Positions 1 to 64,000 of a stretch of 64,000 nucleotides of DNA are shown here, piece after piece. Both the position numbers and the translations under genes were made by a program. The stretch covers positions 2,666,001-2,730,000 of the forward strand of contig NZ_JAUSWJ010000001.1 of the NCBI RefSeq assembly GCF_030815145.1, in the 5' to 3' direction. Numbering within the stretch: position 1 is the first letter of the stretch; every line of letters begins with the position of its first letter. The notes below the pieces were generated by a model. It was not told the origin of the DNA. It did no database searches and saw nothing but the letters and a program-made list of their open reading frames with translations. The stretch comes from Kaistia geumhonensis (lineage in GTDB: Bacteria > Pseudomonadota > Alphaproteobacteria > Rhizobiales > Kaistiaceae).

Positions 1-2950
1 TGAGCCGGGCCAGCCGGTCGGCGGCCTCGTCGCCGAGTTCGTCGGCCGGCCTGTCCTTCACGGCGCTGGAGAAGGGCTGACCCTTGCCGACCTTGCCGAG
101 GCCGATCCAGCCGAGCACGGCGACGGAGCCGCCGGGCGGAATCTCGCGAAAGGCTCCCCGGCGCAGCATCGCGGTTTCCAGCGCGAGCTGCGGCGCGAGG
201 CCGGTCGCGAGCTGCTTGGCCGAAGGCGGCGCACCAGTCTTGAAATCGATGATCTCATAGGCGCCGTCCGTGCGGCGGTCGATGCGGTCGGCGCGGCCGG
301 TGAGCTCGAAGCCGCCCGGCAGCGGCATACGGCCGTCGATCTCGGCATGTCGCTCGGCGATGCCGTCGCGCGTCCGCTCCCAGTCGACATACCAGCGGGC
401 GATCGCAAGGAAGCGCGGCCACCAGAGCGCATGGACGGCCGGAAAGGCGGCGATCTCGTGGAAGACGTCGCGGCCCTCCTCGATCAGCGTCGCTTCCGCA
501 GCGCCGTCGAATTGCCCCGTCCAGCGCGCCGCGAAGCGGCCAAGCGCCTCGTGGATCAGCGTGCCGCGCAGCGCCGCGTCGGGCGCGACGTCGATCGGAT
601 CGAGCGGCTCCAGCCTCAGGATGCGACGCGCATAGATCGCATAGGGATCGCGGACCAGCGTCTCGATCTCGGTCACCGAGAGGCGCTTCGGCCGGGCGGA
701 CACCGGCGGCTTCGGACGCGGGCGCTTCATGGCTTCGGGCGCCGGCGCGGCGTCGAGCGCGCGGGCCCAGTCGAGATAGACGGCGCCCCGCGCCGCGATC
801 TCCTTCGCCGCGGCCTCGCCGAGGCGGGCATCGATGCGTTGCAGCCAGCGCGAGGGAATGGTCGGCGTGCCGCCGCGCCGCTCGCAGCGGGTGACGACGA
901 CGCGCGGATTGCCGAGCGCCGCCGCGAAGTCGTGCGCCGCCTGGCCGAGCCGGCGCTCCGGCGCCTCGAGGCCGAACGCTGCGCGCATCGAGCGCGAGAG
1001 CCAGGGATCGGTGCGCGTCGCCGCGGGCCAGATGCCCTCGTCCAGCCCCGCCAGCACGAGGCAGTCGGCCGATTGCAGACGCGCCTCCAGCGTGCCCCAG
1101 ATCGCGATGCGCGGATCGCCGCCGCCGCGGGGCGGCACCGCGACGCCGCCCATCGCAGCATCGAGGAAATCCGGGAACTCGGAGCCCGAAAGCGCCAGCG
1201 TGGCGCCATGCGGGCCGCCGAGACCCTCGAGCAGGCCGGAAAGGGCTTCGCCGTCCTCGTCCGCCTCGATGACGCCTTCGCCGTCCTCCGTTTCGAGGAT
1301 GGCGGCAATTGTCGTGCGAAGCTCCGCGGCCAGGGTCGCCGCGTCGCTCCTGGCGCCATCGGCCAGCCGGCCAGCGAGCGGATCGAGCGCCGCGACCATG
1401 CGGGCGACGAGATCGGCCGCCGCCTCGCAGTCGGCGACCGAGAGGCGCCGCACGGCCGGATGCCGGCGCTTGTCGGGATCGGCCGCGTCGTCGATCGCCG
1501 CCGCCAGCGCCGCCGGCAGGCCGGCGAGCCCCCCCGCGAGCAGCCGGCCGCGGAAAAGCAGCAGATCGATCGTCTCGGCGGCGGCGCGGCACACGGAGCG
1601 CGGCAGGCCGAAGGTCGCGAGCGGATGCTTGGCGAGCGCGAGGAGATCGAGTGGCGCGCCGTCGGAGCGCGCGGCGGCGGTCGTGAGGCGGGCGAGCGTG
1701 CCGATCTGGGTTCCGCGCAGGCCGCGCCCGGCGGAATCGACGACGTCGAGGCCGAAACGCTGCAATTCCGCCACGACCCGCGCCGCAATGGCGCGGTCGG
1801 GCGTCACCAGCGCCGCGCTGGCACCGGGTTCCTCGATCGCCTCGCGCAGCACGACGGCAATGGCGAGCGCTTCCTCCTGCTCGTTGCGGGCGGCGACCAG
1901 CGCGATGCCTTCGGTCGCCAGCGGATCGACGTCCGGCGCCACGGCCCAGGCCTCGGTCGTCTCGGCCGGCCGCATGGCATCGGAGACGAGGCGGCCGCGT
2001 GCGGCGAGCGCCGGCGGCGGGCTCGCCAGCGTCTCGACATCGGCGCGGAGGATGCCGGCCCGTCCGAGCCACTGCTTGAGGCCGTATTGCGGATGCCCCG
2101 GTGCGCCGGCGGCGCCGCCGCCGATGGCATTCCAGGCCTCCTCGTCGAGGCCGAGATCGAGATCGGGCAGCACCACGGCGCCGTTTCCGAGCCGGGCGAT
2201 GGTCGCGAGAAGCTCGGCGGTCGCGGGAACCGAGCCCGTCGAGCCGGCCGCGACCACGAGCCCCGGAGGCGGCGCCGTGCGCAGCCGACCGGCTTCGGCC
2301 CGGATCAGCAGGTCGCGCCGCGCCGCCGGATCGGCCAGCTCGGTCTCGGCAAGAAAGGCCGGCCAGGCCTCCCCGACGATCTTCAGAAAATCGAGCGTGA
2401 TCTGCCAGTACCGGGCGAGATCCTCAGGCACGAGACGATCGAGCGCGGAAAAGGCGAGCCCTGCCGCCGCCACGTCGTCGACGAGGCGGGCGAGATCGCC
2501 GGCGAGATGGAATGCATCTGCGGCGGAGGCGGGAATGGTGACGGGCGCGTCGGGGCTCTCGGCCAGCATCGCTTGGCGCAACCGGTCGCCCCAGGCCCGC
2601 GTCAGGCGCGCCAGCACTAGCTGCCGGTCGAGCCGCGAGATGGCCGCCGGCAGAACGAGACGGTCGGCGGGGTCCTCGACCGGCTGCAGCAGCAGGTCGT
2701 CCTCGTCGACATCGCCGATCGGCCGGATGACGGGAAGGATCGCGGCGCCGCCGAGCCGCTCGGCGAGCACCGCGCCCAGCGCCCGCGCCGCGCGGCGGTT
2801 GGGCAGGAAGATGCGGACATCGGCGAGCGCCAGCGGATCGGCCGCGAAATCCGGCACAGGGCCGAGCCGGCCGGCGAGAAGCGCGTCGGCGAGCGTCGGC
2901 AGGAACCGGGCGCCGGCTGGAATGGTGAAGACGCGCGCCCGCTCCGCCAT
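1..2950 (-). CDS. addB: Double-strand break repair protein AddB (partial, C-terminus off the window)
   Basis: About 983 codons are visible from the ATG at 2948-2950; the stop lies beyond base 1. AddB is the nuclease/scaffold partner of AddA in the helicase-nuclease that resects DNA ends for recombination. The N-terminus (MAERARVFTIPAGARF and a following NRRAARAL segment) is typical of the alphaproteobacterial form. Near the visible end is a RecB/PD-(D/E)XK nuclease region, with GTLIHEALGRF and later YEIIDFKTG, the D and K being catalytic-type residues. The start lies 4 bp past the stop of the upstream murU-like gene, so the two are probably cotranscribed. Identification is firm; the C-terminal end cannot be judged. 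Confidence 0.93.
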   Translation of the reverse strand, partial: MAERARVFTIPAGARFLPTLADALLAGRLGPVPDFAADPLALADVRIFLPNRRAARALGAVLAERLGGAAILPVIRPIGDVDEDDLLLQPVEDPADRLVLPAAISRLDRQLVLARLTRAWGDRLRQAMLAESPDAPVTIPASAADAFHLAGDLARLVDDVAAAGLAFSALDRLVPEDLARYWQITLDFLKIVGEAWPAFLAETELADPAARRDLLIRAEAGRLRTAPPPGLVVAAGSTGSVPATAELLATIARLGNGAVVLPDLDLGLDEEAWNAIGGGAAGAPGHPQYGLKQWLGRAGILRADVETLASPPPALAARGRLVSDAMRPAETTEAWAVAPDVDPLATEGIALVAARNEQEEALAIAVVLREAIEEPGASAALVTPDRAIAARVVAELQRFGLDVVDSAGRGLRGTQIGTLARLTTAAARSDGAPLDLLALAKHPLATFGLPRSVCRAAAETIDLLLFRGRLLAGGLAGLPAALAAAIDDAADPDKRRHPAVRRLSVADCEAAADLVARMVAALDPLAGRLADGARSDAATLAAELRTTIAAILETEDGEGVIEADEDGEALSGLLEGLGGPHGATLALSGSEFPDFLDAAMGGVAVPPRGGGDPRIAIWGTLEARLQSADCLVLAGLDEGIWPAATRTDPWLSRSMRAAFGLEAPERRLGQAAHDFAAALGNPRVVVTRCERRGGTPTIPSRWLQRIDARLGEAAAKEIAARGAVYLDWARALDAAPAPEAMKRPRPKPPVSARPKRLSVTEIETLVRDPYAIYARRILRLEPLDPIDVAPDAALRGTLIHEALGRFAARWTGQFDGAAEATLIEEGRDVFHEIAAFPAVHALWWPRFLAIARWYVDWERTRDGIAERHAEIDGRMPLPGGFELTGRADRIDRRTDGAYEIIDFKTGAPPSAKQLATGLAPQLALETAMLRRGAFREIPPGGSVAVLGWIGLGKVGKGQPFSSAVKDRPADELGDEAADRLARL

Positions 2951-2954
2951 CGGC

Positions 2955-3701
2955 TCAGGCAGCGCTCTCCGCCACCGAAAGCTCGGCCTCGCGGATCGCC
3001 TCCGGCGTTCCGACATGCAGCCAGATGCCGTCCATGCGCACACCGAACAGCCGCCGCGCGGCGATCGCCCGGTCGAACAGGAGATTGAGCGAGAACGCGC
3101 CTTCCGGCAGGTCGGTGAAGATCCGCGGCGACAGGATCGCGGCGCCGGAATAGACGAAGGGCGCGATGGTGCGCTCGGGGCGGCGCGACAGCCGGCCCTC
3201 CTTGTCCATGAGGAAATCGCCCGGCCCGTAATAGCCGATCGAGGCGACCGTCGGCGCCAGCATCAAGAGCGCGTCCATCTCGGCGTCGTTCCAGCCGCCG
3301 GCCAGCCAGTCGAGATTGGGCCTCGGCCCCTCGATCCAGAAGCTGTCGGAATTCATGACATAGAACGGCTCGTTGCCGAGAAGGGGCAACGCCTTGGCGA
3401 TGCCCCCGCCCGTCTCGAGCAACGCGCCGCGCTCGTCCGAGACAAGCACCTTCGGCGCCTTGCGCTTGCGGACATGCACCTCGACCAGATCGGCAAGGTA
3501 GTGGACGTTCACCACCGCTTCCTCCACGCCGGCACGGGCGAGACGGTCGAGCGCGCGGTCGATCATCGAGCGGCCGGCCACCTCGATCAGCGGCTTCGGC
3601 ACGGTGGCGGTCACGGGGCGCATCCGCTTGCCGATACCGGCGGCCAGCACCATGGCGCGGCGCGGTCCTGCGGGCTTGCGGAACGGAATGGGGTCGGTCA
3701 T
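2955..3701 (-). CDS. murU: MurU-like N-acetylmuramate-1-phosphate uridylyltransferase
   Basis: A 248-residue nucleotidyltransferase of the sugar-phosphate family. It has the nucleotide-binding loop LAAGIGKRMRP at residues 19-29, followed by KPLIEVAGRSMIDRALD. MurU converts MurNAc-1-phosphate plus UTP to UDP-MurNAc in the MurNAc recycling route that bypasses de novo UDP-MurNAc synthesis. The upstream gene encodes an AmgK-like sugar kinase domain, the enzyme one step earlier, which favours MurU over other uridylyltransferases. The gap to that gene is 45 bp and to addB 4 bp. Substrate specificity is inferred from family and neighbour, not shown. Confidence 0.85.
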   Translation of the reverse strand: MTDPIPFRKPAGPRRAMVLAAGIGKRMRPVTATVPKPLIEVAGRSMIDRALDRLARAGVEEAVVNVHYLADLVEVHVRKRKAPKVLVSDERGALLETGGGIAKALPLLGNEPFYVMNSDSFWIEGPRPNLDWLAGGWNDAEMDALLMLAPTVASIGYYGPGDFLMDKEGRLSRRPERTIAPFVYSGAAILSPRIFTDLPEGAFSLNLLFDRAIAARRLFGVRMDGIWLHVGTPEAIREAELSVAESAA

Positions 3702-3746
3702 CGCATTCTTCTTCTTGTCGGGTCGGGCGCCCGGATGGCGCCCGCG

Positions 3747-5243
3747 TCAATCGTCGAGCGGCAGGTGACGATCGTACCAGAGCGCCAGCGGCGACAGAAC
3801 CTCATGGCGCAGATTCCGCTTCAGATAAGCCTTTACCCGCGGAATGTGACGGAGATATTGGGGCCGCCCGAAGGCATTGGCGAGCCGTGCGAAGCCGCCG
3901 AGGATCTTGGTCGTCCGCTGCGCCCCCGAAATGGCATAGGCCGCGGCGAAGGTATCGCCGTCGAAGGCGCCCGCCGTTCGGCGCGCCTCGACATAGGCAT
4001 GGATGGTCGCCTGTTCCAGCGCCTCGTCGACGTCGACACGCACATCCTGGCCGAGCGAGGCGAGGTCATAGGCGCTGGCGCCGATCATCGCATCCTGGTG
4101 GTCGAGCACGCCGATCCGCGCGATGCCCGTGCGCTCGGGCAGCCAGAGAAGGTTGGGCGAATGATAGTCGCGCAGCAGCCAGCTCTTTTCCGCCTGGTCG
4201 AAGCGCTCGAAGAGGCGAGTCCAGATCGAGCGGAACGCGGCTTCGGCGTCCTCGTCCAGAGTCCGGCCGATAAGCGGCGCGTACCAGCGCGGCAGGAGAT
4301 CGACCTCGATCAGGAAGGCGTCGCGGTCGAAAGCGGGGATCGAATAGCGTTCCCCGCCCGAAACGGGCAGTTCCGCCGGCCGCGCCTCGGCATGGAGATG
4401 GGCGAGCAGTTCGGCCGCCGCCTGCCAGCGCTCCGGCCTCGGCGCTCCATCCTTGACGATGAACCGGTCGCCGAGATCCTCGAGCAGCAGCAGCCCTGCC
4501 GGAATATCCGCGGCCAGGATGCGCGGCGCCGAGATGCCGATGGCGCGGAGGCCTTCGTTCATCGCGACGAAGGGGAGGACGGTGGTCGCGCGGTGGGCGA
4601 CATCGTCATAGCTGCGCCCGTCCCAGACCGGCGGGCCCGGCAACCGGTCGCGTGCATCCATCAGGACGGCGCGCGTTCCGTCGGCGCGGACGAGGCGCTC
4701 ATAGCTGCGACCGGAAGCATCGCCCGCTAGATGGGCGCGCCGGGCGGTGCCGAAGCCCGCATCGTCCAGGAAGCGGGCGATGCCGGCGAGGCGATCGAGA
4801 CGCTCCGGCCAGGCGCCCCCACCCGAAAGGGCGGCGCGTCGGCCGTCCCCTTCGATGTCGAGGCGGATCGTCAGTGCAGAGCGGGGAATCCGGCCGCCGC
4901 CCCGCTCCGGCCATTCGATCAGCACGGCACCGTCGGCGACCGCCTCTTCGAAGCCGATCTCGTCGAGCTCGTCGGGCGAGCCGAGGCGATAGAGATCGAA
5001 ATGCGCGATCGGCACGCGACCCGGATAGGTCTGCACCAGCGTGAAGGTCGGGCTCGGCACCTCGAGCGCCGGATCGCCGGCGACGGCGCGGATCAGCGCC
5101 CGTGCAAGCGTCGTCTTGCCGGCGCCGAGATCGCCTTCGAGCGCGATGACGTCGCCGGCGGCGAGCCTCGTCGCGAGCGCCTCGGCGAGGCGGTGGGTCG
5201 CCGCCTCGTCGGCGAGCGTCAGGACCAGCGCCGCGTCGCTCAT
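3747..5243 (-). CDS. tsaE: Fusion of TsaE (tRNA t6A ATPase) and AmgK-like MurNAc/GlcNAc anomeric kinase
   Basis: One 498-residue frame carries two domains. Residues 1 to about 150 are TsaE, the ATPase of the t6A37 tRNA-modification complex, with Walker A GDLGAGKTT at 37-45 and the SPTFTLVQ stretch at 64-71. Residues about 155-498 are an aminoglycoside-phosphotransferase-fold kinase, with catalytic loop RDYHSPNLLW (D359, H361, N364) and DHQD at 381-384. This matches AmgK, which makes MurNAc-1-phosphate for MurU, encoded next. The fusion is common in alphaproteobacteria. The start overlaps the divL stop as ATGA, indicating translational coupling. TsaB, another t6A component, is encoded at 38309-38965. 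Confidence 0.88.
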   Translation of the reverse strand: MSDAALVLTLADEAATHRLAEALATRLAAGDVIALEGDLGAGKTTLARALIRAVAGDPALEVPSPTFTLVQTYPGRVPIAHFDLYRLGSPDELDEIGFEEAVADGAVLIEWPERGGGRIPRSALTIRLDIEGDGRRAALSGGGAWPERLDRLAGIARFLDDAGFGTARRAHLAGDASGRSYERLVRADGTRAVLMDARDRLPGPPVWDGRSYDDVAHRATTVLPFVAMNEGLRAIGISAPRILAADIPAGLLLLEDLGDRFIVKDGAPRPERWQAAAELLAHLHAEARPAELPVSGGERYSIPAFDRDAFLIEVDLLPRWYAPLIGRTLDEDAEAAFRSIWTRLFERFDQAEKSWLLRDYHSPNLLWLPERTGIARIGVLDHQDAMIGASAYDLASLGQDVRVDVDEALEQATIHAYVEARRTAGAFDGDTFAAAYAISGAQRTTKILGGFARLANAFGRPQYLRHIPRVKAYLKRNLRHEVLSPLALWYDRHLPLDD

Positions 5244-7735
5244 TCCGCGGCGATGTCGAGCGCGTCGGGCCGGATCGGCAGGCGGACGGTGACCGTCGTG
5301 CCGCGGCCCATCTCAGACACGATGGCGACGCTGCCGCCATGCAACTCGACGAAGCTGCGCACGATGGCGAGACCGAGCCCGGCGCCGCCGCGCGCCGAGC
5401 CCGAGGCGCGGCTCTCGAAACGCTCGAACACCGAGGCGATGAAATCCGCCGGAATGCCCGGCCCCTCGTCGGAAACGGTGAACTCGATCATGTCGCCGGC
5501 GCGGCGGGCGGCAAGGCGGATCGTGGCCCCGGCCGGCGAGAAGCCGACGGCATTGGAGAGCAGGTTGTAGAGAATCTGTCGGATGCGCTTCTCGTCGGCG
5601 ACGAAATTGCCGAGATCGGCGGGCAGGCGGGTTTCCAGCTTGAGCCGCGATTCCCGCAGCCGGTCGCGCACGCCTTCCGTGGCGGCGGCGACCGTATCGG
5701 CGACATTCACCTCGCCGAGGTCGAGCGTGATGATGCCGGCATCGACGGTGGCGAGATCGAGGATGTCGTTGACGATCGCGAGCAGCGAACCGCTCGAGGA
5801 GAGGATGTAGCCGGTATATTCGCGCTGCTTGTCGTTGAGCGGCCCGACGGTCACGTCGGCGAGCAGCTGCGCGAAGCCGATGATGTTGGTGAGCGGCGAG
5901 CGCAGCTCGTAGGAAACGTGCTGGATGAAGGCGTTCTTGAGCCCGTCCGCCGCCTCGAGCGCCTCGTTGCGGTCGGTCAGCGCGCGCTCGACCTGCACGG
6001 TGTCGGTGACGTCGACGAAGGTCACCATGGTCTGGCCGTTAGGCAGCGGGACCATCGCATAATCGATGATGCGCCGGTCGTGGCGCTCCATGCGGCCGTG
6101 GAAGCCGGAGCGCCGCTCGCCGAGGCCGGCCACCTCGGCGGTGAAGCGCGCCCATTCCTCGGCGCCGTCGGTCTCGGCGCTGCAGGCTCTGGCGATGTCG
6201 CCGACATGCGGCCGCGCCGCCAGCATCGCCGGATCGAGCCGCCAGATGCGCGCAAAGGCCGGATTGTGCAGGCGCAGCCGCCCGTCCGACCCGAACACCG
6301 CGACGCCCTCGGCGAGATTGTCGAGCGTCTCGCCCTGAACCTGGATCAGGGCGTTGTAGCGGCTTTCGAGATCGAGCCGCTCGGTGACGTTCTCGTAGAT
6401 CCACGTCATGCCGCCCTGCGGATGCGGGTTGGCGATGACGCGCAGCGTCTGCCCGTCCGGCAGATGCCACCAGAACTCCCGCGCATCGACCGACTGGTAG
6501 GCGGCGAAGAGCTCCTTGCGCCAGCTCTTGAAGTCGACCTGCTCGGGCAGGCGGCGGCCGGCACGCATCCGCTCCAGCACGGCGCTCTCGTCCGGCTGCT
6601 GGTCGAGGAAGGAGGATTCGAGGCCGAAAAGCTGGCGGAAGGCGGCGTTGTACGAGCGCAGCCGGTGATCCGGCCCGAATACGGCGACCGCGGTCGCCAA
6701 TTGGTCGAGCGTGCGGGCATGGAACTCGACCAGCCGCTTCATCTGCGCCTGGAGCGATTCGAGTTCGGTCGCGTCGGTGGCGAGACCGGCGCTGCCGGCC
6801 TCCGAGGCCACGTCCACGACATCGAACATGCGCCGCTCGCCTGCGACGACCAGCGGCAGGCGGCGGCCGAAATCGCGGCCTTCCGCATGGGCGCGGACGA
6901 TCGCCTGGCGCCCGGCGGTATCGACGAGCTCGAGCCGGCGCCGCAACGCATCCTCGAGACTGTTCGCCTCGACGGCGCGCAGATAGGCGGCGTTGGCCCA
7001 TTGCAGGGCGCCGTCGCGATCGCGGATCCAGCAGGGCAGCGGCGCGGCCTCGATCAGGGCGCGCATCGCGGTGACATCCTGGCTCAGCCGGCGGTGGCGC
7101 GCGTCGAGCTCGGCCAGCGCCAGCCGGTCGCCGGAGAGATCGCGGAAGCGGGCCACGGCCCGCCCGGCGGCGGTGCGCCCGGCCGCCTCGACGAAGCTGC
7201 CATTCGCCGTTTCAAGCGCGATGGTGAAGGTTTCGCCGAGTCCGCGCAGCCGCTCGAGCGCGAGATCGAGGCGGCTCGCGGAGCTTCCCGTCAGCCAGGT
7301 ACCGAAGGCGAGGAACGCCGACCTGTCCTCGGGCGCGCCGCACGCACGCGGCAGCCGGCCCATGACGAGCGGCGGCTCTTCCGGGCCGCTCCAGGCGACG
7401 AGGCGCTGGTCGTCGGCATTGACCAGCGCTTCCGCACGGTCGGCAGCGGCGCGAAGGTCGGCGACGCGCATCTGCGTCTCGGCGAGGGCGGCCTCGGCGC
7501 GGTCGCGCGCCCGCAGCAGCACCGCGATCGCCACCAGCGCGAAGATGAGCACGCCGAACACGGCGCTGAACGAGACGATGCGGTCGGGCGCGAGGAAGGC
7601 GGCCGTGAGCTCGCTGGCAACGGCGCCGCGGGCACCCCAGAGCATCAGCGTGGCGACAAGAATGGCGAGCCTGGCAGCGGCCGGGCGGCGCGCGCCGGCC
7701 GGAATCCATCCCGATTTCCCGCTATGCCAAGGCAA
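5240..7735 (-). CDS. divL: DivL-type PAS sensor kinase with tyrosine in place of the phospho-acceptor histidine
   Basis: About 831 residues from a TTG at 7735; a GTG at 7819 in the same frame would add 28. I prefer TTG because GGAAGGA lies 7-8 nt upstream of it. There are two hydrophobic N-terminal segments (about 21-41 and 53-72), PAS-like regions near 343-450 and 472-580, a HisKA-like helix, then HATPase boxes NLLSNAV, DEGPGI and GGAGLGLAIV. The expected SHELRTPL motif reads VSYELRSPL: codon TAC at 5909-5911 gives Tyr at about residue 609. That substitution and the link to addB, murU and tsaE match DivL, which in Caulobacter acts with DivK and CckA upstream of CtrA. No response regulator is adjacent. 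Confidence 0.85.
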   Translation of the reverse strand: MPWHSGKSGWIPAGARRPAAARLAILVATLMLWGARGAVASELTAAFLAPDRIVSFSAVFGVLIFALVAIAVLLRARDRAEAALAETQMRVADLRAAADRAEALVNADDQRLVAWSGPEEPPLVMGRLPRACGAPEDRSAFLAFGTWLTGSSASRLDLALERLRGLGETFTIALETANGSFVEAAGRTAAGRAVARFRDLSGDRLALAELDARHRRLSQDVTAMRALIEAAPLPCWIRDRDGALQWANAAYLRAVEANSLEDALRRRLELVDTAGRQAIVRAHAEGRDFGRRLPLVVAGERRMFDVVDVASEAGSAGLATDATELESLQAQMKRLVEFHARTLDQLATAVAVFGPDHRLRSYNAAFRQLFGLESSFLDQQPDESAVLERMRAGRRLPEQVDFKSWRKELFAAYQSVDAREFWWHLPDGQTLRVIANPHPQGGMTWIYENVTERLDLESRYNALIQVQGETLDNLAEGVAVFGSDGRLRLHNPAFARIWRLDPAMLAARPHVGDIARACSAETDGAEEWARFTAEVAGLGERRSGFHGRMERHDRRIIDYAMVPLPNGQTMVTFVDVTDTVQVERALTDRNEALEAADGLKNAFIQHVSYELRSPLTNIIGFAQLLADVTVGPLNDKQREYTGYILSSSGSLLAIVNDILDLATVDAGIITLDLGEVNVADTVAAATEGVRDRLRESRLKLETRLPADLGNFVADEKRIRQILYNLLSNAVGFSPAGATIRLAARRAGDMIEFTVSDEGPGIPADFIASVFERFESRASGSARGGAGLGLAIVRSFVELHGGSVAIVSEMGRGTTVTVRLPIRPDALDIAAE

Positions 7736-7864
7736 AGACAGGTCCTTCCGCCAAGACGTGTTACCTGGAACGACCCGCCGCACGCCTGACGCTACCCACC
7801 GGCGATGCGCTCGAATCACCCTAATGTAGCGGTTCGGGGAATCCTGAGGGAAGCCGCAGGCGAC

Positions 7865-7900
7865 GAGAAAAGGGCCATGCGGTGCAACACCGCATGGCCC
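7865..7900 (-). terminator. Rho-independent terminator of ahcY
   Basis: A perfect 13-bp stem (7872-7884 with 7888-7900) with a 3-nt loop is followed on the minus strand by TTTTCTC. It lies about 65 bp after the ahcY stop. It is also upstream of divL on the same strand, so it should limit read-through into divL. Confidence 0.85.
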
Positions 7901-7921
7901 TGGACTTTCAACCGGTGATGG

Positions 7922-7936
7922 TTAACCGGCGGTTAA
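7922..7936 (-). promoter_or_regulatory. CtrA-type binding site (TTAA-N7-TTAAC) upstream of divL
   Basis: On the minus strand the sequence is TTAACCGCCGGTTAACC, a full match to the alphaproteobacterial CtrA consensus TTAA-N7-TTAAC. It lies between the ahcY stop and the ahcY terminator, roughly 190 bp before the preferred divL start. The core is also a perfect 15-bp palindrome, so binding by another factor or chance is possible. CtrA control of divL is an inference. Confidence 0.5.
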
Positions 7937-7953
7937 GCGGCGCCTGGCGCCGC
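7937..7953. repeat. 17-bp GC-rich palindrome after ahcY
   Basis: GCGGCGCC-T-GGCGCCGC is a perfect inverted repeat directly next to the CtrA-type site and 11 bp after the ahcY stop. In RNA it could form a 7-bp hairpin with a 3-nt loop. It has no T-run, so it is not a terminator by itself. Confidence 0.4.
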
Positions 7954-7964
7954 CTTCGCCCCCG

Positions 7965-9368
7965 TCAGTAGCGGTAGTGCTCCGGCTTGAACGGGCCCGT
8001 CTCCGAAACGCCGATATAGGCCGACTGCTTGTCGTTGAGCTTCGTCAGCTTGACGCCGATCTTGGCGAGGTGCAGCGCCGCGACCTTCTCGTCGAGGAAT
8101 TTCGGCAGCGTGTAGACCTTCTTCTCGTAGACGCCGGGCTTGGTGAAGAGCTCGATCTGCGCCAGCGTCTGGTTGGTGAAGGACGCCGACATCACGAAGC
8201 TCGGATGGCCCATGGCGTTGCCGAGATTGACCAGACGACCCTCGGACAGAAGGATCACACGCTTGCCGTCGGGGAACTCGACCTCGTCGACCTGCGGCTT
8301 GACCTTGTGCCACTTGTAGTTGCGCAGCGACGCAACCTGGATCTCGCTGTCGAAGTGGCCGATATTGCACACGATCGCGCGATCCTTCATGGCGCGCATA
8401 TGGTCGATCGTGATGACGTCGACATTGCCGGTCGCGGTCACGAAGATGTCGGCCTTCGGCGCCGCTTCTTCCATGGTCACGACCTCGTAGCCTTCCATCG
8501 CCGCCTGCAGGGCGCAGATCGGATCGACTTCCGAGACCATCACGCGGCAGCCGGCCTGGCGCAGCGAGGCGGCCGAGCCCTTGCCGACATCGCCGAAGCC
8601 GGCGACCATGGCGACCTTGCCGGCCATCATGACGTCGGTGCCGCGGCGGATGCCGTCGACGAGCGACTCGCGGCAGCCATAGAGATTGTCGAATTTCGAC
8701 TTGGTGACCGAATCGTTCACGTTGATGGCCGGGAAGAGCAGCGTGCCCTTCTTCTGCATCTCGTAGAGACGGTGCACGCCCGTCGTCGTCTCCTCGGTCA
8801 CGCCGCGGATCGACTGCGCAAGCTTCGTGTACCAGCCGGGCTTGTGCTTCAGACGGCGCTTGATGGCGGCGAAGAAGACCTCTTCCTCCTCGTTGCCGGG
8901 ATTGTCGAGGAAGGCGGTATCGCCCTGCTCGGCGCGGAGCCCGAGATGCACGAGCGCCGTCGCGTCGCCGCCGTCGTCGAGGATCATGTTCGGCACGCCG
9001 CCATCCGCCCATTCGAAGATGCGGTGCGTGTATTCCCAGTAGTCCTCGAGGCTCTCGCCCTTGATGGCGAAGACCGGCGTGCCGCCATCGGCGATCGCCG
9101 CCGCGGCATGGTCCTGGGTCGAATAGATGTTGCAGGAGGCCCAGCGCACGTCGGCGCCGAGCGCCTTCAGCGTCTCGATCAGCACGCCCGTCTGGATGGT
9201 CATGTGCAGCGAGCCGGCGATGCGCGCGCCCTTGAGCGGCTGCGAGGGGCCGTACTCGGCCCGAAGGCTCATCAGGCCGGGCATCTCGACCTCGGCGATG
9301 TCGAGCTCGCGGCGGCCCCAGTCGGCGAGACCGATATCCTTGATCGCGTAATCGTGCTGTTCGGCCAT
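7965..9368 (-). CDS. ahcY: Adenosylhomocysteinase (S-adenosyl-L-homocysteine hydrolase)
   Basis: A 467-residue enzyme that splits S-adenosylhomocysteine to adenosine and homocysteine, keeping the SAM cycle running; it uses bound NAD. The NAD-binding loop [17 protein letters not shown] is present, and the C-terminus PEHYRY is characteristic. The frame extends upstream, but [17 protein letters not shown] at 9368 is the best start because GGAG lies 6 nt before it; an in-frame ATG 6 bp upstream is too close to that ribosome site. A strong promoter and a dyad precede it and a clear terminator follows. metK, the SAM synthetase gene, is at 28786-29976. Confidence 0.97.
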
Positions 9369-9396
9369 GGCCATCTCCAATTGTCGTCGTGGCGCG

Positions 9397-9425
9397 CTTA
9401 TAGCCGAGACGCCGCCTCCCGGCAA
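9397..9425 (-). promoter_or_regulatory. Sigma70-type promoter of ahcY
   Basis: Minus strand TTGCCG (9420-9425), 17-nt spacer, TATAAG (9397-9402). Transcription would start near 9390, giving a leader of about 22 nt before the ahcY ATG. Hexamers and spacing are close to the housekeeping consensus. Confidence 0.65.
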
Positions 9426-9432
9426 TCAGGAT

Positions 9433-9448
9433 ATAAAGATGTCTTTAT
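9433..9448 (-). promoter_or_regulatory. Palindrome ATAAAGA-TG-TCTTTAT before the ahcY promoter (SahR-like candidate)
   Basis: A perfect inverted repeat of 7-bp arms with a 2-nt centre, 8 bp upstream of the ahcY -35 hexamer. It is unusually AT-rich for this genome. SahR, an ArsR-family repressor sensing S-adenosylhomocysteine, is known to control ahcY in proteobacteria, and a site of this form and place fits. That assignment is inference; no SahR gene is in the window. Confidence 0.5.
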
Positions 9449-9469
9449 GTGATGGAGAGGCGGTGCCGC

Positions 9470-9760
9470 CTATTCCTCTTCGCCGAACCGGTTGGCGACA
9501 AGGGCGGCGATCGCCTCGATCGCCTTCCCGGCATCGGGGCCCTCGGCGGTGACGCGGATGGAGGAGCCGATACCGGCCGCCAGCATCATCAGGCCCATGA
9601 TCGAGGTGCCGCCGACCGTGTTCTGATCCTTGGAGACGGTGATCGTCGCCTCGAAGCTGTCGGCGAGCTGCACGAACTTGGCCGAGGCACGCGCATGAAG
9701 CCCGCGACGGTTCACGATCGCCAGATCTCGGCAATATTCGGCTTTCGTATCGCTCCCCAT
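9470..9760 (-). CDS. ptsH: HPr phosphocarrier protein of the nitrogen-type/reduced PTS
   Basis: 96 residues, the usual HPr size. The phosphorylated histidine is H22 in RRGLHARASAKF, and the regulatory-serine region reads TSIMGLMMLA. The start at 9760 is chosen because GGGGGAG lies 3 nt upstream and the protein aligns from there; an upstream extension in frame is not HPr-like. It sits 25 bp after the EIIA gene and close to HPr kinase, forming the regulatory PTS common in Hyphomicrobiales, which lacks sugar permeases and signals through phosphorylation. Enzyme I is not in the window. Confidence 0.93.
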   Translation of the reverse strand: MGSDTKAEYCRDLAIVNRRGLHARASAKFVQLADSFEATITVSKDQNTVGGTSIMGLMMLAAGIGSSIRVTAEGPDAGKAIEAIAALVANRFGEEE

Positions 9761-9785
9761 CGTCTCCCCCGCCGCGATGTCGCTG

Positions 9786-10187
9786 TTATTGACCGGCCAG
9801 AACCTGGCTCGCGACATTGATATATTTGCGGCCGGCCTCCTGCGCACCCTGCACGGCCATGGCGAGTGGCTTCTCGACGCGCACGCTCGCGAGCTTGACC
9901 AGCATGGGCAGGTTGACGCCGGCGATCACCTCGATCCGGCCGGCCTCCATGACCGAGATGGCGAGATTGGACGGCGTGCCGCCGAACATGTCGGTGAGGA
10001 GGATAACGCCCGAGCCGTCGTCGACGCTCTTGACGGCATCGACGATGTCCTGCCGGCGGCGCTCCATGTCGTCCTCGGGCCCGATCGCGATGGTCTCGAT
10101 CTGGCTCTGGCGCCCGACGACATGTTCGAGAGCGGCGCGGAACTCAATGGCGAGTTGGCCGTGGGTGACGAGGACGAGCCCGATCAT
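9786..10187 (-). CDS. EIIA-Man-family PTS regulatory protein
   Basis: 133 residues beginning MIGLVLVTHGQLA. H9 in VTHG is the phosphorylation-site histidine of the mannose-family EIIA, and LLTDMFGGTPSN is the conserved family segment. A longer in-frame start is not supported, since the upstream residues resemble nothing in the family. No EIIB, IIC or IID genes are present, so it probably accepts phosphate from HPr and acts as a regulator. It lies between hprK and ptsH, in the same order as in other rhizobia. Confidence 0.88.
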   Translation of the reverse strand: MIGLVLVTHGQLAIEFRAALEHVVGRQSQIETIAIGPEDDMERRRQDIVDAVKSVDDGSGVILLTDMFGGTPSNLAISVMEAGRIEVIAGVNLPMLVKLASVRVEKPLAMAVQGAQEAGRKYINVASQVLAGQ

Positions 10188-10354
10188 GCCCTTGGTTACC
10201 TGTTGTTCTTGTTGCCCGGCCCGCGCCCGGCCAGCCGCCTTCCCCGTTGGTTGCCGGTCGGACGAGCCTCCGGCAGCCCCTTCGAGGGCGGCCCCGCATC
10301 TTGACCGAACGATTCCGCAACGCAAGAAAAAAGCAAACGGCCCATTGCCGCAGT

Positions 10355-10816
10355 TCACCCATCGTTAACCGTGCGACAACCGGCGAGCAGCACGGCGCGG
10401 ACACGCACCGCGCCGTCGGAATGGCCGATCGGCAGCACTAGCCTCGGAATTTCGATGCCCAGAAGGGCCGCGTGGTTCGTCGAGCGCTCCGGCATCCGCG
10501 GCACGGCGGCGGCCTCTTCGAGATCGACCACCAGCCCGATTTCCTGCGCTGCAACATACGGGAGGCGCAGGATGCCGTATCCGCGAAGCTCGATCAGACC
10601 CGCCAGCGCCTCCGGCGGCGAGGCGACGAGCCGGCCCGCCTCGCCTGCAAGGACCGTCCGGTCGTCGGCGACGAGGCGGTTGCGCGCGCTGTCGGCGAGG
10701 ATCAGTGCGAGAACCAGCGCCGACTTGCCGCTGCCGGACGGCCCGCGCACGAGGACGCCCGTTCCGTCGACGAGGGCGGCGCTGGCATGGATGGTCGGCG
10801 CGAGGCCGGCGCTCAC
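10355..10816 (-). CDS. hprK: HPr kinase/phosphorylase, short alphaproteobacterial form
   Basis: 153 residues, about half the length of the Firmicutes enzyme because the N-terminal domain is missing, as is normal in alphaproteobacteria. The P-loop GPSGSGKS is at residues 25-32, followed by DDRTVL, and ELRGYGILRLPY matches the family signature. It phosphorylates and dephosphorylates HPr on serine. Its start overlaps the chvG stop as ATGA, tying PTS regulation to the ChvG-ChvI system. EIIA follows after 167 bp of non-coding sequence. Confidence 0.93.
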   Translation of the reverse strand: MSAGLAPTIHASAALVDGTGVLVRGPSGSGKSALVLALILADSARNRLVADDRTVLAGEAGRLVASPPEALAGLIELRGYGILRLPYVAAQEIGLVVDLEEAAAVPRMPERSTNHAALLGIEIPRLVLPIGHSDGAVRVRAVLLAGCRTVNDG

Positions 10817-12600
10817 GCCGCGGCCCCCGGCAGGCGCACCGTGAAGCGGGCGCCGAGCACAACCGGCGCGTCGTCCTTCGCGGCGCGCGGCTTCAGCCGG
10901 TTCTCCGCCCAGATGCGACCGCGATGCGCCTCGACGATCTGCCGCGAGATCGAGAGGCCGAGGCCGGAATTCTGGCCGAAGGCCTCCTGCTCGGGCCGGT
11001 CGGTATAGAATCGCTCGAAGATGCGCTCCACCTGCTCGGCACGGATGCCGGGCCCGTCGTCCTCGACCACGACATCGACGGCGGCGCCATTGCGACGGAG
11101 CATCACCCGCACGCCGCCATCCTTCGGCGTGAAGGAGCGGGCATTGTCGATGAGATTGGTGAAAACCTGGCCGAGGCGGCTGTCATGGCCGAGCACGACA
11201 TAGGCGTCGTCCTGGTCGCTCTTTGCGATGTCGAGCGTGATCGCCGGCCCGTCCGTCCCCGCGATCTCGCGCTGTACAGAGACCACGGCCTCGAGGATGC
11301 GGGCGACGTCGATCGGCACCGCGTCCTGGCGGGCCATCTCCGCGTCGAGGCGCGAGGCGTCCGAAATGTCGCTGATCAGGCGATCGAGGCGGCGGACATC
11401 GTGCTGGATGATCTCGGTGAGGCGCGCCTTCGCGGCCGGCGTCTTGGCGAGCGGCAGCGTCTCGACCGCGCTGCGGAGCGAGGTCAGCGGGTTCTTCAGC
11501 TCGTGGCTGACATCGGCCGCGAAGCTCTCGATCGCCTCGATGCGGTTGTAGAGCGAGGCGGTCATCTCGCGCAGCGCCTGCGAGAGATGGCCGATCTCGT
11601 CGCGGCGGGCGGAGAAATCGGGGATCTGCGGCCGCGAGGTGACCCCGCGCCGGACGCGGTCCGCCGCATCGGCGAGACGGCGAAGGGGGGCGGCGATGGT
11701 GCCGGCGAGCAGGATCGACAGCACGACCACGACGCCGGCCGAGACGAGGAAGACGCGCACGATGGCCATGCGCTCGGCATGCACGATCTGGTCGATGTCG
11801 CCGCCCTGCGTGGAGAGCAGAAGGACGCCGAGCACGGACCGGTAGCGCTGGATCGGCACCGCGACCGAGACGATGAGTTCGCCCCGCTCTGTGATGCGCA
11901 CGATCGAGGACGGACTGCCTTCCAGCGCGGTCGCGACCTCTGGATAGCCGCGGCCGTTGAGGCCGCCGAGCTCGTGATAGATCGGCAGGTCGTCGCGCTG
12001 CAGATGCACCTTCACCCATTCCCAGATGCGGTCGAACAGCGCCGGCTCCTCGTCGGAATCAGCCGGCAGGTCGAAACGCAGGATCTGGCCGCGCGAATAG
12101 AGATGGCGCGAATCGAGCACCGGGATGCCGTCGCGGTCATAGATGCGGGCGCGGGTGCGGGTGGGCGAGATCAGGCGTCGCAGGACCGGCGCGACCCGCT
12201 CCGGATTGATCGGGAAGTCGAGCCCCTCGATGGCGTTGGCGCCCGGCGTCATGCTCTCGCCGGCCTGCAGCTCGAGCAGCTTGTCGGGATCAATGGTGAT
12301 GTTGTTGGTCTCGACCGTCGCCGAGGCGGCGATCGCGCCGGCGATGATCTCGCCTTGCGTCAGCAGGCTTTCCAGCCTGGCATCGATGAGGCCGGCGCGG
12401 AACTGGTTGAGATAGAGGATGCCTGAGACGAGGACGATCAGAGCCGCGAGATTGAGGATGACGATGCGGCGCGTGAGGCTGGAGAAGGCGTGCAGCCCGA
12501 TCGAGCGCAGGAATCGCGTCGCGAGCCGACGCAGATGGCGAACACGCACCCGCCGCGCCGGCCGGCGCGCCGGCGTCCCTTCGTCGATGCTGACGGTCAT
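10813..12600 (-). CDS. chvG: ChvG/ExoS-type envelope-stress sensor histidine kinase
   Basis: About 595 residues from the ATG at 12600. Features in order: a basic N-terminus, TM1 (VILNLAALIVLVSGILYL), a large periplasmic region, TM2 (FLVSAGVVVVLSILLAGTI), HAMP, HisKA with H in VSHELKNPL, then NLIDNARSFTP, DDGPGI and GQNSGLGLSI of the ATP-binding domain. An in-frame start at 12663 would overlap chvI; 12600 has GGGAG directly upstream, though the spacing is short. It partners with ChvI encoded 31 bp upstream. In Agrobacterium, Sinorhizobium and Brucella this system governs acid, envelope and host-associated responses. Confidence 0.94.
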   Translation of the reverse strand: MTVSIDEGTPARRPARRVRVRHLRRLATRFLRSIGLHAFSSLTRRIVILNLAALIVLVSGILYLNQFRAGLIDARLESLLTQGEIIAGAIAASATVETNNITIDPDKLLELQAGESMTPGANAIEGLDFPINPERVAPVLRRLISPTRTRARIYDRDGIPVLDSRHLYSRGQILRFDLPADSDEEPALFDRIWEWVKVHLQRDDLPIYHELGGLNGRGYPEVATALEGSPSSIVRITERGELIVSVAVPIQRYRSVLGVLLLSTQGGDIDQIVHAERMAIVRVFLVSAGVVVVLSILLAGTIAAPLRRLADAADRVRRGVTSRPQIPDFSARRDEIGHLSQALREMTASLYNRIEAIESFAADVSHELKNPLTSLRSAVETLPLAKTPAAKARLTEIIQHDVRRLDRLISDISDASRLDAEMARQDAVPIDVARILEAVVSVQREIAGTDGPAITLDIAKSDQDDAYVVLGHDSRLGQVFTNLIDNARSFTPKDGGVRVMLRRNGAAVDVVVEDDGPGIRAEQVERIFERFYTDRPEQEAFGQNSGLGLSISRQIVEAHRGRIWAENRLKPRAAKDDAPVVLGARFTVRLPGAAA

Positions 12601-12631
12601 TCTCCCGTCCGAACCCGCGCGGCGCGCCGCG

Positions 12632-13336
12632 TCAGGCCTCCTTGAACCGGTAGCCGACGCCATAGAGCGTCTCGATCATGTCGAAGTCGTCGTCGACCTG
12701 CTTGAACTTCTTGCGCAGCCGCTTGATGTGGCTGTCGATCGTCCGGTCGTCGACATAGACCTGGTCGTCGTAGGCGGCATCCATCAGGGCGTTGCGGCTC
12801 TTCACCACGCCCGGGCGCTGCGCGAGCGCATAGAGGATCAGGAATTCGGTGACCGTCAGCGTCACCGGCTGGCCGTTCCAGGTGCAGGTATGGCGCTCCT
12901 GGTCCATGGACAGCGCGCCGCGATCGAGATTGCGCTGCTGGTCCGGAACCTTGGCGTTCGGCGCGCCCTCGCGCGGCTGGAAGCGGCGCAGCACAGCCTT
13001 CACGCGCTCGACCAGCAGGCGCTGCGAGAACGGCTTCTTGATGAAGTCGTCGGCGCCCATCTTGAGGCCGAACAGCTCGTCGATCTCGTCGTCCTTCGAG
13101 GTCAGGAAGATGACGGGCAGGTCGGTGCGCTGGCGCAGACGCCGCAGCAGCTCCATCCCGTCCATGCGCGGCATCTTGATGTCGAGGATCGCGAGATCGG
13201 GCTGAGACTGCTGAAAACCGTCCAGCGCCGAGGCGCCGTCGGTATAGGTCTGCACGCGATAGCCTTCCGATTCGAGCGCAATCGACACGGAGGCGAGAAT
13301 GTTGCGATCGTCATCGACGAGAGCAATCGTCGGCAT
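12632..13336 (-). CDS. chvI: ChvI response regulator (OmpR family)
   Basis: 234 residues. A receiver domain with acidic pair DD at 8-9 and phospho-acceptor D52 in [10 protein letters not shown], then a winged-helix DNA-binding domain ending [18 protein letters not shown] and [12 protein letters not shown]. Very close to rhizobial ChvI. First gene of the chvI-chvG-hprK run on this strand. pckA, a known ChvI-linked gene in agrobacteria, lies about 1.3 kb away on the opposite strand. Confidence 0.96.
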
Positions 13337-13428
13337 AGGCGGGGCATCTCCCGAAGGTTGGCTTCCCGGCGCCGGCTTCGACTGTCGCCAATCGATGCCG
13401 TGACCCGCGAAAGCGGCGACCCGCGTGT

Positions 13429-13469
13429 TAAGGTCGCAGGAATACGCGGAAAATATGGCGACGACCTTA
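13429..13469. repeat. Inverted repeat TAAGGTCG / CGACCTTA in the chvI-hugZ divergent region
   Basis: Perfect 8-bp arms at 13429-13436 and 13462-13469 separated by 25 bp, within the 227-bp non-coding region between divergent genes. It could be a pair of half-sites for a regulator, possibly ChvI itself. No consensus was matched. Confidence 0.3.
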
Positions 13470-13563
13470 CCCCCTTTGCAGGCCCGGCGCCATCGGGGGC
13501 TGGACAGGCGCCTCCTAAAACATGACTATTGGGCTCCGCTTTAGTTCCCTGGAGAGACCACCG

Positions 13564-14325
13564 ATGCCTGCCGACGCCGCGACTGCGACCCCGCCCGCCG
13601 CTTCCTTCGAACCCGTCGCGGCGGCGCGGGCGGTGATCGCCACGGCCCGCACGGCCAGCCTCGCCACGCTCGCGGCCGACGGCGCGCCCTTCGCCAGCCT
13701 CGTCAGCTTCGCCACATTGCCCGACCTCTCGCCGGTGCTCTGGCTCTCCGACCTCGCCCAGCACAGCCGCAATCTTGCGGCCGATTCCCGCGCATCCCTG
13801 CTTCTGGTCGCGCCCGGCGGCGAAGACGGCGACCCGCTGGCCGGCGCCCGGGTGACGCTGTCGGGCCGGATCGCGCCGACCGACGACGCCGCCGCCGCAC
13901 GACGCTTCGAGGCGCTGCATGGCACACGCGGCCGTCCGGCCTTCGCGGATTTCAGGGCCTACCGGATGGAATTCGCCTCGGCCCATCTCGTCGCCGGCTT
14001 CGGCCGCATCGTGACGCTGGGGCCGGAGCTGCTCGTCGATCTGTCCGGGGCGGAACGACTCATCGCCGGCGAAGCCATGGTCGTCGAGCACATGAACGAC
14101 GACCACGCGGACGCCATCGGCCTTTATGCGACGGTCCTGCTCGGACTGCCCGAGGCGGACTGGCGCATGAGCGGCTGCGATCCCGAGGGCGTCGACCTCG
14201 TCTCCGGGCTCGGACGGGCGCGGCTCCCCTTCCCTTCGCGGGCGAGCACCGTTGCCGAGGCCGGCACCCATCTGAAGCAGTGGGCGAAGACAGCGCGCGG
14301 CCGCCTCGCCGAGGTCCAAAACTAG
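13564..14325 (+). CDS. HugZ-family pyridoxamine-5'-phosphate-oxidase-fold protein with C-terminal DUF2470
   Basis: 253 residues from the ATG at 13564, which has GGAGAG 7 nt upstream; an in-frame ATG 42 bp earlier lacks that. Residues about 20-150 form the split-barrel flavin/haem-binding domain (TASLATLAADGAPFASLV), and the end carries the DUF2470 motif VVEHMNDDHADAIGLYA. Such proteins are linked to haem utilisation, but binding partners vary. It is divergent from chvI and upstream of pckA, in a place where rhizobia carry the same family. Confidence 0.82.
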   Translation: MPADAATATPPAASFEPVAAARAVIATARTASLATLAADGAPFASLVSFATLPDLSPVLWLSDLAQHSRNLAADSRASLLLVAPGGEDGDPLAGARVTLSGRIAPTDDAAAARRFEALHGTRGRPAFADFRAYRMEFASAHLVAGFGRIVTLGPELLVDLSGAERLIAGEAMVVEHMNDDHADAIGLYATVLLGLPEADWRMSGCDPEGVDLVSGLGRARLPFPSRASTVAEAGTHLKQWAKTARGRLAEVQN

Positions 14326-14363
14326 GCAATTGCCACGATCTCGGGCTTTCACTCAGGATGTTA

Positions 14364-14377
14364 AATACTTCGGTATT
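14364..14377. repeat. Small hairpin AATAC-TTCG-GTATT in an AT-rich patch
   Basis: A 5-bp stem capped by a C(TTCG)G loop, an extra-stable tetraloop in RNA. It is 39 bp after the hugZ-like stop and lacks a proper T-run, so a role as terminator is doubtful. Confidence 0.25.
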
Positions 14378-14409
14378 CTAAATATAGTGATATATCAGGA
14401 GCGCGTTGC

Positions 14410-14438
14410 TTGGCCGCACCCGGCTAAACCGATTATAT
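14410..14438 (+). promoter_or_regulatory. Sigma70-type promoter of pckA
   Basis: TTGGCC (14410-14415), 17-nt spacer, TTATAT (14433-14438). Start near 14445 would give a leader of about 150 nt before the pckA GTG. Confidence 0.55.
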
Positions 14439-14442
14439 CAAT

Positions 14443-14456
14443 CCAAAGCCCTTTGG
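14443..14456. promoter_or_regulatory. Palindrome CCAAAG-CC-CTTTGG at the pckA start site
   Basis: Perfect 6-bp arms with a 2-nt centre placed at the predicted +1 of pckA, a typical repressor position. The regulator is unknown. Confidence 0.35.
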
Positions 14457-14594
14457 AGGCCAACACTCTACTTGCAGGAGCGAGTATTGAAGCCCTAGGC
14501 TCGCGTCCGCCGGTGTGAATTGCCGGCCGGCGCAAGCGGCGCCGTAGGCCCGAGAGCGGCGCGGCGGCAGCCGGCCGTCTGAGGAGATGTTCCC

Positions 14595-16199
<1,605 letters not shown>

Positions 16200-16207
16200 G
16201 GGGCCCC

Positions 16208-16238
16208 GCGCGATGCGGCCTTGGCTGTCGCATCGCGC
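16208..16238. terminator. Hairpin between convergent pckA and nitroreductase gene
   Basis: Perfect 10-bp stem GCGCGATGCG (16208-16217) with CGCATCGCGC (16229-16238) and an 11-nt loop, 9 bp after the pckA stop. There is no clear T-run, so it may work weakly or mark the 3' end in both directions. Confidence 0.45.
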
Positions 16239-16255
16239 CTTCGTTGCAGCAGCGC

Positions 16256-17356
16256 TCAGCCTTCGTTGATGACGGCCGCTGCAGGCCGCCGCAGCGATCG
16301 CGGCAGTTCGGGGCCATAGCCGAGCCGAATGATCAGATCGGGGCGCTCGCCCGTCGCGACGCCGAGATCGGCCGCGAGCAGTGGCCGGATCTCGGGGACT
16401 TCGACCGCCTGGTTCACGAAGGACTGCTTCAGTCCGAGCGCGGTCGCCTGAAGCAGCAGGCGCTGACAGGCCTGGCCAGCCGCGACCCAGTGGGCGCGGT
16501 CATCCCGTTCCGAAACGATGATGGCCAGGCACGGCGTGGTGGCGAGCTGCGCGCGATAGCGCTCGTTCTCGGACCCGGCCCGAACGACCAGATCAAACAG
16601 AAGATTGCCGAGCAGCGGGGGCAGGGTGGGGTTTCCACTTGATGCGGCAAACAGCCCGTCGCGGGTCTCGATCGCCTGGTCCGGGCTGAAGCGGATCCAG
16701 TGCTTCAGCTCGGCGCGAAAAGCCGCATTCGTCATCTGGATGGTATTGGCATCGATGATCCGCTCGCCAACAGCCGCGATCTTGGCGGGCGCGGTCAGCA
16801 TGATCAGGCGCACGCCCGGAATCGCCGCCGCTTCCACGAGGCGCTGGATCAGCTCAGGCGTGAGCGGCATGCCGTCGAAAGGTGCCCGGGTCGACTGGCG
16901 CTGTGCAATCGCATTGAACAATTGGGAGGCGACCGGCAGCCCTGCGGCGAAGTCGAACAGGATCGCCCCGTCGCTTTCCTCGAAGCGGAGTGTTCCTGGC
17001 AGGCCGGTTGCCGCGGCTGCGATGGAGAGCGTTTCGGCGGCGGCGCCGAGGCTGACGAAGAGATGATGATCGTCGGGATCGACGGCCGGGGTACGCCGCG
17101 CGAAATCCGGGCGGATCGCGATGCGCCCTTCGCTGATCTCGAAGCGCCAGGGCTGGGTGTTGTGGCTGTTCGGCGCCAGCGATGCCAGGCGGACAAGATC
17201 GCGCGCGCTCGCCGGGGGTGAAACCGCCTCGCGTTCCTGACGTGCCAGCGCATCATAGTCAGCCATGGAGGCGGTGCTCCGGAGCGTGAGCGCGGCGCCG
17301 ATGCCGATCGCGGCGGCCGCTCCGCCGCCAAGCGCCAGAACATCCCGTCGCTTCAT
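16256..17356 (-). CDS. Tat-exported Acg-type nitroreductase-like FMN oxidoreductase
   Basis: 366 residues from the ATG at 17356, with GGAGC 7 nt upstream. The N-terminus MKRRDVLALGGGAAAAIGIG is a twin-arginine signal. The body has a nitroreductase-fold start RLASLAPNSHNTQPWRF and later RQSTRAPFDGMPL, as in the Acg family of FMN-binding proteins. The substrate is unknown. It stands alone, convergent with pckA, with the pnp terminator upstream. Export before or after cofactor loading fits a Tat substrate. Confidence 0.8.
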   Translation of the reverse strand: MKRRDVLALGGGAAAAIGIGAALTLRSTASMADYDALARQEREAVSPPASARDLVRLASLAPNSHNTQPWRFEISEGRIAIRPDFARRTPAVDPDDHHLFVSLGAAAETLSIAAAATGLPGTLRFEESDGAILFDFAAGLPVASQLFNAIAQRQSTRAPFDGMPLTPELIQRLVEAAAIPGVRLIMLTAPAKIAAVGERIIDANTIQMTNAAFRAELKHWIRFSPDQAIETRDGLFAASSGNPTLPPLLGNLLFDLVVRAGSENERYRAQLATTPCLAIIVSERDDRAHWVAAGQACQRLLLQATALGLKQSFVNQAVEVPEIRPLLAADLGVATGERPDLIIRLGYGPELPRSLRRPAAAVINEG

Positions 17357-17437
17357 GTCCGTTGCTCCGTGCTTCAACGAAGCGAAGTCATGGCCCCCGT
17401 GCAGCCTGGGCGTGTTGACCGAAATCAGCCAGACACG

Positions 17438-17466
17438 AAAAAGCCCGGCGATCGCTCGCCGGGCTT
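17438..17466 (-). terminator. Rho-independent terminator of pnp
   Basis: 11-bp stem (17441-17451 with 17456-17466), 4-nt loop, followed by TTTTT on the minus strand, 28 bp after the pnp stop. Confidence 0.88.
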
Positions 17467-17493
17467 CTTCATGTGACAGGAAGAGCCGACCGA

Positions 17494-19638
17494 TTACTCG
17501 GCGTCGGCCTCGGCCGTCTCGGCCTTCTCCTGCTTGATTTCCTGGCCGGTCGCCTGGTCGACGATCTTCATCGACAGGCGGACCTTGCCGCGCTCGTCGA
17601 AGCCGAGCAGCTTGACCCAGACCTTGTCGCCTTCCTTCACGACGTCCTGCGTCTTGGCGACGCGCTTGTCGGAGAGCTGCGAGATGTGGACGAGGCCGTC
17701 GCGGGCGCCGAAGAAGTTGACGAAGGCGCCGAAATCGACGGCCTTCACCACGGTGCCCTGATAGATGGCGCCGACTTCCGGCTCCGCGGCGATGCCCTTG
17801 ATCCAGTTCAGCGCGGCGGTGATCGCCTTGCCGTCGGTCGAGGCCACCTTGACGGTGCCGTCGTCCGAGATGTCGATCTTGGCGCCGGTCTTCTCCACGA
17901 TTTCGCGGATGACCTTGCCGCCCGAACCGATGACTTCGCGGATCTTGTCGGTCGGGATCTGGATGACCTCGATGCGCGGCGCATGCTCGCCGAGCGAGGG
18001 ACGGGCGCTGGTGATCGCCTTGGCCATCTCGCCGAGGATATGCGCGCGGCCACCCTTGGCCTGCTCGAGGGCGACCTTCATGATCTCCTCGGTGATGCCG
18101 GCGATCTTGATGTCCATCTGCAGCGAGGTGACGCCTTCCGACGTACCGGCCACCTTGAAGTCCATGTCGCCGAGATGATCCTCGTCGCCGAGGATGTCGG
18201 AGAGCACCGCATAGCGCTCACCCTCGAGGATGAGGCCCATGGCGATGCCCGCCACCGGACGCTTCAGCGGCACGCCGGCATCCATGAGCGAGAGCGAGGA
18301 GCCGCACACGGTCGCCATCGACGAGGAACCGTTCGACTCGGTGATCTCCGAGACGACGCGGATCGTGTAGGGGAACTCGTGGTGCTTCGGCAGCATCGGG
18401 CGCACGGCGCGCCAGGCGAGCTTGCCATGACCGATCTCGCGGCGGCCGGGCGAGCCCATGCGGCCGGTCTCGCCAACCGAATAGGGCGGGAAGTTGTAGT
18501 GCAGCAGGAAGGTTTCCTTGTAGGTGCCTTCCAGGGCGTCGATGAACTGCTCGTCGTCACCGGTGCCGAGCGTCGCGACGACCAGCGCCTGCGTCTCGCC
18601 GCGGGTGAACAGCGCCGAACCATGGGCACGCGGCAGCATGCCGACCTCGGCCACGATCGGGCGAACCGTCACGAGGTCGCGGCCGTCGATGCGGCTGCCG
18701 GTGTCGAGGATGTTCCAGCGGACGATCTTGGCCTGCAGCTCCTTGAAGACCGCTCCGACCTTCTCCTTGTCGAAGCGCGGCTCGGCGCCTTCGGGGAAGA
18801 AGTGGGCCATCACCTTCGCCTTGACGGCGTCGACGGCGGCGTAGCGCTCCTGCTTGACGGTATTGCGATAGGCGGCGCGCAGCTCCTGCTCGGCGATGCC
18901 GAGCATCTCCTCCTCGATCGCCGAAAGATCGGGCGCCTCGAAGGCACGCGGCTCCTTGGCGGCCTTCTCGGCGAGCTGGATGATCGCGTCGATCACGGGC
19001 TGGAAGCCGGCATGGCCGAACATCACCGCGCCGAGCATCGTCTCCTCGGAGAGCTCCTGCGCCTCGGACTCGACCATCAGCACGGCGTCGGTGGTGCCGG
19101 CGACGACGAGGTCGAGCTTCGAGCCCTCGTGCTGGTCGAGGGTCGGGTTGAGCACGAACGCACCGTCGATGAGGCCGACGCGCGCGCCGCCGACCGGGCC
19201 GAGGAACGGCACGCCGGAGAGCGTCAGCGCGGCCGAGGCGGCCACCATCGCGACGATGTCGGGATCGTTCTCGAGATCATGGCTGAGGACCGTCGCGACG
19301 ACCTGCGTCTCGCAGCGGAAGCCTTCCGGGAACAGCGGACGGATCGGACGGTCGATCAGGCGGGAGACGAGCGTCTCCTTCTCGGTCGGACGGCCTTCGC
19401 GCTTGAAATAGCCGCCGGGGATCTTGCCGGCCGCGAAGGTCTTTTCCTGGTAGTTGACCGTCAGCGGGAAGAAGTCGATGCCGGGCTTCGGCGCCTTGGC
19501 GGCCACGACGGTCGCGAGCACGCTGGTCTCGCCGTAGGTGGCCAGCACGGCGCCGTCGGCCTGGCGGGCGATGCGGCCGGTCTCGAGGACGAGCTTGCGC
19601 CCGGCCCAGTCGATCTCGACCTTCTGGATGTCGAACAT
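17494..19638 (-). CDS. pnp: Polyribonucleotide nucleotidyltransferase (PNPase)
   Basis: 714 residues from the ATG at 19638 (AAAGGA 6 nt upstream); the longer frame before it is not PNPase. Two RNase PH domains with a helical linker fill about 1-550, then KH ([15 protein letters not shown]) and S1 ([20 protein letters not shown]), ending in an acidic tail. The enzyme degrades RNA from 3' using phosphate and is part of the degradosome. It follows rpsO by 214 bp, the classical rpsO-pnp pair. The gap contains an 8-bp hairpin that may act in pnp leader control. Confidence 0.97.
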
Positions 19639-19756
19639 GAATGGTCCTTTCCGCCGCGGATGCGTCGGAGGAGCCATGGACAAGACGGCGAGAGGCTCTT
19701 CGGGAGAGCGTCCGGCGATCCTGCCATGGCTCGGGCGTACATCGCGGCCCAAACTT

Positions 19757-19777
19757 GCGACGGCCCCATGCCGTCGC
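19757..19777 (-). repeat. Hairpin in the rpsO-pnp intergenic leader
   Basis: Stem GCGACGGC/GCCGTCGC (8 bp) with a 5-nt loop, midway between rpsO and pnp. In E. coli the pnp leader is cut by RNase III at a stem; a similar role here, or weak rpsO termination, is inference. Confidence 0.35.
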
Positions 19778-19852
19778 GCGGGTGTGGCGCGGCAGGTCTC
19801 CGCCGCGCCCTTTTCTCTGCGTGGTCCGGAACGGGCTCCTCGCCCGCCCCGC

Positions 19853-20122
19853 TCAGCGACGCAGGCCGAGGCGCTCGATGAGCGACTTGTAGCGCTGCTC
19901 GTCGACCTTCTTGACATAGTCGAGAAGGCTGCGGCGCTGGCTGACGAGCTTCAGCAGGCCACGGCGAGAATGGTTGTCCTTGCCATGGGTCTTGAAGTGC
20001 TCGGTCAGGTTGGCGATCCGCTCCGAAAGAACGGCGACCTGCACTTCCGGCGAACCCGTATCCGTCGGGGTCGTCGCATATTCCTTGATCAGTTCCTGCT
20101 TGCGCGCAGCGGTGATCGACAT
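19853..20122 (-). CDS. rpsO: 30S ribosomal protein S15
   Basis: 89 residues, exactly the usual size, with [20 protein letters not shown] and the C-terminal [12 protein letters not shown]. Primary 16S-binding protein of the small subunit platform. AAAGGA precedes the ATG. Placed between truB and pnp as in most proteobacteria. Confidence 0.97.
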
Positions 20123-20264
20123 CGGGTCATCCTTTCCGAAAATGAACGATCCGGGACCTTGGCCCGGTTCTCCCGGCGCGGACCTTCGTCACGCGCCGCG
20201 CCCGCCGGAGCCGATGGCCTGTGCCGGGATGTCGTCCAGCACGGTCGCCGCTCCATAGGGCTTC

Positions 20265-20292
20265 GCCCTGAGGGCCGTCGGGCCGTCAGGGC
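20265..20292. repeat. Long hairpin between truB and rpsO
   Basis: GCCCTGA-g-GGCC, loop gtcg, GGCC-g-TCAGGGC: 7 plus 4 bp with one opposed G mismatch. It lies about 70 bp after the truB stop and 140 bp before rpsO on the minus strand. No T-run follows, so partial terminator or processing site. Confidence 0.35.
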
Positions 20293-20362
20293 GCGCGCGA
20301 CATATGCCCGAAGACGCCGCCGATGGCCAGCGGAAAGTTTCCGGGACGAGCCGACACCCCGC

Positions 20363-21283
20363 TCAGCCGCCGACGAAGACGCGCAGCGGATGGAACGATC
20401 CCTGCTCGACCGAACCGATCGCAATCAGCGTGCCCGCCTGCGTGGCGAACACCGTCTCCCCGGCGAGCGGCGCGTCGCGGCCGCGCAGGATGAAGGGCTG
20501 GCCGTTGCGCAGCCGCGCCGCCTCGGCCTCGCCGATGCGGATCTCGCGCATGTCGGACAGCGCCGTCTCGACGGGCGCGAGCAGCGCGTCGCACGCTTCC
20601 GAACCGTCCTCATGGGCGGCGCGCAAGGCGTCGAGCGTCACCATGGACGCCTCGTCGAACGGCCCGACCAGAAGGCGTCGCAGGCGGACGACATGGCCCC
20701 GCGTGCCGAGCGCCCGGCCCATGTCGCGGGCGAGCGCGCGCACATAGGTGCCCTTGCCGCATTCGGCGGCGAAGACGGCGGTGTGCTCGTCCGGCATGTC
20801 CACGATATCGAGCCGGTGTACCTCGATCGGCCGCGGCTCCAGCACCACCTCCTCGCCGTCGCGGGCAAGGTCATAGGCGCGTTCTCCATCGACCTTGATG
20901 GCCGAGAAGGCGGGCGGCACCTGCATGATCGTGCCGGTGAAGGCGGGAAGCAGCGCCTCGATCGCGGCTCGGTCGGGCCGGGCGTCCGAAGTCGCGACGA
21001 CCGCACCCTCGGCGTCGTCGGTCTCCGTCTCCTCGCCCCAGCGGACCGTGAAGCCGTAGATCTTGCGGCCGTCCATGACATAGGGAACGGTCTTCGTCGC
21101 CTCGCCGAGCGCGATCGGCAGCAGGCCGGTCGCGAGCGGATCGAGCGTGCCGGCATGGCCGGCCTTCTGCGCTCCGAAAAGGCGCTTCACGACCGAGACG
21201 GCCTGCGTCGAGGTCATGCCGAGCGGCTTGTCGAGGATCAGCCAGCCGGAAACCGGCCGGCCCTTCTTCTGGCGCTGGCCCAT
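20363..21283 (-). CDS. truB: tRNA pseudouridine(55) synthase
   Basis: 306 residues. Catalytic D48 lies in GHAGTLDPLATG, and the upstream GWLILDKPLGMTS motif is present. The C-terminal part holds the PUA-like region. It modifies U55 in the T-loop of tRNAs. It starts 21 bp after rbfA in the rimP-to-rpsO translation operon. Confidence 0.96.
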   Translation of the reverse strand: MGQRQKKGRPVSGWLILDKPLGMTSTQAVSVVKRLFGAQKAGHAGTLDPLATGLLPIALGEATKTVPYVMDGRKIYGFTVRWGEETETDDAEGAVVATSDARPDRAAIEALLPAFTGTIMQVPPAFSAIKVDGERAYDLARDGEEVVLEPRPIEVHRLDIVDMPDEHTAVFAAECGKGTYVRALARDMGRALGTRGHVVRLRRLLVGPFDEASMVTLDALRAAHEDGSEACDALLAPVETALSDMREIRIGEAEAARLRNGQPFILRGRDAPLAGETVFATQAGTLIAIGSVEQGSFHPLRVFVGG

Positions 21284-21304
21284 GATCGGGAGTGTGCTCC
21301 TGTC

Positions 21305-21763
21305 TCAGCCCTGGCGCGTCTCGTCGACGCCGCCGTCATCGTCGTCCCCGTCCTCGGCGGCGGCCTCGACATCGTGGCGGACGACGGGATCGGAGCGCAG
21401 CAGCGCGTCGATGCGCGAGCCCTGCTCGAAGGAGGTATCGACGCGGAAGCGCAGGTCGGGCGCGAATTTCATGTTGATGCGATGCGCCACCTCGCCACGG
21501 AGAAAGCGACGGTGGCGATCGAGCGCGGCGACGACGCCCTCGACGTTCTGGCCGCCGAGCGGCATCACATAGGCGGTCGCGATCTTGAGATCGGGCGAAA
21601 GCCGCACCTCGGGGATCGTCACCACGACGCGCTCGAGCTCGGGCTCGCGCAGTTCGCCGCGCGCGAGAATCTCGGCGAGGGCATGGCGCACGAGTTCGCC
21701 GACACGCAGCTGGCGCTGACCGGGCGTGCCGATCTTCTTGCCGTTGGAAGCCGTTCTGGCCAT
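21305..21763 (-). CDS. rbfA: 30S ribosome-binding factor RbfA
   Basis: 152 residues from the ATG at 21763 with GAGG 6 nt upstream. KH-type fold with [16 protein letters not shown] near the N-terminus and [16 protein letters not shown]; an acidic tail rich in E and D ends it, as in rhizobial RbfA. Needed for late 16S maturation and cold growth. It lies 165 bp after infB and 21 bp before truB. Confidence 0.95.
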
Positions 21764-21928
21764 GGGAAACCTCAGCAATCGGGCCCTGAGCGTCCCTTCC
21801 GGGACGTCTTCAGAGATCCATCTCGGCCCGCGTCGCGGCCAAAGCCACGTCCGCTCGCGCGGGAACGGCGGCCATGAAACAGCTCCGGCCGGGCGAGCCC
21901 GGCCGTGCCGTTCGTGGAAGCGACCGCC

Positions 21929-24649
21929 TTACAGCGAGCGCTTGATCTCCTCGACGCGGTAGCACTCGATGACGTCGCCCGCGCGCATGTCTTCGTAGCG
22001 CTCGAAGGCCATGCCGCATTCCTGGCCGGCCGGCACTTCCTTGACCTCGTCCTTGAAGCGCTTGAGCGTCGAGAGCTTGCCTTCGTGGATGACGACGTTG
22101 TCGCGGATGAGGCGGACATTGGCCCCACGCTCGACCGTGCCGTCGGTGACGCGGCAGCCCGCGACCTTGCCGACCTTGGTGATGTTGAAGATCTCGAGGA
22201 TCTCCGCATTGCCGAGCATGGTCTCGCGCCGTTCCGGCGTCAGCAGGCCGGACATCGCTGCCTTCACGTCGTCCACGAGGTCGTAGATGACGTTGTAGTA
22301 GCGGATCTCGATGCCATCCCGATCGGCCACGTCGCGCGCCTGCTTGTTGGCGCGGACATTGAAGCCGATGATCGCCGCGTTCGAGGCGGCGGCCAGCGTG
22401 ACGTCGGACTCGGTGACGCCGCCGACGCCGGCATGCAGGATGCGGGCGACGACTTCCGAAGTGCCGAGCGCGTCCAGCGCGCCGATGATCGCCTCGACGG
22501 AACCCTGCACGTCACCCTTGATGACAAGCGGGAATTCCTTGAGGCCGGCGCTCTGGCGCTGGCTCATCATTTCGGCGAGCGAGCCGCGCGCCGAAGTCTG
22601 GCGGGCGACGGCCTTCTCGCGCTTCTGGCGGGCGCGGTAATCGGCGATCTCGCGGGCACGGGCCTCGTTCTCGACGACCGCGAAACGGTCGCCGGCCTCG
22701 GGCGCACTCTGGAAACCGAGCACCTCGACGGGCATCGACGGCGGCGCCTCCGACACGGTCTTGCCGTGATCGTCGACGAGCGCGCGGACGCGGCCCCATT
22801 CGGAACCCGCGACGATGATGTCGCCGGGATGCAGCGTGCCGCCTTGAACGAGGACGGTCGCGACCGGGCCGCGGCCCTTGTCGAGCTTGGCCTCGATGAC
22901 GACGCCGTCGGCGACGCGGCGGGGATCGGCCTTGAGATCAAGCACTTCGGCCTGCAGCAGCACGGTCTCGAGCAGACGGTCGAGATTGGCACCCGTCTTG
23001 GCCGAAACCTCGACGTCGAGCGTCTCGCCGCCCATGGATTCGACGAACACCTCGTGCTGGAGGAGTTCGGTGCGCACCCGGGTCGGATCGGCGTCAGGCT
23101 TGTCGATCTTGTTGATGGCGACGATGATCGGCACACCCGCGGCGCGGGCGTGATGGATCGCCTCGATCGTCTGCGGCATCACGCCGTCGTCAGCCGCCAC
23201 CACGAGGATGACGACGTCGGTGGCGCGGGCGCCGCGCTGGCGCATCGCCGTGAAGGCGGCGTGGCCGGGCGTGTCGATGAAGGTGATCTTCTGACCATCC
23301 TGCTCGACCTGGTAGGCGCCAATATGCTGCGTGATGCCGCCGGCCTCGCCGGAGACGACATTCGTCTTGCGGATGGCGTCGAGCAGCGAGGTCTTGCCGT
23401 GGTCGACATGGCCCATGATCGTGACGACCGGCGGACGCGAGACGAGCTCGGCATCGGCGTCCTGGCGGTCGAACAGACCCTCCTCGACGTCCGACTCCGC
23501 GACGCGGCGCACGGTGTGGCCCATGTCCTCGGCGATGATCTGCGCCATGTCGGCGTCGATCACGTCGGTCGCCTTCAGGAGCTGGCCCTGCTTCATCAGG
23601 AACTTGATGACGTCGACGGCGCGCTCCGACATGCGGTTGGCGAGATCGCCGATGGTGATCGTCTCGGGGATGACCACTTCACGGGAGATCTTCTCGCGCG
23701 GACCCTGTGCCATGAGGCGGGCCCGCTCACGCTCGCGGCGGCGGCGGACCGAGGCGAGCGAACGCTCGCGCTCAGAATCGTCCAGCGCGTTCGAAAGCGT
23801 CAGGCGGCCGCGCGGCTTGCCGTCGTCCTTCTTGACGGGCTTCGGATCGACCGCCTTCGGACGCTTGGTCGTGGACGGACGCAGACCGCCGGAGCGATCC
23901 TCCTCGTCGTCGGCACGCCCGGGGGCGCGGGCGCCGGGAGCGGCGGTGCGGGCACCGGGCTTCTCGGCGGCGTCGGGCGCGCGTTCGCCGGCAGGGCGAG
24001 CGGCCGGCGTCGTGGCGGCGCGGGGCTTCTCTTCGCCGAGACGGCGACGGGCCGCTTCCTCGGCGCGCTCCTTGACGACGGCCTCGGCGGCGCGACGTGC
24101 GTCTTCCTCGGCCTGGCGCTTGGCGGCTTCCTCGCGCTCCTTGGCGAGGCGAGCCTCCTCGATCACGCGGCGCTTGGCGTCTTCCTCGGCCTGGCGCCGC
24201 TCCTCGGCATCGCGGATGCGGGCATCGGCGAGCGCACGGGCACGGGCATCCAGCTCGTCGGACGAAAGCTGGCGCAGGACCATGCCGGAGCGCTGCGGCT
24301 GGGACCGCGTCGACTGCGACGGCGCGGCGGGCGTCGGCCTTGCCTGCGTGTTGGACTGGATGGTCCGAGTCTGCGAAGCCTGCGGCTGCGCCGGGCGTGC
24401 CGGCTGCTGCGGGGCGGGCGCGGCCGGGCGCGCGGCGGGAGCCGACGCGGCAGCAGGAGCCGCGGCCTGCGGTCCCTCGCTCTTGCCGGGGATCACCACC
24501 CGCTTCTTCTTCTCGACGACGACGGTGTTGGTGCGCCCGTGCGAGAAGCTCTGCCTGACGGTCCCGCGCTCGAGGTCACGGCCCTTGAGGCTCAGCGTCT
24601 TCTTCGCGCCGCCAACATCCTTGTCGCCGCTATTGCTCGTATCGTTCAT
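21929..24649 (-). CDS. infB: Translation initiation factor IF-2
   Basis: 906 residues from the ATG at 24649, 7 bp after the ylxR stop; an in-frame GTG at 24685 would overlap ylxR. The N-terminal third is low complexity (A, P, R, E rich, coiled-coil-like). The GTPase domain has G1 [10 protein letters not shown]3 DTPGHAAF and G4 NKID, followed by the fMet-tRNA-binding C-terminal domains. A large antisense reading frame over it is an artefact. Central gene of the nusA operon. Confidence 0.97.
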
Positions 24650-24656
24650 TCGGTCA

Positions 24657-25394
24657 TCAGTCCTGCGGGTCTCGCGCCCTGTCACGGCGCATCTTCTCGG
24701 GCACTTCCGGCAATTCGCTTGTCGGGCCGTCGATCTGTTTCAGGTCGTGGCCAGGGCCGATGCCAAGGTCACCGTCGCCAACGCCGACAGGCCCGTCTTC
24801 TCCCAGAAAACGGGCGAGCGCGGCGACACGCTCCATGACATTCTCGCTCGCTCGGCCGGCGAGCAGTGCAGCATGTATCACATTTGTCCGCCCCAATGCC
24901 AAATCCAATTGTTCGGATCGGAAGATCCGGACAATCGGAACGGCATCGGCACTCCCGTAGCGGCGCCTGAGCGCCGCCGCGATTTTCGCGCGGCCATCAT
25001 CGGCCGCCTCGCGCGCCTGCAGCACGGCGACGACGCCGCCCTTGGCGATCGCCGCCTCCACCTTGGCGAAACCGGCGACGATCTCGCCGGCCTTGCGGGC
25101 GAAGGACAGGGCCTGAACGGCTCCATCCTCCAGCAGCCCCGCCACGCGATCGGCGAGACCCGGCTCGACGGTCACCGCCGTCTTGAAGCCGCGTGCGAAC
25201 AAGCGCTTGCGCTCCGCCGCCGCGACCATCTCGCGGCGCGCCGTCACCCAGACGCCGCGTCCGGGAAGACGGCGGCGCAGATCCGGCACCACCCGCCCCT
25301 CGGGGTCGAGCACGAAACGGATCAACTGGTCCGACGGCATCGCCAGCCGCGACACGACGCAGCTTCTGATCGTCGGCTCCCTGCGTCGCACCAT
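24657..25394 (-). CDS. YlxR/RnpM RNA-binding protein with a C-terminal L7Ae-like domain
   Basis: About 245 residues. The YlxR domain is at the N-terminus ([12 protein letters not shown], then [10 protein letters not shown]), where the usual RxCVGCR motif reads RSCVVSR. Residues about 95-185 ([17 protein letters not shown], then [12 protein letters not shown]) resemble a ribosomal L7Ae-type RNA-binding domain, a fusion typical of alphaproteobacteria. The end is acidic. Start uncertain: GTG at 25397, ATG at 25394 or GTG at 25391 all follow AAGGG closely. It lies between nusA (26-29 bp) and infB (7 bp). Confidence 0.88.
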
Positions 25395-25423
25395 CACCCT
25401 TGCGCCCGTGGCCCTTCCTTCGC

Positions 25424-27019
25424 TCAGGCCTCGGTCTCCTCGGCTGCTTCCTCGGTCTCGGCCGCGGCCTCTTCCTCGGTGATCCAGCCGACCTTGACGC
25501 GCGCCGTCATGATCATGCGCTCGGCATCGGCGCGCGACAGGCCGAACTTGTCGAGCAGCCCGCCATGGCGCTTCGTCTCGCCTTCGCCGCGCTCCGCCCA
25601 GCCGACCAGGTCGTCGGGAACATAGCCGGCGAAATCCTCGACAGTCTTGATCCCGTCCTTGCCGAGCGCCACCAGCATCGAGCTGGTCATGCCCGGCAGT
25701 TCCTTGAGTTCGTCGGCGACGCCGAGCGCCTTGCGCTCTTCGTCATGCTCGGCCTCGATCCGCTCGAGATAGTCGCGGGCGCGCTGCTGCAGCTCGGCCG
25801 CGGTCTCCTCGTCGAAGCCCTCGATGGATGCGAGCTCGTCGGAATCGACGAAGGCGATCTCCTCCAGCGAGGCGAAACCTTCCGAGGCGAGCAGCTGGCC
25901 GACCACCTCGTCGGCGTCGAGTGCCGTGTTGAAAAGTGTTGAACGCTCTTGAAATTCCTTCTGCCGGCGTTCCGACTCCTCCTGCTCGGTGAGGATGTCG
26001 ATGTCCCAGCCGGTCAGCTGCGAGGCGAGGCGGACGTTCTGGCCGCGACGGCCGATCGCAAGCGACAGTTGGTCATCCGGGACCACGACTTCAATACGCT
26101 CGGCCTCTTCGTCGAGCACGACCTTGGCGACTTCCGCCGGCTGCAGGCCGTTGACAATGAAGGTCGCGGGATCAGGCGACCACGGGATGATGTCGATCTT
26201 CTCGCCCTGCAACTCGTTCACGACCGCCTGGACGCGGCTGCCGCGCATGCCGACGCAGGCGCCGACCGGATCGATCGAGCTGTCGCGCGAGATGACGGCC
26301 ATCTTGGCGCGCGAGCCCGGATCGCGGGCGACGGCCTTCACCTCGATGATGCCGTCATAGATCTCCGGCACTTCCTGCGCGAAGAGCTTGGCCATGAACT
26401 GGGGATGGGTGCGCGACAGGAAGATCTGCGGTCCGCGCTGCTCGCGCCGCACGTCGTAGACATAGGAGCGGATGCGGTCGCCGTAGCGGAAGGTCTCGCG
26501 CGGGATAAGTTCGTCGCGGCGCACGATACCTTCGCCACGGCCGAGGTCGACGATGACATTGCCATATTCGACGCGCTTGACCTGGCCGTTGACGATCTCG
26601 CCGATGCGATCCTTGTACTCGTCGAACTGCCGGTCGCGCTCGGCCTCCCGCACCTTCTGCACGATGACCTGCTTGGCCGACTGCGCGGCGATGCGTCCGA
26701 AATCCATCGGCGGCAGCGGCTCGGCGATATAGTCGCCGACGCGGGCGGCGGGGTTCTGGTCGGTCGCGAGTTCGAGCGCGATCTCGGTCGCCGGGTTCTC
26801 GACCTGCTCGACCACCTGCAACAGGCGCTGGAGGCGGATCTCGCCGGTCTTCGGGTTGATCTCGGCGCGGACATCGGTCTCCGAGCCGTAGCGCGAGCGC
26901 GCGGCCTTCTGGATAGCGTCTTCCATCGCCGCAATGACGATCTGCCGGTCGATCACCTTCTCTCGGGCGACCGCGTCGGCGATCTGCAAGAGCTCGAGCC
27001 GGTTGGCGCTGACTGCCAT
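25424..27019 (-). CDS. nusA: Transcription termination/antitermination factor NusA
   Basis: 531 residues. An N-terminal polymerase-binding domain, S1 ([19 protein letters not shown]), two KH domains ([16 protein letters not shown] and [15 protein letters not shown]), then two helix-hairpin-helix repeats ([20 protein letters not shown] and [18 protein letters not shown]) and an acidic C-terminus. Second gene of the rimP-nusA-ylxR-infB operon, 39 bp after rimP. Confidence 0.97.
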
Positions 27020-27058
27020 CGTCCTGTCTCCACTGTTCTCGTTGGACGGTCGCGCGCC

Positions 27059-27667
27059 TCAGGCGTCCGCGGTTCCGTCGGTGATGTCGTCGATATCGGT
27101 GCCATCGCCGTCGGCGAGGGCCTTCTGGTTGCGCAACGCGTCGTCGATGAGCGCGTCGGTGAGGACGAGCTTGGCATCGCCGATGAGCGAAAGCGGCAGG
27201 GTCACGCGATCGGGCGCTCCGGCCGGCGCATCCTCCAGCTTGAGGCCCGTGGCATCGCCCTCGAGACCGGTCAGCGTGCCGCGGAAGCGGCGGCGCCCCT
27301 CGATCGGCTGCGACGTCTCGATGCGGGCGACATGGCCGGACCAGCGCTCGAAATCGGACCGCCGCACCAGCGGCCGGTCGATGCCGGGCGAGGAAACCTC
27401 GAGGTGGTAGGCCTCGGAAACGGGATCCTCGACATCGAGCGCCGGCGAGACGTTGCGGCTGATCGCTTCGCAGTCGTCGACCGACATCGTGCCGTCGGGA
27501 CGCTCCGCCATGATCTGCACCGTCATGCCGTTGCGACGCGACGACTTCACGCGCACCAGGCGATAGCCGAGATCGACGATGATCGGCTCGACGATCGCCG
27601 CGATGCGGGCGTCGACGCCGGTCTCGACGACGAGGCGGGCGTCACTCTCTGCTTGTGGCTCGGCCAA
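27059..27667 (-). CDS. rimP: Ribosome maturation factor RimP
   Basis: 202 residues if it starts at the TTG 27667, which reads [17 protein letters not shown] and matches the length of rhizobial RimP. The open frame extends to 27826, but that extension overlaps the likely promoter and has no family resemblance. Family motifs: [20 protein letters not shown] and [14 protein letters not shown]. Assists 30S assembly. First gene of the operon. Start confidence is moderate. Confidence 0.92.
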
Positions 27668-27797
27668 GGCTGTCCGTCCGAACGGTTCGACCGGCGATGA
27701 GAGCGAAGTCCGGCTGCAACGTCTTTTGCAAGAGGCTTCGCGAGCGGGCCCGGAAGCCCACTCCCCAACGATCCGGTCGTTTGAGATGAATGCAAGC

Positions 27798-27826
27798 CGT
27801 ATAGGCCCGAAGGCCGCGGAATGCAA
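27798..27826 (-). promoter_or_regulatory. Sigma70-type promoter of the rimP-nusA-infB operon
   Basis: Minus strand TTGCAT (27821-27826), 17-nt spacer, TATACG (27798-27803). Start near 27790 leaves a leader of about 120 nt and supports the TTG at 27667 as the rimP start. Confidence 0.6.
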
Positions 27827-27981
27827 GCTTCGTCGTCGGGCGGCGTACCGTCGCCGTGGCTGCGGCGCAACCGCTCGCCTTTATTTCGATTGCTTCCGGT
27901 CGTGGCAATACATTGCTAAGGAGCCTCTCGACACTTTCGGAATTGTTCGATCCCGAACGTCCTTACCCGGTGCCGCGTCCC

Positions 27982-28074
27982 ATGAAATCCATCGCCCTGC
28001 GCCTTGCCGCCTTCGTCGTGCTGACCGCCGCCTCGAGCTCGCTGCTCGCCCTGCCCTATCTCGTCGGCAATTGA
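27982..28074 (+). CDS. Possible 30-residue hydrophobic peptide
   Basis: ATG at 27982 gives MKSIALRLAAFVVLTAASSS and ten more residues, with one transmembrane or signal-like segment. No good ribosome site is seen. It sits alone on the plus strand between minus-strand genes. It could be real or chance; no family recognised. Confidence 0.2.
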   Translation: MKSIALRLAAFVVLTAASSSLLALPYLVGN

Positions 28075-28090
28075 CCGGCGCGCGGGCGGA

Positions 28091-28785
28091 TCAGCGGCGG
28101 CGAAACGTCAGATAGGTTCCCCGCCGCCCCTCGCGGATCGCCTTCTGCTCGTAGCGCGTTCCCGGCCAGCCGGGGAAAGGCCGCCGCCAGTCGTCGGCGT
28201 CCATGGCCGTCCAGGCGAAGTCGGCGCTGCGGCCGATCGCGAGCAGCGTCCAGTCGACATAGGACGGGATGTCGGACGCGAAGCGGAAGAAACCGCCCGG
28301 CACCAGCACCCGGGCGATGCGCGCGAGATTGGTGTCCGACACGAAGCGACGCTTCCAATGGCGCCGCTTCGGCCAGGGATCGGGATACAGCAGGTCGACG
28401 ACGGAAACGCTCGCCTCCGGCAGCCAGTCGAGAAGCTCCGCCGCGTCGCGGTCGAACAGACGGACATTGCCACGCGGCTCAGTATCGAGCGCGGCCGCCA
28501 CCTTGGCCATGCCGTTCACGAAAGGCTCGACGCCGATGCGGCCGACATGAGACTCGGCCGCGGCGCGATGCAGAAGATGCTCACCGCCGCCGAAGCCGAT
28601 CTCCAGCGCCACCGCATCGACCGGATCGCTGAACAGACCGGCAAGACGAGCCGGAGGCTCGGCGGCGAGATCCAGCGCGTAGCTGTCTAGCCCGCGCGTC
28701 AGGGCGTCCGCCCGGGCCGGACGAAGGCTATGGCCCTTGCGGCGGCCGTAGAAGGAATCGCGCCGGCCGCCCTCGACGGGATCGG

Positions 28786-28789
<4 letters not shown>
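28091..28789 (-). CDS. trmB: tRNA (guanine-N7-)-methyltransferase
   Basis: 232 residues starting at TTG 28789, whose TTGA overlaps the metK stop. There is no ATG nearby in frame, and the sequence from [19 protein letters not shown] fits the family. SAM-binding [14 protein letters not shown], then [17 protein letters not shown], the hallmark of TrmB, and the C-terminal [12 protein letters not shown]. Makes m7G46 in tRNAs with SAM from MetK, the coupled upstream gene. Confidence 0.94.
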
Positions 28790-29976
<1,187 letters not shown>

Positions 29977-29998
29977 TCGGGGGTCCCCGCATCTTTTG

Positions 29999-30015
29999 CC
30001 GGGTCGCTGACCCGG
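29999..30015 (-). repeat. Hairpin in the metK leader
   Basis: CCGGGTC-GCT-GACCCGG, a 7-bp stem with a 3-nt loop, 23 bp upstream of the metK TTG. Downstream of TTGACC and an A/T-rich box near 30036-30060 that could be a promoter. No known SAM riboswitch fold was recognised. Confidence 0.35.
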
Positions 30016-30166
30016 GGCGAATGTGGACAGGTTTTTAATAGGATGGCGCGGGGGGTCAAGCGCAACTGCGGGCCGATGCGCAAATGCAGGGCGGGCCGGA
30101 AAAAGATTCCAACGTCCGGCGGCGCCGCGCAAGCAGCGCAGCGCCGGAACCGAAGAATGGTGCGTT

Positions 30167-30577
30167 TCAGTCCTCGGCTTCGTCGCCTGCGATGGCGCGA
30201 ACGAGATCGACGACCTTTCGGCGCACGCGCGGATCCTTGATGCGGACGAAGGCGCGGTTGAGCTGCAGCCCCTCGGAAGACGAGAGGAAGTCCGTCACGA
30301 AGGCCGCCGGACGCGATTCCTCGAACCCGATCTCGGACGGTGCGCCCGGCGCATCCTCGAAGAAGAACGAGACCGGAACCTGGAGCACCGAAGCGATGTG
30401 CTGCAACCGGCTCGCGCCGATCCGGTTGGTTCCCTTTTCGTATTTCTGAATCTGCTGGAACGTGATGCCCAGGCTCTCCCCGAGCTTCTCCTGGCTCATG
30501 TTCTGCATCATTCGGCGCAGACGAACCCGACCTCCCACGTGAACATCGATGGGATTCGGCACTTTCTTATTGACCAT
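30167..30577 (-). CDS. XRE-family helix-turn-helix transcriptional regulator
   Basis: 136 residues from [22 protein letters not shown]_3 region [20 protein letters not shown] then [15 protein letters not shown], typical of rhizobial SinR-like regulators of this size, followed by a C-terminal helical part. It sits between lnt and metK in the same order as in related bacteria. Targets unknown; it may regulate itself or metK. Confidence 0.88.
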
Positions 30578-30696
30578 CGAGGGCTCTTTTCTCCGGAAAT
30601 GCACAATTCGTCCCGGCGGCGAACATCAATTGTCGCTCGCAGAACTGATTCCAGTCTTTGCTGGACGGCATTGCTCCCGGCGCCATCCAACCGGCC

Positions 30697-30723
30697 CACG
30701 TTGCCAAAATGGAGGGCAACGTG
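30697..30723. repeat. Perfect inverted repeat CACGTTGCC-N9-GGCAACGTG between lnt and xre
   Basis: 9-bp perfect arms at 30697-30705 and 30715-30723. It is 7 bp after the lnt stop and about 120 bp before the xre start. No T-run, so an operator or 3'-end stem are both possible. Confidence 0.45.
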
Positions 30724-30730
30724 CAGCCTG

Positions 30731-32356
30731 TCAATTCCGGGTTTTAGCAGGAGTGAAACCAGAGACAAGCGCAAGCATAAGTGCGAGGCCCGCCAGGACC
30801 AGGAAAACGAGATCTCCCCACCGGGAATAAAGCGTCGGCGGAAGAGCTGCCGGCAGGCCGCCATCGACGATCCCGGCCTTGCCGAGTTCCAGCGAAACGC
30901 GAACGCGCCCATAGGGATCGACGATGGCCGAGATGCCCGTATTGGCGGCGCGGGCGAGCGGCAGGCCCTCCTCGACGGCACGCACGATTGCCTGCTGCAG
31001 ATGCTGATGCGGACCCGGCGTGTCGCCGAACCAGCCGTCATTGGTGACATTGAGCAGCCAGGCAGGCCGCTGGCGGCCGTCGATCGCCGCGCCGGGGAAG
31101 ATGATCTCGTAGCAGATCAGCGGGCCGAAGGGTGGGGCTCCGTCGATCTCCATCGTCCGCAGCCGCCGGCCGGACGAGAAGCCGCCTGGCAGCGCGACCA
31201 TCTGGTGCAGGCCGAAACGCGAGAAGAAGCTGTCGAACGGCAGATATTCGCCGAACGGCACCAGATGGACCTTGTCATAGGCGTCGCGAATGACGCCGTC
31301 CTCGCCGATCACATAGATGCTGTTGAAGACACGGCCCTCTGCGTCCGGATCGGGCCCCGGCTCGTCGCGGGCGGCGCCGGTCACGAGCGTCGTGCCGGGG
31401 GGCAGCAGGGCTCCGATCGCCGCCAGCGCGTTCGGCTGGTCTGTCAGGAAGAAGGGCAGCGCCGTCTCGGGCCAGATCAGGATGGTGAAGGGCGGCGGGG
31501 CGCCGTCGCGGAGGCCCTGGCCGCTCAGCGACAGGTAGCGCTGCAGCACGGTGCTGTCCCGCTCCGGCGTCCATTTCTCGTCCTGCGCCAGCACGGGCTG
31601 GACGAGACGCAGCGCGACTCCCGGGACATTCGCGTCGGCGGCGACGGTGAGCCGCATGACGCCATAGCCGAGATTGGCGAGGAAGAGGGCTGCGACGACG
31701 GCGACCGCCAGCTTGTCGGCGATACGAGCATGGCGCCCGGAGATGAGCATCGCCGGTGCGCCGAAGACGAGGAAGGCGAGAAGCGTCATGCCCCAGAGCC
31801 CGACCAGGGCGACACCCTGCATCAGCTGCGGGACGGGCATCAGCGTGTAGCCGAAGGCGTTCCAGGGAAAGCCGGTGAGAACATGGCCGCGCAGCCATTC
31901 CGCCAAAGCAAGAGCGAGCGCCAGTACCACGACGCGGCGCCAGCCCTCCGGCCACCAGAGTCGCGCGAGCGCGGTGGCCAGGCCCCAGAACAGCGCCAGT
32001 CCCGCCGGCAGCGCCACGACGGCGAAGGGCATCAGCCAGATGAAGGCACCGGCATCGGCCAGGAATGCGGCTCCGATCCACCACAGCCCGCCGAGAAAAT
32101 AGCCGAAGCCGAACAGCCAGCCCGCCGCGAAGGCCGGAAGGCGGCGGGCAAGGAAGCCCGCGCGTGGCGCCGGCGCCGCTCCGTCGACCAGAAGCACCAG
32201 CACCGGCACGGTGAGCCAGAGGACGGGAAAGAAGCCGAGCGGCGGCAGCGCGAGCGCCGAGACGGCTCCGGCGCCGATGCCGATCAGAGCCCGGCGCCAG
32301 CCCCAGCTGATGAGGATGGCATCGGCCGGCGCGGCGAACCGGCTGCGGCGGGTCAT
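30731..32356 (-). CDS. lnt: Apolipoprotein N-acyltransferase
   Basis: 541 residues. Six or more N-terminal membrane helices, then the nitrilase-like periplasmic domain with the catalytic triad: E in LIWPETALPFF, K in YDKVHLVPFGEYLPF, C in GPLICYEIIFPG. Adds the third acyl chain to lipoproteins in the inner membrane. Downstream of corC in the conserved ybeY-corC-lnt order. Confidence 0.96.
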   Translation of the reverse strand: MTRRSRFAAPADAILISWGWRRALIGIGAGAVSALALPPLGFFPVLWLTVPVLVLLVDGAAPAPRAGFLARRLPAFAAGWLFGFGYFLGGLWWIGAAFLADAGAFIWLMPFAVVALPAGLALFWGLATALARLWWPEGWRRVVVLALALALAEWLRGHVLTGFPWNAFGYTLMPVPQLMQGVALVGLWGMTLLAFLVFGAPAMLISGRHARIADKLAVAVVAALFLANLGYGVMRLTVAADANVPGVALRLVQPVLAQDEKWTPERDSTVLQRYLSLSGQGLRDGAPPPFTILIWPETALPFFLTDQPNALAAIGALLPPGTTLVTGAARDEPGPDPDAEGRVFNSIYVIGEDGVIRDAYDKVHLVPFGEYLPFDSFFSRFGLHQMVALPGGFSSGRRLRTMEIDGAPPFGPLICYEIIFPGAAIDGRQRPAWLLNVTNDGWFGDTPGPHQHLQQAIVRAVEEGLPLARAANTGISAIVDPYGRVRVSLELGKAGIVDGGLPAALPPTLYSRWGDLVFLVLAGLALMLALVSGFTPAKTRN

Positions 32357-32433
32357 CGGGCTCGAAATGGCGTCGCTCGCGAATCAGGGGAATGCGGGAC
32401 CGGAGCGAGACTTGCGGTCCCGCCGTCGCGGGG

Positions 32434-33417
32434 TCAAGCGGCGGCGGCGTCCTCGCGGCGGACGCGCAGGCGCTTCACGCGGCGGCGGTCCGATTCGAGA
32501 ATCTCGAGGGCGATGCCACCGGGCAGCGTGACATGCTCGCCGGCTTCCGGGATGCGGCCGAGCAGCGTGAAGACGAGGCCGCCGACGGTGTCGACGTCGT
32601 CGTGCTCCGCGTCGACCTCGATCGGCGTGCCGAGCGCGGCCGCGAGATCGTCGAGATCGGCGCGGGCATCGACCACGAGCGCACCGTCTGCCTCGGGGGT
32701 GATCCGCGGCGCGTCGTCCTCGTCATGCTCGTCCTCGATCTCGCCGAAGACGATCTCGACGACATCCTCAAGCGAGACGAGGCCGTCGGTGCCGCCATAC
32801 TCGTCGATGACCACCGCCATCTGGACATGGCTCTGCTGCATCGTCGAGAGCAGGGTCGCGGCCGGCATCGAGGGAGGCACGAACAGGACGCTGCGGATGA
32901 GATCCGTGTCGGCGAGCTTCACCGAGAGATCGACCCGGGCGAAATCGACGGCGCTACCCGCCGCGCAGGCGACGCCGGTCAGGAAATCCATCAGATCCTT
33001 GATGTGGACCATGCCGACCGGATCGTCGAGCGACTCGCGATAGGCGGGCATGCGGGAATGGCCGCTCTCGCGGAAGGCGCGGATGACCTCGGCGAGGGTC
33101 ATGTCGCGGTCGAGGGCGAGAATGTCGGCGCGCGGCACCATGACATCGTCGACGCGCACGTCGCGCAGGCGGAGGATGTTGCGCAGCATCAACCGCTCTT
33201 CAGCGGAAAAGTCGGCCGCCGCGTCCTCGCCCTCCAGCGCGCCCTCGATCTCGTCGCGAAGAGAGCCGGCGGGCTTGAAGCCGACCGCCTGTCGCAGCCG
33301 GTCGAACCAGCTGTCCTCCCGCTTCTCGGCCTCGCGCTCGGTCGGCGCGAAGGCGGGACTACTTGAGGGTTCGGGGGCGTTGTCGGCGCCCTGGCCGGAC
33401 GTGTCGGTGTCGGTCAT
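32434..33417 (-). CDS. corC: CorC/TlyC-type CBS-domain protein
   Basis: 327 residues, no membrane helices. Two CBS domains start at VDDVMVPRADILALDRDM and end with AVVIDEYGGTDGLVSLEDV; a CorC/HlyC C-terminal domain with GGLVFTLLGRIPEAGEHV follows. Often called hemolysin C or magnesium/cobalt efflux factor; the real role in alphaproteobacteria is uncertain. Lies 39 bp after ybeY and 77 bp before lnt. Confidence 0.92.
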   Translation of the reverse strand: MTDTDTSGQGADNAPEPSSSPAFAPTEREAEKREDSWFDRLRQAVGFKPAGSLRDEIEGALEGEDAAADFSAEERLMLRNILRLRDVRVDDVMVPRADILALDRDMTLAEVIRAFRESGHSRMPAYRESLDDPVGMVHIKDLMDFLTGVACAAGSAVDFARVDLSVKLADTDLIRSVLFVPPSMPAATLLSTMQQSHVQMAVVIDEYGGTDGLVSLEDVVEIVFGEIEDEHDEDDAPRITPEADGALVVDARADLDDLAAALGTPIEVDAEHDDVDTVGGLVFTLLGRIPEAGEHVTLPGGIALEILESDRRRVKRLRVRREDAAAA

Positions 33418-33456
33418 CGGTTCCTGGTTTCGTCTTCGTCGCGCCGCTCGCGCGCC

Positions 33457-33951
33457 TCAGGCCGCCGGCTCGGCATAGGGATCCGCGATCCCGAGCCGGC
33501 CGAGAATGGCCGTTTCCAGCCCTTCCATACGCTCTGCCTCTTCATCCTCCATGTGATCATGGCCGAAGAGGTGAAGCAAGCCATGCACGAGAAGATGGGT
33601 GAGGTGGTCGTCGAATGCGATCCCCACGGCCTTCGCCTCGGCGCGCACGGTCTCGCTGGCGAGCACGATATCGCCGAGCATCGGGCCGAACCCAGCGGCT
33701 CCGGGCGGCGTTCCGGGGAAGGAAAGGACATTGGTCGCCTTATCCTTGTGCCGCCACGATTCGTTCAGGAGGCGGATATGCTCGTCGTCGGTGAAGACGA
33801 TCGAGAGTTCCGAACCATCCAGGACCTCGAGCCGCGCCTCCGCGAAGCTCGCCTCGACGGCGCGCGCGACGAGCGCGGCGAGCACGTCCTCGCCCGGCCA
33901 GTCCCCTGCCTCGACGAGGAGGTCGACCGCGATCGGAACCGCGCCGCTCAC
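33457..33951 (-). CDS. ybeY: Endoribonuclease YbeY (rRNA maturation factor)
   Basis: 164 residues with the metal site HGLLHLFGHDH near the C-terminus and NVLSFPG upstream. Functions in 16S 3'-end maturation and ribosome quality control. Start overlaps the phoH stop as ATGA. Confidence 0.96.
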   Translation of the reverse strand: MSGAVPIAVDLLVEAGDWPGEDVLAALVARAVEASFAEARLEVLDGSELSIVFTDDEHIRLLNESWRHKDKATNVLSFPGTPPGAAGFGPMLGDIVLASETVRAEAKAVGIAFDDHLTHLLVHGLLHLFGHDHMEDEEAERMEGLETAILGRLGIADPYAEPAA

Positions 33952-35030
33952 GCGGCGCCTCCGGACCGTGGCGGCCGCGCCGGCGGCTGCGGCCTGGGCG
34001 GGGCGGCGTCATAGGCCCGGACGATGCGTCCGACCAGCGGATGGCGCACGACATCGACATCGGTGAAGCGGATCTGGACGATGCCCGGCACGTCGCGCAG
34101 CAGGTCGACGGCCTCGGCGAGGCCCGAGATCTGGCCGGCCGGCAGATCGACCTGCGAGGGATCGCCGGTGATGATCATGCGCGAGCCCTCGCCGAGGCGG
34201 GTCAGGAACATCTTCATCTGCATCGAGGTGGTGTTCTGCGCCTCGTCGAGGATGACCACGGCGTTGGCGAGCGTGCGGCCGCGCATGAAGGCGAGCGGGG
34301 CAACCTCGATCATGCCCGAGGTCAGGCCGCGCTCGACCTTCTCGGGCGGCATCATGTCGTAAAGCGCGTCATACAGCGGTCGGAGATAGGGATCGACCTT
34401 CTCCTTCATGTCACCCGGCAGGAAGCCGAGCCGCTCGCCGGCCTCGACGGCCGGACGCGACAGGATCAGCCTTGAAACATCGCCGCGCTCGATCAGCGCC
34501 GCAGCATACGCGACGGCGAGATAGGTCTTGCCCGTACCTGCCGGACCGATGCCGAAGACCATCTCGGCGCGGTCCATCGCGCGGATATAGGCGTCCTGCG
34601 CCGGGTTGCGGGCCATGATCGTGCGGCGACGCGTCGAGATCTGGGCCATCGCGAGACGACCCTTCGGCTCCAGGCTCGGCAGGTTCAGCTGCTCGTCGGT
34701 GGCCTCGGCCATGCGCACGGCGCCCTCGACATCGGCCGGGCCGATCTCGTGGCCCTGCTGCAGGCGCAGATAGAGGATGTCGAGCGCAAGGCGAGCCTGC
34801 GCACAGGCCTCGGGCCGGCCGCGGATGGTGAGCTGGTTGCCCCGCGCCACCGCCTCGATGCCGAGACGCTTCTCGAGGATCGCGAGGTTCTGGTCGAACT
34901 GGCCGAAAAGCTCGCTGGCGAGGCGGTTGTCGTCGAAGCCGATCACCACATGGGCGAGGTCGGAGGCGTGCGACATCTCGGAGACGCGGCCGGCAGGCGG
35001 GCCGCCGGGAGTCGTCGAGCGTGCGGTCAA
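33948..35030 (-). CDS. phoH: PhoH-family ATPase
   Basis: 360 residues from the TTG at 35030, where TTGA overlaps the miaB stop and GGAGA lies 7 nt upstream; an ATG at 34976 has no good ribosome site. A KH-like N-terminus ([16 protein letters not shown]), then the PhoH ATPase with Walker A GPAGTGKT and Walker [15 protein letters not shown]-related ATPase of unclear role, classically beside ybeY as here. Confidence 0.93.
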
Positions 35031-36439
35031 GGGGCAGTCTCCGCGCTATGGGCCATCTGGGCCGGCCATGCGCCGGCGGGCGGGTCGACCAGGGTGCCGA
35101 CCAGGGTATGCGTGACGAGCGCGTCGATTACGACGCGGCCGATCGTGCCGATCCGCTCGGGCGGCGCCTCGACGGCCACCGGCTGCAGCCAGGGCGAGCG
35201 GCCCATCAACTGGCCCGGGCCGCGACCCGGCTTCTCGAAGAGAACATCCATGACGCGGCCGACGGCGGTGCGGTTGAAGGCGTCGGCCTGCGCATCGACG
35301 AGCGCCTGGAGGCGGGCGAGGCGCTCCGCCATCACGGCCTCTTCGACGGCGCCGTCCTTCAGCGCGGCTGGCGTTCCCGGGCGGGCGCTGTATTTGAAGG
35401 AGAAGGCCGAGCCGTAACCGACCTCCTCAATGAGGCGGAGCGTCGCCTCGAAATCGGCCTCGCTCTCGCCGGGGAAGCCGACGATGAAATCGGAGGACAG
35501 CGCGATGTCGGGCCGCGCGGCGCGGATGCGCTCGACGAGGCGGATATAGTCGGCCGCCTTGTGCTTGCGGTTCATGGCCGCGAGGATGCGGTCCGAGCCC
35601 GACTGCACCGGGAGATGCAGATAGGGCATCAGCGCCGGCAGGTCGCGATGGGCCGCGATCAGCGCGTCGTCCATGTCGCGCGGATGGCTGGTCGTGTAGC
35701 GCAGGCGATCGAGGCCCGGTATCTCGGCGATGCGGAAGAGCAGTTCGCCGAGGCCCCACGCGCGACCGTCCTCGCCGGCGCCGTGCCAGGCATTGACGTT
35801 CTGGCCGAGCAGCGTCAGCTCCCGCACGCCCGCATCGGCGAGCCGCCGCGCCTCGTCGAGGATCGCCGCCACGGGGCGCGAAACCTCGGCGCCGCGTGTA
35901 TAGGGCACGACACAGAAGGTGCAGAACTTGTCGCAGCCTTCCTGGATGGTGAGGAAGGCGGTGACGCCGCGTGAACGCGTCTGGGAGCGCGTCGCCTTGG
36001 GCAGGGCGGCGAACTTCTCCTCGATCGCGAACTCGGTCTCGACGGCGCGACGGCCGGACGCGACCTCGCCGAGCAGGCGCGGCAGATGCTGATAGGACTG
36101 CGGGCCGACGACGAGATCCACCACCGGCGCGCGCCGGGCAATCTCGGCGCCCTCGGCCTGTGCGACGCAGCCGGTAACGCCGACCGTCACGTTGCGGCCG
36201 GATCGCGCCGCCTCCTCCTTCATGACGCGGATGCGCCCGAGCTCGGAATAGACCTTCTCGGCGGCCTTCTCGCGGATATGGCAGGTGTTGAGGAGAACGA
36301 GATCGGCCTCGTCCATCCGGTCTGTCGGCGCAAAACCGTCAGCCGCCAGCGCGTCCGTCATCCTCTCGGAATCATAGACGTTCATCTGGCAGCCATAGGT
36401 CTTGATATAGACGCGCTTCTTGGTCTCTGGTGCGGCCAT
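35027..36439 (-). CDS. miaB: tRNA-2-methylthio-N6-dimethylallyladenosine synthase
   Basis: 470 residues. UPF0004 domain with [15 protein letters not shown], radical SAM motif CDKFCTFC in [17 protein letters not shown], and a TRAM domain at the end. Adds the methylthio group to i6A37 in tRNAs using SAM and FeS clusters. Between plsC and phoH. Confidence 0.96.
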
Positions 36440-36536
36440 TGATCCCGCGATGCTCAGGGGGTGGCGGCATGCCGCGCGGTTTCGAGCCTTCTTCTATCGC
36501 TTTTCGCCACGCGTGAGAATAGCGGCGACGCGGCCT

Positions 36537-37331
36537 TCAGGCAGGCGTTGCAGTGCGGCCACGCGAAGCGCGCACTGCGCGGACCATGCTCCGCACCTCG
36601 GTCTCCGCCGCGGCGGTCACCCGCTTTCGGTCGCCGGGAGCTGCCAGCACCACCGGCGTTCCGAACGAAACGACGGCATCGATCGCACCGGTCGAGACCA
36701 GCGCGGCGAGATGGGGTGCGAGGTCCATGTCGCCATGCCAGGCGACGTCGCTCATGCGCAGCCGCCCGATCGGAAGGCCCTGCAGCGCGGTATAGGCGAT
36801 GGCGACCGGCTGCAACGTGATCGCGCCCTCGCCCAGCTCCCTGGCCGCTGCGCCGACCAGCGCCGAGCGGAAGGGCAGCACCTGAACGCCGTCGCCCGTC
36901 GTTCCCTCCGCGAACAGCACCAGCGCCTCGCCGCCCGCAAGCCGCGCGGCGATCGCCGCGCCGTCCCCCGCCGTCGCCGAGCGGCGGGTGCGATCGATGA
37001 AGACACTGCGCTGCAGGCGCGCGAGATGTCGCACGACAGGCCACCCGGCGACTTCCTGCTTGGCGATGAAGGAGACGGGCATCACGCTGCCGAGCGTGAC
37101 GATGTCGAGCCAGGATACGTGGTTGGCGACGAGGAGCAGCGGGCGTGCAGTCGTCGGCACCCCCTCGACCCGCACCTTCATGCCGAGCATGAAGCGGGCG
37201 ACGCGCTGCCAGAGCATGGGCAGAAGCCCGGCATGTCGGGGCGCGAATCGCATCGCGAGGAGCTGGAGCGGCAGGAACAGCAGCGTCACCGCCGCCAGCA
37301 CGACGACGAGCAGGACGAGGCGGAGGCTCAC
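36537..37331 (-). CDS. plsC: 1-acyl-sn-glycerol-3-phosphate acyltransferase (PlsC/OlsA type)
   Basis: 264 residues with an N-terminal membrane helix, the NHX4D motif in VANHVSWLD and the FAEGTTGDG motif. Makes phosphatidic acid from lysophosphatidic acid. In Sinorhizobium the syntenic gene next to the Fur-family gene and miaB is olsA, which acylates lyso-ornithine lipid; that role is possible here but cannot be told from sequence. Overlaps fur by ATGA and precedes miaB by 97 bp. Confidence 0.88.
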   Translation of the reverse strand: MSLRLVLLVVVLAAVTLLFLPLQLLAMRFAPRHAGLLPMLWQRVARFMLGMKVRVEGVPTTARPLLLVANHVSWLDIVTLGSVMPVSFIAKQEVAGWPVVRHLARLQRSVFIDRTRRSATAGDGAAIAARLAGGEALVLFAEGTTGDGVQVLPFRSALVGAAARELGEGAITLQPVAIAYTALQGLPIGRLRMSDVAWHGDMDLAPHLAALVSTGAIDAVVSFGTPVVLAAPGDRKRVTAAAETEVRSMVRAVRASRGRTATPA

Positions 37332-37777
37332 CCCTTGCCCTTGTCGCGGGCGTCGATCGGCACGGCGTACAGCTCCAGCCGATGGTCGACGAGCCGATAG
37401 CCGAGGCGCTTGGCGATTACCTCCTGCAGAGCCTCGATCTCCTCGCTGCGGAACTCGATGACGGCTCCGGAGCGCAGATCGATGAGGTGGTCGTGATGCT
37501 CGTCCGAAACCGTCTCGTACCGGCTGCGACCGTCGCGGAAATCGTGGCGCTCGATGATGCCGGCATCCTCGAACAGCTTCACCGTGCGATAGACGGTCGA
37601 GATCGAGATGCGCGGATCGATGGCCGAGGCGCGCCGATAGACCTCCTCGACATCGGGATGGTCGGTGGCCGCGTCCAGCACGCGCGCGATCGTACGGCGC
37701 TGGTCGGTCATGCGCATGCCCTTCGCCGCGCAGGCCGCCTCGAGCGTCTGGTTTACTTCCGCCGCTGGCTCTTCCAT
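37328..37777 (-). CDS. fur: Fur-family metal regulator (Fur/Mur)
   Basis: 149 residues from the ATG at 37777, with GGGGGT 6 nt upstream. Winged helix with RMTDQRRTIARVL and STVYRTVKLFEDAGI, then the metal-binding EHHDHLI region; it lacks the CxxC pairs of zinc-structured Fur. In rhizobia the ortholog in this place is usually a manganese-responsive Mur. It is followed directly by plsC. Confidence 0.92.
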   Translation of the reverse strand: MEEPAAEVNQTLEAACAAKGMRMTDQRRTIARVLDAATDHPDVEEVYRRASAIDPRISISTVYRTVKLFEDAGIIERHDFRDGRSRYETVSDEHHDHLIDLRSGAVIEFRSEEIEALQEVIAKRLGYRLVDHRLELYAVPIDARDKGKG

Positions 37778-37811
37778 TCCGTGACCCCCGACGCCCGGCC
37801 CTTTTCTGGCG

Positions 37812-38312
37812 TTAGCGAAGTTGCAACCGCATGACAAGCGCGGTCGCGCCGCCGGCGCCGTCGGCATAATAGCCCTTGCGGCGGCCGACTTCCTTGAAGC
37901 CGAGCCGTCGATAGAGGGCGAGCGCGGGGTCGTTGACCTCGCTGACCTCGAGGAAGACGCTTTCCACCGCGTCGGCGTAGAGACGGCGCAGCGCCTCCTC
38001 CATGAGGCGCCGGCCATAGCCGCGGCCGCGCCGTGCCTCGCCGACCGCGACGGTCAGGACTTCCGCCTCGCCGGCGACGACGCGCAGCATGACGAAGCCG
38101 ACCACGGTGCGCGTCCCGAAGACCGATTCGCGGCGCAGCAGGAGCGTGCGCACCGTCTTCTCCGCGATCAGCCGCTCGAATTCGTCGAGGCTCCAGCCGC
38201 GGCGGAACCCCTCGGCATGGATGGTCACCATGGCCTCAAGATCGGTCTCGCTCTGCGGCTCGTCATAGGCGAGGCGGGGCTGCGGCAGGAAGGGGTGCAT
38301 GAAATCGATCAT
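37812..38312 (-). CDS. rimI: Ribosomal-protein-alanine N-acetyltransferase (RimI-like GNAT)
   Basis: 166 residues from the ATG at 38312, overlapping tsaB as ATGA. GNAT fold with the acetyl-CoA loop VAVGEARRGRGYGRRLMEEA and LALYRRLGFKEVGRRKGYY. The tsaB-rimI order is the classical one. RimI acetylates S18 or other N-termini; specificity unproven. Confidence 0.92.
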   Translation of the reverse strand: MIDFMHPFLPQPRLAYDEPQSETDLEAMVTIHAEGFRRGWSLDEFERLIAEKTVRTLLLRRESVFGTRTVVGFVMLRVVAGEAEVLTVAVGEARRGRGYGRRLMEEALRRLYADAVESVFLEVSEVNDPALALYRRLGFKEVGRRKGYYADGAGGATALVMRLQLR

Positions 38313-38965
38313 CGGCGGGCGATCCTGGCCCCGGCCTGCGGCGCGGCGTCGGGCGGCTTCACATAGAGCGGCTTCGGCGGCCAGAGGTCCGGATCGAGCC
38401 GGGCGCCGAGATCGAGCAGCGTATCGATCGAGGGCGCGGAGTCGCGGTGAACGGGCTCGACGCCCTCCCCGAGCAGCGTGGCGCCGGCACCAGCGACAGC
38501 GAAGCCACCGGCCGCAGCTTCGGCGACGAAATCGGCGGCGCTGCGGGCCGAGGGCGGGCAAAGCGCAGTGCAATCGGCGTCGAACGCCTGGCCATAGAGT
38601 TCGTCGCCGCGGGCCGGCAGCAGCGCCAGCACCGGCCGCGGCGTTTCCATCAGGGCAAGGGCATGCACGGCATGGATCATCAGGGTCGGCACGCCGACCA
38701 CCGGGATCCGCCTGACAAGGGCGAGGCCGCGCGCCGCGGCGATGCCGACCCGCAGGCCCGTGAACGAGCCGGGTCCAACGGTGACGGCGATCCGCTCCAG
38801 CGCAGCGGGCGGTACCGCCGCCTCGGCGAGGAGCCCGGCGATCGCATCCATGAGGATCTCGGCATGGCCGCGTCCGATCGTGGCAACCCGCGTCCATCGC
38901 CGATCGCCGGCGACGAGGCCGACCGAGGCGTTCTCCAGCGCGGTGTCGATGGCGAGCAGGATCAT
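38309..38965 (-). CDS. tsaB: tRNA t6A biosynthesis protein TsaB
   Basis: 218 residues. ASKHA fold start MILLAIDTALENASVGL and GPGSFTGLRVGIAAARGLA near 64-82. Forms the t6A complex with TsaD and TsaE; TsaE is here fused to a kinase at 3747-5243. First gene of the twelve-gene minus-strand run down to trmB, divergent from the LacI gene. Confidence 0.95.
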   Translation of the reverse strand: MILLAIDTALENASVGLVAGDRRWTRVATIGRGHAEILMDAIAGLLAEAAVPPAALERIAVTVGPGSFTGLRVGIAAARGLALVRRIPVVGVPTLMIHAVHALALMETPRPVLALLPARGDELYGQAFDADCTALCPPSARSAADFVAEAAAGGFAVAGAGATLLGEGVEPVHRDSAPSIDTLLDLGARLDPDLWPPKPLYVKPPDAAPQAGARIARR

Positions 38966-39093
38966 CGGGCCGGAATAATGCGCCGCCGCCGCCCTGTCGA
39001 GGGCAGAGCCCGCATGCCGGCGCGGCAGCGAGCTGGCTTGCGCGCCGGCCGCGCTTCTCTATGACAGGAAGCTTCGGAGAGCGCTGACGGGTC

Positions 39094-40161
39094 ATGAACG
39101 ACGACCGGATTTCGAGATCGGCCACCTTGATGCAGGTCGCGGAACGCGCCGGCGTCTCGACGGCGACGGTCGCGCGCGTGCTGAAGGCGAAGGGCTATGT
39201 CTCGGACGAGGCGCGGGCCCGCGTCGAGGCGGCGGTGAAGGCGATCGGCTACCGGCCAAACGCGATGGCCCGCGGCCTTCGGCAGCGGCGCAGCTTCACG
39301 ATCGGCCACATGCTGGACGCGATCATCGTCAATCCGTTCTTCGTCAATGTCGCGCACTGGGCCGAGGAAGAAGCGCTCGAGCACGGCTACAAGACCTTTC
39401 TTTTCAATCACAACGGCGACGGCGAGCGCGAGCGGATCGGCATCGAGCGCTTCATCGAGCGGCGGGTCGACGCGGTGCTGTTCACCAATGCCATCGCGAC
39501 CGAGAACGTGCGCCTGCTCGCCGCCGCCGGCATCCCGGCCTTGCAGCTGGAGCGCTCGAAGACGCCGGCCGCGCCGGCGATCCGCGTCGACAACAGGGTC
39601 GGCGCCCTCGAGGCGATGCGCCATCTCGTCGAGCAGGGCCATCGGCGGATCGCCTTTGTCGGCGGCGATCCAGACCTGATCGGGCGCGGCGCGACCGCCG
39701 GGCCGACGGTCGAGGAGGACCGGCTGGAGGCCTATCGCAGCGGCCTCGCGGCGGCCGGGCTGTCGCCCGATCCGGCGCTGATGCGGCTCGGCCGCTATTA
39801 CAGCCTCGAGGCCGGCGGCACGAGCTCGGAAGGGTACCGCCACGCCAAGTCCTTGCTGGGACTGGAAAAACGGCCGACTGCTATCTTCGCCACCTGCGAC
39901 ATCCTCGCGGCCGGAGCGCTGCAGGCGGTCTACGAGGCGGGCCTCAGGGTGCCGGACGACATCTCGGTGATCGGCTTCGACGACACGATCGCGGCCAATC
40001 TCACGCCGCAGCTCACCACCGTCGCGCAGCCGATGGAGGATCTCGGCCGCATCGGCTTCCGCGCCGTGCTGGCGGCGATCGAGAGCGGGGAATTCCCCGA
40101 ACTTCCCGTGCTGCCGAGCCGGCTTGTGCTGCGCCGGTCCACCGCCTCCATCGCGCGCTGA
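39094..40161 (+). CDS. LacI-family transcriptional regulator
   Basis: 355 residues. N-terminal HTH (TLMQVAERAGVSTATVARVL) and the hinge helix RPNAMARGLRQRR, then a periplasmic-binding-like sensor domain ending ISVIGFDDTIAA. It lies 193 bp before a sugar transporter operon with an 18-bp palindromic operator. Very likely it represses that operon until a sugar or derivative binds. Ligand unknown. Confidence 0.92.
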   Translation: MNDDRISRSATLMQVAERAGVSTATVARVLKAKGYVSDEARARVEAAVKAIGYRPNAMARGLRQRRSFTIGHMLDAIIVNPFFVNVAHWAEEEALEHGYKTFLFNHNGDGERERIGIERFIERRVDAVLFTNAIATENVRLLAAAGIPALQLERSKTPAAPAIRVDNRVGALEAMRHLVEQGHRRIAFVGGDPDLIGRGATAGPTVEEDRLEAYRSGLAAAGLSPDPALMRLGRYYSLEAGGTSSEGYRHAKSLLGLEKRPTAIFATCDILAAGALQAVYEAGLRVPDDISVIGFDDTIAANLTPQLTTVAQPMEDLGRIGFRAVLAAIESGEFPELPVLPSRLVLRRSTASIAR

Positions 40162-40189
40162 CCCTCGTCGATACCCGTTTCAGTCGTCG

Positions 40190-40218
40190 TTGACCGAATG
40201 CGTTTCGCAATGTACAAA
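40190..40218 (+). promoter_or_regulatory. Sigma70-type promoter of the sugar ABC operon
   Basis: TTGACC (40190-40195), exact 17-nt spacer, TACAAA (40213-40218). The operator palindrome follows at once. Confidence 0.72.
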
Positions 40219-40224
40219 ATTCAA

Positions 40225-40242
40225 TATGTCATCGATGACATA
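40225..40242. promoter_or_regulatory. 18-bp palindromic operator for the LacI-family regulator
   Basis: TATGTCATC-GATGACATA is a perfect palindrome with the central CG common in LacI-family operators. It covers the expected transcription start, the ideal place for repression. The regulator gene is directly upstream. Confidence 0.75.
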
Positions 40243-40245
40243 CGG

Positions 40246-40258
40246 TGTTGATTCAACA
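40246..40258. promoter_or_regulatory. Second dyad TGTTGA-T-TCAACA
   Basis: A perfect 13-bp palindrome 3 bp after the main operator. It may be an accessory site or a hairpin in the 5' leader; sequence differs from the main operator. Confidence 0.4.
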
Positions 40259-40354
40259 TTCGACACCCAATCCAGCCTGCGAAAAGACAGGCGCCGTCAG
40301 GAAACGCCACCGCCGCGCCATCGCGGCCAACCGAACCCATTCGGAGGGACACCC

Positions 40355-41626
40355 ATGCGCATCAAGGCGCTCCTCGCCGCCACGGCACTCGCCGCCGGCC
40401 TCGCCGCTTCGCCGGCCCTGGCCGAGACCAATGTCACGTTCTGGCAGTTCTCCACCCGCGATGCCGACATCGCCGCCTGGAACGACGCGATCGCGGCGTT
40501 CGAGAAGGCGAACCCGGACATCAAGGTCAATATGGAGATCGTGCCCTGGTCGGAGCAGCAGCAGCGCCTCGTCAGCGCGCTCTCGGCCGGCGGCCTGCCG
40601 GACGTCTCGATGCTCGGCAACAATGTCGTGGCGCAGTTCCAGGCGGCCGGCGCGCTCGCCCCGCTGGACGACTACATCGCCGCCTATGACAAGGAGACCG
40701 GCGACGACTTCGCCGCCAATGTCTGGCCGGGCGACAAGGGCTATTACAACCTGGCCGGCAAATGGTGGGCCTCGCCGGTGAATGTCGAGACCCGCGCGCT
40801 CTACTATCGCAAGGACCTGTTCAAGGCCGCCGGGCTCGATCCCGACAAGCCGCCGCAGACCTGGGAGGAGTTCGCCGCCGACGCGAAGAAGCTCACCAGG
40901 GACGGCGTCTATGGCGCGGGCCTCTCGATGAGCCTCGACTATTTCACCGTCCAGAACTTCATGAGCGCCTATCTCGGCTATGGCGCGCGCATGTTGAACG
41001 ACGACGGCAAGTGCGGCTTCGACACGCCCGAATTCAAGCAGGCGCTCGACGTCTATGTCGGCGTCTACAAGGACAAGGCGACCCATCCCGACGCGCCGAC
41101 CATGAACGGCGACACCTTCCGCAAGGGCTTCCGCGACGGCAAGTTCGCGATGATCCTGTCGGACCCCGGCCTCTACAAGGACCTGCAGAACGACAAGGCT
41201 CCCTTCCTCGACGATGTCGGGATCGCTTTCGTGCCGGCCGGCGCCAAGAACCGCTCCGGCTTCCTCGGCGGCTGGCCGCTGGTGCTGTGGGATGCGTCGG
41301 AGAACAAGGAAGCCGCCGCCAAGTGGATCCTGTTCGCGACCCATGGCGAGGCGCTGAAGAACCTCGCGACGAAGGGCGGCTTCATCCCCGGCAATGTCGC
41401 GCTCGCCAAGCAGGTCCCGTGGACCGAGTTCCCCTATCCGGTCTTCGTCGAGCAGCTTCAGGACGCCAAGGCCTACCAGTATCCGAGCGAAGCCATCCCG
41501 CAGATGGGCCAGCTCGAGGTCGACACGATCCAGAAGGCCGTGCAAGCGGTGGCGCTTGGGCAGAAGTCGACCGACGAGGCGACGGCCGAGCTCTGCACCG
41601 CGATCAACGACGTGCTCGCCCGCTGA
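40355..41626 (+). CDS. ABC transporter sugar-binding protein (family 1, CUT1)
   Basis: 423 residues with a Sec signal MRIKALLAATALAAGLAAS cut after ALA near residue 25. The mature start ETNVTFWQFSTRD and NPDIKVNMEIVPW are those of family 1 periplasmic sugar-binding proteins. GGAGGG is 6 nt before the ATG. First gene of a five-gene operon under the LacI-type regulator. Ligand unknown; candidates are oligosaccharides, polyols or glycerol-phosphate esters. Confidence 0.9.
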   Translation: MRIKALLAATALAAGLAASPALAETNVTFWQFSTRDADIAAWNDAIAAFEKANPDIKVNMEIVPWSEQQQRLVSALSAGGLPDVSMLGNNVVAQFQAAGALAPLDDYIAAYDKETGDDFAANVWPGDKGYYNLAGKWWASPVNVETRALYYRKDLFKAAGLDPDKPPQTWEEFAADAKKLTRDGVYGAGLSMSLDYFTVQNFMSAYLGYGARMLNDDGKCGFDTPEFKQALDVYVGVYKDKATHPDAPTMNGDTFRKGFRDGKFAMILSDPGLYKDLQNDKAPFLDDVGIAFVPAGAKNRSGFLGGWPLVLWDASENKEAAAKWILFATHGEALKNLATKGGFIPGNVALAKQVPWTEFPYPVFVEQLQDAKAYQYPSEAIPQMGQLEVDTIQKAVQAVALGQKSTDEATAELCTAINDVLAR

Positions 41627-41639
41627 CCGGCGCGGCCTG

Positions 41640-42563
41640 ATGGCGATGACGCTCCAGACGACGAGACGGCCGGCCACGGCGCGCCCCCGGCGCCGGCAGA
41701 TCCTGCCCGACCGCCTCCTCCCTTACGGCATGATCGGGCCGGCCGTCTTCGTCGCCTTCGCCATCGCCATCATTCCGCTCTGCTACGCACTCTGGCTGTC
41801 GCTGCAGGACTGGTACATGCTGCGGCGGCCGACCCCGGTCTGGGGCGGGCTCGTCAATTACCGCACGCTCCTCTCCGATACCGCGCTGTGGGCCTCCTTC
41901 GGTCGCACCTGGATCTGGACGATCGGCACCGTGGTGGTCGAAGTGGCGCTGGCGCTGCCGATCGCCCTTCTCCTCAACCGCGAGAGCGCGGTGGCGCGCA
42001 CCGCGTCGGCGGTGATCCTGCTTCCCTGGGTGACGCCCTTCATCGTGCTCGGCTTCGGCTGGCGCTTCCTGCTCGATTCCGGCGTCGGGCCGATCCATGC
42101 GCTGCTGCATGCCCTCGGGCTGGCCGGCGACTCCTCGATCCTCAACGATCCCGTCGGCGCCTTCGCCATGATCATCTTCATCTCGGGCTGGAAGGGGACG
42201 CCGTTCCTGGTGATCGCCATCCTCGCCGCGCTGAAGTCGATCCCGGACGAGCTCTACGAGGCGGCCGAAGTCGACGGCGCCGGCCCCGTGCAGCGCTTCG
42301 TCCATGTGACGCTGCCGGAAATCTGGAACACGATCGTCACCGTCGGCCTCGTGCTCGGCATCCTCGCCTTCTATTCCTTCGACCTGCCCTGGATCATGAC
42401 CAAGGGCGGCCCGCAGGACGCGACGACGCTTGTCGGCATCGCGATGTACAAGGCCGTCTTCCTCGATCTCCGCCCGGCCTATGCGGCGGCGATCTCGGTC
42501 GTGATGCTGGTGCTGCTGTTCATCGCCTCGCTGATCACGCTGAGACTGAGGAGGAGGCACTGA
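41640..42563 (+). CDS. CUT1 ABC sugar permease (MalF type)
   Basis: 307 residues, about six membrane helices, with the EAA loop DELYEAAEVDGAGPVQRF. Starts ATGGCGATG with no clear Shine-Dalgarno, 13 bp after the binding-protein stop; the second ATG at 41646 is an alternative. Its TGATG stop/start overlaps the next permease. Confidence 0.9.
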   Translation: MAMTLQTTRRPATARPRRRQILPDRLLPYGMIGPAVFVAFAIAIIPLCYALWLSLQDWYMLRRPTPVWGGLVNYRTLLSDTALWASFGRTWIWTIGTVVVEVALALPIALLLNRESAVARTASAVILLPWVTPFIVLGFGWRFLLDSGVGPIHALLHALGLAGDSSILNDPVGAFAMIIFISGWKGTPFLVIAILAALKSIPDELYEAAEVDGAGPVQRFVHVTLPEIWNTIVTVGLVLGILAFYSFDLPWIMTKGGPQDATTLVGIAMYKAVFLDLRPAYAAAISVVMLVLLFIASLITLRLRRRH

Positions 42564-43390
42564 TGCGCCATCGCTCCCCGACGCGCGAGCTGGCGCTCGA
42601 TGCCACCACCATCGTCGTCATCTTCCTGCTGCTGGTGCCGATCCTCTGGGTGTTCGTCGCCTCGGTGCGGCCGGAGACCGACATCACCGGCGGCGGGCTG
42701 ATCCCGACGCGCTTCACCTTCGAGCACTACGCCGCCATCCTCGCCAAGAAGCCGTTCCTGATCGCGCTCAAGAACAGCCTCATCGTCGGCCTAGCGGTCG
42801 CCGTCGTCACCACCGCGCTCGCCATGCCGGCGGCCTATGCGCTGTCGCGCTTCTCCTTCGGCGGCCGGAACTTCTTCGCACTGCTGATCCTCGGCACGCA
42901 GATGCTGCCGAGCCTCGCGGTGCTGGTGCCGCTGGTCGTCATCATCCGCCAGATCGGCCTCACCAACACGCTGACGGCGCTGATCTTCACGCATCTGGCG
43001 CTCGGCATGCCGATCGCGGTGTGGATGCTGAAGGGCTATATCGACGCGATCCCGAAGGAGCTGGAGGAAGCGGCGCTCATCGACGGCTGCGGCCGGCTCG
43101 GCGCGATGTGGCGCATCGTCGTGCCGCTGATCCGCCCGGCGATCATCGCCGTCGGCACCTTCGCCTTCGTCCTCTCCTGGGGCGAATATCTGATGGCGCT
43201 GGCGCTCATCTCGAAATCGGACGTCAAGACGCTGCCGCTCGCGCTGCAGGGCCTGTTCGATCCCTATTCCTTCTCCTGGGGTCAGGTCATGGCCGGCGGC
43301 ACGATCATCGCCCTGCCCGCCATCCTGCTCTTCCTCATCTTCCGCAGGCAACTCGTCGGCGGGCTGCTCGCCGGCGGCGTGAAAGGATAG
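42563..43390 (+). CDS. CUT1 ABC sugar permease (MalG type)
   Basis: 275 residues with six predicted helices and the EAA loop KELEEAALIDGCGRLGAM. GAGGAGG is 5 nt upstream of the ATG. The stop is followed 3 bp later by the dehydrogenase. No ATPase gene follows, so a shared ATPase encoded elsewhere probably powers the importer. Confidence 0.92.
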   Translation: MRHRSPTRELALDATTIVVIFLLLVPILWVFVASVRPETDITGGGLIPTRFTFEHYAAILAKKPFLIALKNSLIVGLAVAVVTTALAMPAAYALSRFSFGGRNFFALLILGTQMLPSLAVLVPLVVIIRQIGLTNTLTALIFTHLALGMPIAVWMLKGYIDAIPKELEEAALIDGCGRLGAMWRIVVPLIRPAIIAVGTFAFVLSWGEYLMALALISKSDVKTLPLALQGLFDPYSFSWGQVMAGGTIIALPAILLFLIFRRQLVGGLLAGGVKG

Positions 43391-43393
43391 TTC

Positions 43394-44446
43394 ATGAGCG
43401 CCAATCCCCGCTCGACCCGCTCGCTCTATTTCACGGGTCCGCGCGACCTCGAGATCCGCGAGGAGCCGCTGCGCGAGCCCGGGCCGGACGAGATCGTGCT
43501 CGCCGCGATCGTCTCGGGCATCTCGGCCGGCACCGAACTCAACGTCTTCCGCGGCCTCGCCCCGCAATGGCGCCAGCACATGGACCCGGAGACCCGGCTT
43601 TTCCTCGACGGCGGCTCGGACTGGACGTGGCCGGCGCGCTACGGCTACGCCATGGTCGGCCGCGTGGAGCGGATCGGCGCCGCGGTGACCGACCGCAGGG
43701 AGGGCGAGATCGTTTTCGCCTATGCCCCGCACGGCGCCCATGCCGTCATGCCGGCGCGGGCCGTGGTGCCGCTCGGCGACCTTGCCGACCCTGAGACCGG
43801 CATCTTCTTCGCCAATCTCAACACCGCCTATAACGGTGTGCTCGACGCGCATATCCCGCTCGGTGCCGATGTCGTCGTCAGCGGGCTGGGCGTGATCGGC
43901 CAGATGGTCGTGCGCTTCCTGAAGCGGAACGGCGCCCGCACCATCATCGGCGTCGACGGCATCGACCTTCGCCGCGACCTCGCGAAAGCGGGCGGCGCCG
44001 ACCATGTGCTGGTGCCCGGCGCCGACAAGGTGGCCGAGACGGTGCGCACGCTCACCGGCGGCCGCGGCGCCGATGTCGTCGTCGAGGTCTCGGGCGCCGC
44101 GCCGGCCCTCAACGAAGCGATCCGCACCGCCGGCTACAACGGCACCGTCGTCGCCATGTCCTGGTATGGCGGCACCTTCGAGAGCCTGTCGCTCTCCGGC
44201 GAATTCCACCACAACCGGCCGCGGATCATCTCCTCGCAGGTCGGCAACGTGAATCCGTTCCTCGGTCCGCTCTGGTCGACGGGCCGGCGCGGTGCCATCG
44301 TGCGCGAGTTCATGGACGCCTATGCCGGCGACCTCAAAGGCTTCGTCACCCACCGCGTGCCGCTCGCCGACGCCGCGCGCGGCTACCGCCTGCTCGACCA
44401 GGGCTCGCCTGAGGTCATGCAGGTCCTGATCGACTACCGACTCTGA
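43394..44446 (+). CDS. MDR-superfamily NAD(P)-dependent dehydrogenase
   Basis: 350 residues. An N-terminal GroES-like domain and the Rossmann loop VVVSGLGVIGQMVVRF near 158-173. It lacks the four-cysteine structural-zinc loop and most catalytic zinc ligands of alcohol dehydrogenases, as in several polyol or inositol-like MDR enzymes. Position in the sugar operon suggests oxidation of the imported substrate. Substrate unknown. Confidence 0.82.
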   Translation: MSANPRSTRSLYFTGPRDLEIREEPLREPGPDEIVLAAIVSGISAGTELNVFRGLAPQWRQHMDPETRLFLDGGSDWTWPARYGYAMVGRVERIGAAVTDRREGEIVFAYAPHGAHAVMPARAVVPLGDLADPETGIFFANLNTAYNGVLDAHIPLGADVVVSGLGVIGQMVVRFLKRNGARTIIGVDGIDLRRDLAKAGGADHVLVPGADKVAETVRTLTGGRGADVVVEVSGAAPALNEAIRTAGYNGTVVAMSWYGGTFESLSLSGEFHHNRPRIISSQVGNVNPFLGPLWSTGRRGAIVREFMDAYAGDLKGFVTHRVPLADAARGYRLLDQGSPEVMQVLIDYRL

Positions 44447-44466
44447 TCCGCCCGGAGCACTCAATC

Positions 44467-45228
44467 ATGCGTTATTCCGCCTGTCTCGAATGGCTGTTCG
44501 CCGCCGAGGCGCCCGATTTCGCCGACCGCATCCGCCATGCGAAGAAGGCCGGGCTCGACGGTGTCGAGTTCTGGCTGTGGCGGGGCAAGGATCTCGGCGC
44601 GATCCGCGCCGCTCTGGACGAGACCGGCCTTCCGGTCACCGGCTTCTGCGCCGAGCCCATGGTTCCGCTGACCGATCCGGCGAAGCATGCCGAATTCCTC
44701 GAAGGGCTGAAGCCGTCGATCGAGGCGGCGCACCGTCTCGGCGCGCCGGTGCTCATCGTGCAGGCCGGCGCCGATCTTCCCGGCCGCAGCCGCGCCGAGC
44801 AGCGCGCCGCGCTGACCGAATGCCTCGGCAAGGCGGCGGATGTCCTGGCCGGCTCGGGCGTCGTGCTCGCCGTCGAGCCGCTCAACACGCTGGTCGACCA
44901 TGTCGGCTATTTCCTGCCCTCGACGACCGAGGGGCTCGACATCATCGACGAGGTCGGGCGGCCGGAAATCCGCATCCTCTACGACATCTACCATTCGGCG
45001 GTGATGGGCGAGGCGATCGAGGACGTGCTCGCCGGCCGGCTCGACCGCGTCGCGCATGTCCATCTCGCCGACACGCCCGGCCGCCACGAGCCCGGCACCG
45101 GCAGCCTCGACTGGCGCTCGCGCGTCGCCTGGCTGGAAGCCAACGGCTATCGCGGCATGGTCGGGCTCGAATACAAGCCGACCAAGGATACGGCAGAAAG
45201 CCTCGCGGCGGTGTTGAAGGCCGCGTGA
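44467..45228 (+). CDS. TIM-barrel isomerase, hydroxypyruvate-isomerase-like
   Basis: 253 residues of the xylose-isomerase-like TIM-barrel family. The N-terminus MRYSACLEWLF and VLAVEPLNTLVDHVGYFLPS resemble hydroxypyruvate isomerase and related epimerases; metal-binding E and D/H are visible in VEPLN, ILYDIYH and GLEYKP. Last gene of the operon, 20 bp after the dehydrogenase. Real substrate unclear. Confidence 0.82.
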   Translation: MRYSACLEWLFAAEAPDFADRIRHAKKAGLDGVEFWLWRGKDLGAIRAALDETGLPVTGFCAEPMVPLTDPAKHAEFLEGLKPSIEAAHRLGAPVLIVQAGADLPGRSRAEQRAALTECLGKAADVLAGSGVVLAVEPLNTLVDHVGYFLPSTTEGLDIIDEVGRPEIRILYDIYHSAVMGEAIEDVLAGRLDRVAHVHLADTPGRHEPGTGSLDWRSRVAWLEANGYRGMVGLEYKPTKDTAESLAAVLKAA

Positions 45229-45291
45229 GCGGCTGAGGCCCTGGAGGCCTTGGGAGGCCCGCGCGGGCTGCCTTGCGCAGGGGCCCTCTCG

Positions 45292-45318
45292 CTCTCTCCC
45301 CCGCAGCGCGGGAGAGAG
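45292..45318. repeat. REP-like imperfect palindrome CTCTCTCCC...GGGAGAGAG
   Basis: Arms 45292-45304 and 45308-45318 with a 3-nt loop and a 2-nt bulge. A related sequence with CTCTCCCGCGG and GGGGAGGGGG follows at about 45376-45405. It lies between two convergent genes in 195 bp of non-coding DNA. Sequences of this kind are spread in many Hyphomicrobiales. Confidence 0.5.
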
Positions 45319-45423
45319 GGCTGGGCATCGCGCATTACCGGTGTCGCGCGAACGGCCCGTGGGCGTCAAATCCGCTCTCCCGCGGAGCGGTGCCGGGGAG
45401 GGGGTTGTTCGGCGCAGCCGCTG

Positions 45424-46263
45424 CTACCCGATCGCTTCGCGCAGCGTCTTAAGCGCCACGCGGTGGCCTTCGCGGCGGGCTTCGAGGTCCTTTTTCGGCC
45501 AGCCGAAATCGGAATCCTCGTGCTCGAGCGCGATGACGCCGTCGAAGCCGTCGGCGCGCGCGGCGGCAATGAAGGCCTTCCAGTCGAGCAGGCCCCGGCC
45601 GGGAAGGACATAGCGGTACCAGGGATTGCCGTGCTTCTCGATGATCTCGCGATTGAGCACCGTATCCTTGCCGTGCAGGATCGCGATGCGGCTCGCGAAT
45701 TCGCGCCGGGCCGCCATCGGGTCGATGTCCTGCCAGATGAGATGCGAGGGGTCGAATTCGAGGCCGAGGCGCGGATCGGGGACGAGGGCGAACAGCTTGC
45801 GCCAGCCGACCGGATTCACGGCGATGAACTTCTTGTCCGGTCCCGGCCAGTTCTCCATCACGATCCTGATCGGCGAGTCGCTGGTTTCCGCGAGCACCTC
45901 CTTCGCGAAGGCGGCAAAACCGGCATAGTTCTCGTCCTCGCCGACCGCCGGGTCGTAGCCCGGAAAGAGGACGAAGACCGGTACGTTCGCATCGGCGGCG
46001 GCGCGGACGAACGCCTTCGTCAAAGCGTGAAGCTCGGCGCGCGCCTTCGGATCGGGGTCGAGCTGGTTGCCGAAGAAGGTGACCGAGGAGACCGTCAGAC
46101 CCTTCGCCCGCGCGCGCCCGACGATCGGCGCCAGATCGGCCGGGGTCGGAATATGGCTGCGCACATCGATCTCGATGGCGTCGAAGCCCGCTTCCGCCGC
46201 GAAATCGATCACCTCGTCGATCGGGCGATCGCCGAGGGTCGAGGTATAGAATCCGACTTTCAT
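45424..46263 (-). CDS. Sugar phosphate isomerase/epimerase-like TIM-barrel protein
   Basis: 279 residues. N-terminus MKVGFYTSTLGDRPIDEVID, then IVMENWPG, LGLEFDPSHLIWQ, and VIALEHEDSDFG near the end, the metal-site pattern of the AP-endonuclease-2-like TIM-barrel family. It faces the LacI-regulated operon convergently and may work on the same sugar. GGAAG lies close before the ATG. Confidence 0.82.
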   Translation of the reverse strand: MKVGFYTSTLGDRPIDEVIDFAAEAGFDAIEIDVRSHIPTPADLAPIVGRARAKGLTVSSVTFFGNQLDPDPKARAELHALTKAFVRAAADANVPVFVLFPGYDPAVGEDENYAGFAAFAKEVLAETSDSPIRIVMENWPGPDKKFIAVNPVGWRKLFALVPDPRLGLEFDPSHLIWQDIDPMAARREFASRIAILHGKDTVLNREIIEKHGNPWYRYVLPGRGLLDWKAFIAAARADGFDGVIALEHEDSDFGWPKKDLEARREGHRVALKTLREAIG

Positions 46264-46384
46264 GCTCTTCCACCCTTGTTCGCCGTCCGCGAGCCGGCGG
46301 CCGGCACGGTCATCCTCTCCGGAGCCCCACCCGAGAGATAACGCTTGCGGCCGGTGCGGCGCCAGAGGCGAGCCCGGGCGAGCG

Positions 46385-46873
46385 TCACTCCCGGTCGGCG
46401 GACCGCTCGGAGTGACGTCCGATAAGGGAAAGGCTGATGATCACGACCAGCGCGACGACGGTTGCCATCACGGCGATGCCGATGATGCCGAGTCCGCAGG
46501 CGACGCCGATGGCGCCGGCAAGCCACATGGCGGCGCCGGTCGTGATGCCCTGGACGCGGCCGCGGCTCTGGATGATGGCGCCGGCGGCGAGGAAGGCGAC
46601 GCCGGATGTCACCGCCTCGATGATACGGACCGGATCGACGACGACATGCTCCATGCCGAGCGTGTCGGAATGGAGGATCTCAAGCATCACCACGGTGAAC
46701 AGCGCCGAGGCGAGCGCCGTCAGCGTGTGCGTCCTGAGCCCGGCGGGGCGCGAGCGCCATTCGCGCTCCGCGCCGATCACCGCCCCGAGGATAGAGGCGG
46801 CCACCAGGCGGAGCGCGATATGAGACTTCGGCAGATGCGTATCGAGGAAAGCCGCATCGAGAAGTTCGAGCAT
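46385..46873 (-). CDS. MgtC/SapB-family membrane protein
   Basis: 162 residues, four to five membrane helices. Family signature ASILGAVIGAEREWRSRPAGLRTH, here about residues 26-49, and later GAAMWLAGAIGVACGLG. MgtC proteins support survival at low magnesium or in macrophages. It lacks the C-terminal ACT-like domain of full MgtC. Located 15 bp after the entericidin-like gene on this strand. Confidence 0.88.
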   Translation of the reverse strand: MLELLDAAFLDTHLPKSHIALRLVAASILGAVIGAEREWRSRPAGLRTHTLTALASALFTVVMLEILHSDTLGMEHVVVDPVRIIEAVTSGVAFLAAGAIIQSRGRVQGITTGAAMWLAGAIGVACGLGIIGIAVMATVVALVVIISLSLIGRHSERSADRE

Positions 46874-46888
46874 GATGGCCGGAGGGCC

Positions 46889-47023
46889 TTACTGGACCGC
46901 GCGCTCGACGGCGTTGCCGGTCTGCTTCACGTCGGTCGCGACGCCGGTGACGGTGTTGGCGCAGCCGGCCAGGGTGGCGACGGCGACGAGGACGAGGGCA
47001 GTGGCGGCGGAACGGAAGGTCAT
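46889..47023 (-). CDS. Entericidin-like small lipoprotein
   Basis: 44 residues: MTFRSAATALVLVAVATLAG then C21 of the lipobox LAGC, then ANTVTGVATDVKQTGNAVER. This matches the entericidin A/B family of tiny lipoproteins with an NTxxGxxxDxxxxGxA-type mature part. GGAG lies 7 nt before the ATG. Easily missed because of size. It precedes the mgtC-like gene on the same strand and may be cotranscribed. Confidence 0.85.
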   Translation of the reverse strand: MTFRSAATALVLVAVATLAGCANTVTGVATDVKQTGNAVERAVQ

Positions 47024-47087
47024 GGCGTGTCTCCAGCGGTTGAGCCGGGAAACCAATGCCGCCGCCCCGCCTAAGTTCCGCCCGGTT

Positions 47088-48056
47088 TCACTCCCGCACG
47101 AGGAGACGGCGGAACGGCAGTTCCGGCCCGAGCGGCATGATCCGGTTCGGGTTCAGCGCCTTGATCGACCAGTAGCCGCGCTTGATGTGGTCGATGCTGA
47201 CCGTATCGGCGACGCCGGGGATCTCGAGGATGCGCTCCAGATAGGCGGAGAGGCGCGGATAGTCGGAGAGGCGCCTCAGATTGCACTTGAAGACGCCGTG
47301 ATAGGCGGCGTCGAAGCGGACGAGCGTCACGAAGGCGCGGATATCCGTCTCGGTGAAGCGCTCGCCGACCAGGAAACGGCGCCCCTCCATGCGGGCCTCC
47401 AGCTCGTCCAGCATCGCGAAGACGTCGCGGAACGCCTCGTCATAGGCGAGCTGTGTCGTCGCGAAGCCGGCACGGTAGACGCCGTTGTTGAGCCGCGGAT
47501 AGATCCGCTCGTTGAGGGCGTCGATCTCGCCGCGCAGCGGCTCGGGATAGAGGTCGACGCTCTCGTCGGCGAGCGCCCCGAAGCCCGAATTCAGCATCCG
47601 GACGATATCGGCCGATTCGTTGTTGACGATGGTGCCGCGCTCTGTGTCCCAGAGCACGGGGACGGTGGCGCGGCCGGTGAAATCCGGCGCCGCGCGGGTG
47701 TAGAGCTCGTGGATGTGGCGGGCGCCCATCACCGGGTCGGGCCGCGACACCGCATCGTCGCCGAAGCGCCAGCCCTCGTCGGCGATGACCGGCTCGACGA
47801 TCGTGACCGGGATCGCGTCTTCGAGCTTCTTCACCGCGCGGGCGATCAGCGTGCGCGAGGCCCAGGGGCAGATGAGCGCCACATAGAGCCGGTAGCGGCC
47901 CGCCTCGGCGCGAAAGCCGCCCTCGCCGGTCGGGCCGGGGCTGCCATCGGGCGTGACGAAGCTGCGGAAGGACGAGACCTGGCGCACGAAGCCGCCCTTC
48001 GCGTCCTTGGCCTGGACCGGATCCCATTCCGCCGACCATTTTCCGTTGACGAGCAT
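47088..48056 (-). CDS. Glutathionyl-hydroquinone reductase (YqjG/ECM4-type GST)
   Basis: 322 residues. The thioredoxin-like domain has the catalytic CPWA in VALICPWASRTLIA, followed by the helical GST domain with FVTLVRFDAAYHGVFKCN. This family reduces glutathionyl-hydroquinones with glutathione, a detoxification step. Single gene, divergent from adenine deaminase. Confidence 0.9.
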   Translation of the reverse strand: MLVNGKWSAEWDPVQAKDAKGGFVRQVSSFRSFVTPDGSPGPTGEGGFRAEAGRYRLYVALICPWASRTLIARAVKKLEDAIPVTIVEPVIADEGWRFGDDAVSRPDPVMGARHIHELYTRAAPDFTGRATVPVLWDTERGTIVNNESADIVRMLNSGFGALADESVDLYPEPLRGEIDALNERIYPRLNNGVYRAGFATTQLAYDEAFRDVFAMLDELEARMEGRRFLVGERFTETDIRAFVTLVRFDAAYHGVFKCNLRRLSDYPRLSAYLERILEIPGVADTVSIDHIKRGYWSIKALNPNRIMPLGPELPFRRLLVRE

Positions 48057-48231
48057 GGCTGATCCCGTTTCGACATCGTTGACGATGCGGCGAAGCTAGC
48101 CGCCGGCATCCTCGCTGGAAATGCGCGCGCCGTCGAACGCAGCGTGCACCGATGCTGCGTCCATTCGGGTGCTTTACAGCCCCGCCGCGCCCTTCTAGGT
48201 CTCCTCGATCCCCCGACCAGCGAGGCTTCCG

Positions 48232-50109
48232 ATGGCTCCCCCCGCCGCGCCGCTTCCAGGCGATCTTCTCATCGATGCGGCGGACGAGATCGCCATCCGC
48301 CAGGACCTGACGCTGACCGCGCTCGGCAAGCGCCCGGCCGACCGCATCCTCACGGTCGGCCGCCTGCTCGACGTCCATTCGCGGCAGTGGCGCGAGGACC
48401 AGGAGATCGTCGTCAAGGGCCGGCGCATCGCCTATGTCGGGCCTGCCGGCTCGTGGCAGGGCGAGGCGGGCGAGCGGCTCGCCGAGCCGTCGCTTTCGGC
48501 CGTCCCCGGCTTCGGCGAGGCGCACAAGCATATCGAGAGCTCGCATCTGACGCCCGAATACGAGACCGCTCTCGTGATGCCGCATGGCGTGACATGGGTC
48601 TGCGAGGCGAGCCACGAATTCTCCAACGTCAACGGCCCGCGCAATCTCGAATTCTGGCTGACCGCCCGGCGCATGGGCTCGCCGATGAAGATCTTCCCGC
48701 TGCCGGGCTCGGCCGTGCCGCCGACCGCCTATGAATGGGGCGGCGGCCATTTCGGCTATGACGAGCAGAAGGGCTTCCTCGCCGAGAGCCTGATGGTGGC
48801 CGGTCTCGACGAGGTGATGGACTGGCCGGCGGTGTGGAACCCCGAGAACCCGTCCTACGACCGGCTCTGGGGGATGATCCGCGCCACCTTCGAGAAGCGC
48901 GGCGTCGTCGAGGGACATGCGGCGGGCCTGCGCGATCTCGCCACCATCAACGCCTTCGCCGCGGCCGGCATGGCCTCCGACCACGAGGCCTGGTTCGTCG
49001 AGGAGGTCTGGGAGAAGCTCTCGCACGGGCTTTTCGTCGAGCTGCGCCCGCATTCGCTGCCCGACATCATCAAGGGCCTGATCGCCAAGGGCCTTTCCGA
49101 CTGGTCGCAGATCGCCTTCGTCACCGACGACCGCAGCGCGACCGATACGCTGAAGATCGGCGCCACCGACCACAATGTGCGCCTCGCGATCGAGAACGGC
49201 CTCGCGCCCGAGATCGCGATCCAGTGCGTGACGCTCAATCCGGCCCGGCACATGCGGCTGACGCCCTGGGTCGGCTCGATCGCGCCCGGCCGTTTCGCCG
49301 ATATCGTGCTGCTGGAGGACGTGCCGTCGCTCAAGATCGCCAAGGTGATCGCGGACGGAACGATCGCCGCGGAGGGCGGCAGCTATGTCGGCGCCCTGCC
49401 CAGGATCGACTGGCCGGACTGGGCGACGAAGACCGTGACGCTGGGCCGGCAGCTGATGGCCGAGGATTTCCGGATCGCGGCGCCCTCCGACGCGCCGGTC
49501 GCCAAGGCGGCGCTGCTGCGGCCCTTCCACTGGCACGACGACTTCATCACCATGGAGCTGCCGGTCGAAGACGGCGCGGTGCAGCGCGACGCAAGCCGCA
49601 ACGTCACGAAATTCGCCATCGTCGACCGTTTCTCGGGCGAGGCGAAGGTGTCGAAGATGTTCTGGCTCGGCACCGGGCCGCGCGACGCGGAGACCGCGCT
49701 CGGCGCGACGCTCGGCCACGACAAGCACAATATCTGGGTGGTCGGCTCGTCGGACGCGGCGATGGCGCTCGTCGCCAATGCGCTCGCCGAGCAGCAGGGC
49801 GGCTGGGCGCTCGCCAGCGGCGGCGAGATCGTCGCGCGGGTCGGCTACGAGGTCGGCGGTCTGATGACGGCGCGGCCGGCCGAGGTGCTCGATGCCGAGA
49901 TGCAGGCGCTCTATGCCGAGGGTGCGAAGATCGACTGGATGTACGAGCCGACCTTCTCGCCGCGCTGGTGGCCGGGCTTCCCGGAGCGGCTCTCCTTCGC
50001 GACGCTGACCTGCGCGCCCTGGCGATGGGTGCTGGTGGCGCCGTCGCCCCTCGCGCCGGACGGCTTCGTCAATGTCGCGACCGGGGCGACGCATCCGATT
50101 GTGTGGTGA
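48232..50109 (+). CDS. ade: Adenine deaminase
   Basis: 625 residues, an amidohydrolase with the metal motif GFGEAHKHIESSHLTPEY near 94-111 and the C-terminal adenine-deaminase domain (HNIWVVGSSDAAM). Converts adenine to hypoxanthine. GAGG lies 6 nt before the ATG. It is followed after 124 bp by a nucleoside/purine ABC importer, which fits purine salvage or catabolism. Confidence 0.93.
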   Translation: MAPPAAPLPGDLLIDAADEIAIRQDLTLTALGKRPADRILTVGRLLDVHSRQWREDQEIVVKGRRIAYVGPAGSWQGEAGERLAEPSLSAVPGFGEAHKHIESSHLTPEYETALVMPHGVTWVCEASHEFSNVNGPRNLEFWLTARRMGSPMKIFPLPGSAVPPTAYEWGGGHFGYDEQKGFLAESLMVAGLDEVMDWPAVWNPENPSYDRLWGMIRATFEKRGVVEGHAAGLRDLATINAFAAAGMASDHEAWFVEEVWEKLSHGLFVELRPHSLPDIIKGLIAKGLSDWSQIAFVTDDRSATDTLKIGATDHNVRLAIENGLAPEIAIQCVTLNPARHMRLTPWVGSIAPGRFADIVLLEDVPSLKIAKVIADGTIAAEGGSYVGALPRIDWPDWATKTVTLGRQLMAEDFRIAAPSDAPVAKAALLRPFHWHDDFITMELPVEDGAVQRDASRNVTKFAIVDRFSGEAKVSKMFWLGTGPRDAETALGATLGHDKHNIWVVGSSDAAMALVANALAEQQGGWALASGGEIVARVGYEVGGLMTARPAEVLDAEMQALYAEGAKIDWMYEPTFSPRWWPGFPERLSFATLTCAPWRWVLVAPSPLAPDGFVNVATGATHPIVW

Positions 50110-50131
50110 TCCGCACACAAAAGCCTCGCTG

Positions 50132-50141
50132 TTGTGCACAA
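50132..50141. promoter_or_regulatory. Palindrome TTGTGCACAA upstream of the BMP transporter operon
   Basis: A perfect 10-bp palindrome just before TATACC (50146-50151), a possible -10 box. TTGT-N2-ACAA resembles sites of FadR-like GntR regulators. A weaker stem TTGTGTG...CACACAA overlaps the ade stop (50099-50120). Confidence 0.4.
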
Positions 50142-50233
50142 TCGATATACCGGCGCACGCATTTCGGGCTGGCCAAAATCCGGGCATCGACTAGACCATT
50201 GTCGGATCGGCTTCAGGAAAAGCGGGGACGACG

Positions 50234-51214
50234 ATGTTCGACAGACTGAAGAAGGGCCTTCGGATCGCGGTCGCGGCCTTGCCGCTGGTGGCGGGCGGCG
50301 TCGTGGCCGCGGAGGCGGACGGCCTCAAGGTCGCGATGGTGCTGCCCGGCCCGATCAGCGACAACGACTGGAACTCGGTCGGCTATAACGGCCTCCAGGC
50401 CGCCGCCAAGGAGCTCGGCATCGAGGTCGCCTATTCGGAGAACGTCTCCGACGCCGACGCGGAGCGCATCCTGCGCGACTACGCCTCGCGCGGCTATGGA
50501 CTCGTCTTCGCCCACTCCTTCTCGTTCGGCGACGCGGCGCTCAACGTCGCCGAGGACTTCCCGGACACGGTCTTCATGGCCGGCACCGCCAAGGAACTGG
50601 CGCCCAATCTCGGCACCTATTCCAACCCCGACTACCAGGGTGCCTATCTCGCCGGCATGCTCGGCGCCGGCGCCTCGAAGACCAAGACGATCGGCTGGGT
50701 CGGCGGCATGCCCGCGCCGAACATGCTCGCCAATCTCCATGCCTATGAAGCCGGCGCCAAGGAGATGGTGCCCGACGCCAAGGTACTGCACACCTTCATC
50801 GGCTCGTGGTTCGATCCGCCCAAGGCCAAGGAAGCCGCGATCGCGCAGGTGGAGCAGGGGGCCGACGTACTCTCGGCGCAGGGCGTCGGCGTCATCGACG
50901 CGGCCATCGCCAAGAACGTCTTCGCGCTCGGCGCCATGACCGACCAGAACCATCTCGGCCCCAAGGTCGTGCTGACCTCGGTGACCTGGGATCTCGGCCC
51001 GCTGGTGACGGCCGTCGCCAAGGCGGTGCAGGACAAGACCTGGAAGAGCGAGAACTGGTCCTACGGCATCGCGGAAGGCTCGGTGAAGCTCGCCGATTTC
51101 CACGGCCTCGACGCCGGCGTGCCGCCGGAAGTGCTGAAGGCCGTGCAGGCGAAGTTCGAGGCAATCAAGTCCGGCGCCTTCACCGTCCCGCTCGACACGT
51201 CGAACGTCGAGTAG
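50234..51214 (+). CDS. BMP-family purine/nucleoside-binding ABC protein
   Basis: 326 residues with a signal peptide and mature start DGLKVAMVLPGPISDNDWNS, typical of the basic membrane protein family. GGGGA precedes the ATG. First gene of the importer; other members bind nucleosides, purines or urate-like compounds. The adjacent adenine deaminase suggests a purine ligand. Confidence 0.92.
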   Translation: MFDRLKKGLRIAVAALPLVAGGVVAAEADGLKVAMVLPGPISDNDWNSVGYNGLQAAAKELGIEVAYSENVSDADAERILRDYASRGYGLVFAHSFSFGDAALNVAEDFPDTVFMAGTAKELAPNLGTYSNPDYQGAYLAGMLGAGASKTKTIGWVGGMPAPNMLANLHAYEAGAKEMVPDAKVLHTFIGSWFDPPKAKEAAIAQVEQGADVLSAQGVGVIDAAIAKNVFALGAMTDQNHLGPKVVLTSVTWDLGPLVTAVAKAVQDKTWKSENWSYGIAEGSVKLADFHGLDAGVPPEVLKAVQAKFEAIKSGAFTVPLDTSNVE

Positions 51215-51240
51215 AGTCAGCGCTCGACAGACCTAGTTGC

Positions 51241-51335
51241 GTCATGGCCGGGCTTGTCCCGGCCATCCACGTCTTCCCGTCGCGACCGCGAGCGGCAAGC
51301 AAGTCGTGGATGCCCGGGACAAGCCCGGGCATGAC
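51241..51335. repeat. Rhizobiales-type palindromic repeat inside the BMP operon
   Basis: Two 31-nt arms, 51241-51271 and 51305-51335, each with CCGGGCTTGTCCCGGCC-like cores, face each other across 33 bp. They give the spurious peptides MAGLVPAIHV and MPGTSPGMT seen in many Hyphomicrobiales genomes. It separates the binding protein from the ATPase. Confidence 0.85.
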
Positions 51336-51357
51336 GGCGGAGACAGATCGCGATCCT

Positions 51358-52917
51358 ATGCAGAGTTCTGCGCCTGCCCTTCTTTCCATGCGCGGCATCC
51401 GCGTCGCCTTCGGGCCGGTCGTCGCCAATGACGACGTCGATCTTTGCGTGGCGGCGGGCGAGATCCATGCGCTGCTCGGCGAGAACGGGGCGGGGAAATC
51501 GACGCTGATGCGCGTGCTGGCCGGGCTGATCGCGCCCGCGGCGGGCGAGGTCCGCATCGACGGCACGGTCGAGCCGCTCGGCTCGCCGCATGAGGCGATG
51601 CGGCTCGGCATCGGCATGGTGCACCAGCATTTCATGCTCGTGCCGACGCTGACCGTGGCGGAGAATGTCTGCCTCGGCCTGCCGTCCACCGGCCGCTTCC
51701 TGCCCGATCTCAAGGCGGCGGGCAGGCGCATCCGCGACCTCGCCGCCAGTCATTCGCTCGACATCGACCCCGATGCGCGGATCGCCGATCTCTCCGTCGC
51801 CGGCCGGCAGCGGGTCGAGATCCTGAAGGCGCTGTTCCGCGGCGCCCGCATCCTCATCCTCGATGAACCGACGGCGGTGCTGACGCCGCAGGAGACCGAG
51901 GGGCTCTTCCGCATCCTCCGCGCGCTGGCGGCCGCCGGCACGGCGATCATCTTCATCAGCCACAAGCTGAACGAGGTCATGGCGCTGACCGAAACGATCA
52001 CGGTGCTGCGGCAGGGCCGGGTCGCCGCGACGCTTCGCACCGCCGACACCGACGCGCGCGCCCTTGCCAGGCAGATGGTCGGGGCCGATGTGCGCCTGCC
52101 GACGCTGGACGACGAACGGGCCGCCGCGCCTTCCCATCCCCCCTCTTCCCTTGGAAGAAGCGAAGCCGGGCCGATCCTCACGGTCGCCGGCCTCGTCTGC
52201 CGCGACGCGGACGGGGTGGCGCGCGTCGACGGCGCCAGCCTCGATGTCGGGGCCGGCGAGATTGTCGGGCTCGCGGGCGTCGACGGCAACGGCCAGCAGG
52301 AGCTGGCCGAGGCGATCGTCGGGCTGCGCGCGGCCGATGCCGGGCGGATCACAATCGCCGGAGAGGACGTGACCGGGGCCGCCGTGGCGCGGCGCATCAC
52401 GCTCGGCCTCGCGCATATTCCCGAAGACCGCCACCACACGGCGCTGGTCGAGCCGCTTCCGATCCGCGACAACATCGCGCTGGAGCAGATCGGCGAGGCG
52501 CCGCTCTCGCGCAGGGGCTGGATCGACCGCCGGGCCATGGCGCGGCTCGCCGCCGACGTCATGGCGGGTTTCGACATCCGCGCCTCGGGCCCGGGCCAGA
52601 CGGCCGGGACGCTCTCCGGCGGCAATCAGCAGAAGATCGTGCTCGGCCGTGCGCTGAGCCGCGATCCCCGGCTCGTCGTCGCGGTGCAGCCGGCGCGCGG
52701 CCTCGATGTCGGCGCCACGGCCTTCGTGCATCGCCAGCTGCTGGCGCGGCGGGCGGCGGGCGCCGGCATCCTGCTGGTCTCGACCGAGCTCGACGAGATC
52801 CTCGCCCTCTCCGACCGGATCCTGGTCGTCTTCAAGGGCCGCGTGGTCGGCGCCATGGCCCGCCGCGACATCTCGGTCGAGCGGCTCGGGCTGATGATGG
52901 CGGGAAAGGCGGCATGA
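51358..52917 (+). CDS. ABC importer ATPase with two nucleotide-binding domains (BMP/nucleoside type)
   Basis: 519 residues from the ATG at 51358; an in-frame ATG at 51331 lies in the repeat and is less likely. The first domain has a normal Walker A GENGAGKST; the second has GVDGNGQQE, lacking K, and signature LSGGNQQKIVLGRAL, as usual for this importer class where one site is degenerate. Its stop overlaps the next permease as ATGA. Confidence 0.93.
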   Translation: MQSSAPALLSMRGIRVAFGPVVANDDVDLCVAAGEIHALLGENGAGKSTLMRVLAGLIAPAAGEVRIDGTVEPLGSPHEAMRLGIGMVHQHFMLVPTLTVAENVCLGLPSTGRFLPDLKAAGRRIRDLAASHSLDIDPDARIADLSVAGRQRVEILKALFRGARILILDEPTAVLTPQETEGLFRILRALAAAGTAIIFISHKLNEVMALTETITVLRQGRVAATLRTADTDARALARQMVGADVRLPTLDDERAAAPSHPPSSLGRSEAGPILTVAGLVCRDADGVARVDGASLDVGAGEIVGLAGVDGNGQQELAEAIVGLRAADAGRITIAGEDVTGAAVARRITLGLAHIPEDRHHTALVEPLPIRDNIALEQIGEAPLSRRGWIDRRAMARLAADVMAGFDIRASGPGQTAGTLSGGNQQKIVLGRALSRDPRLVVAVQPARGLDVGATAFVHRQLLARRAAGAGILLVSTELDEILALSDRILVVFKGRVVGAMARRDISVERLGLMMAGKAA

Positions 52918-53996
52918 TGGGCGGCGTGACGGACGGCATGAGCGCGGTCCTCGCCCGCCTGCCGGCGGGCCTCGCCGGCAGCGTCGCCGCGGTGCTGGCC
53001 GCCTTCCTGGTCGGGGCGGCCCTCATCGCGGCCGTCGGCGTCAGCCCCGTCACCGCCTATGCCGCGCTGTTCGAGGCGGCGCTCGGCAGCGCCAACGGTC
53101 TCGCCGAAACGCTGGTGCGCACGGTGCCGCTCGCGCTGTGCGGGCTCGGCATCGCGCTGGCCTTCCGCGCCGGCGTGTTCAATGTCGGCGCCGAGGGACA
53201 GCTCTTCGTCGGCGGCGCGGCGGCCGGCGCGGTCGGCGTCGCCGGTGCCGGCCTGCCCTCGCTTCTGCTGCTGCCCGCCATGGCCCTGGCGGCGATGATC
53301 GCGGGCGCCGCCTGGTCGGGCATCGCCGCCGTGCTGAAGCTGCGCTTCCGCGCCGACGAGCTGATCACCACGATCATGCTCAACTATGTCGCCATCCACT
53401 TCGTCTCCTTCCTGCTGCACGGCCCGCTCAAGGACCCGAACGGCGCCCTCGCGCAGACGGCCCGGCTGACGAGCGACGGGCGGCTGCCGGTGCTGCTTGG
53501 CGGGACGAGGCTGCATGCCGGCATCCTCATCGTGCTCGTCGCGGCGATCCTCGCGCATCTCTTCCTGTGGCGGCGCACCGAAGGGTTCCGCCTGCGCGTC
53601 GTCGGCCTCAACCAGCGCGCGGCCCTCAATGCCGGCATGAATGTGCGCCGGGCGATTCTGATCGGCTTCCTCGCCTGCGGCGCGCTGGCCGGGCTCGCCG
53701 GTTTCGCCGAGGTCGCCGGCGTGCAGCGCCGGATGATCGAGAACCTCTCGCCCGGCTACGGCTATACGGCGATCATCGTCGCGCTGCTCGGCCAGACGAG
53801 CCCGTTCGGCGTCGTCGCCGCCGCCTTCCTGTTCGCCGCGCTGCAGATCGGCGCGACGACGATGGAATCGGCGGCCGGCGTTCCCTCGACGCTCACCACC
53901 GTCATCCAGGGCCTCGTCGTGCTCTTTCTCATCGGGCGCGACGCGATCCCGCTGATCGGCGATGCGTTCGCGCGGCTGCGACGGAAGAGGGCCTGA
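52914..53996 (+). CDS. ABC nucleoside/purine permease (YufP type)
   Basis: 360 residues, eight to ten membrane helices, branched-chain-transport-like permease fold with FNVGAEGQLFVGG, the family signature. Overlaps the ATPase gene and lies 1 bp before the second permease. Confidence 0.92.
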   Translation: MMGGVTDGMSAVLARLPAGLAGSVAAVLAAFLVGAALIAAVGVSPVTAYAALFEAALGSANGLAETLVRTVPLALCGLGIALAFRAGVFNVGAEGQLFVGGAAAGAVGVAGAGLPSLLLLPAMALAAMIAGAAWSGIAAVLKLRFRADELITTIMLNYVAIHFVSFLLHGPLKDPNGALAQTARLTSDGRLPVLLGGTRLHAGILIVLVAAILAHLFLWRRTEGFRLRVVGLNQRAALNAGMNVRRAILIGFLACGALAGLAGFAEVAGVQRRMIENLSPGYGYTAIIVALLGQTSPFGVVAAAFLFAALQIGATTMESAAGVPSTLTTVIQGLVVLFLIGRDAIPLIGDAFARLRRKRA

Positions 53997-53997
53997 C

Positions 53998-54942
53998 ATG
54001 CTGGCTGCCCTCACCGATCCGGCCTTTGCCGGGTTCCTCTCCGCGACGATGCGACTCGCCGTGCCGATCCTGCTCGCCGCGCTCGGCGGGCTCTATGCCG
54101 AGCGCTCGGGCGTGCTCAATATCGGCCTCGAAGGGGCGATGCTCACCGGCGCCTTTGTCGGCTTCGTCACCGCCTATGCGACGGGCAGCATCGCGGTCGC
54201 GGTGCCGGCCGCCATCGCGGCGGGCGGGATGTTCGGCATCGTGCTCGCCTTCTACGCGGTCACGCTCGGCGCCAACCAGGTGGTGGTCGGGATCGCGATG
54301 AATCTCGTCGCGGTCGGCGTCACCTCCTTCTTCTATCGCCTCGTCTTCGGCGCCGGGACCGACCGCCCGCGCATCGACACGCTGCTGCCGCCCGATTTCG
54401 GCCCGCTGGCCGACTGGCCGCTGATCGGTCCGCTGCTGTTCCGCCAGGACCTGCTCGCCTTCCTCGCGCTCGCGCTCGTGCCGCTCACCTGGTTCGTGAT
54501 CGCCAGGACCCGCTTCGGCCTCGATATCCGCGCCGTCGGCGAGCATCCGGAGGCGGCCGAGACGCTGGGCGTCAACGTGGCGCGCGTGCGCTACGCCTCC
54601 GTCGCGATCTCGTCCGGCCTCGCCGGCTTCGGCGGCGCGACGCTCTCGCTGGCGGCGACCGGCGTCTTTCTCGACGGGATGACCGCCGGCCGCGGCTATA
54701 TCGCGCTCGCGATCCTCATCCTCGGCCGGCGGCATCCGCTCGGCGTGCTCGGCGCGGCGCTCCTGTTCGGCGCCGCCGATGCGCTGCAGCTCCGGGCGCA
54801 GATCCTGCCGACCGGGCTTCCGTTCCAGTTCCTGCTGATGCTTCCCTATGTGCTGACCATCGTCGTGCTGGCCGGCTTCGCCGGCCGCGGCGGCGCCCCG
54901 GCCGCGCTCGGCGTTCCGTTCCGCCGCCTGAAGAAGGATTGA
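53998..54942 (+). CDS. ABC nucleoside/purine permease (YufQ type)
   Basis: 314 residues with the family motif GVLNIGLEGAMLTGAFVG near 32-49 and eight or more helices. Directly follows the first permease and completes the importer. Confidence 0.92.
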   Translation: MLAALTDPAFAGFLSATMRLAVPILLAALGGLYAERSGVLNIGLEGAMLTGAFVGFVTAYATGSIAVAVPAAIAAGGMFGIVLAFYAVTLGANQVVVGIAMNLVAVGVTSFFYRLVFGAGTDRPRIDTLLPPDFGPLADWPLIGPLLFRQDLLAFLALALVPLTWFVIARTRFGLDIRAVGEHPEAAETLGVNVARVRYASVAISSGLAGFGGATLSLAATGVFLDGMTAGRGYIALAILILGRRHPLGVLGAALLFGAADALQLRAQILPTGLPFQFLLMLPYVLTIVVLAGFAGRGGAPAALGVPFRRLKKD

Positions 54943-54946
54943 CCCG

Positions 54947-55681
54947 ATGCTCGATCTTCGCGCCGCCACCTCGCCCGAGGTCGCCGAGGCCCTCGCGCGC
55001 GGCGACGCGGTCGCCGTGCTCGCCGTCGGCGCCGAGGAGCAGCACGGCGCGCATCTGCCGCTCTCGACCGACACGGTGATGGCCGACGGCGTGGCGCGGC
55101 GGATCGCCGAGGGGCTCGGCAATGCGCTGCTGCTGCCGCCGGTCGCCTATGGCGATGCCTGGAACAACGAGGGATTCGCCGGAACGCTGTCGCTCTCGCC
55201 CGACACGCTGCGCGCCGTGCTGATCGATCTCGGCCGCGGGGTGAAGCGACTCGGCGTCGCGGCGCTCGTCATCGTCAACGGCCATTTCGGCAACCGCGAG
55301 CCGATCGCGCTCGCCGCGCGGGCGCTGACGGGCGAGGGGCTGAGGGTGCTCGCGCTCGACTATCCGGGCATGGAACGCATCGCCGGCGCGATCTGCGACA
55401 GCACGCCCGCCGCGCCGACCTTCTATCATGCCGACGAGGTGGAGACCTCGATGATGCTGGCGCTGGCGCCCGATCTCGTCCGCATGGACAAGGCGGCGCC
55501 GGAATATCCGGAGTTCCCCGAGACCTTCGGCATGGAGCCGATGCTGCTCTCGACCTTCAACCGCTCGGGCGTCTTCGGCGACCCGCGCCCGGCCACGGCC
55601 GAGAAGGGCGAAGCCTTCATCGCCGGCATCGCCGCCGAAAGCCTCGGCATCATCGCCCGCTTCCTCTCGCGCCCCGCTTGA
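54947..55681 (+). CDS. Creatininase-family amidohydrolase
   Basis: 244 residues. Metal-binding patterns GAEEQHGAHLPLSTDT and VNGHFGNRE and the later YHADEVETSMM are those of creatininase-type enzymes (creatinine, FAPy or lactam hydrolases). AAGGA precedes the ATG; it begins 4 bp after the permease gene, so it is in the operon. It may hydrolyse a purine-derived amide, but the substrate is unknown. Confidence 0.88.
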   Translation: MLDLRAATSPEVAEALARGDAVAVLAVGAEEQHGAHLPLSTDTVMADGVARRIAEGLGNALLLPPVAYGDAWNNEGFAGTLSLSPDTLRAVLIDLGRGVKRLGVAALVIVNGHFGNREPIALAARALTGEGLRVLALDYPGMERIAGAICDSTPAAPTFYHADEVETSMMLALAPDLVRMDKAAPEYPEFPETFGMEPMLLSTFNRSGVFGDPRPATAEKGEAFIAGIAAESLGIIARFLSRPA

Positions 55682-55748
55682 CAAGCAGCGCGGCTGCAAC
55701 CAAGGCTCGGGCGCGCGATCACCTTTCGGCGAGCGCAAGGTCCGACCC

Positions 55749-56942
55749 GTGGGCGCCACCTTTCTTCTCGTCATCAATTTCGCGATCGGCCTCTCCTTCG
55801 CCATCGCATTCCTGGCGCTGGCCTGGCGAAGCCCGGTCACGCTGTCGCGCTGGTGCGCGGCCGGCTTCCTCGCCGCCTCGGCGACGGTGACCGCGGAGGC
55901 GCTCTCGCCGGTCATCCCCTCGGTGCGCCTCACCTCGACGCTGTCCTTCTCGATGCTGATGCTGGCCCTGACGCTGCTTGCGGCCGGCCTCGTGCGGCAC
56001 TACCGGGCGCGGGCCCGGATCGGCTGGCTGTTCGCGATCGCGATCGCCGCGTCGCTGTTCAACACCTTCGTCCTCGTCGACGAGCCGCGCGGCCAGCCGC
56101 TCAACGCCTTCGGCTATCAGGGGCCCTTCGCCCTGATGACGGCGATCGGCGCCGGTGCCATCCTCCTGCTGTCCCCGCGCCGGCCGATCGATCTGGTGCT
56201 CGCGACGGTGCTCGCCCTGTCGGCCCTGCAGTTCGTCGCCAAGGCCGCGATCGCGGTCGCGACGAGAACCGGCCCCGGCGTGAAGGCCTATCTCTCCAGC
56301 GACTACGCCTTCTATTCGCAGACGGCGGGCGGCATCCTGTCGCTTCTGCTCGGCATCGCCCTGATCGGCCTCGTCGCCGTCGAGGTCATGGCCGCCGCCT
56401 CGCAGCGGATGCGGCGCGACGAACTGTCCGGCATGCTCACGCGCGGCGCCTTCCTCGAAGCGGTGGGCGAACGGCTGGCCCGCGCGCCGCGCGGCATGCC
56501 GATGGCCCTGATCATGTGCGACCTCGACCATTTCAAGCAGATCAACGACGGCTTCGGCCATGCCGCCGGCGACGCCGTCATCCGCGCCGTCGGCGCCAAT
56601 CTCATCGCGCTGGCCGGAGACGATGGCCTCTGCGGCCGTATCGGCGGCGAGGAGTTCTGCGTGCTGCTGCCCGATTGCGGCGCGGTCGCCGCGCAGATCT
56701 ATGTCGATGCCATGCGCGGCCTCAACGCCATGACGGCCATCCCGCTGCTCCCCAAGGAGCAGCGCGTGACGGCGAGCTTCGGCGTCGCCATCACCGACCG
56801 GGACGAAGCGGTCGAGGCGGCGATGCGGCGCGCCGATCTCGCGCTGTATGCCGCCAAGTCCGCCGGCCGCGACGGCTGGCGCCTCGCACCGCTCGCACCC
56901 GACACGGCCCTCGGCGAGCCCGGACTCGGCCTCGCAGGCTGA
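55749..56942 (+). CDS. Membrane GGDEF diguanylate cyclase
   Basis: 397 residues from the GTG at 55749, with AAGG upstream. Six or seven N-terminal membrane helices to about residue 215, then a GGDEF domain with DLDHFKQINDGFGHAAGD and the active site GRIGGEEF. The inhibitory RxxD site is missing. Should make cyclic di-GMP. Stands between unrelated operons; signal unknown. Confidence 0.92.
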   Translation: MGATFLLVINFAIGLSFAIAFLALAWRSPVTLSRWCAAGFLAASATVTAEALSPVIPSVRLTSTLSFSMLMLALTLLAAGLVRHYRARARIGWLFAIAIAASLFNTFVLVDEPRGQPLNAFGYQGPFALMTAIGAGAILLLSPRRPIDLVLATVLALSALQFVAKAAIAVATRTGPGVKAYLSSDYAFYSQTAGGILSLLLGIALIGLVAVEVMAAASQRMRRDELSGMLTRGAFLEAVGERLARAPRGMPMALIMCDLDHFKQINDGFGHAAGDAVIRAVGANLIALAGDDGLCGRIGGEEFCVLLPDCGAVAAQIYVDAMRGLNAMTAIPLLPKEQRVTASFGVAITDRDEAVEAAMRRADLALYAAKSAGRDGWRLAPLAPDTALGEPGLGLAG

Positions 56943-56977
56943 GAGCCGCTTCCCCCTCGCCTCGCAGGCTGCAACGC

Positions 56978-56996
56978 GCCTTGCAAATTGCAAGGC
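56978..56996. promoter_or_regulatory. 19-bp palindrome GCCTTGCAA-A-TTGCAAGGC
   Basis: Perfect 9-bp arms with a 1-nt centre, 35 bp after the GGDEF stop and 308 bp before the next gene. With such a short centre it is better as a protein site than as a hairpin. Regulator unknown. Confidence 0.5.
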
Positions 56997-57109
56997 CGCC
57001 GCCGTGAAGACCTCGTTAAGATTGACGATATCTTGGCGCGATCGACGCAATTTGAACCATATCTTGTGGCCTGTGGCGCGGTGGCGCGCTGGCAAGACGC
57101 TTGCGACAG

Positions 57110-57133
57110 GAAGATCAGGCTGATCTTCAGGTT
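57110..57133 (+). terminator. Hairpin GAAGATCA-GGC-TGATCTTC followed by AGGTTTT
   Basis: A perfect 8-bp stem with a 3-nt loop and a short T-run. It could end the GGDEF transcript or act in the leader of the next operon. The T-run is short and the stem is AT-rich, so it would be weak. Confidence 0.45.
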
Positions 57134-57304
57134 TTGCGTAATCAGCTAGACCCGGACGGAGAGGGGAACTGTCGACCCCCGGAACCCCTCTCCGATCCGC
57201 CTCGTCGCGCCTGTGACGTGCGACCTTGCATCCGGCATCGACTGCGGCTTGAGTGACGGTGTGGCGAGCCTGCCTCGCCGGCCGATCCGTCGAGAACCGC
57301 ATCC

Positions 57305-58189
57305 ATGCAGCATCCCGTCAATCCCGAGGCGCTGGCCGCCTCGCTCGCCTGCTGGAGCGGGCCGATCGAACTCGCGCCGCTGCCTGGCGGCCTCACCAAC
57401 ACCAATTTCCTCGTCGAGGACGGCGGCCGCAAATATGTCGTCCGCATCGGCGGCGATCTGAAGGTGCACGGCATCGTGCGCTCGATCGAGCTCGCGGCCA
57501 GCCGGGCCGCCGCCGCGGCCGGCATCTCGCCGATCGTCGTGCATGCCGAGCCCGGCGCCATGGTGCTCGACTATATCGAGGGCAGGACGCTGACCCCCGA
57601 GGACATCCGCGATCCGCGCATGCTGGCGCGGCTGGTGCCGCTGATCCGCCACGCGCATCGCGACATTCCCCGCTTCTTCCGCGGCCCCGCGCCTATGTTC
57701 TGGCCCTTCCAGGTGATCCGCGACTACACGCACACGCTGGAGGAAGGCGAGAGCCACTATCTGCCGATGCTCGTGCGCCTGCTCGACGCCGCCGACCGGC
57801 TGGAGACGGCGGTCGGGCCGATCGAGCTCGTCTTCGGCCACAACGACCTGCTCGCCGCCAACTTCATCGACGACGGCACCCGGGTCTGGCTGGTCGACTG
57901 GGACTATGCGGGCTTCAACTCGCCGCTGTTCGATCTCGGCGGCCTCGCCTCCAACAATTCGCTGACGCCGGCACAGGGCGAATGGCTGCTGGAGCATTAT
58001 CTCGACCGTCCGGTCGACGACAGCTGCCGGCGCAAGGCGCTGGCGATGCAGGCGGCCTCGCTGCTGCGCGAGACGATGTGGAGCATGGTCTCCGAGATCC
58101 ACAGCAGCCTGCCGGTCGATTACGTCGCCTATACGCACGAAAATCTCAGACGCTTCGAGGCGGCGCTCGCCGCCTTCGAGCAGGCGTGA
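57305..58189 (+). CDS. Choline/ethanolamine-kinase-like phosphotransferase
   Basis: 294 residues, APH-type kinase fold. GGLTNTNFLVE near 28-38, catalytic loop FGHNDLLAANFI with H179, N180, D181, and LVDWDYAG with D198 and D200. This pattern is closest to bacterial choline/thiamine kinase-like proteins. The next gene, 10 bp on, is a dimethylglycine-dehydrogenase-like enzyme, so a methylated-amine alcohol is a plausible substrate, but not proven. Confidence 0.82.
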   Translation: MQHPVNPEALAASLACWSGPIELAPLPGGLTNTNFLVEDGGRKYVVRIGGDLKVHGIVRSIELAASRAAAAAGISPIVVHAEPGAMVLDYIEGRTLTPEDIRDPRMLARLVPLIRHAHRDIPRFFRGPAPMFWPFQVIRDYTHTLEEGESHYLPMLVRLLDAADRLETAVGPIELVFGHNDLLAANFIDDGTRVWLVDWDYAGFNSPLFDLGGLASNNSLTPAQGEWLLEHYLDRPVDDSCRRKALAMQAASLLRETMWSMVSEIHSSLPVDYVAYTHENLRRFEAALAAFEQA

Positions 58190-58199
58190 GGATCGGGAC

Positions 58200-60656
58200 A
58201 TGACGGCTTCCTCACTTCCGGGCTCGGCGAAGATCGTCGTCATCGGCGGCGGCATCGTCGGCTGCTCGGTCGCCTATCATCTCGGCGCGATGGGCCATTC
58301 CGACGTGCTGCTGATCGAGCGCGACCGGCTGACCTCCGGCTCGACCTGGCATGCCGCCGGCCTCGTCGGCCAGCTGCGCACATCGGCCAACATCACGCAG
58401 CTGCTCGGCTATTCCGTCGCGCTCTACCGGCGGCTCGAGGCGGAGACCGGGCAGGCGACCGGCTGGAAGATGAATGGCGGGCTGCGGCTCGCCTGCAATG
58501 CCGACCGCTGGACCGAGGTGAAGCGGCAGGCGACGACCGCGCGCTCCTTCGGCCTCGAGATGCAGCTGCTGACGCCCAAGGAAGCGCAGGACCTGTGGCC
58601 GCTGATGCGCGTCGACGATCTCGTCGGCGCCGCCTTCCTGCCCACCGACGGACAGGCTTCTCCCTCCGACATCACGGCAGCGCTGGCGCGCGGCGCAAGG
58701 ATGAAGGGCGTCACCATCCGCGAGGGCGTCGCGGTCACCGGCATCGCGGTCGAGGGCGGGCGCGTCGTCGCGGTCGAGACCGACCAGGGGCGGATCGGCT
58801 GCGAGAAGCTGGTGATCTGCGCCGGGCAATGGTCGCGCGCGCTCGGCGCCATGGCCGGCGTCAACGTGCCGCTCGTGCCGGTCCAGCACCAGTATCTCGT
58901 CACGGAGCCGATCGCCGGCGTCACGGCAAGCCTGCCGACGCTGCGCGATCCCGACCGGCTCACCTACTGGAAGGAAGAGGTCGGCGGGCTGGTGATGGGC
59001 GGCTACGAACCCAATCCCAAGCTCTGGGATGTCGATCCGCCGCCGGCGGATTTCGCCTTCCGCCTGCTCGACAACGATTTCGACCATTTTGAGCCGATCA
59101 TGACGGCGGCGCTCGGCCGCGTCCCGACGCTCGAAAGCGCCGGCATCCGCCAGTTCATCAACGGGCCCGAGAGCTTCACGCCCGACGGCAACTTCATCCT
59201 CGGCGAGGCGCCGGAGGTGAAGAACATCTTCGTCGGCGCCGGCTTCAACGCCTTCGGCATCGCCTCGGGCGGCGGCGCAGGCATGGCGCTCGCCGAATGG
59301 GTCGTGAAGGGCGCGCCGCCCTTCGATCTTTGGCCGGTCGATATCCGCCGCTTCGGGCGGCATCACCGCGACCTCTCCTTCATCCGCGCGCGGACGCTCG
59401 AGGCCTATGCGCGCCACTACACCATGGCCTGGCCGTTCGAGGAGGCGGAAGCCGGCCGGCCACTGCGCCGCTCGCCGCTCTACGACCGGCTGAAGACGGA
59501 AGGCGCCGTGTTCGGCGAGAAGCTCGGCTTCGAGCGCGCCAACTGGTTTGCCGACAGGGAAGCGGGCGAGGAGCCGCACGACCGCTATTCCTATGCGCGC
59601 GGCAACTGGTTCGCCGCCGTCGGCCGCGAGCACAAGGCGGCACGCGAGGCGGCGGTGCTGTTCGACCAGAGCTCCTTCGCCAAGTTCGAGTTCACCGGGC
59701 GCGACGCGGAAGCGGCGCTCTCCTTCATCGCCGCCAACGACGTCGCCCGGCCGGTCGGCCATCTCGTCTATACGCAGATGCTGAACGATGCCGGCGGCAT
59801 CGAATGCGACCTCACCGTCTCGCGCCTCGCGGAGGACCGTTACTTCATCGTCACCGGCACCGGCTTCGCCACGCACGATCTCGACTGGATCACCCGGTCC
59901 ATTCCCGAGGGGCTCAATGCGCGCGTCGCCGACGTCACCTCGGCCTATGCGACGCTGGTGCTCATGGGTCCCGAGGCGCGGCGCATCCTCTCCGCGATCA
60001 GCCGCGACGACCTCTCGTCCGCCGCCTTCCCGTTCGGCCGCGCCCGGTTCATCCAGGCCGGCGGCTGCCCGGTGCTGGCGCTGCGCGTCACCTATGTCGG
60101 CGAGCTCGGCTTCGAACTGCATGTGCCGACCGAATTCGCGCTGACGCTGTTCGAGGCGCTCATGGAGGCGGGACGGCCGCTCGGCCTGCGGCTCGCCGGA
60201 TACCGCGCGATCGAGTCGCTGCGCCTCGAGAAGGGCTATCGCGCCTGGGGCGCCGAGATCGGACCCGACCATTCGCCGCTCGTCGCCGGGCTCGGCGCCT
60301 TCGCGAAGCTCAGGAAGGACATTCCCTTCAGGGGCCGCGCCGCGCTCGAGGAACAGGCGGCGGCGCCGCTGCCCCGGCTTCTCGCCGGCTTCACGACGGT
60401 CGATCCCGAGATCGTGCTGCTCGGGCGCGAGACGATCTATCGCGACGGCGAGCGGGTCGGCTGGCTGGCCTCCGGCGGCTTCGGCTACACGATCGGCAAG
60501 CCGATCGGCTACGGCTATGTCCGCCGCGCCGCCGGCGTCGATCGCGACTTCGTCCTCTCCGGCCGCTACGCGCTGGAAGTGGCGGGCGAGCGCGTCGCCG
60601 CCGAGGTTCATCTCGACCCGCTCTATGACCCGCAGGGCACGAAAATCCGCGCCTGA
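58200..60656 (+). CDS. Dimethylglycine/sarcosine-dehydrogenase-like flavoprotein with GcvT domain
   Basis: 818 residues. FAD Rossmann motif VVIGGGIVGCS at 13-23, H51 in STWHAAGL, the residue that binds FAD covalently in dimethylglycine dehydrogenases, a middle FAO_M domain, and a C-terminal aminomethyltransferase GcvT domain for tetrahydrofolate (LRLAGYRAIESLRLEKGYR). It would demethylate an N-methylated glycine-like compound and pass the one-carbon unit to folate. GAGG precedes the ATG. Exact substrate unknown. Confidence 0.88.
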   Translation: MTASSLPGSAKIVVIGGGIVGCSVAYHLGAMGHSDVLLIERDRLTSGSTWHAAGLVGQLRTSANITQLLGYSVALYRRLEAETGQATGWKMNGGLRLACNADRWTEVKRQATTARSFGLEMQLLTPKEAQDLWPLMRVDDLVGAAFLPTDGQASPSDITAALARGARMKGVTIREGVAVTGIAVEGGRVVAVETDQGRIGCEKLVICAGQWSRALGAMAGVNVPLVPVQHQYLVTEPIAGVTASLPTLRDPDRLTYWKEEVGGLVMGGYEPNPKLWDVDPPPADFAFRLLDNDFDHFEPIMTAALGRVPTLESAGIRQFINGPESFTPDGNFILGEAPEVKNIFVGAGFNAFGIASGGGAGMALAEWVVKGAPPFDLWPVDIRRFGRHHRDLSFIRARTLEAYARHYTMAWPFEEAEAGRPLRRSPLYDRLKTEGAVFGEKLGFERANWFADREAGEEPHDRYSYARGNWFAAVGREHKAAREAAVLFDQSSFAKFEFTGRDAEAALSFIAANDVARPVGHLVYTQMLNDAGGIECDLTVSRLAEDRYFIVTGTGFATHDLDWITRSIPEGLNARVADVTSAYATLVLMGPEARRILSAISRDDLSSAAFPFGRARFIQAGGCPVLALRVTYVGELGFELHVPTEFALTLFEALMEAGRPLGLRLAGYRAIESLRLEKGYRAWGAEIGPDHSPLVAGLGAFAKLRKDIPFRGRAALEEQAAAPLPRLLAGFTTVDPEIVLLGRETIYRDGERVGWLASGGFGYTIGKPIGYGYVRRAAGVDRDFVLSGRYALEVAGERVAAEVHLDPLYDPQGTKIRA

Positions 60657-60716
60657 GATTGACCGCGTCGCTTGACAGCTTTCGCGGCCGGGTGTTGGAC
60701 AGGCTGAAACGCCTGC

Positions 60717-60736
60717 AATAACATAGAGTTATTCTA
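60717..60736 (+). promoter_or_regulatory. ICE-like AT-rich dyad overlapping the start of the iron transporter gene
   Basis: AATAAC-N5-GTTATT (60717-60733) overlaps TAGAGTTATTCTA (60724-60736), one mismatch from TAGAANNNTTCTA, the core of the rhizobial iron control element bound by Irr. TTGGAC (60695-60700) and TAACAT (60719-60724) could be the promoter. The transcript would then be nearly leaderless. Confidence 0.45.
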
Positions 60737-61777
60737 ATGTATCCGCTCTCGCGCCGTGCGCTTCTCAAGGGAGCCGCCCTCGGCGGCGCCGCGCTCGCCG
60801 CCGGCCCCGCGCTCATCGCCGCCGCTTCGCGGCCGGCGCGGGCCGCCGACGGGCCGCTGGCGCTCTATAACGGCCAGCATCGACCGCCCGTCGAGGCGCT
60901 GATCGCCGCCTTCACCGCGTCGACCGGGATCGAGGTCGCCGTCCGGCACGGCAGCAGCGCGCAGCTCGCCAGCCAGCTGATGGAGGAGGGCGCCCATTCG
61001 CCGGCCGACGTCTTCTGGTCGGAAGAGAGCCCCTCGCTCTTCGCCCTCGCCGAGAAGGGACTGCTCGCCCCGCTCGCTGCCGGGACGCTCGCCGCGGTGC
61101 CGGCCGAGTATTCGGCCAAGGACGGTACCTGGATCGGCGCCACGGCGCGCTGCCGCGTCGTCGTCTACAACAAGGCGAATGTCGATCCCGCGACGCTCCC
61201 GGCCTCCGTGCTCGATTTCGCCAGCGAGGCCTATGCCGACAGGGTCGCCTTCGCACCGGCGAGCGGCGCCTTCCAGCAGCAGATCATGGCGGTCATGATC
61301 CTCAAGGGGCGCGAGGCGGCGCTCGCCTGGCTCAAGGGCCTGCGCCAGTACGGCCGCGTCTACAACTCCGATTCCGCCGCCGTCGAGGCCGTCGAGAGCG
61401 GCGACATCCCGATCGCGCTCTCCAACAACTACTACTGGCAGGCACTGGCCCGCGAGATCGGCGAGGCCGACGTCCAGTCGGCGATCTACAATATCGGCCA
61501 TGGCGACCCGGGCACGCTCATCACCGTCTCGGGCGGCGGCGTCCTCAAATCGGCGAAGAATGCCGAGGCGGCGCAGCGCTTCGTCGCCTTCATGGTGAGC
61601 GAAGAGGGGCAGAAGGCGATCGTCGCGGCCATCGCCGAATATCCGCTGAGGCCCGGCGTCACCTCGCCCTTCCCGCTGACGCCCTTCGGCGAACTGGACC
61701 CCGCTCCCGTGACGCCGAACGAGCTCGGCGACGCCGAGGCGGCGCTGGCCCTTCTGCGCGAGGCGGAACTGGCTTGA
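60737..61777 (+). CDS. Iron-type ABC substrate-binding protein (Tat signal)
   Basis: 346 residues. Twin-arginine signal SRRALLKGAALGGAALAAG, then the FutA/FbpA-like body PLALYNGQHRPPVEALIAAF and VYNSDSAAVEAVESGDIPIA, ferric-binding family 1. No strong ribosome site. It overlaps the permease by TTGA. Ferric iron is the likely ligand; thiamine or another anion cannot be ruled out. Confidence 0.88.
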   Translation: MYPLSRRALLKGAALGGAALAAGPALIAAASRPARAADGPLALYNGQHRPPVEALIAAFTASTGIEVAVRHGSSAQLASQLMEEGAHSPADVFWSEESPSLFALAEKGLLAPLAAGTLAAVPAEYSAKDGTWIGATARCRVVVYNKANVDPATLPASVLDFASEAYADRVAFAPASGAFQQQIMAVMILKGREAALAWLKGLRQYGRVYNSDSAAVEAVESGDIPIALSNNYYWQALAREIGEADVQSAIYNIGHGDPGTLITVSGGGVLKSAKNAEAAQRFVAFMVSEEGQKAIVAAIAEYPLRPGVTSPFPLTPFGELDPAPVTPNELGDAEAALALLREAELA

Positions 61778-63387
61778 GCGACACGTTCGGGGAACTGGCC
61801 GAGATCGCGGCGGCGCCGCGGCCCCGCCGGGCCCGCCGGACCCGCGCGCTGCCGCCCGCCATCGTCGCGGCGGCGCTGATCCCGATCGCTCTCATCGCGC
61901 TGCCGATCGTCTATGTGCTGATCCGCTCGGCCGATGCCGGCTGGACGGGCATCGCCGCGGAGCTCTTCCGCGAGCGCACGCTGATGCTGTTCTGGAACAC
62001 CAGCGTGCTGACCTTCTCGGTCACCGGGCTGGCGCTCGTCATCGGCGGCGCCGCGGCCTGGCTCACCGAGCGCTCCGACCTGCCCGGCCGAGGCCTCTGG
62101 CGCGTGCTGTTCTGCCTGCCGCTCGCCATGCCGGCCTTCGTCGCCTCCTTCGCATGGAAATCGATCGGCCCCTCCTTCCAGGGGCTCGGCGGCGCCATCC
62201 TGATCCTCTCGATGGAGAGCTTCCCGCTCGTCTTCCTGCCGCTTGCCGCCGCGCTGAGGAGCATGGACCCGGGGCCGGAGGAGGTATCGCGCTCGCTCGG
62301 CCACGGGCCCGGCGCCACCTTCCGCAAGATCGTCCTGCCGCGCGCCCTGCCGGCGGCCGGCGGCGGGGCGCTGCTCGTCGCGGCGCATATGCTCTCGGAA
62401 TTCGGCGCGCTGTCGCTGCTGCGCGTGCAGACGCTGACGACGGCGATCTTCCAGCAATACGAACTGCAGTTCGACAATGCGAGCGCGGCCGTGCTCTCGG
62501 CCATGCTGATGCTCTTCTGCCTGCCGGTCGCCTTCGGCGAGATCCATCTGCGCGGCGCCGAACGGCGCGACAAGGTCGGCCGCAGCGCCGTGCGCCGCCG
62601 GCGCGAGCAGCCGCTCGGGCCGTGGCTGTGGCCGGCGCTCGGCTTTTCGGCCATCGTCTGCGTGCTGGCGCTCGGCATTCCCTTCGGCCGCCTCGGCTAC
62701 TGGCTGATCCGCGGCGTCTCGGCCGGGCGCGGCATCGAGGCGATCGGCCCGGCGCTCTGGGGCTCGCTCAGCCTCGCGCTGCCGGGCACCATCGTCACCA
62801 CCATCGTGGCCCTGCCCCTGGTGCTGCTGGCGCTGCGCGGCGGCGGGCGCATCGCGCGGATCGCCGAGCGGCTGCCCTATGTCGTGCACGGCCTGCCGGG
62901 CCTCGTGGTGGCGCTCGCGCTCGTCTATGCCTCGATCCGCCTGCTGCCCGCCGTCTACCAGACGCGCGCGGTGCTGTTCGCGGCCTATGCCATCCTGTTC
63001 ATGCCGCTGGCCCAATCGGCGCTGCGCGCCTCGGCCGAGCTGGTTTCGCCCGAGATGGAGGATGTCGCGCGCACGCTCGGGCGCGGCGCCCTTCGGGCTT
63101 TCGTCTCGGTGACGCTGCCGGCTCTGGCGCCGGGCCTCGGCGCCGCGCTCGCGCTGGTGGCGCTCGAGCTGATGCGCGAGCTCACCGCGACGCTCATTCT
63201 GGCGCCGACCGGCGTCGCGACGCTCGCCACCGAGGTCTGGTCGCTGACCAGCGACGGCGCCTATGCGGCGGCGGCGCCCTTCGCGGCGGCGCTGGTGCTG
63301 ATTTCGGGCCTTCCCGTCTATGTCTTCACGCTGCGCACGCTCGACCCCGGCGGGCGGGGCCGCAAGAGAAGGCCGCGAACTGGCTAA
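61774..63387 (+). CDS. Fused ABC iron permease (FbpB type)
   Basis: 537 residues with two permease halves, about twelve helices, and two EAA-type loops, GPEEVSRSLGHGPGATFRK and SPEMEDVARTLGRGALRAF. It starts at TTG, with TTGA overlapping the previous stop. No ATPase gene follows within the window, though FbpC normally comes next. Confidence 0.9.
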   Translation: MSDTFGELAEIAAAPRPRRARRTRALPPAIVAAALIPIALIALPIVYVLIRSADAGWTGIAAELFRERTLMLFWNTSVLTFSVTGLALVIGGAAAWLTERSDLPGRGLWRVLFCLPLAMPAFVASFAWKSIGPSFQGLGGAILILSMESFPLVFLPLAAALRSMDPGPEEVSRSLGHGPGATFRKIVLPRALPAAGGGALLVAAHMLSEFGALSLLRVQTLTTAIFQQYELQFDNASAAVLSAMLMLFCLPVAFGEIHLRGAERRDKVGRSAVRRRREQPLGPWLWPALGFSAIVCVLALGIPFGRLGYWLIRGVSAGRGIEAIGPALWGSLSLALPGTIVTTIVALPLVLLALRGGGRIARIAERLPYVVHGLPGLVVALALVYASIRLLPAVYQTRAVLFAAYAILFMPLAQSALRASAELVSPEMEDVARTLGRGALRAFVSVTLPALAPGLGAALALVALELMRELTATLILAPTGVATLATEVWSLTSDGAYAAAAPFAAALVLISGLPVYVFTLRTLDPGGRGRKRRPRTG

Positions 63388-63463
63388 GTCTCGCCTCAAT
63401 TATCGAGCACGACTTGTGAGGCAAGGCCGCGCATACGGCCCTGCATGCCTTTGGGAGGCGTGC

Positions 63464-63489
63464 CGCTTCCAAAAAGAAGCGCGCATTTT
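63464..63489 (+). terminator. Terminator-like hairpin after fbpB
   Basis: CGCTTC-CAAAAA-GAAGCG (6 bp) followed 4 nt later by TTTT, 77 bp after the permease stop. Short stem, weak prediction. Two smaller stems precede it at 63425-63440 and 63443-63462. Confidence 0.35.
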
Positions 63490-63598
63490 AAGTGATTTTT
63501 AGCCATGATCGACCGTGTGCGTCCGATCATCGGCGTGTCGCGGAGTTGCCGGCGGAGGATCCGGAAGGGCGGGCTCGACACCAGGTCTGAGGGGTAGC

Positions 63599-64000
63599 AT
63601 GACACCACCTGCGAAATCAGCGGCGCTGCGATCCGCTTCGAACGGCGATCTCGAACCTTCCGACGGCGTGGAACAGGCGCGGGCCCGCATCCTTCCGCCC
63701 CGGCCCGTGGCCCGGCCGCCCGCAAGGGGCGAGGCGCGAACGGACGACCGTCTCATCTCCTTCCCGAGCTTCGAGGCGAGCCGCGCGCCGCGCAAGCCGG
63801 TCCCCGCACCGGCCGCGCCCGAAGCCGCTCCGGATCTCGGGGCCGAGCTCGAAGCGGCGCTCATGAACGACCTCGAGTCGATGGTGGCGCTGTTCGACCA
63901 GGCGGCCCGGGACGGCAACGCGTCCGATTCCAGGGCGGCCGCGCCGTCCGATCCGGACCAGGAGGCGCTGGAGCGCCTGCTGGTCAGCATCCGCCAGGGC
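63599..64000 (+). CDS. Unrecognised protein, 5' part only
   Basis: ATG at 63599 with GAGGGG 4 nt upstream; 134 codons run to the window edge without a stop. The visible part is rich in Ala, Pro and Arg, likely disordered, with DDRLISFPSFEASRAP and an acidic helix LGAELEAALMNDLESMVALF. No signal peptide or membrane helix is seen. I do not recognise the family. Confidence 0.65.
   Translation, partial: MTPPAKSAALRSASNGDLEPSDGVEQARARILPPRPVARPPARGEARTDDRLISFPSFEASRAPRKPVPAPAAPEAAPDLGAELEAALMNDLESMVALFDQAARDGNASDSRAAAPSDPDQEALERLLVSIRQG

Follow-up and report, generated by a model that had tools for sequence, protein, structure and literature searches.

The window analysed here, a stretch of 64,000 nucleotides from Kaistia geumhonensis, encodes an ordinary DivL, a further member of a known family that is explained by published work (PMC4211667) and in which a tyrosine stands where kinases carry the phospho-acceptor histidine. 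DivL has the build of a kinase and takes part in cell-cycle control across many alphaproteobacteria. The analysis establishes the family to which the protein belongs, its locus, the conservation of its tyrosine, the change of further catalytic positions and the presence of partner genes in the genome. Taken as a whole, the best explanation, to which we assign a probability of about 0.93, is that the protein is a DivL ortholog, its organism being a Kaistia-like member of the Hyphomicrobiales, and that it acts as its counterpart does in Caulobacter. While the window protein is one DivL more, the wider survey made around it and the exceptions to tyrosine that were found there carry the greater weight.

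The divL gene, its locus and its identity

The protein follows the order of PAS domains, HisKA and HATPase_c (Pfam; Table 1), and hydrophobic stretches are visible in the translation of its N-terminal region. Absent from it is the phospho-acceptor histidine, the mark of ordinary HisKA sensor kinases. Read on the minus strand, the acceptor region is TTC ATC CAG CAC GTT TCC TAC GAG CTG CGC TCG CCG CTC, its TAC encoding Tyr637, and the corresponding stretch of the protein is AFIQHVSYELRSPLTN.

Table 1. Features of the divL locus, in window positions
Feature	Position	Strand	Remarks
divL, PAS-HisKA-HATPase_c pseudokinase	5240..7819	-	859 aa from start GTG 7819; TTG 7735 in the same frame is also admissible
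Acceptor-site codon TAC, Tyr637	5909..5911	-	replaces the phospho-acceptor His; Caulobacter Tyr550
HisKA (DHp) domain	5735..5938	-	residues 628-695; Pfam
HATPase_c (CA) domain	5270..5596	-	residues 742-850; Pfam
PAS_7 match	6371..6709	-	residues 371-483; Pfam
PAS_4 match	5996..6325	-	residues 499-608; Pfam
Weaker PAS match	6932..7066	-	residues 252-296; Pfam
Gly759, N-box position	5543..5545	-	Lys in the ordinary kinases compared
ahcY, upstream neighbour	7965..9425	-	TIGR00936, 597.5 bits, cut-off 497.6; start uncertain
Fused tsaE-amgK	3747..5243	-	TsaE over cut-off; AmgK 250 bits, cut-off 500
murU	2955..3701	-	267 bits, cut-off 370
addB	2..2947	-	TIGR02786, 1018 bits, cut-off 486.5; extends past the window, precise start uncertain

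On the minus strand the genes run in the order ahcY, divL, fused tsaE-amgK, murU and addB, the end of divL overlapping tsaE-amgK by 4 bases. Among the close relatives, a set of 79 loci at 48-97% identity (85 stretches found, 80 kept), tsaE-amgK lies on the same strand in 78 and ahcY inside the fetched stretch in 75. The nearest relatives of the window gene come from Kaistia species and from records labelled Mesorhizobium, Bosea and Hyphomicrobiales. Near the divL locus the window also holds a sensor kinase of ChvG type (499 bits against a cut-off of 740) with an adjoining OmpR-type regulator, presumably ChvI (10813-13336, minus strand), and, together with this pair, pckA (14595-16199, plus strand).

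Among solved structures, the top match of the protein is Caulobacter DivL (4q20, E 3.9e-44), tyrosine being aligned on tyrosine. In a tree of 112 rows, in which the acceptor residue had been masked, Caulobacter DivL and the window protein fall on a 98-row side that is set apart from the histidine kinase paralogues with an SH-aLRT of 100; these 98 rows include an own-genome dCache hybrid kinase with 29% of its columns filled and loosely placed, and one class row that fell with the paralogues is counted there. A careful tree of 25 rows supports the split between DivL and histidine kinases at 100/99. Since no DivL model is among the NCBIfam matches listed (the best 25 of 81 matching families, all below cut-off), the name DivL rests on the tree, the locus and the structure match. 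A search of the window genome gave 25 further places with related kinase domains, and the seven fetched all have histidine. The DivJ-, PleC- and PdhS-like kinases of this genome likewise combine HisKA and HATPase_c, most of them with PAS; unlike the window protein, they carry histidine at the acceptor and lie outside the DivL group.

With Caulobacter crescentus DivL the window protein shares the tyrosine in place of histidine, the DHp and CA domains and the equivalents of Arg553 and Ala601. In the kinase region compared it differs by Phe649 for Tyr562 and Ser641 for Thr554, and its N-box reads LLSNAVGFS where that of Caulobacter reads LVENALRQT. Within its own order, the nearest known counterparts are the DivL proteins of Sinorhizobium meliloti and Agrobacterium (Atu0027), as published; for S. 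meliloti the reports give a layout of a transmembrane segment, two PAS domains, HisKA and HATPase_c and tie DivL genetically to CckA (PMC11500502, PMC3577659). More widely, DivL is described in Sinorhizobium, Agrobacterium and Hyphomonas and, in truncated form, in Wolbachia (PMC11500502, PMC3577659, PMC7200025, PMC4426382).

The sequence-only reading had named the protein DivL from the tyrosine in VSYELRSPL and from the neighbours addB, murU and tsaE/amgK. Both observations stand, with ahcY now added upstream, and the alignment and the tree against DivJ-, PleC- and PdhS-like kinases that it had proposed place the protein with Caulobacter DivL and its tyrosine in the column shared by all 79 close relatives.

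Conservation of the tyrosine and of the catalytic positions

Among the close relatives the tyrosine codon is TAC in 54 loci and TAT in 25; since both codons occur, it is the amino acid that has been kept and not the codon. Outside the phenylalanine-bearing genera and family f4 discussed below, tyrosine is also found in 97/97 of the wider order-level rows scored, a non-random set that combines the top 30 matches with those at the weak end, a sample picked by hand and 45 mainly pattern-lacking genomes, and that shares species with the close relatives. The pattern in question, a DNA pattern for S-Y-[EQ]-L-R-[ST]-P-L, has its single match in the window genome at window positions 5892-5914 and is matched in 232 of 297 genomes of the order and in all 13 genomes drawn from the window's own family. 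Because it missed tyrosine homologues with differing neighbour residues and had at least one match away from divL, it was used solely to pick genomes for reading; of the 45 read mainly for lacking it (44 did), 43 were scored, 40 with tyrosine and 3 with phenylalanine. A DivL-grade match at 1e-50 was not found in 6 of the 297 order genomes, some of which are incomplete, although one has a listed completeness of 98%; at 1e-35, matches appear in five of these six, all of them histidine kinases. The residue counts exclude two loci from which no single frame was recovered and two that are second copies of counted genes.

An ordinary sensor histidine kinase altered by a point mutation or a sequencing error would need a single base to arrive at this state (CAC to TAC). 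Such an origin is rejected in view of the tyrosine common to all 79 close relatives, the nearest genomes included, and of the use of both of its codons, and we regard it as very improbable.

The ATPase boxes, which had been read as intact, are so for Asn756, Asp784 and the GAGLGL motif; the claim fails at the lysine position of the N-box, where the window protein has Gly759. Lysine stands there in 9/9 paralogue rows from other genomes and in 7/7 own-genome kinases, and in 0/177 order rows, that is, the close relatives together with 98 wider rows (one phenylalanine locus is counted among the latter here and with the phenylalanine group in the tyrosine and +4 counts). Arginine, a like residue, takes its place in 55 of the 177 (46/79 close relatives and 9/98 wider rows), so that the loss is uneven in depth across the order. 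The residue four positions after the acceptor is Ser641 in the window protein and serine in 79/79 close relatives; threonine is found there in 16/97 wider order-level rows, 9/9 paralogue rows and 7/7 own-genome kinases. The N-box lysine contacts the phosphates of ATP, and the +4 residue has its part in phosphatase activity. With both of them altered, the change in Hyphomicrobiales DivL reaches beyond the histidine.

The title of an early paper reportedly presents DivL as a tyrosine kinase. An active, tyrosine-phosphorylating enzyme would be in keeping with the conserved tyrosine, with the presence of most ATP-binding motifs and with the basic arginine that 55 of the 177 order rows have at the N-box lysine position. 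This is nonetheless very improbable, given that the lysine is missing from all 177, with glycine in the window, that phenylalanine replaces the tyrosine in 4/4 loci of genera g47 and g73, and that Caulobacter DivL is described as without autokinase activity and as binding an ATP analogue weakly (PMC4211667). The pseudokinase reading is the one carried forward here.

The CtrA circuit and the proposed role of DivL

The CtrA cell-cycle circuit that the sequence-only reading expected in this organism is borne out at the level of gene content. The genome encodes CtrA (428 bits, cut-off 350) with a ChpT domain over cut-off beside it, DivK (2.7e-59 against Caulobacter DivK) followed by PleD over cut-off, and CckA at genome positions 4437184-4439685 (1282 bits, cut-off 1000); DivK, CckA, ChpT and CtrA are common to it and Caulobacter crescentus. 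PdhS-like and DivJ-like kinases are encoded too, both under their cut-offs. A dCache hybrid kinase at 3956361-3958556 was considered as CckA and rejected, the CckA model reaching 369 bits there.

Control of CckA by the window DivL is proposed on the model of Caulobacter. In such a scheme the protein would be without autophosphorylation and, when free, would hold the hybrid kinase CckA in its kinase mode, in which phosphate would pass via ChpT to CtrA. Phosphorylated DivK would bind to the DHp surface of DivL and thereby shut off the flow of phosphate from CckA through ChpT to CtrA, and the PAS domains of DivL would sharpen its preference for DivK~P.

According to the Caulobacter study, R553A, Y562A and A601L each weaken the binding of DivK~P (PMC4211667). 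The HisKA domain of the window protein keeps the first and the last of these docking residues as Arg640 and Ala690; the Tyr562 column holds Phe649, as it holds phenylalanine in 79/79 close relatives. The Ala601 column has serine in 9/9 paralogue rows, as against Ala690 in the window protein.

A protein that is DivL by descent and yet no longer coupled to DivK, and that acts on CckA solely by way of its PAS part, would have its precedents in the short DivL forms of Rhodobacterales and in the DivL that is reported to lack a kinase domain where DivK has been lost (PMC2877005, PMC9430884). In the window protein the DHp and CA domains are kept together with Arg640 and Ala690, and DivK is encoded in the genome, which makes such uncoupling unlikely; DivL acting as in Caulobacter is the reading that we prefer. 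As an observation apart, two genomes of the survey (G316 and G301) combine a tyrosine-bearing DivL whose kinase motifs are largely kept with no DivK match at 1e-20, and run counter to the reported rule that ties the kinase domain to DivK.

Departures from tyrosine and what they could mean

The Caulobacter study describes Tyr550 as present throughout DivL homologues, with alanine in Magnetospirillum magneticum as the sole exception, and Caulobacter DivL itself as having neither kinase nor phosphatase activity; its Y550H form is viable but defective, with an autokinase that DivK~P stimulates (PMC4211667). No published exception besides alanine was found in the literature reached by the search, which covered the listings and passages from some of the listed papers and did not extend to most subscription journals. 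To this single alanine the survey adds histidine in 23/23 loci of family f93 and phenylalanine in 4/4 loci of two genera. Tyrosine at the acceptor column of DivL is not universal, and it is therefore no strict criterion for DivL: f93, the two genera of family f42 and genus g59 depart from it. Histidine at homologous loci, which the sequence-only reading had named as evidence against its proposal, does occur in another family of the class (23/23) and in genus g59 (6/9); the 13 genomes drawn from the family to which the window belongs nevertheless all carry the tyrosine pattern, and the protein does not group with ordinary histidine kinases.

In f93, an alphaproteobacterial family, the DivL-locus proteins keep the +4 threonine and the N-box lysine along with the asparagine, the aspartate and GxGxG. 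A tsaE-amgK match, mostly to the AmgK part, follows in 22/23 loci and starts about 440-560 bases downstream, and ahcY lies in the stretch in 21/23. The Ala601 equivalent is alanine in all 23 rows, as in most DivL rows. Five f93 genomes have DivK at 78-81% identity and CtrA over cut-off; the CckA model scores 768-792 bits in them, under its cut-off of 1000. The 112-row quick tree puts f93 with tyrosine-bearing class rows and one further histidine row (SH-aLRT 95); the careful 25-row tree gives its placement relative to the tyrosine-bearing class rows without resolution. In an AU test on the 25 rows, a grouping of f93 with the paralogues is not rejected (p 0.374); this group was chosen after the trees had been seen, and it amounts to f93 branching first. 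By locus and docking column we would call the f93 protein DivL, and its histidine may have been either retained or regained.

Phenylalanine occupies the acceptor column in 4/4 loci of genera g47 and g73 (family f42), two of these loci having altered G1, F and G2 motifs as well. The four genomes contain DivK, CtrA over cut-off and a CckA model match over cut-off, and across the nine histidine or phenylalanine genomes checked (five and four) the DivK matches are 68-81% identical. In the reduced-genome family f4, genus g9 has tyrosine in 2/2 loci, and genus g59, which belongs to the same order as the window and has genomes of about 0.9-1.6 Mb, has histidine in 6/9 and tyrosine in 3/9. HisKA is present in the five g59 DivL proteins scanned and HATPase_c was not found in them by Pfam up to E 0.1; it is still present in the one g9 DivL scanned. 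A diverged DivK, 49-55% identical, occurs in all eight f4 genomes checked, six of them of g59. The other class rows (n=74) comprise 57 with tyrosine, 2 with histidine, 3 unaligned and 12 with other letters, several being too diverged for sure alignment; in the class set 87 of 142 genomes matched at 1e-40, the remaining 55 and nine weak matchers having been left unread.

A tentative reading of these departures, to which we would give somewhat less than even odds, is that the f93 protein may represent either the state of DivL that preceded the pseudokinase or a DivL re-armed, and that in g59 the ATPase may have decayed while the column varies between tyrosine and histidine. The pseudokinase state would then count as one stable solution among several, and the f93 protein may phosphorylate or dephosphorylate DivK. 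The histidine-bearing DivL of f93 and the phenylalanine-bearing DivL of g47 and g73 parallel in nature the Y550H and Y550F forms studied in Caulobacter, and with them the role of the acceptor residue becomes testable by comparison.
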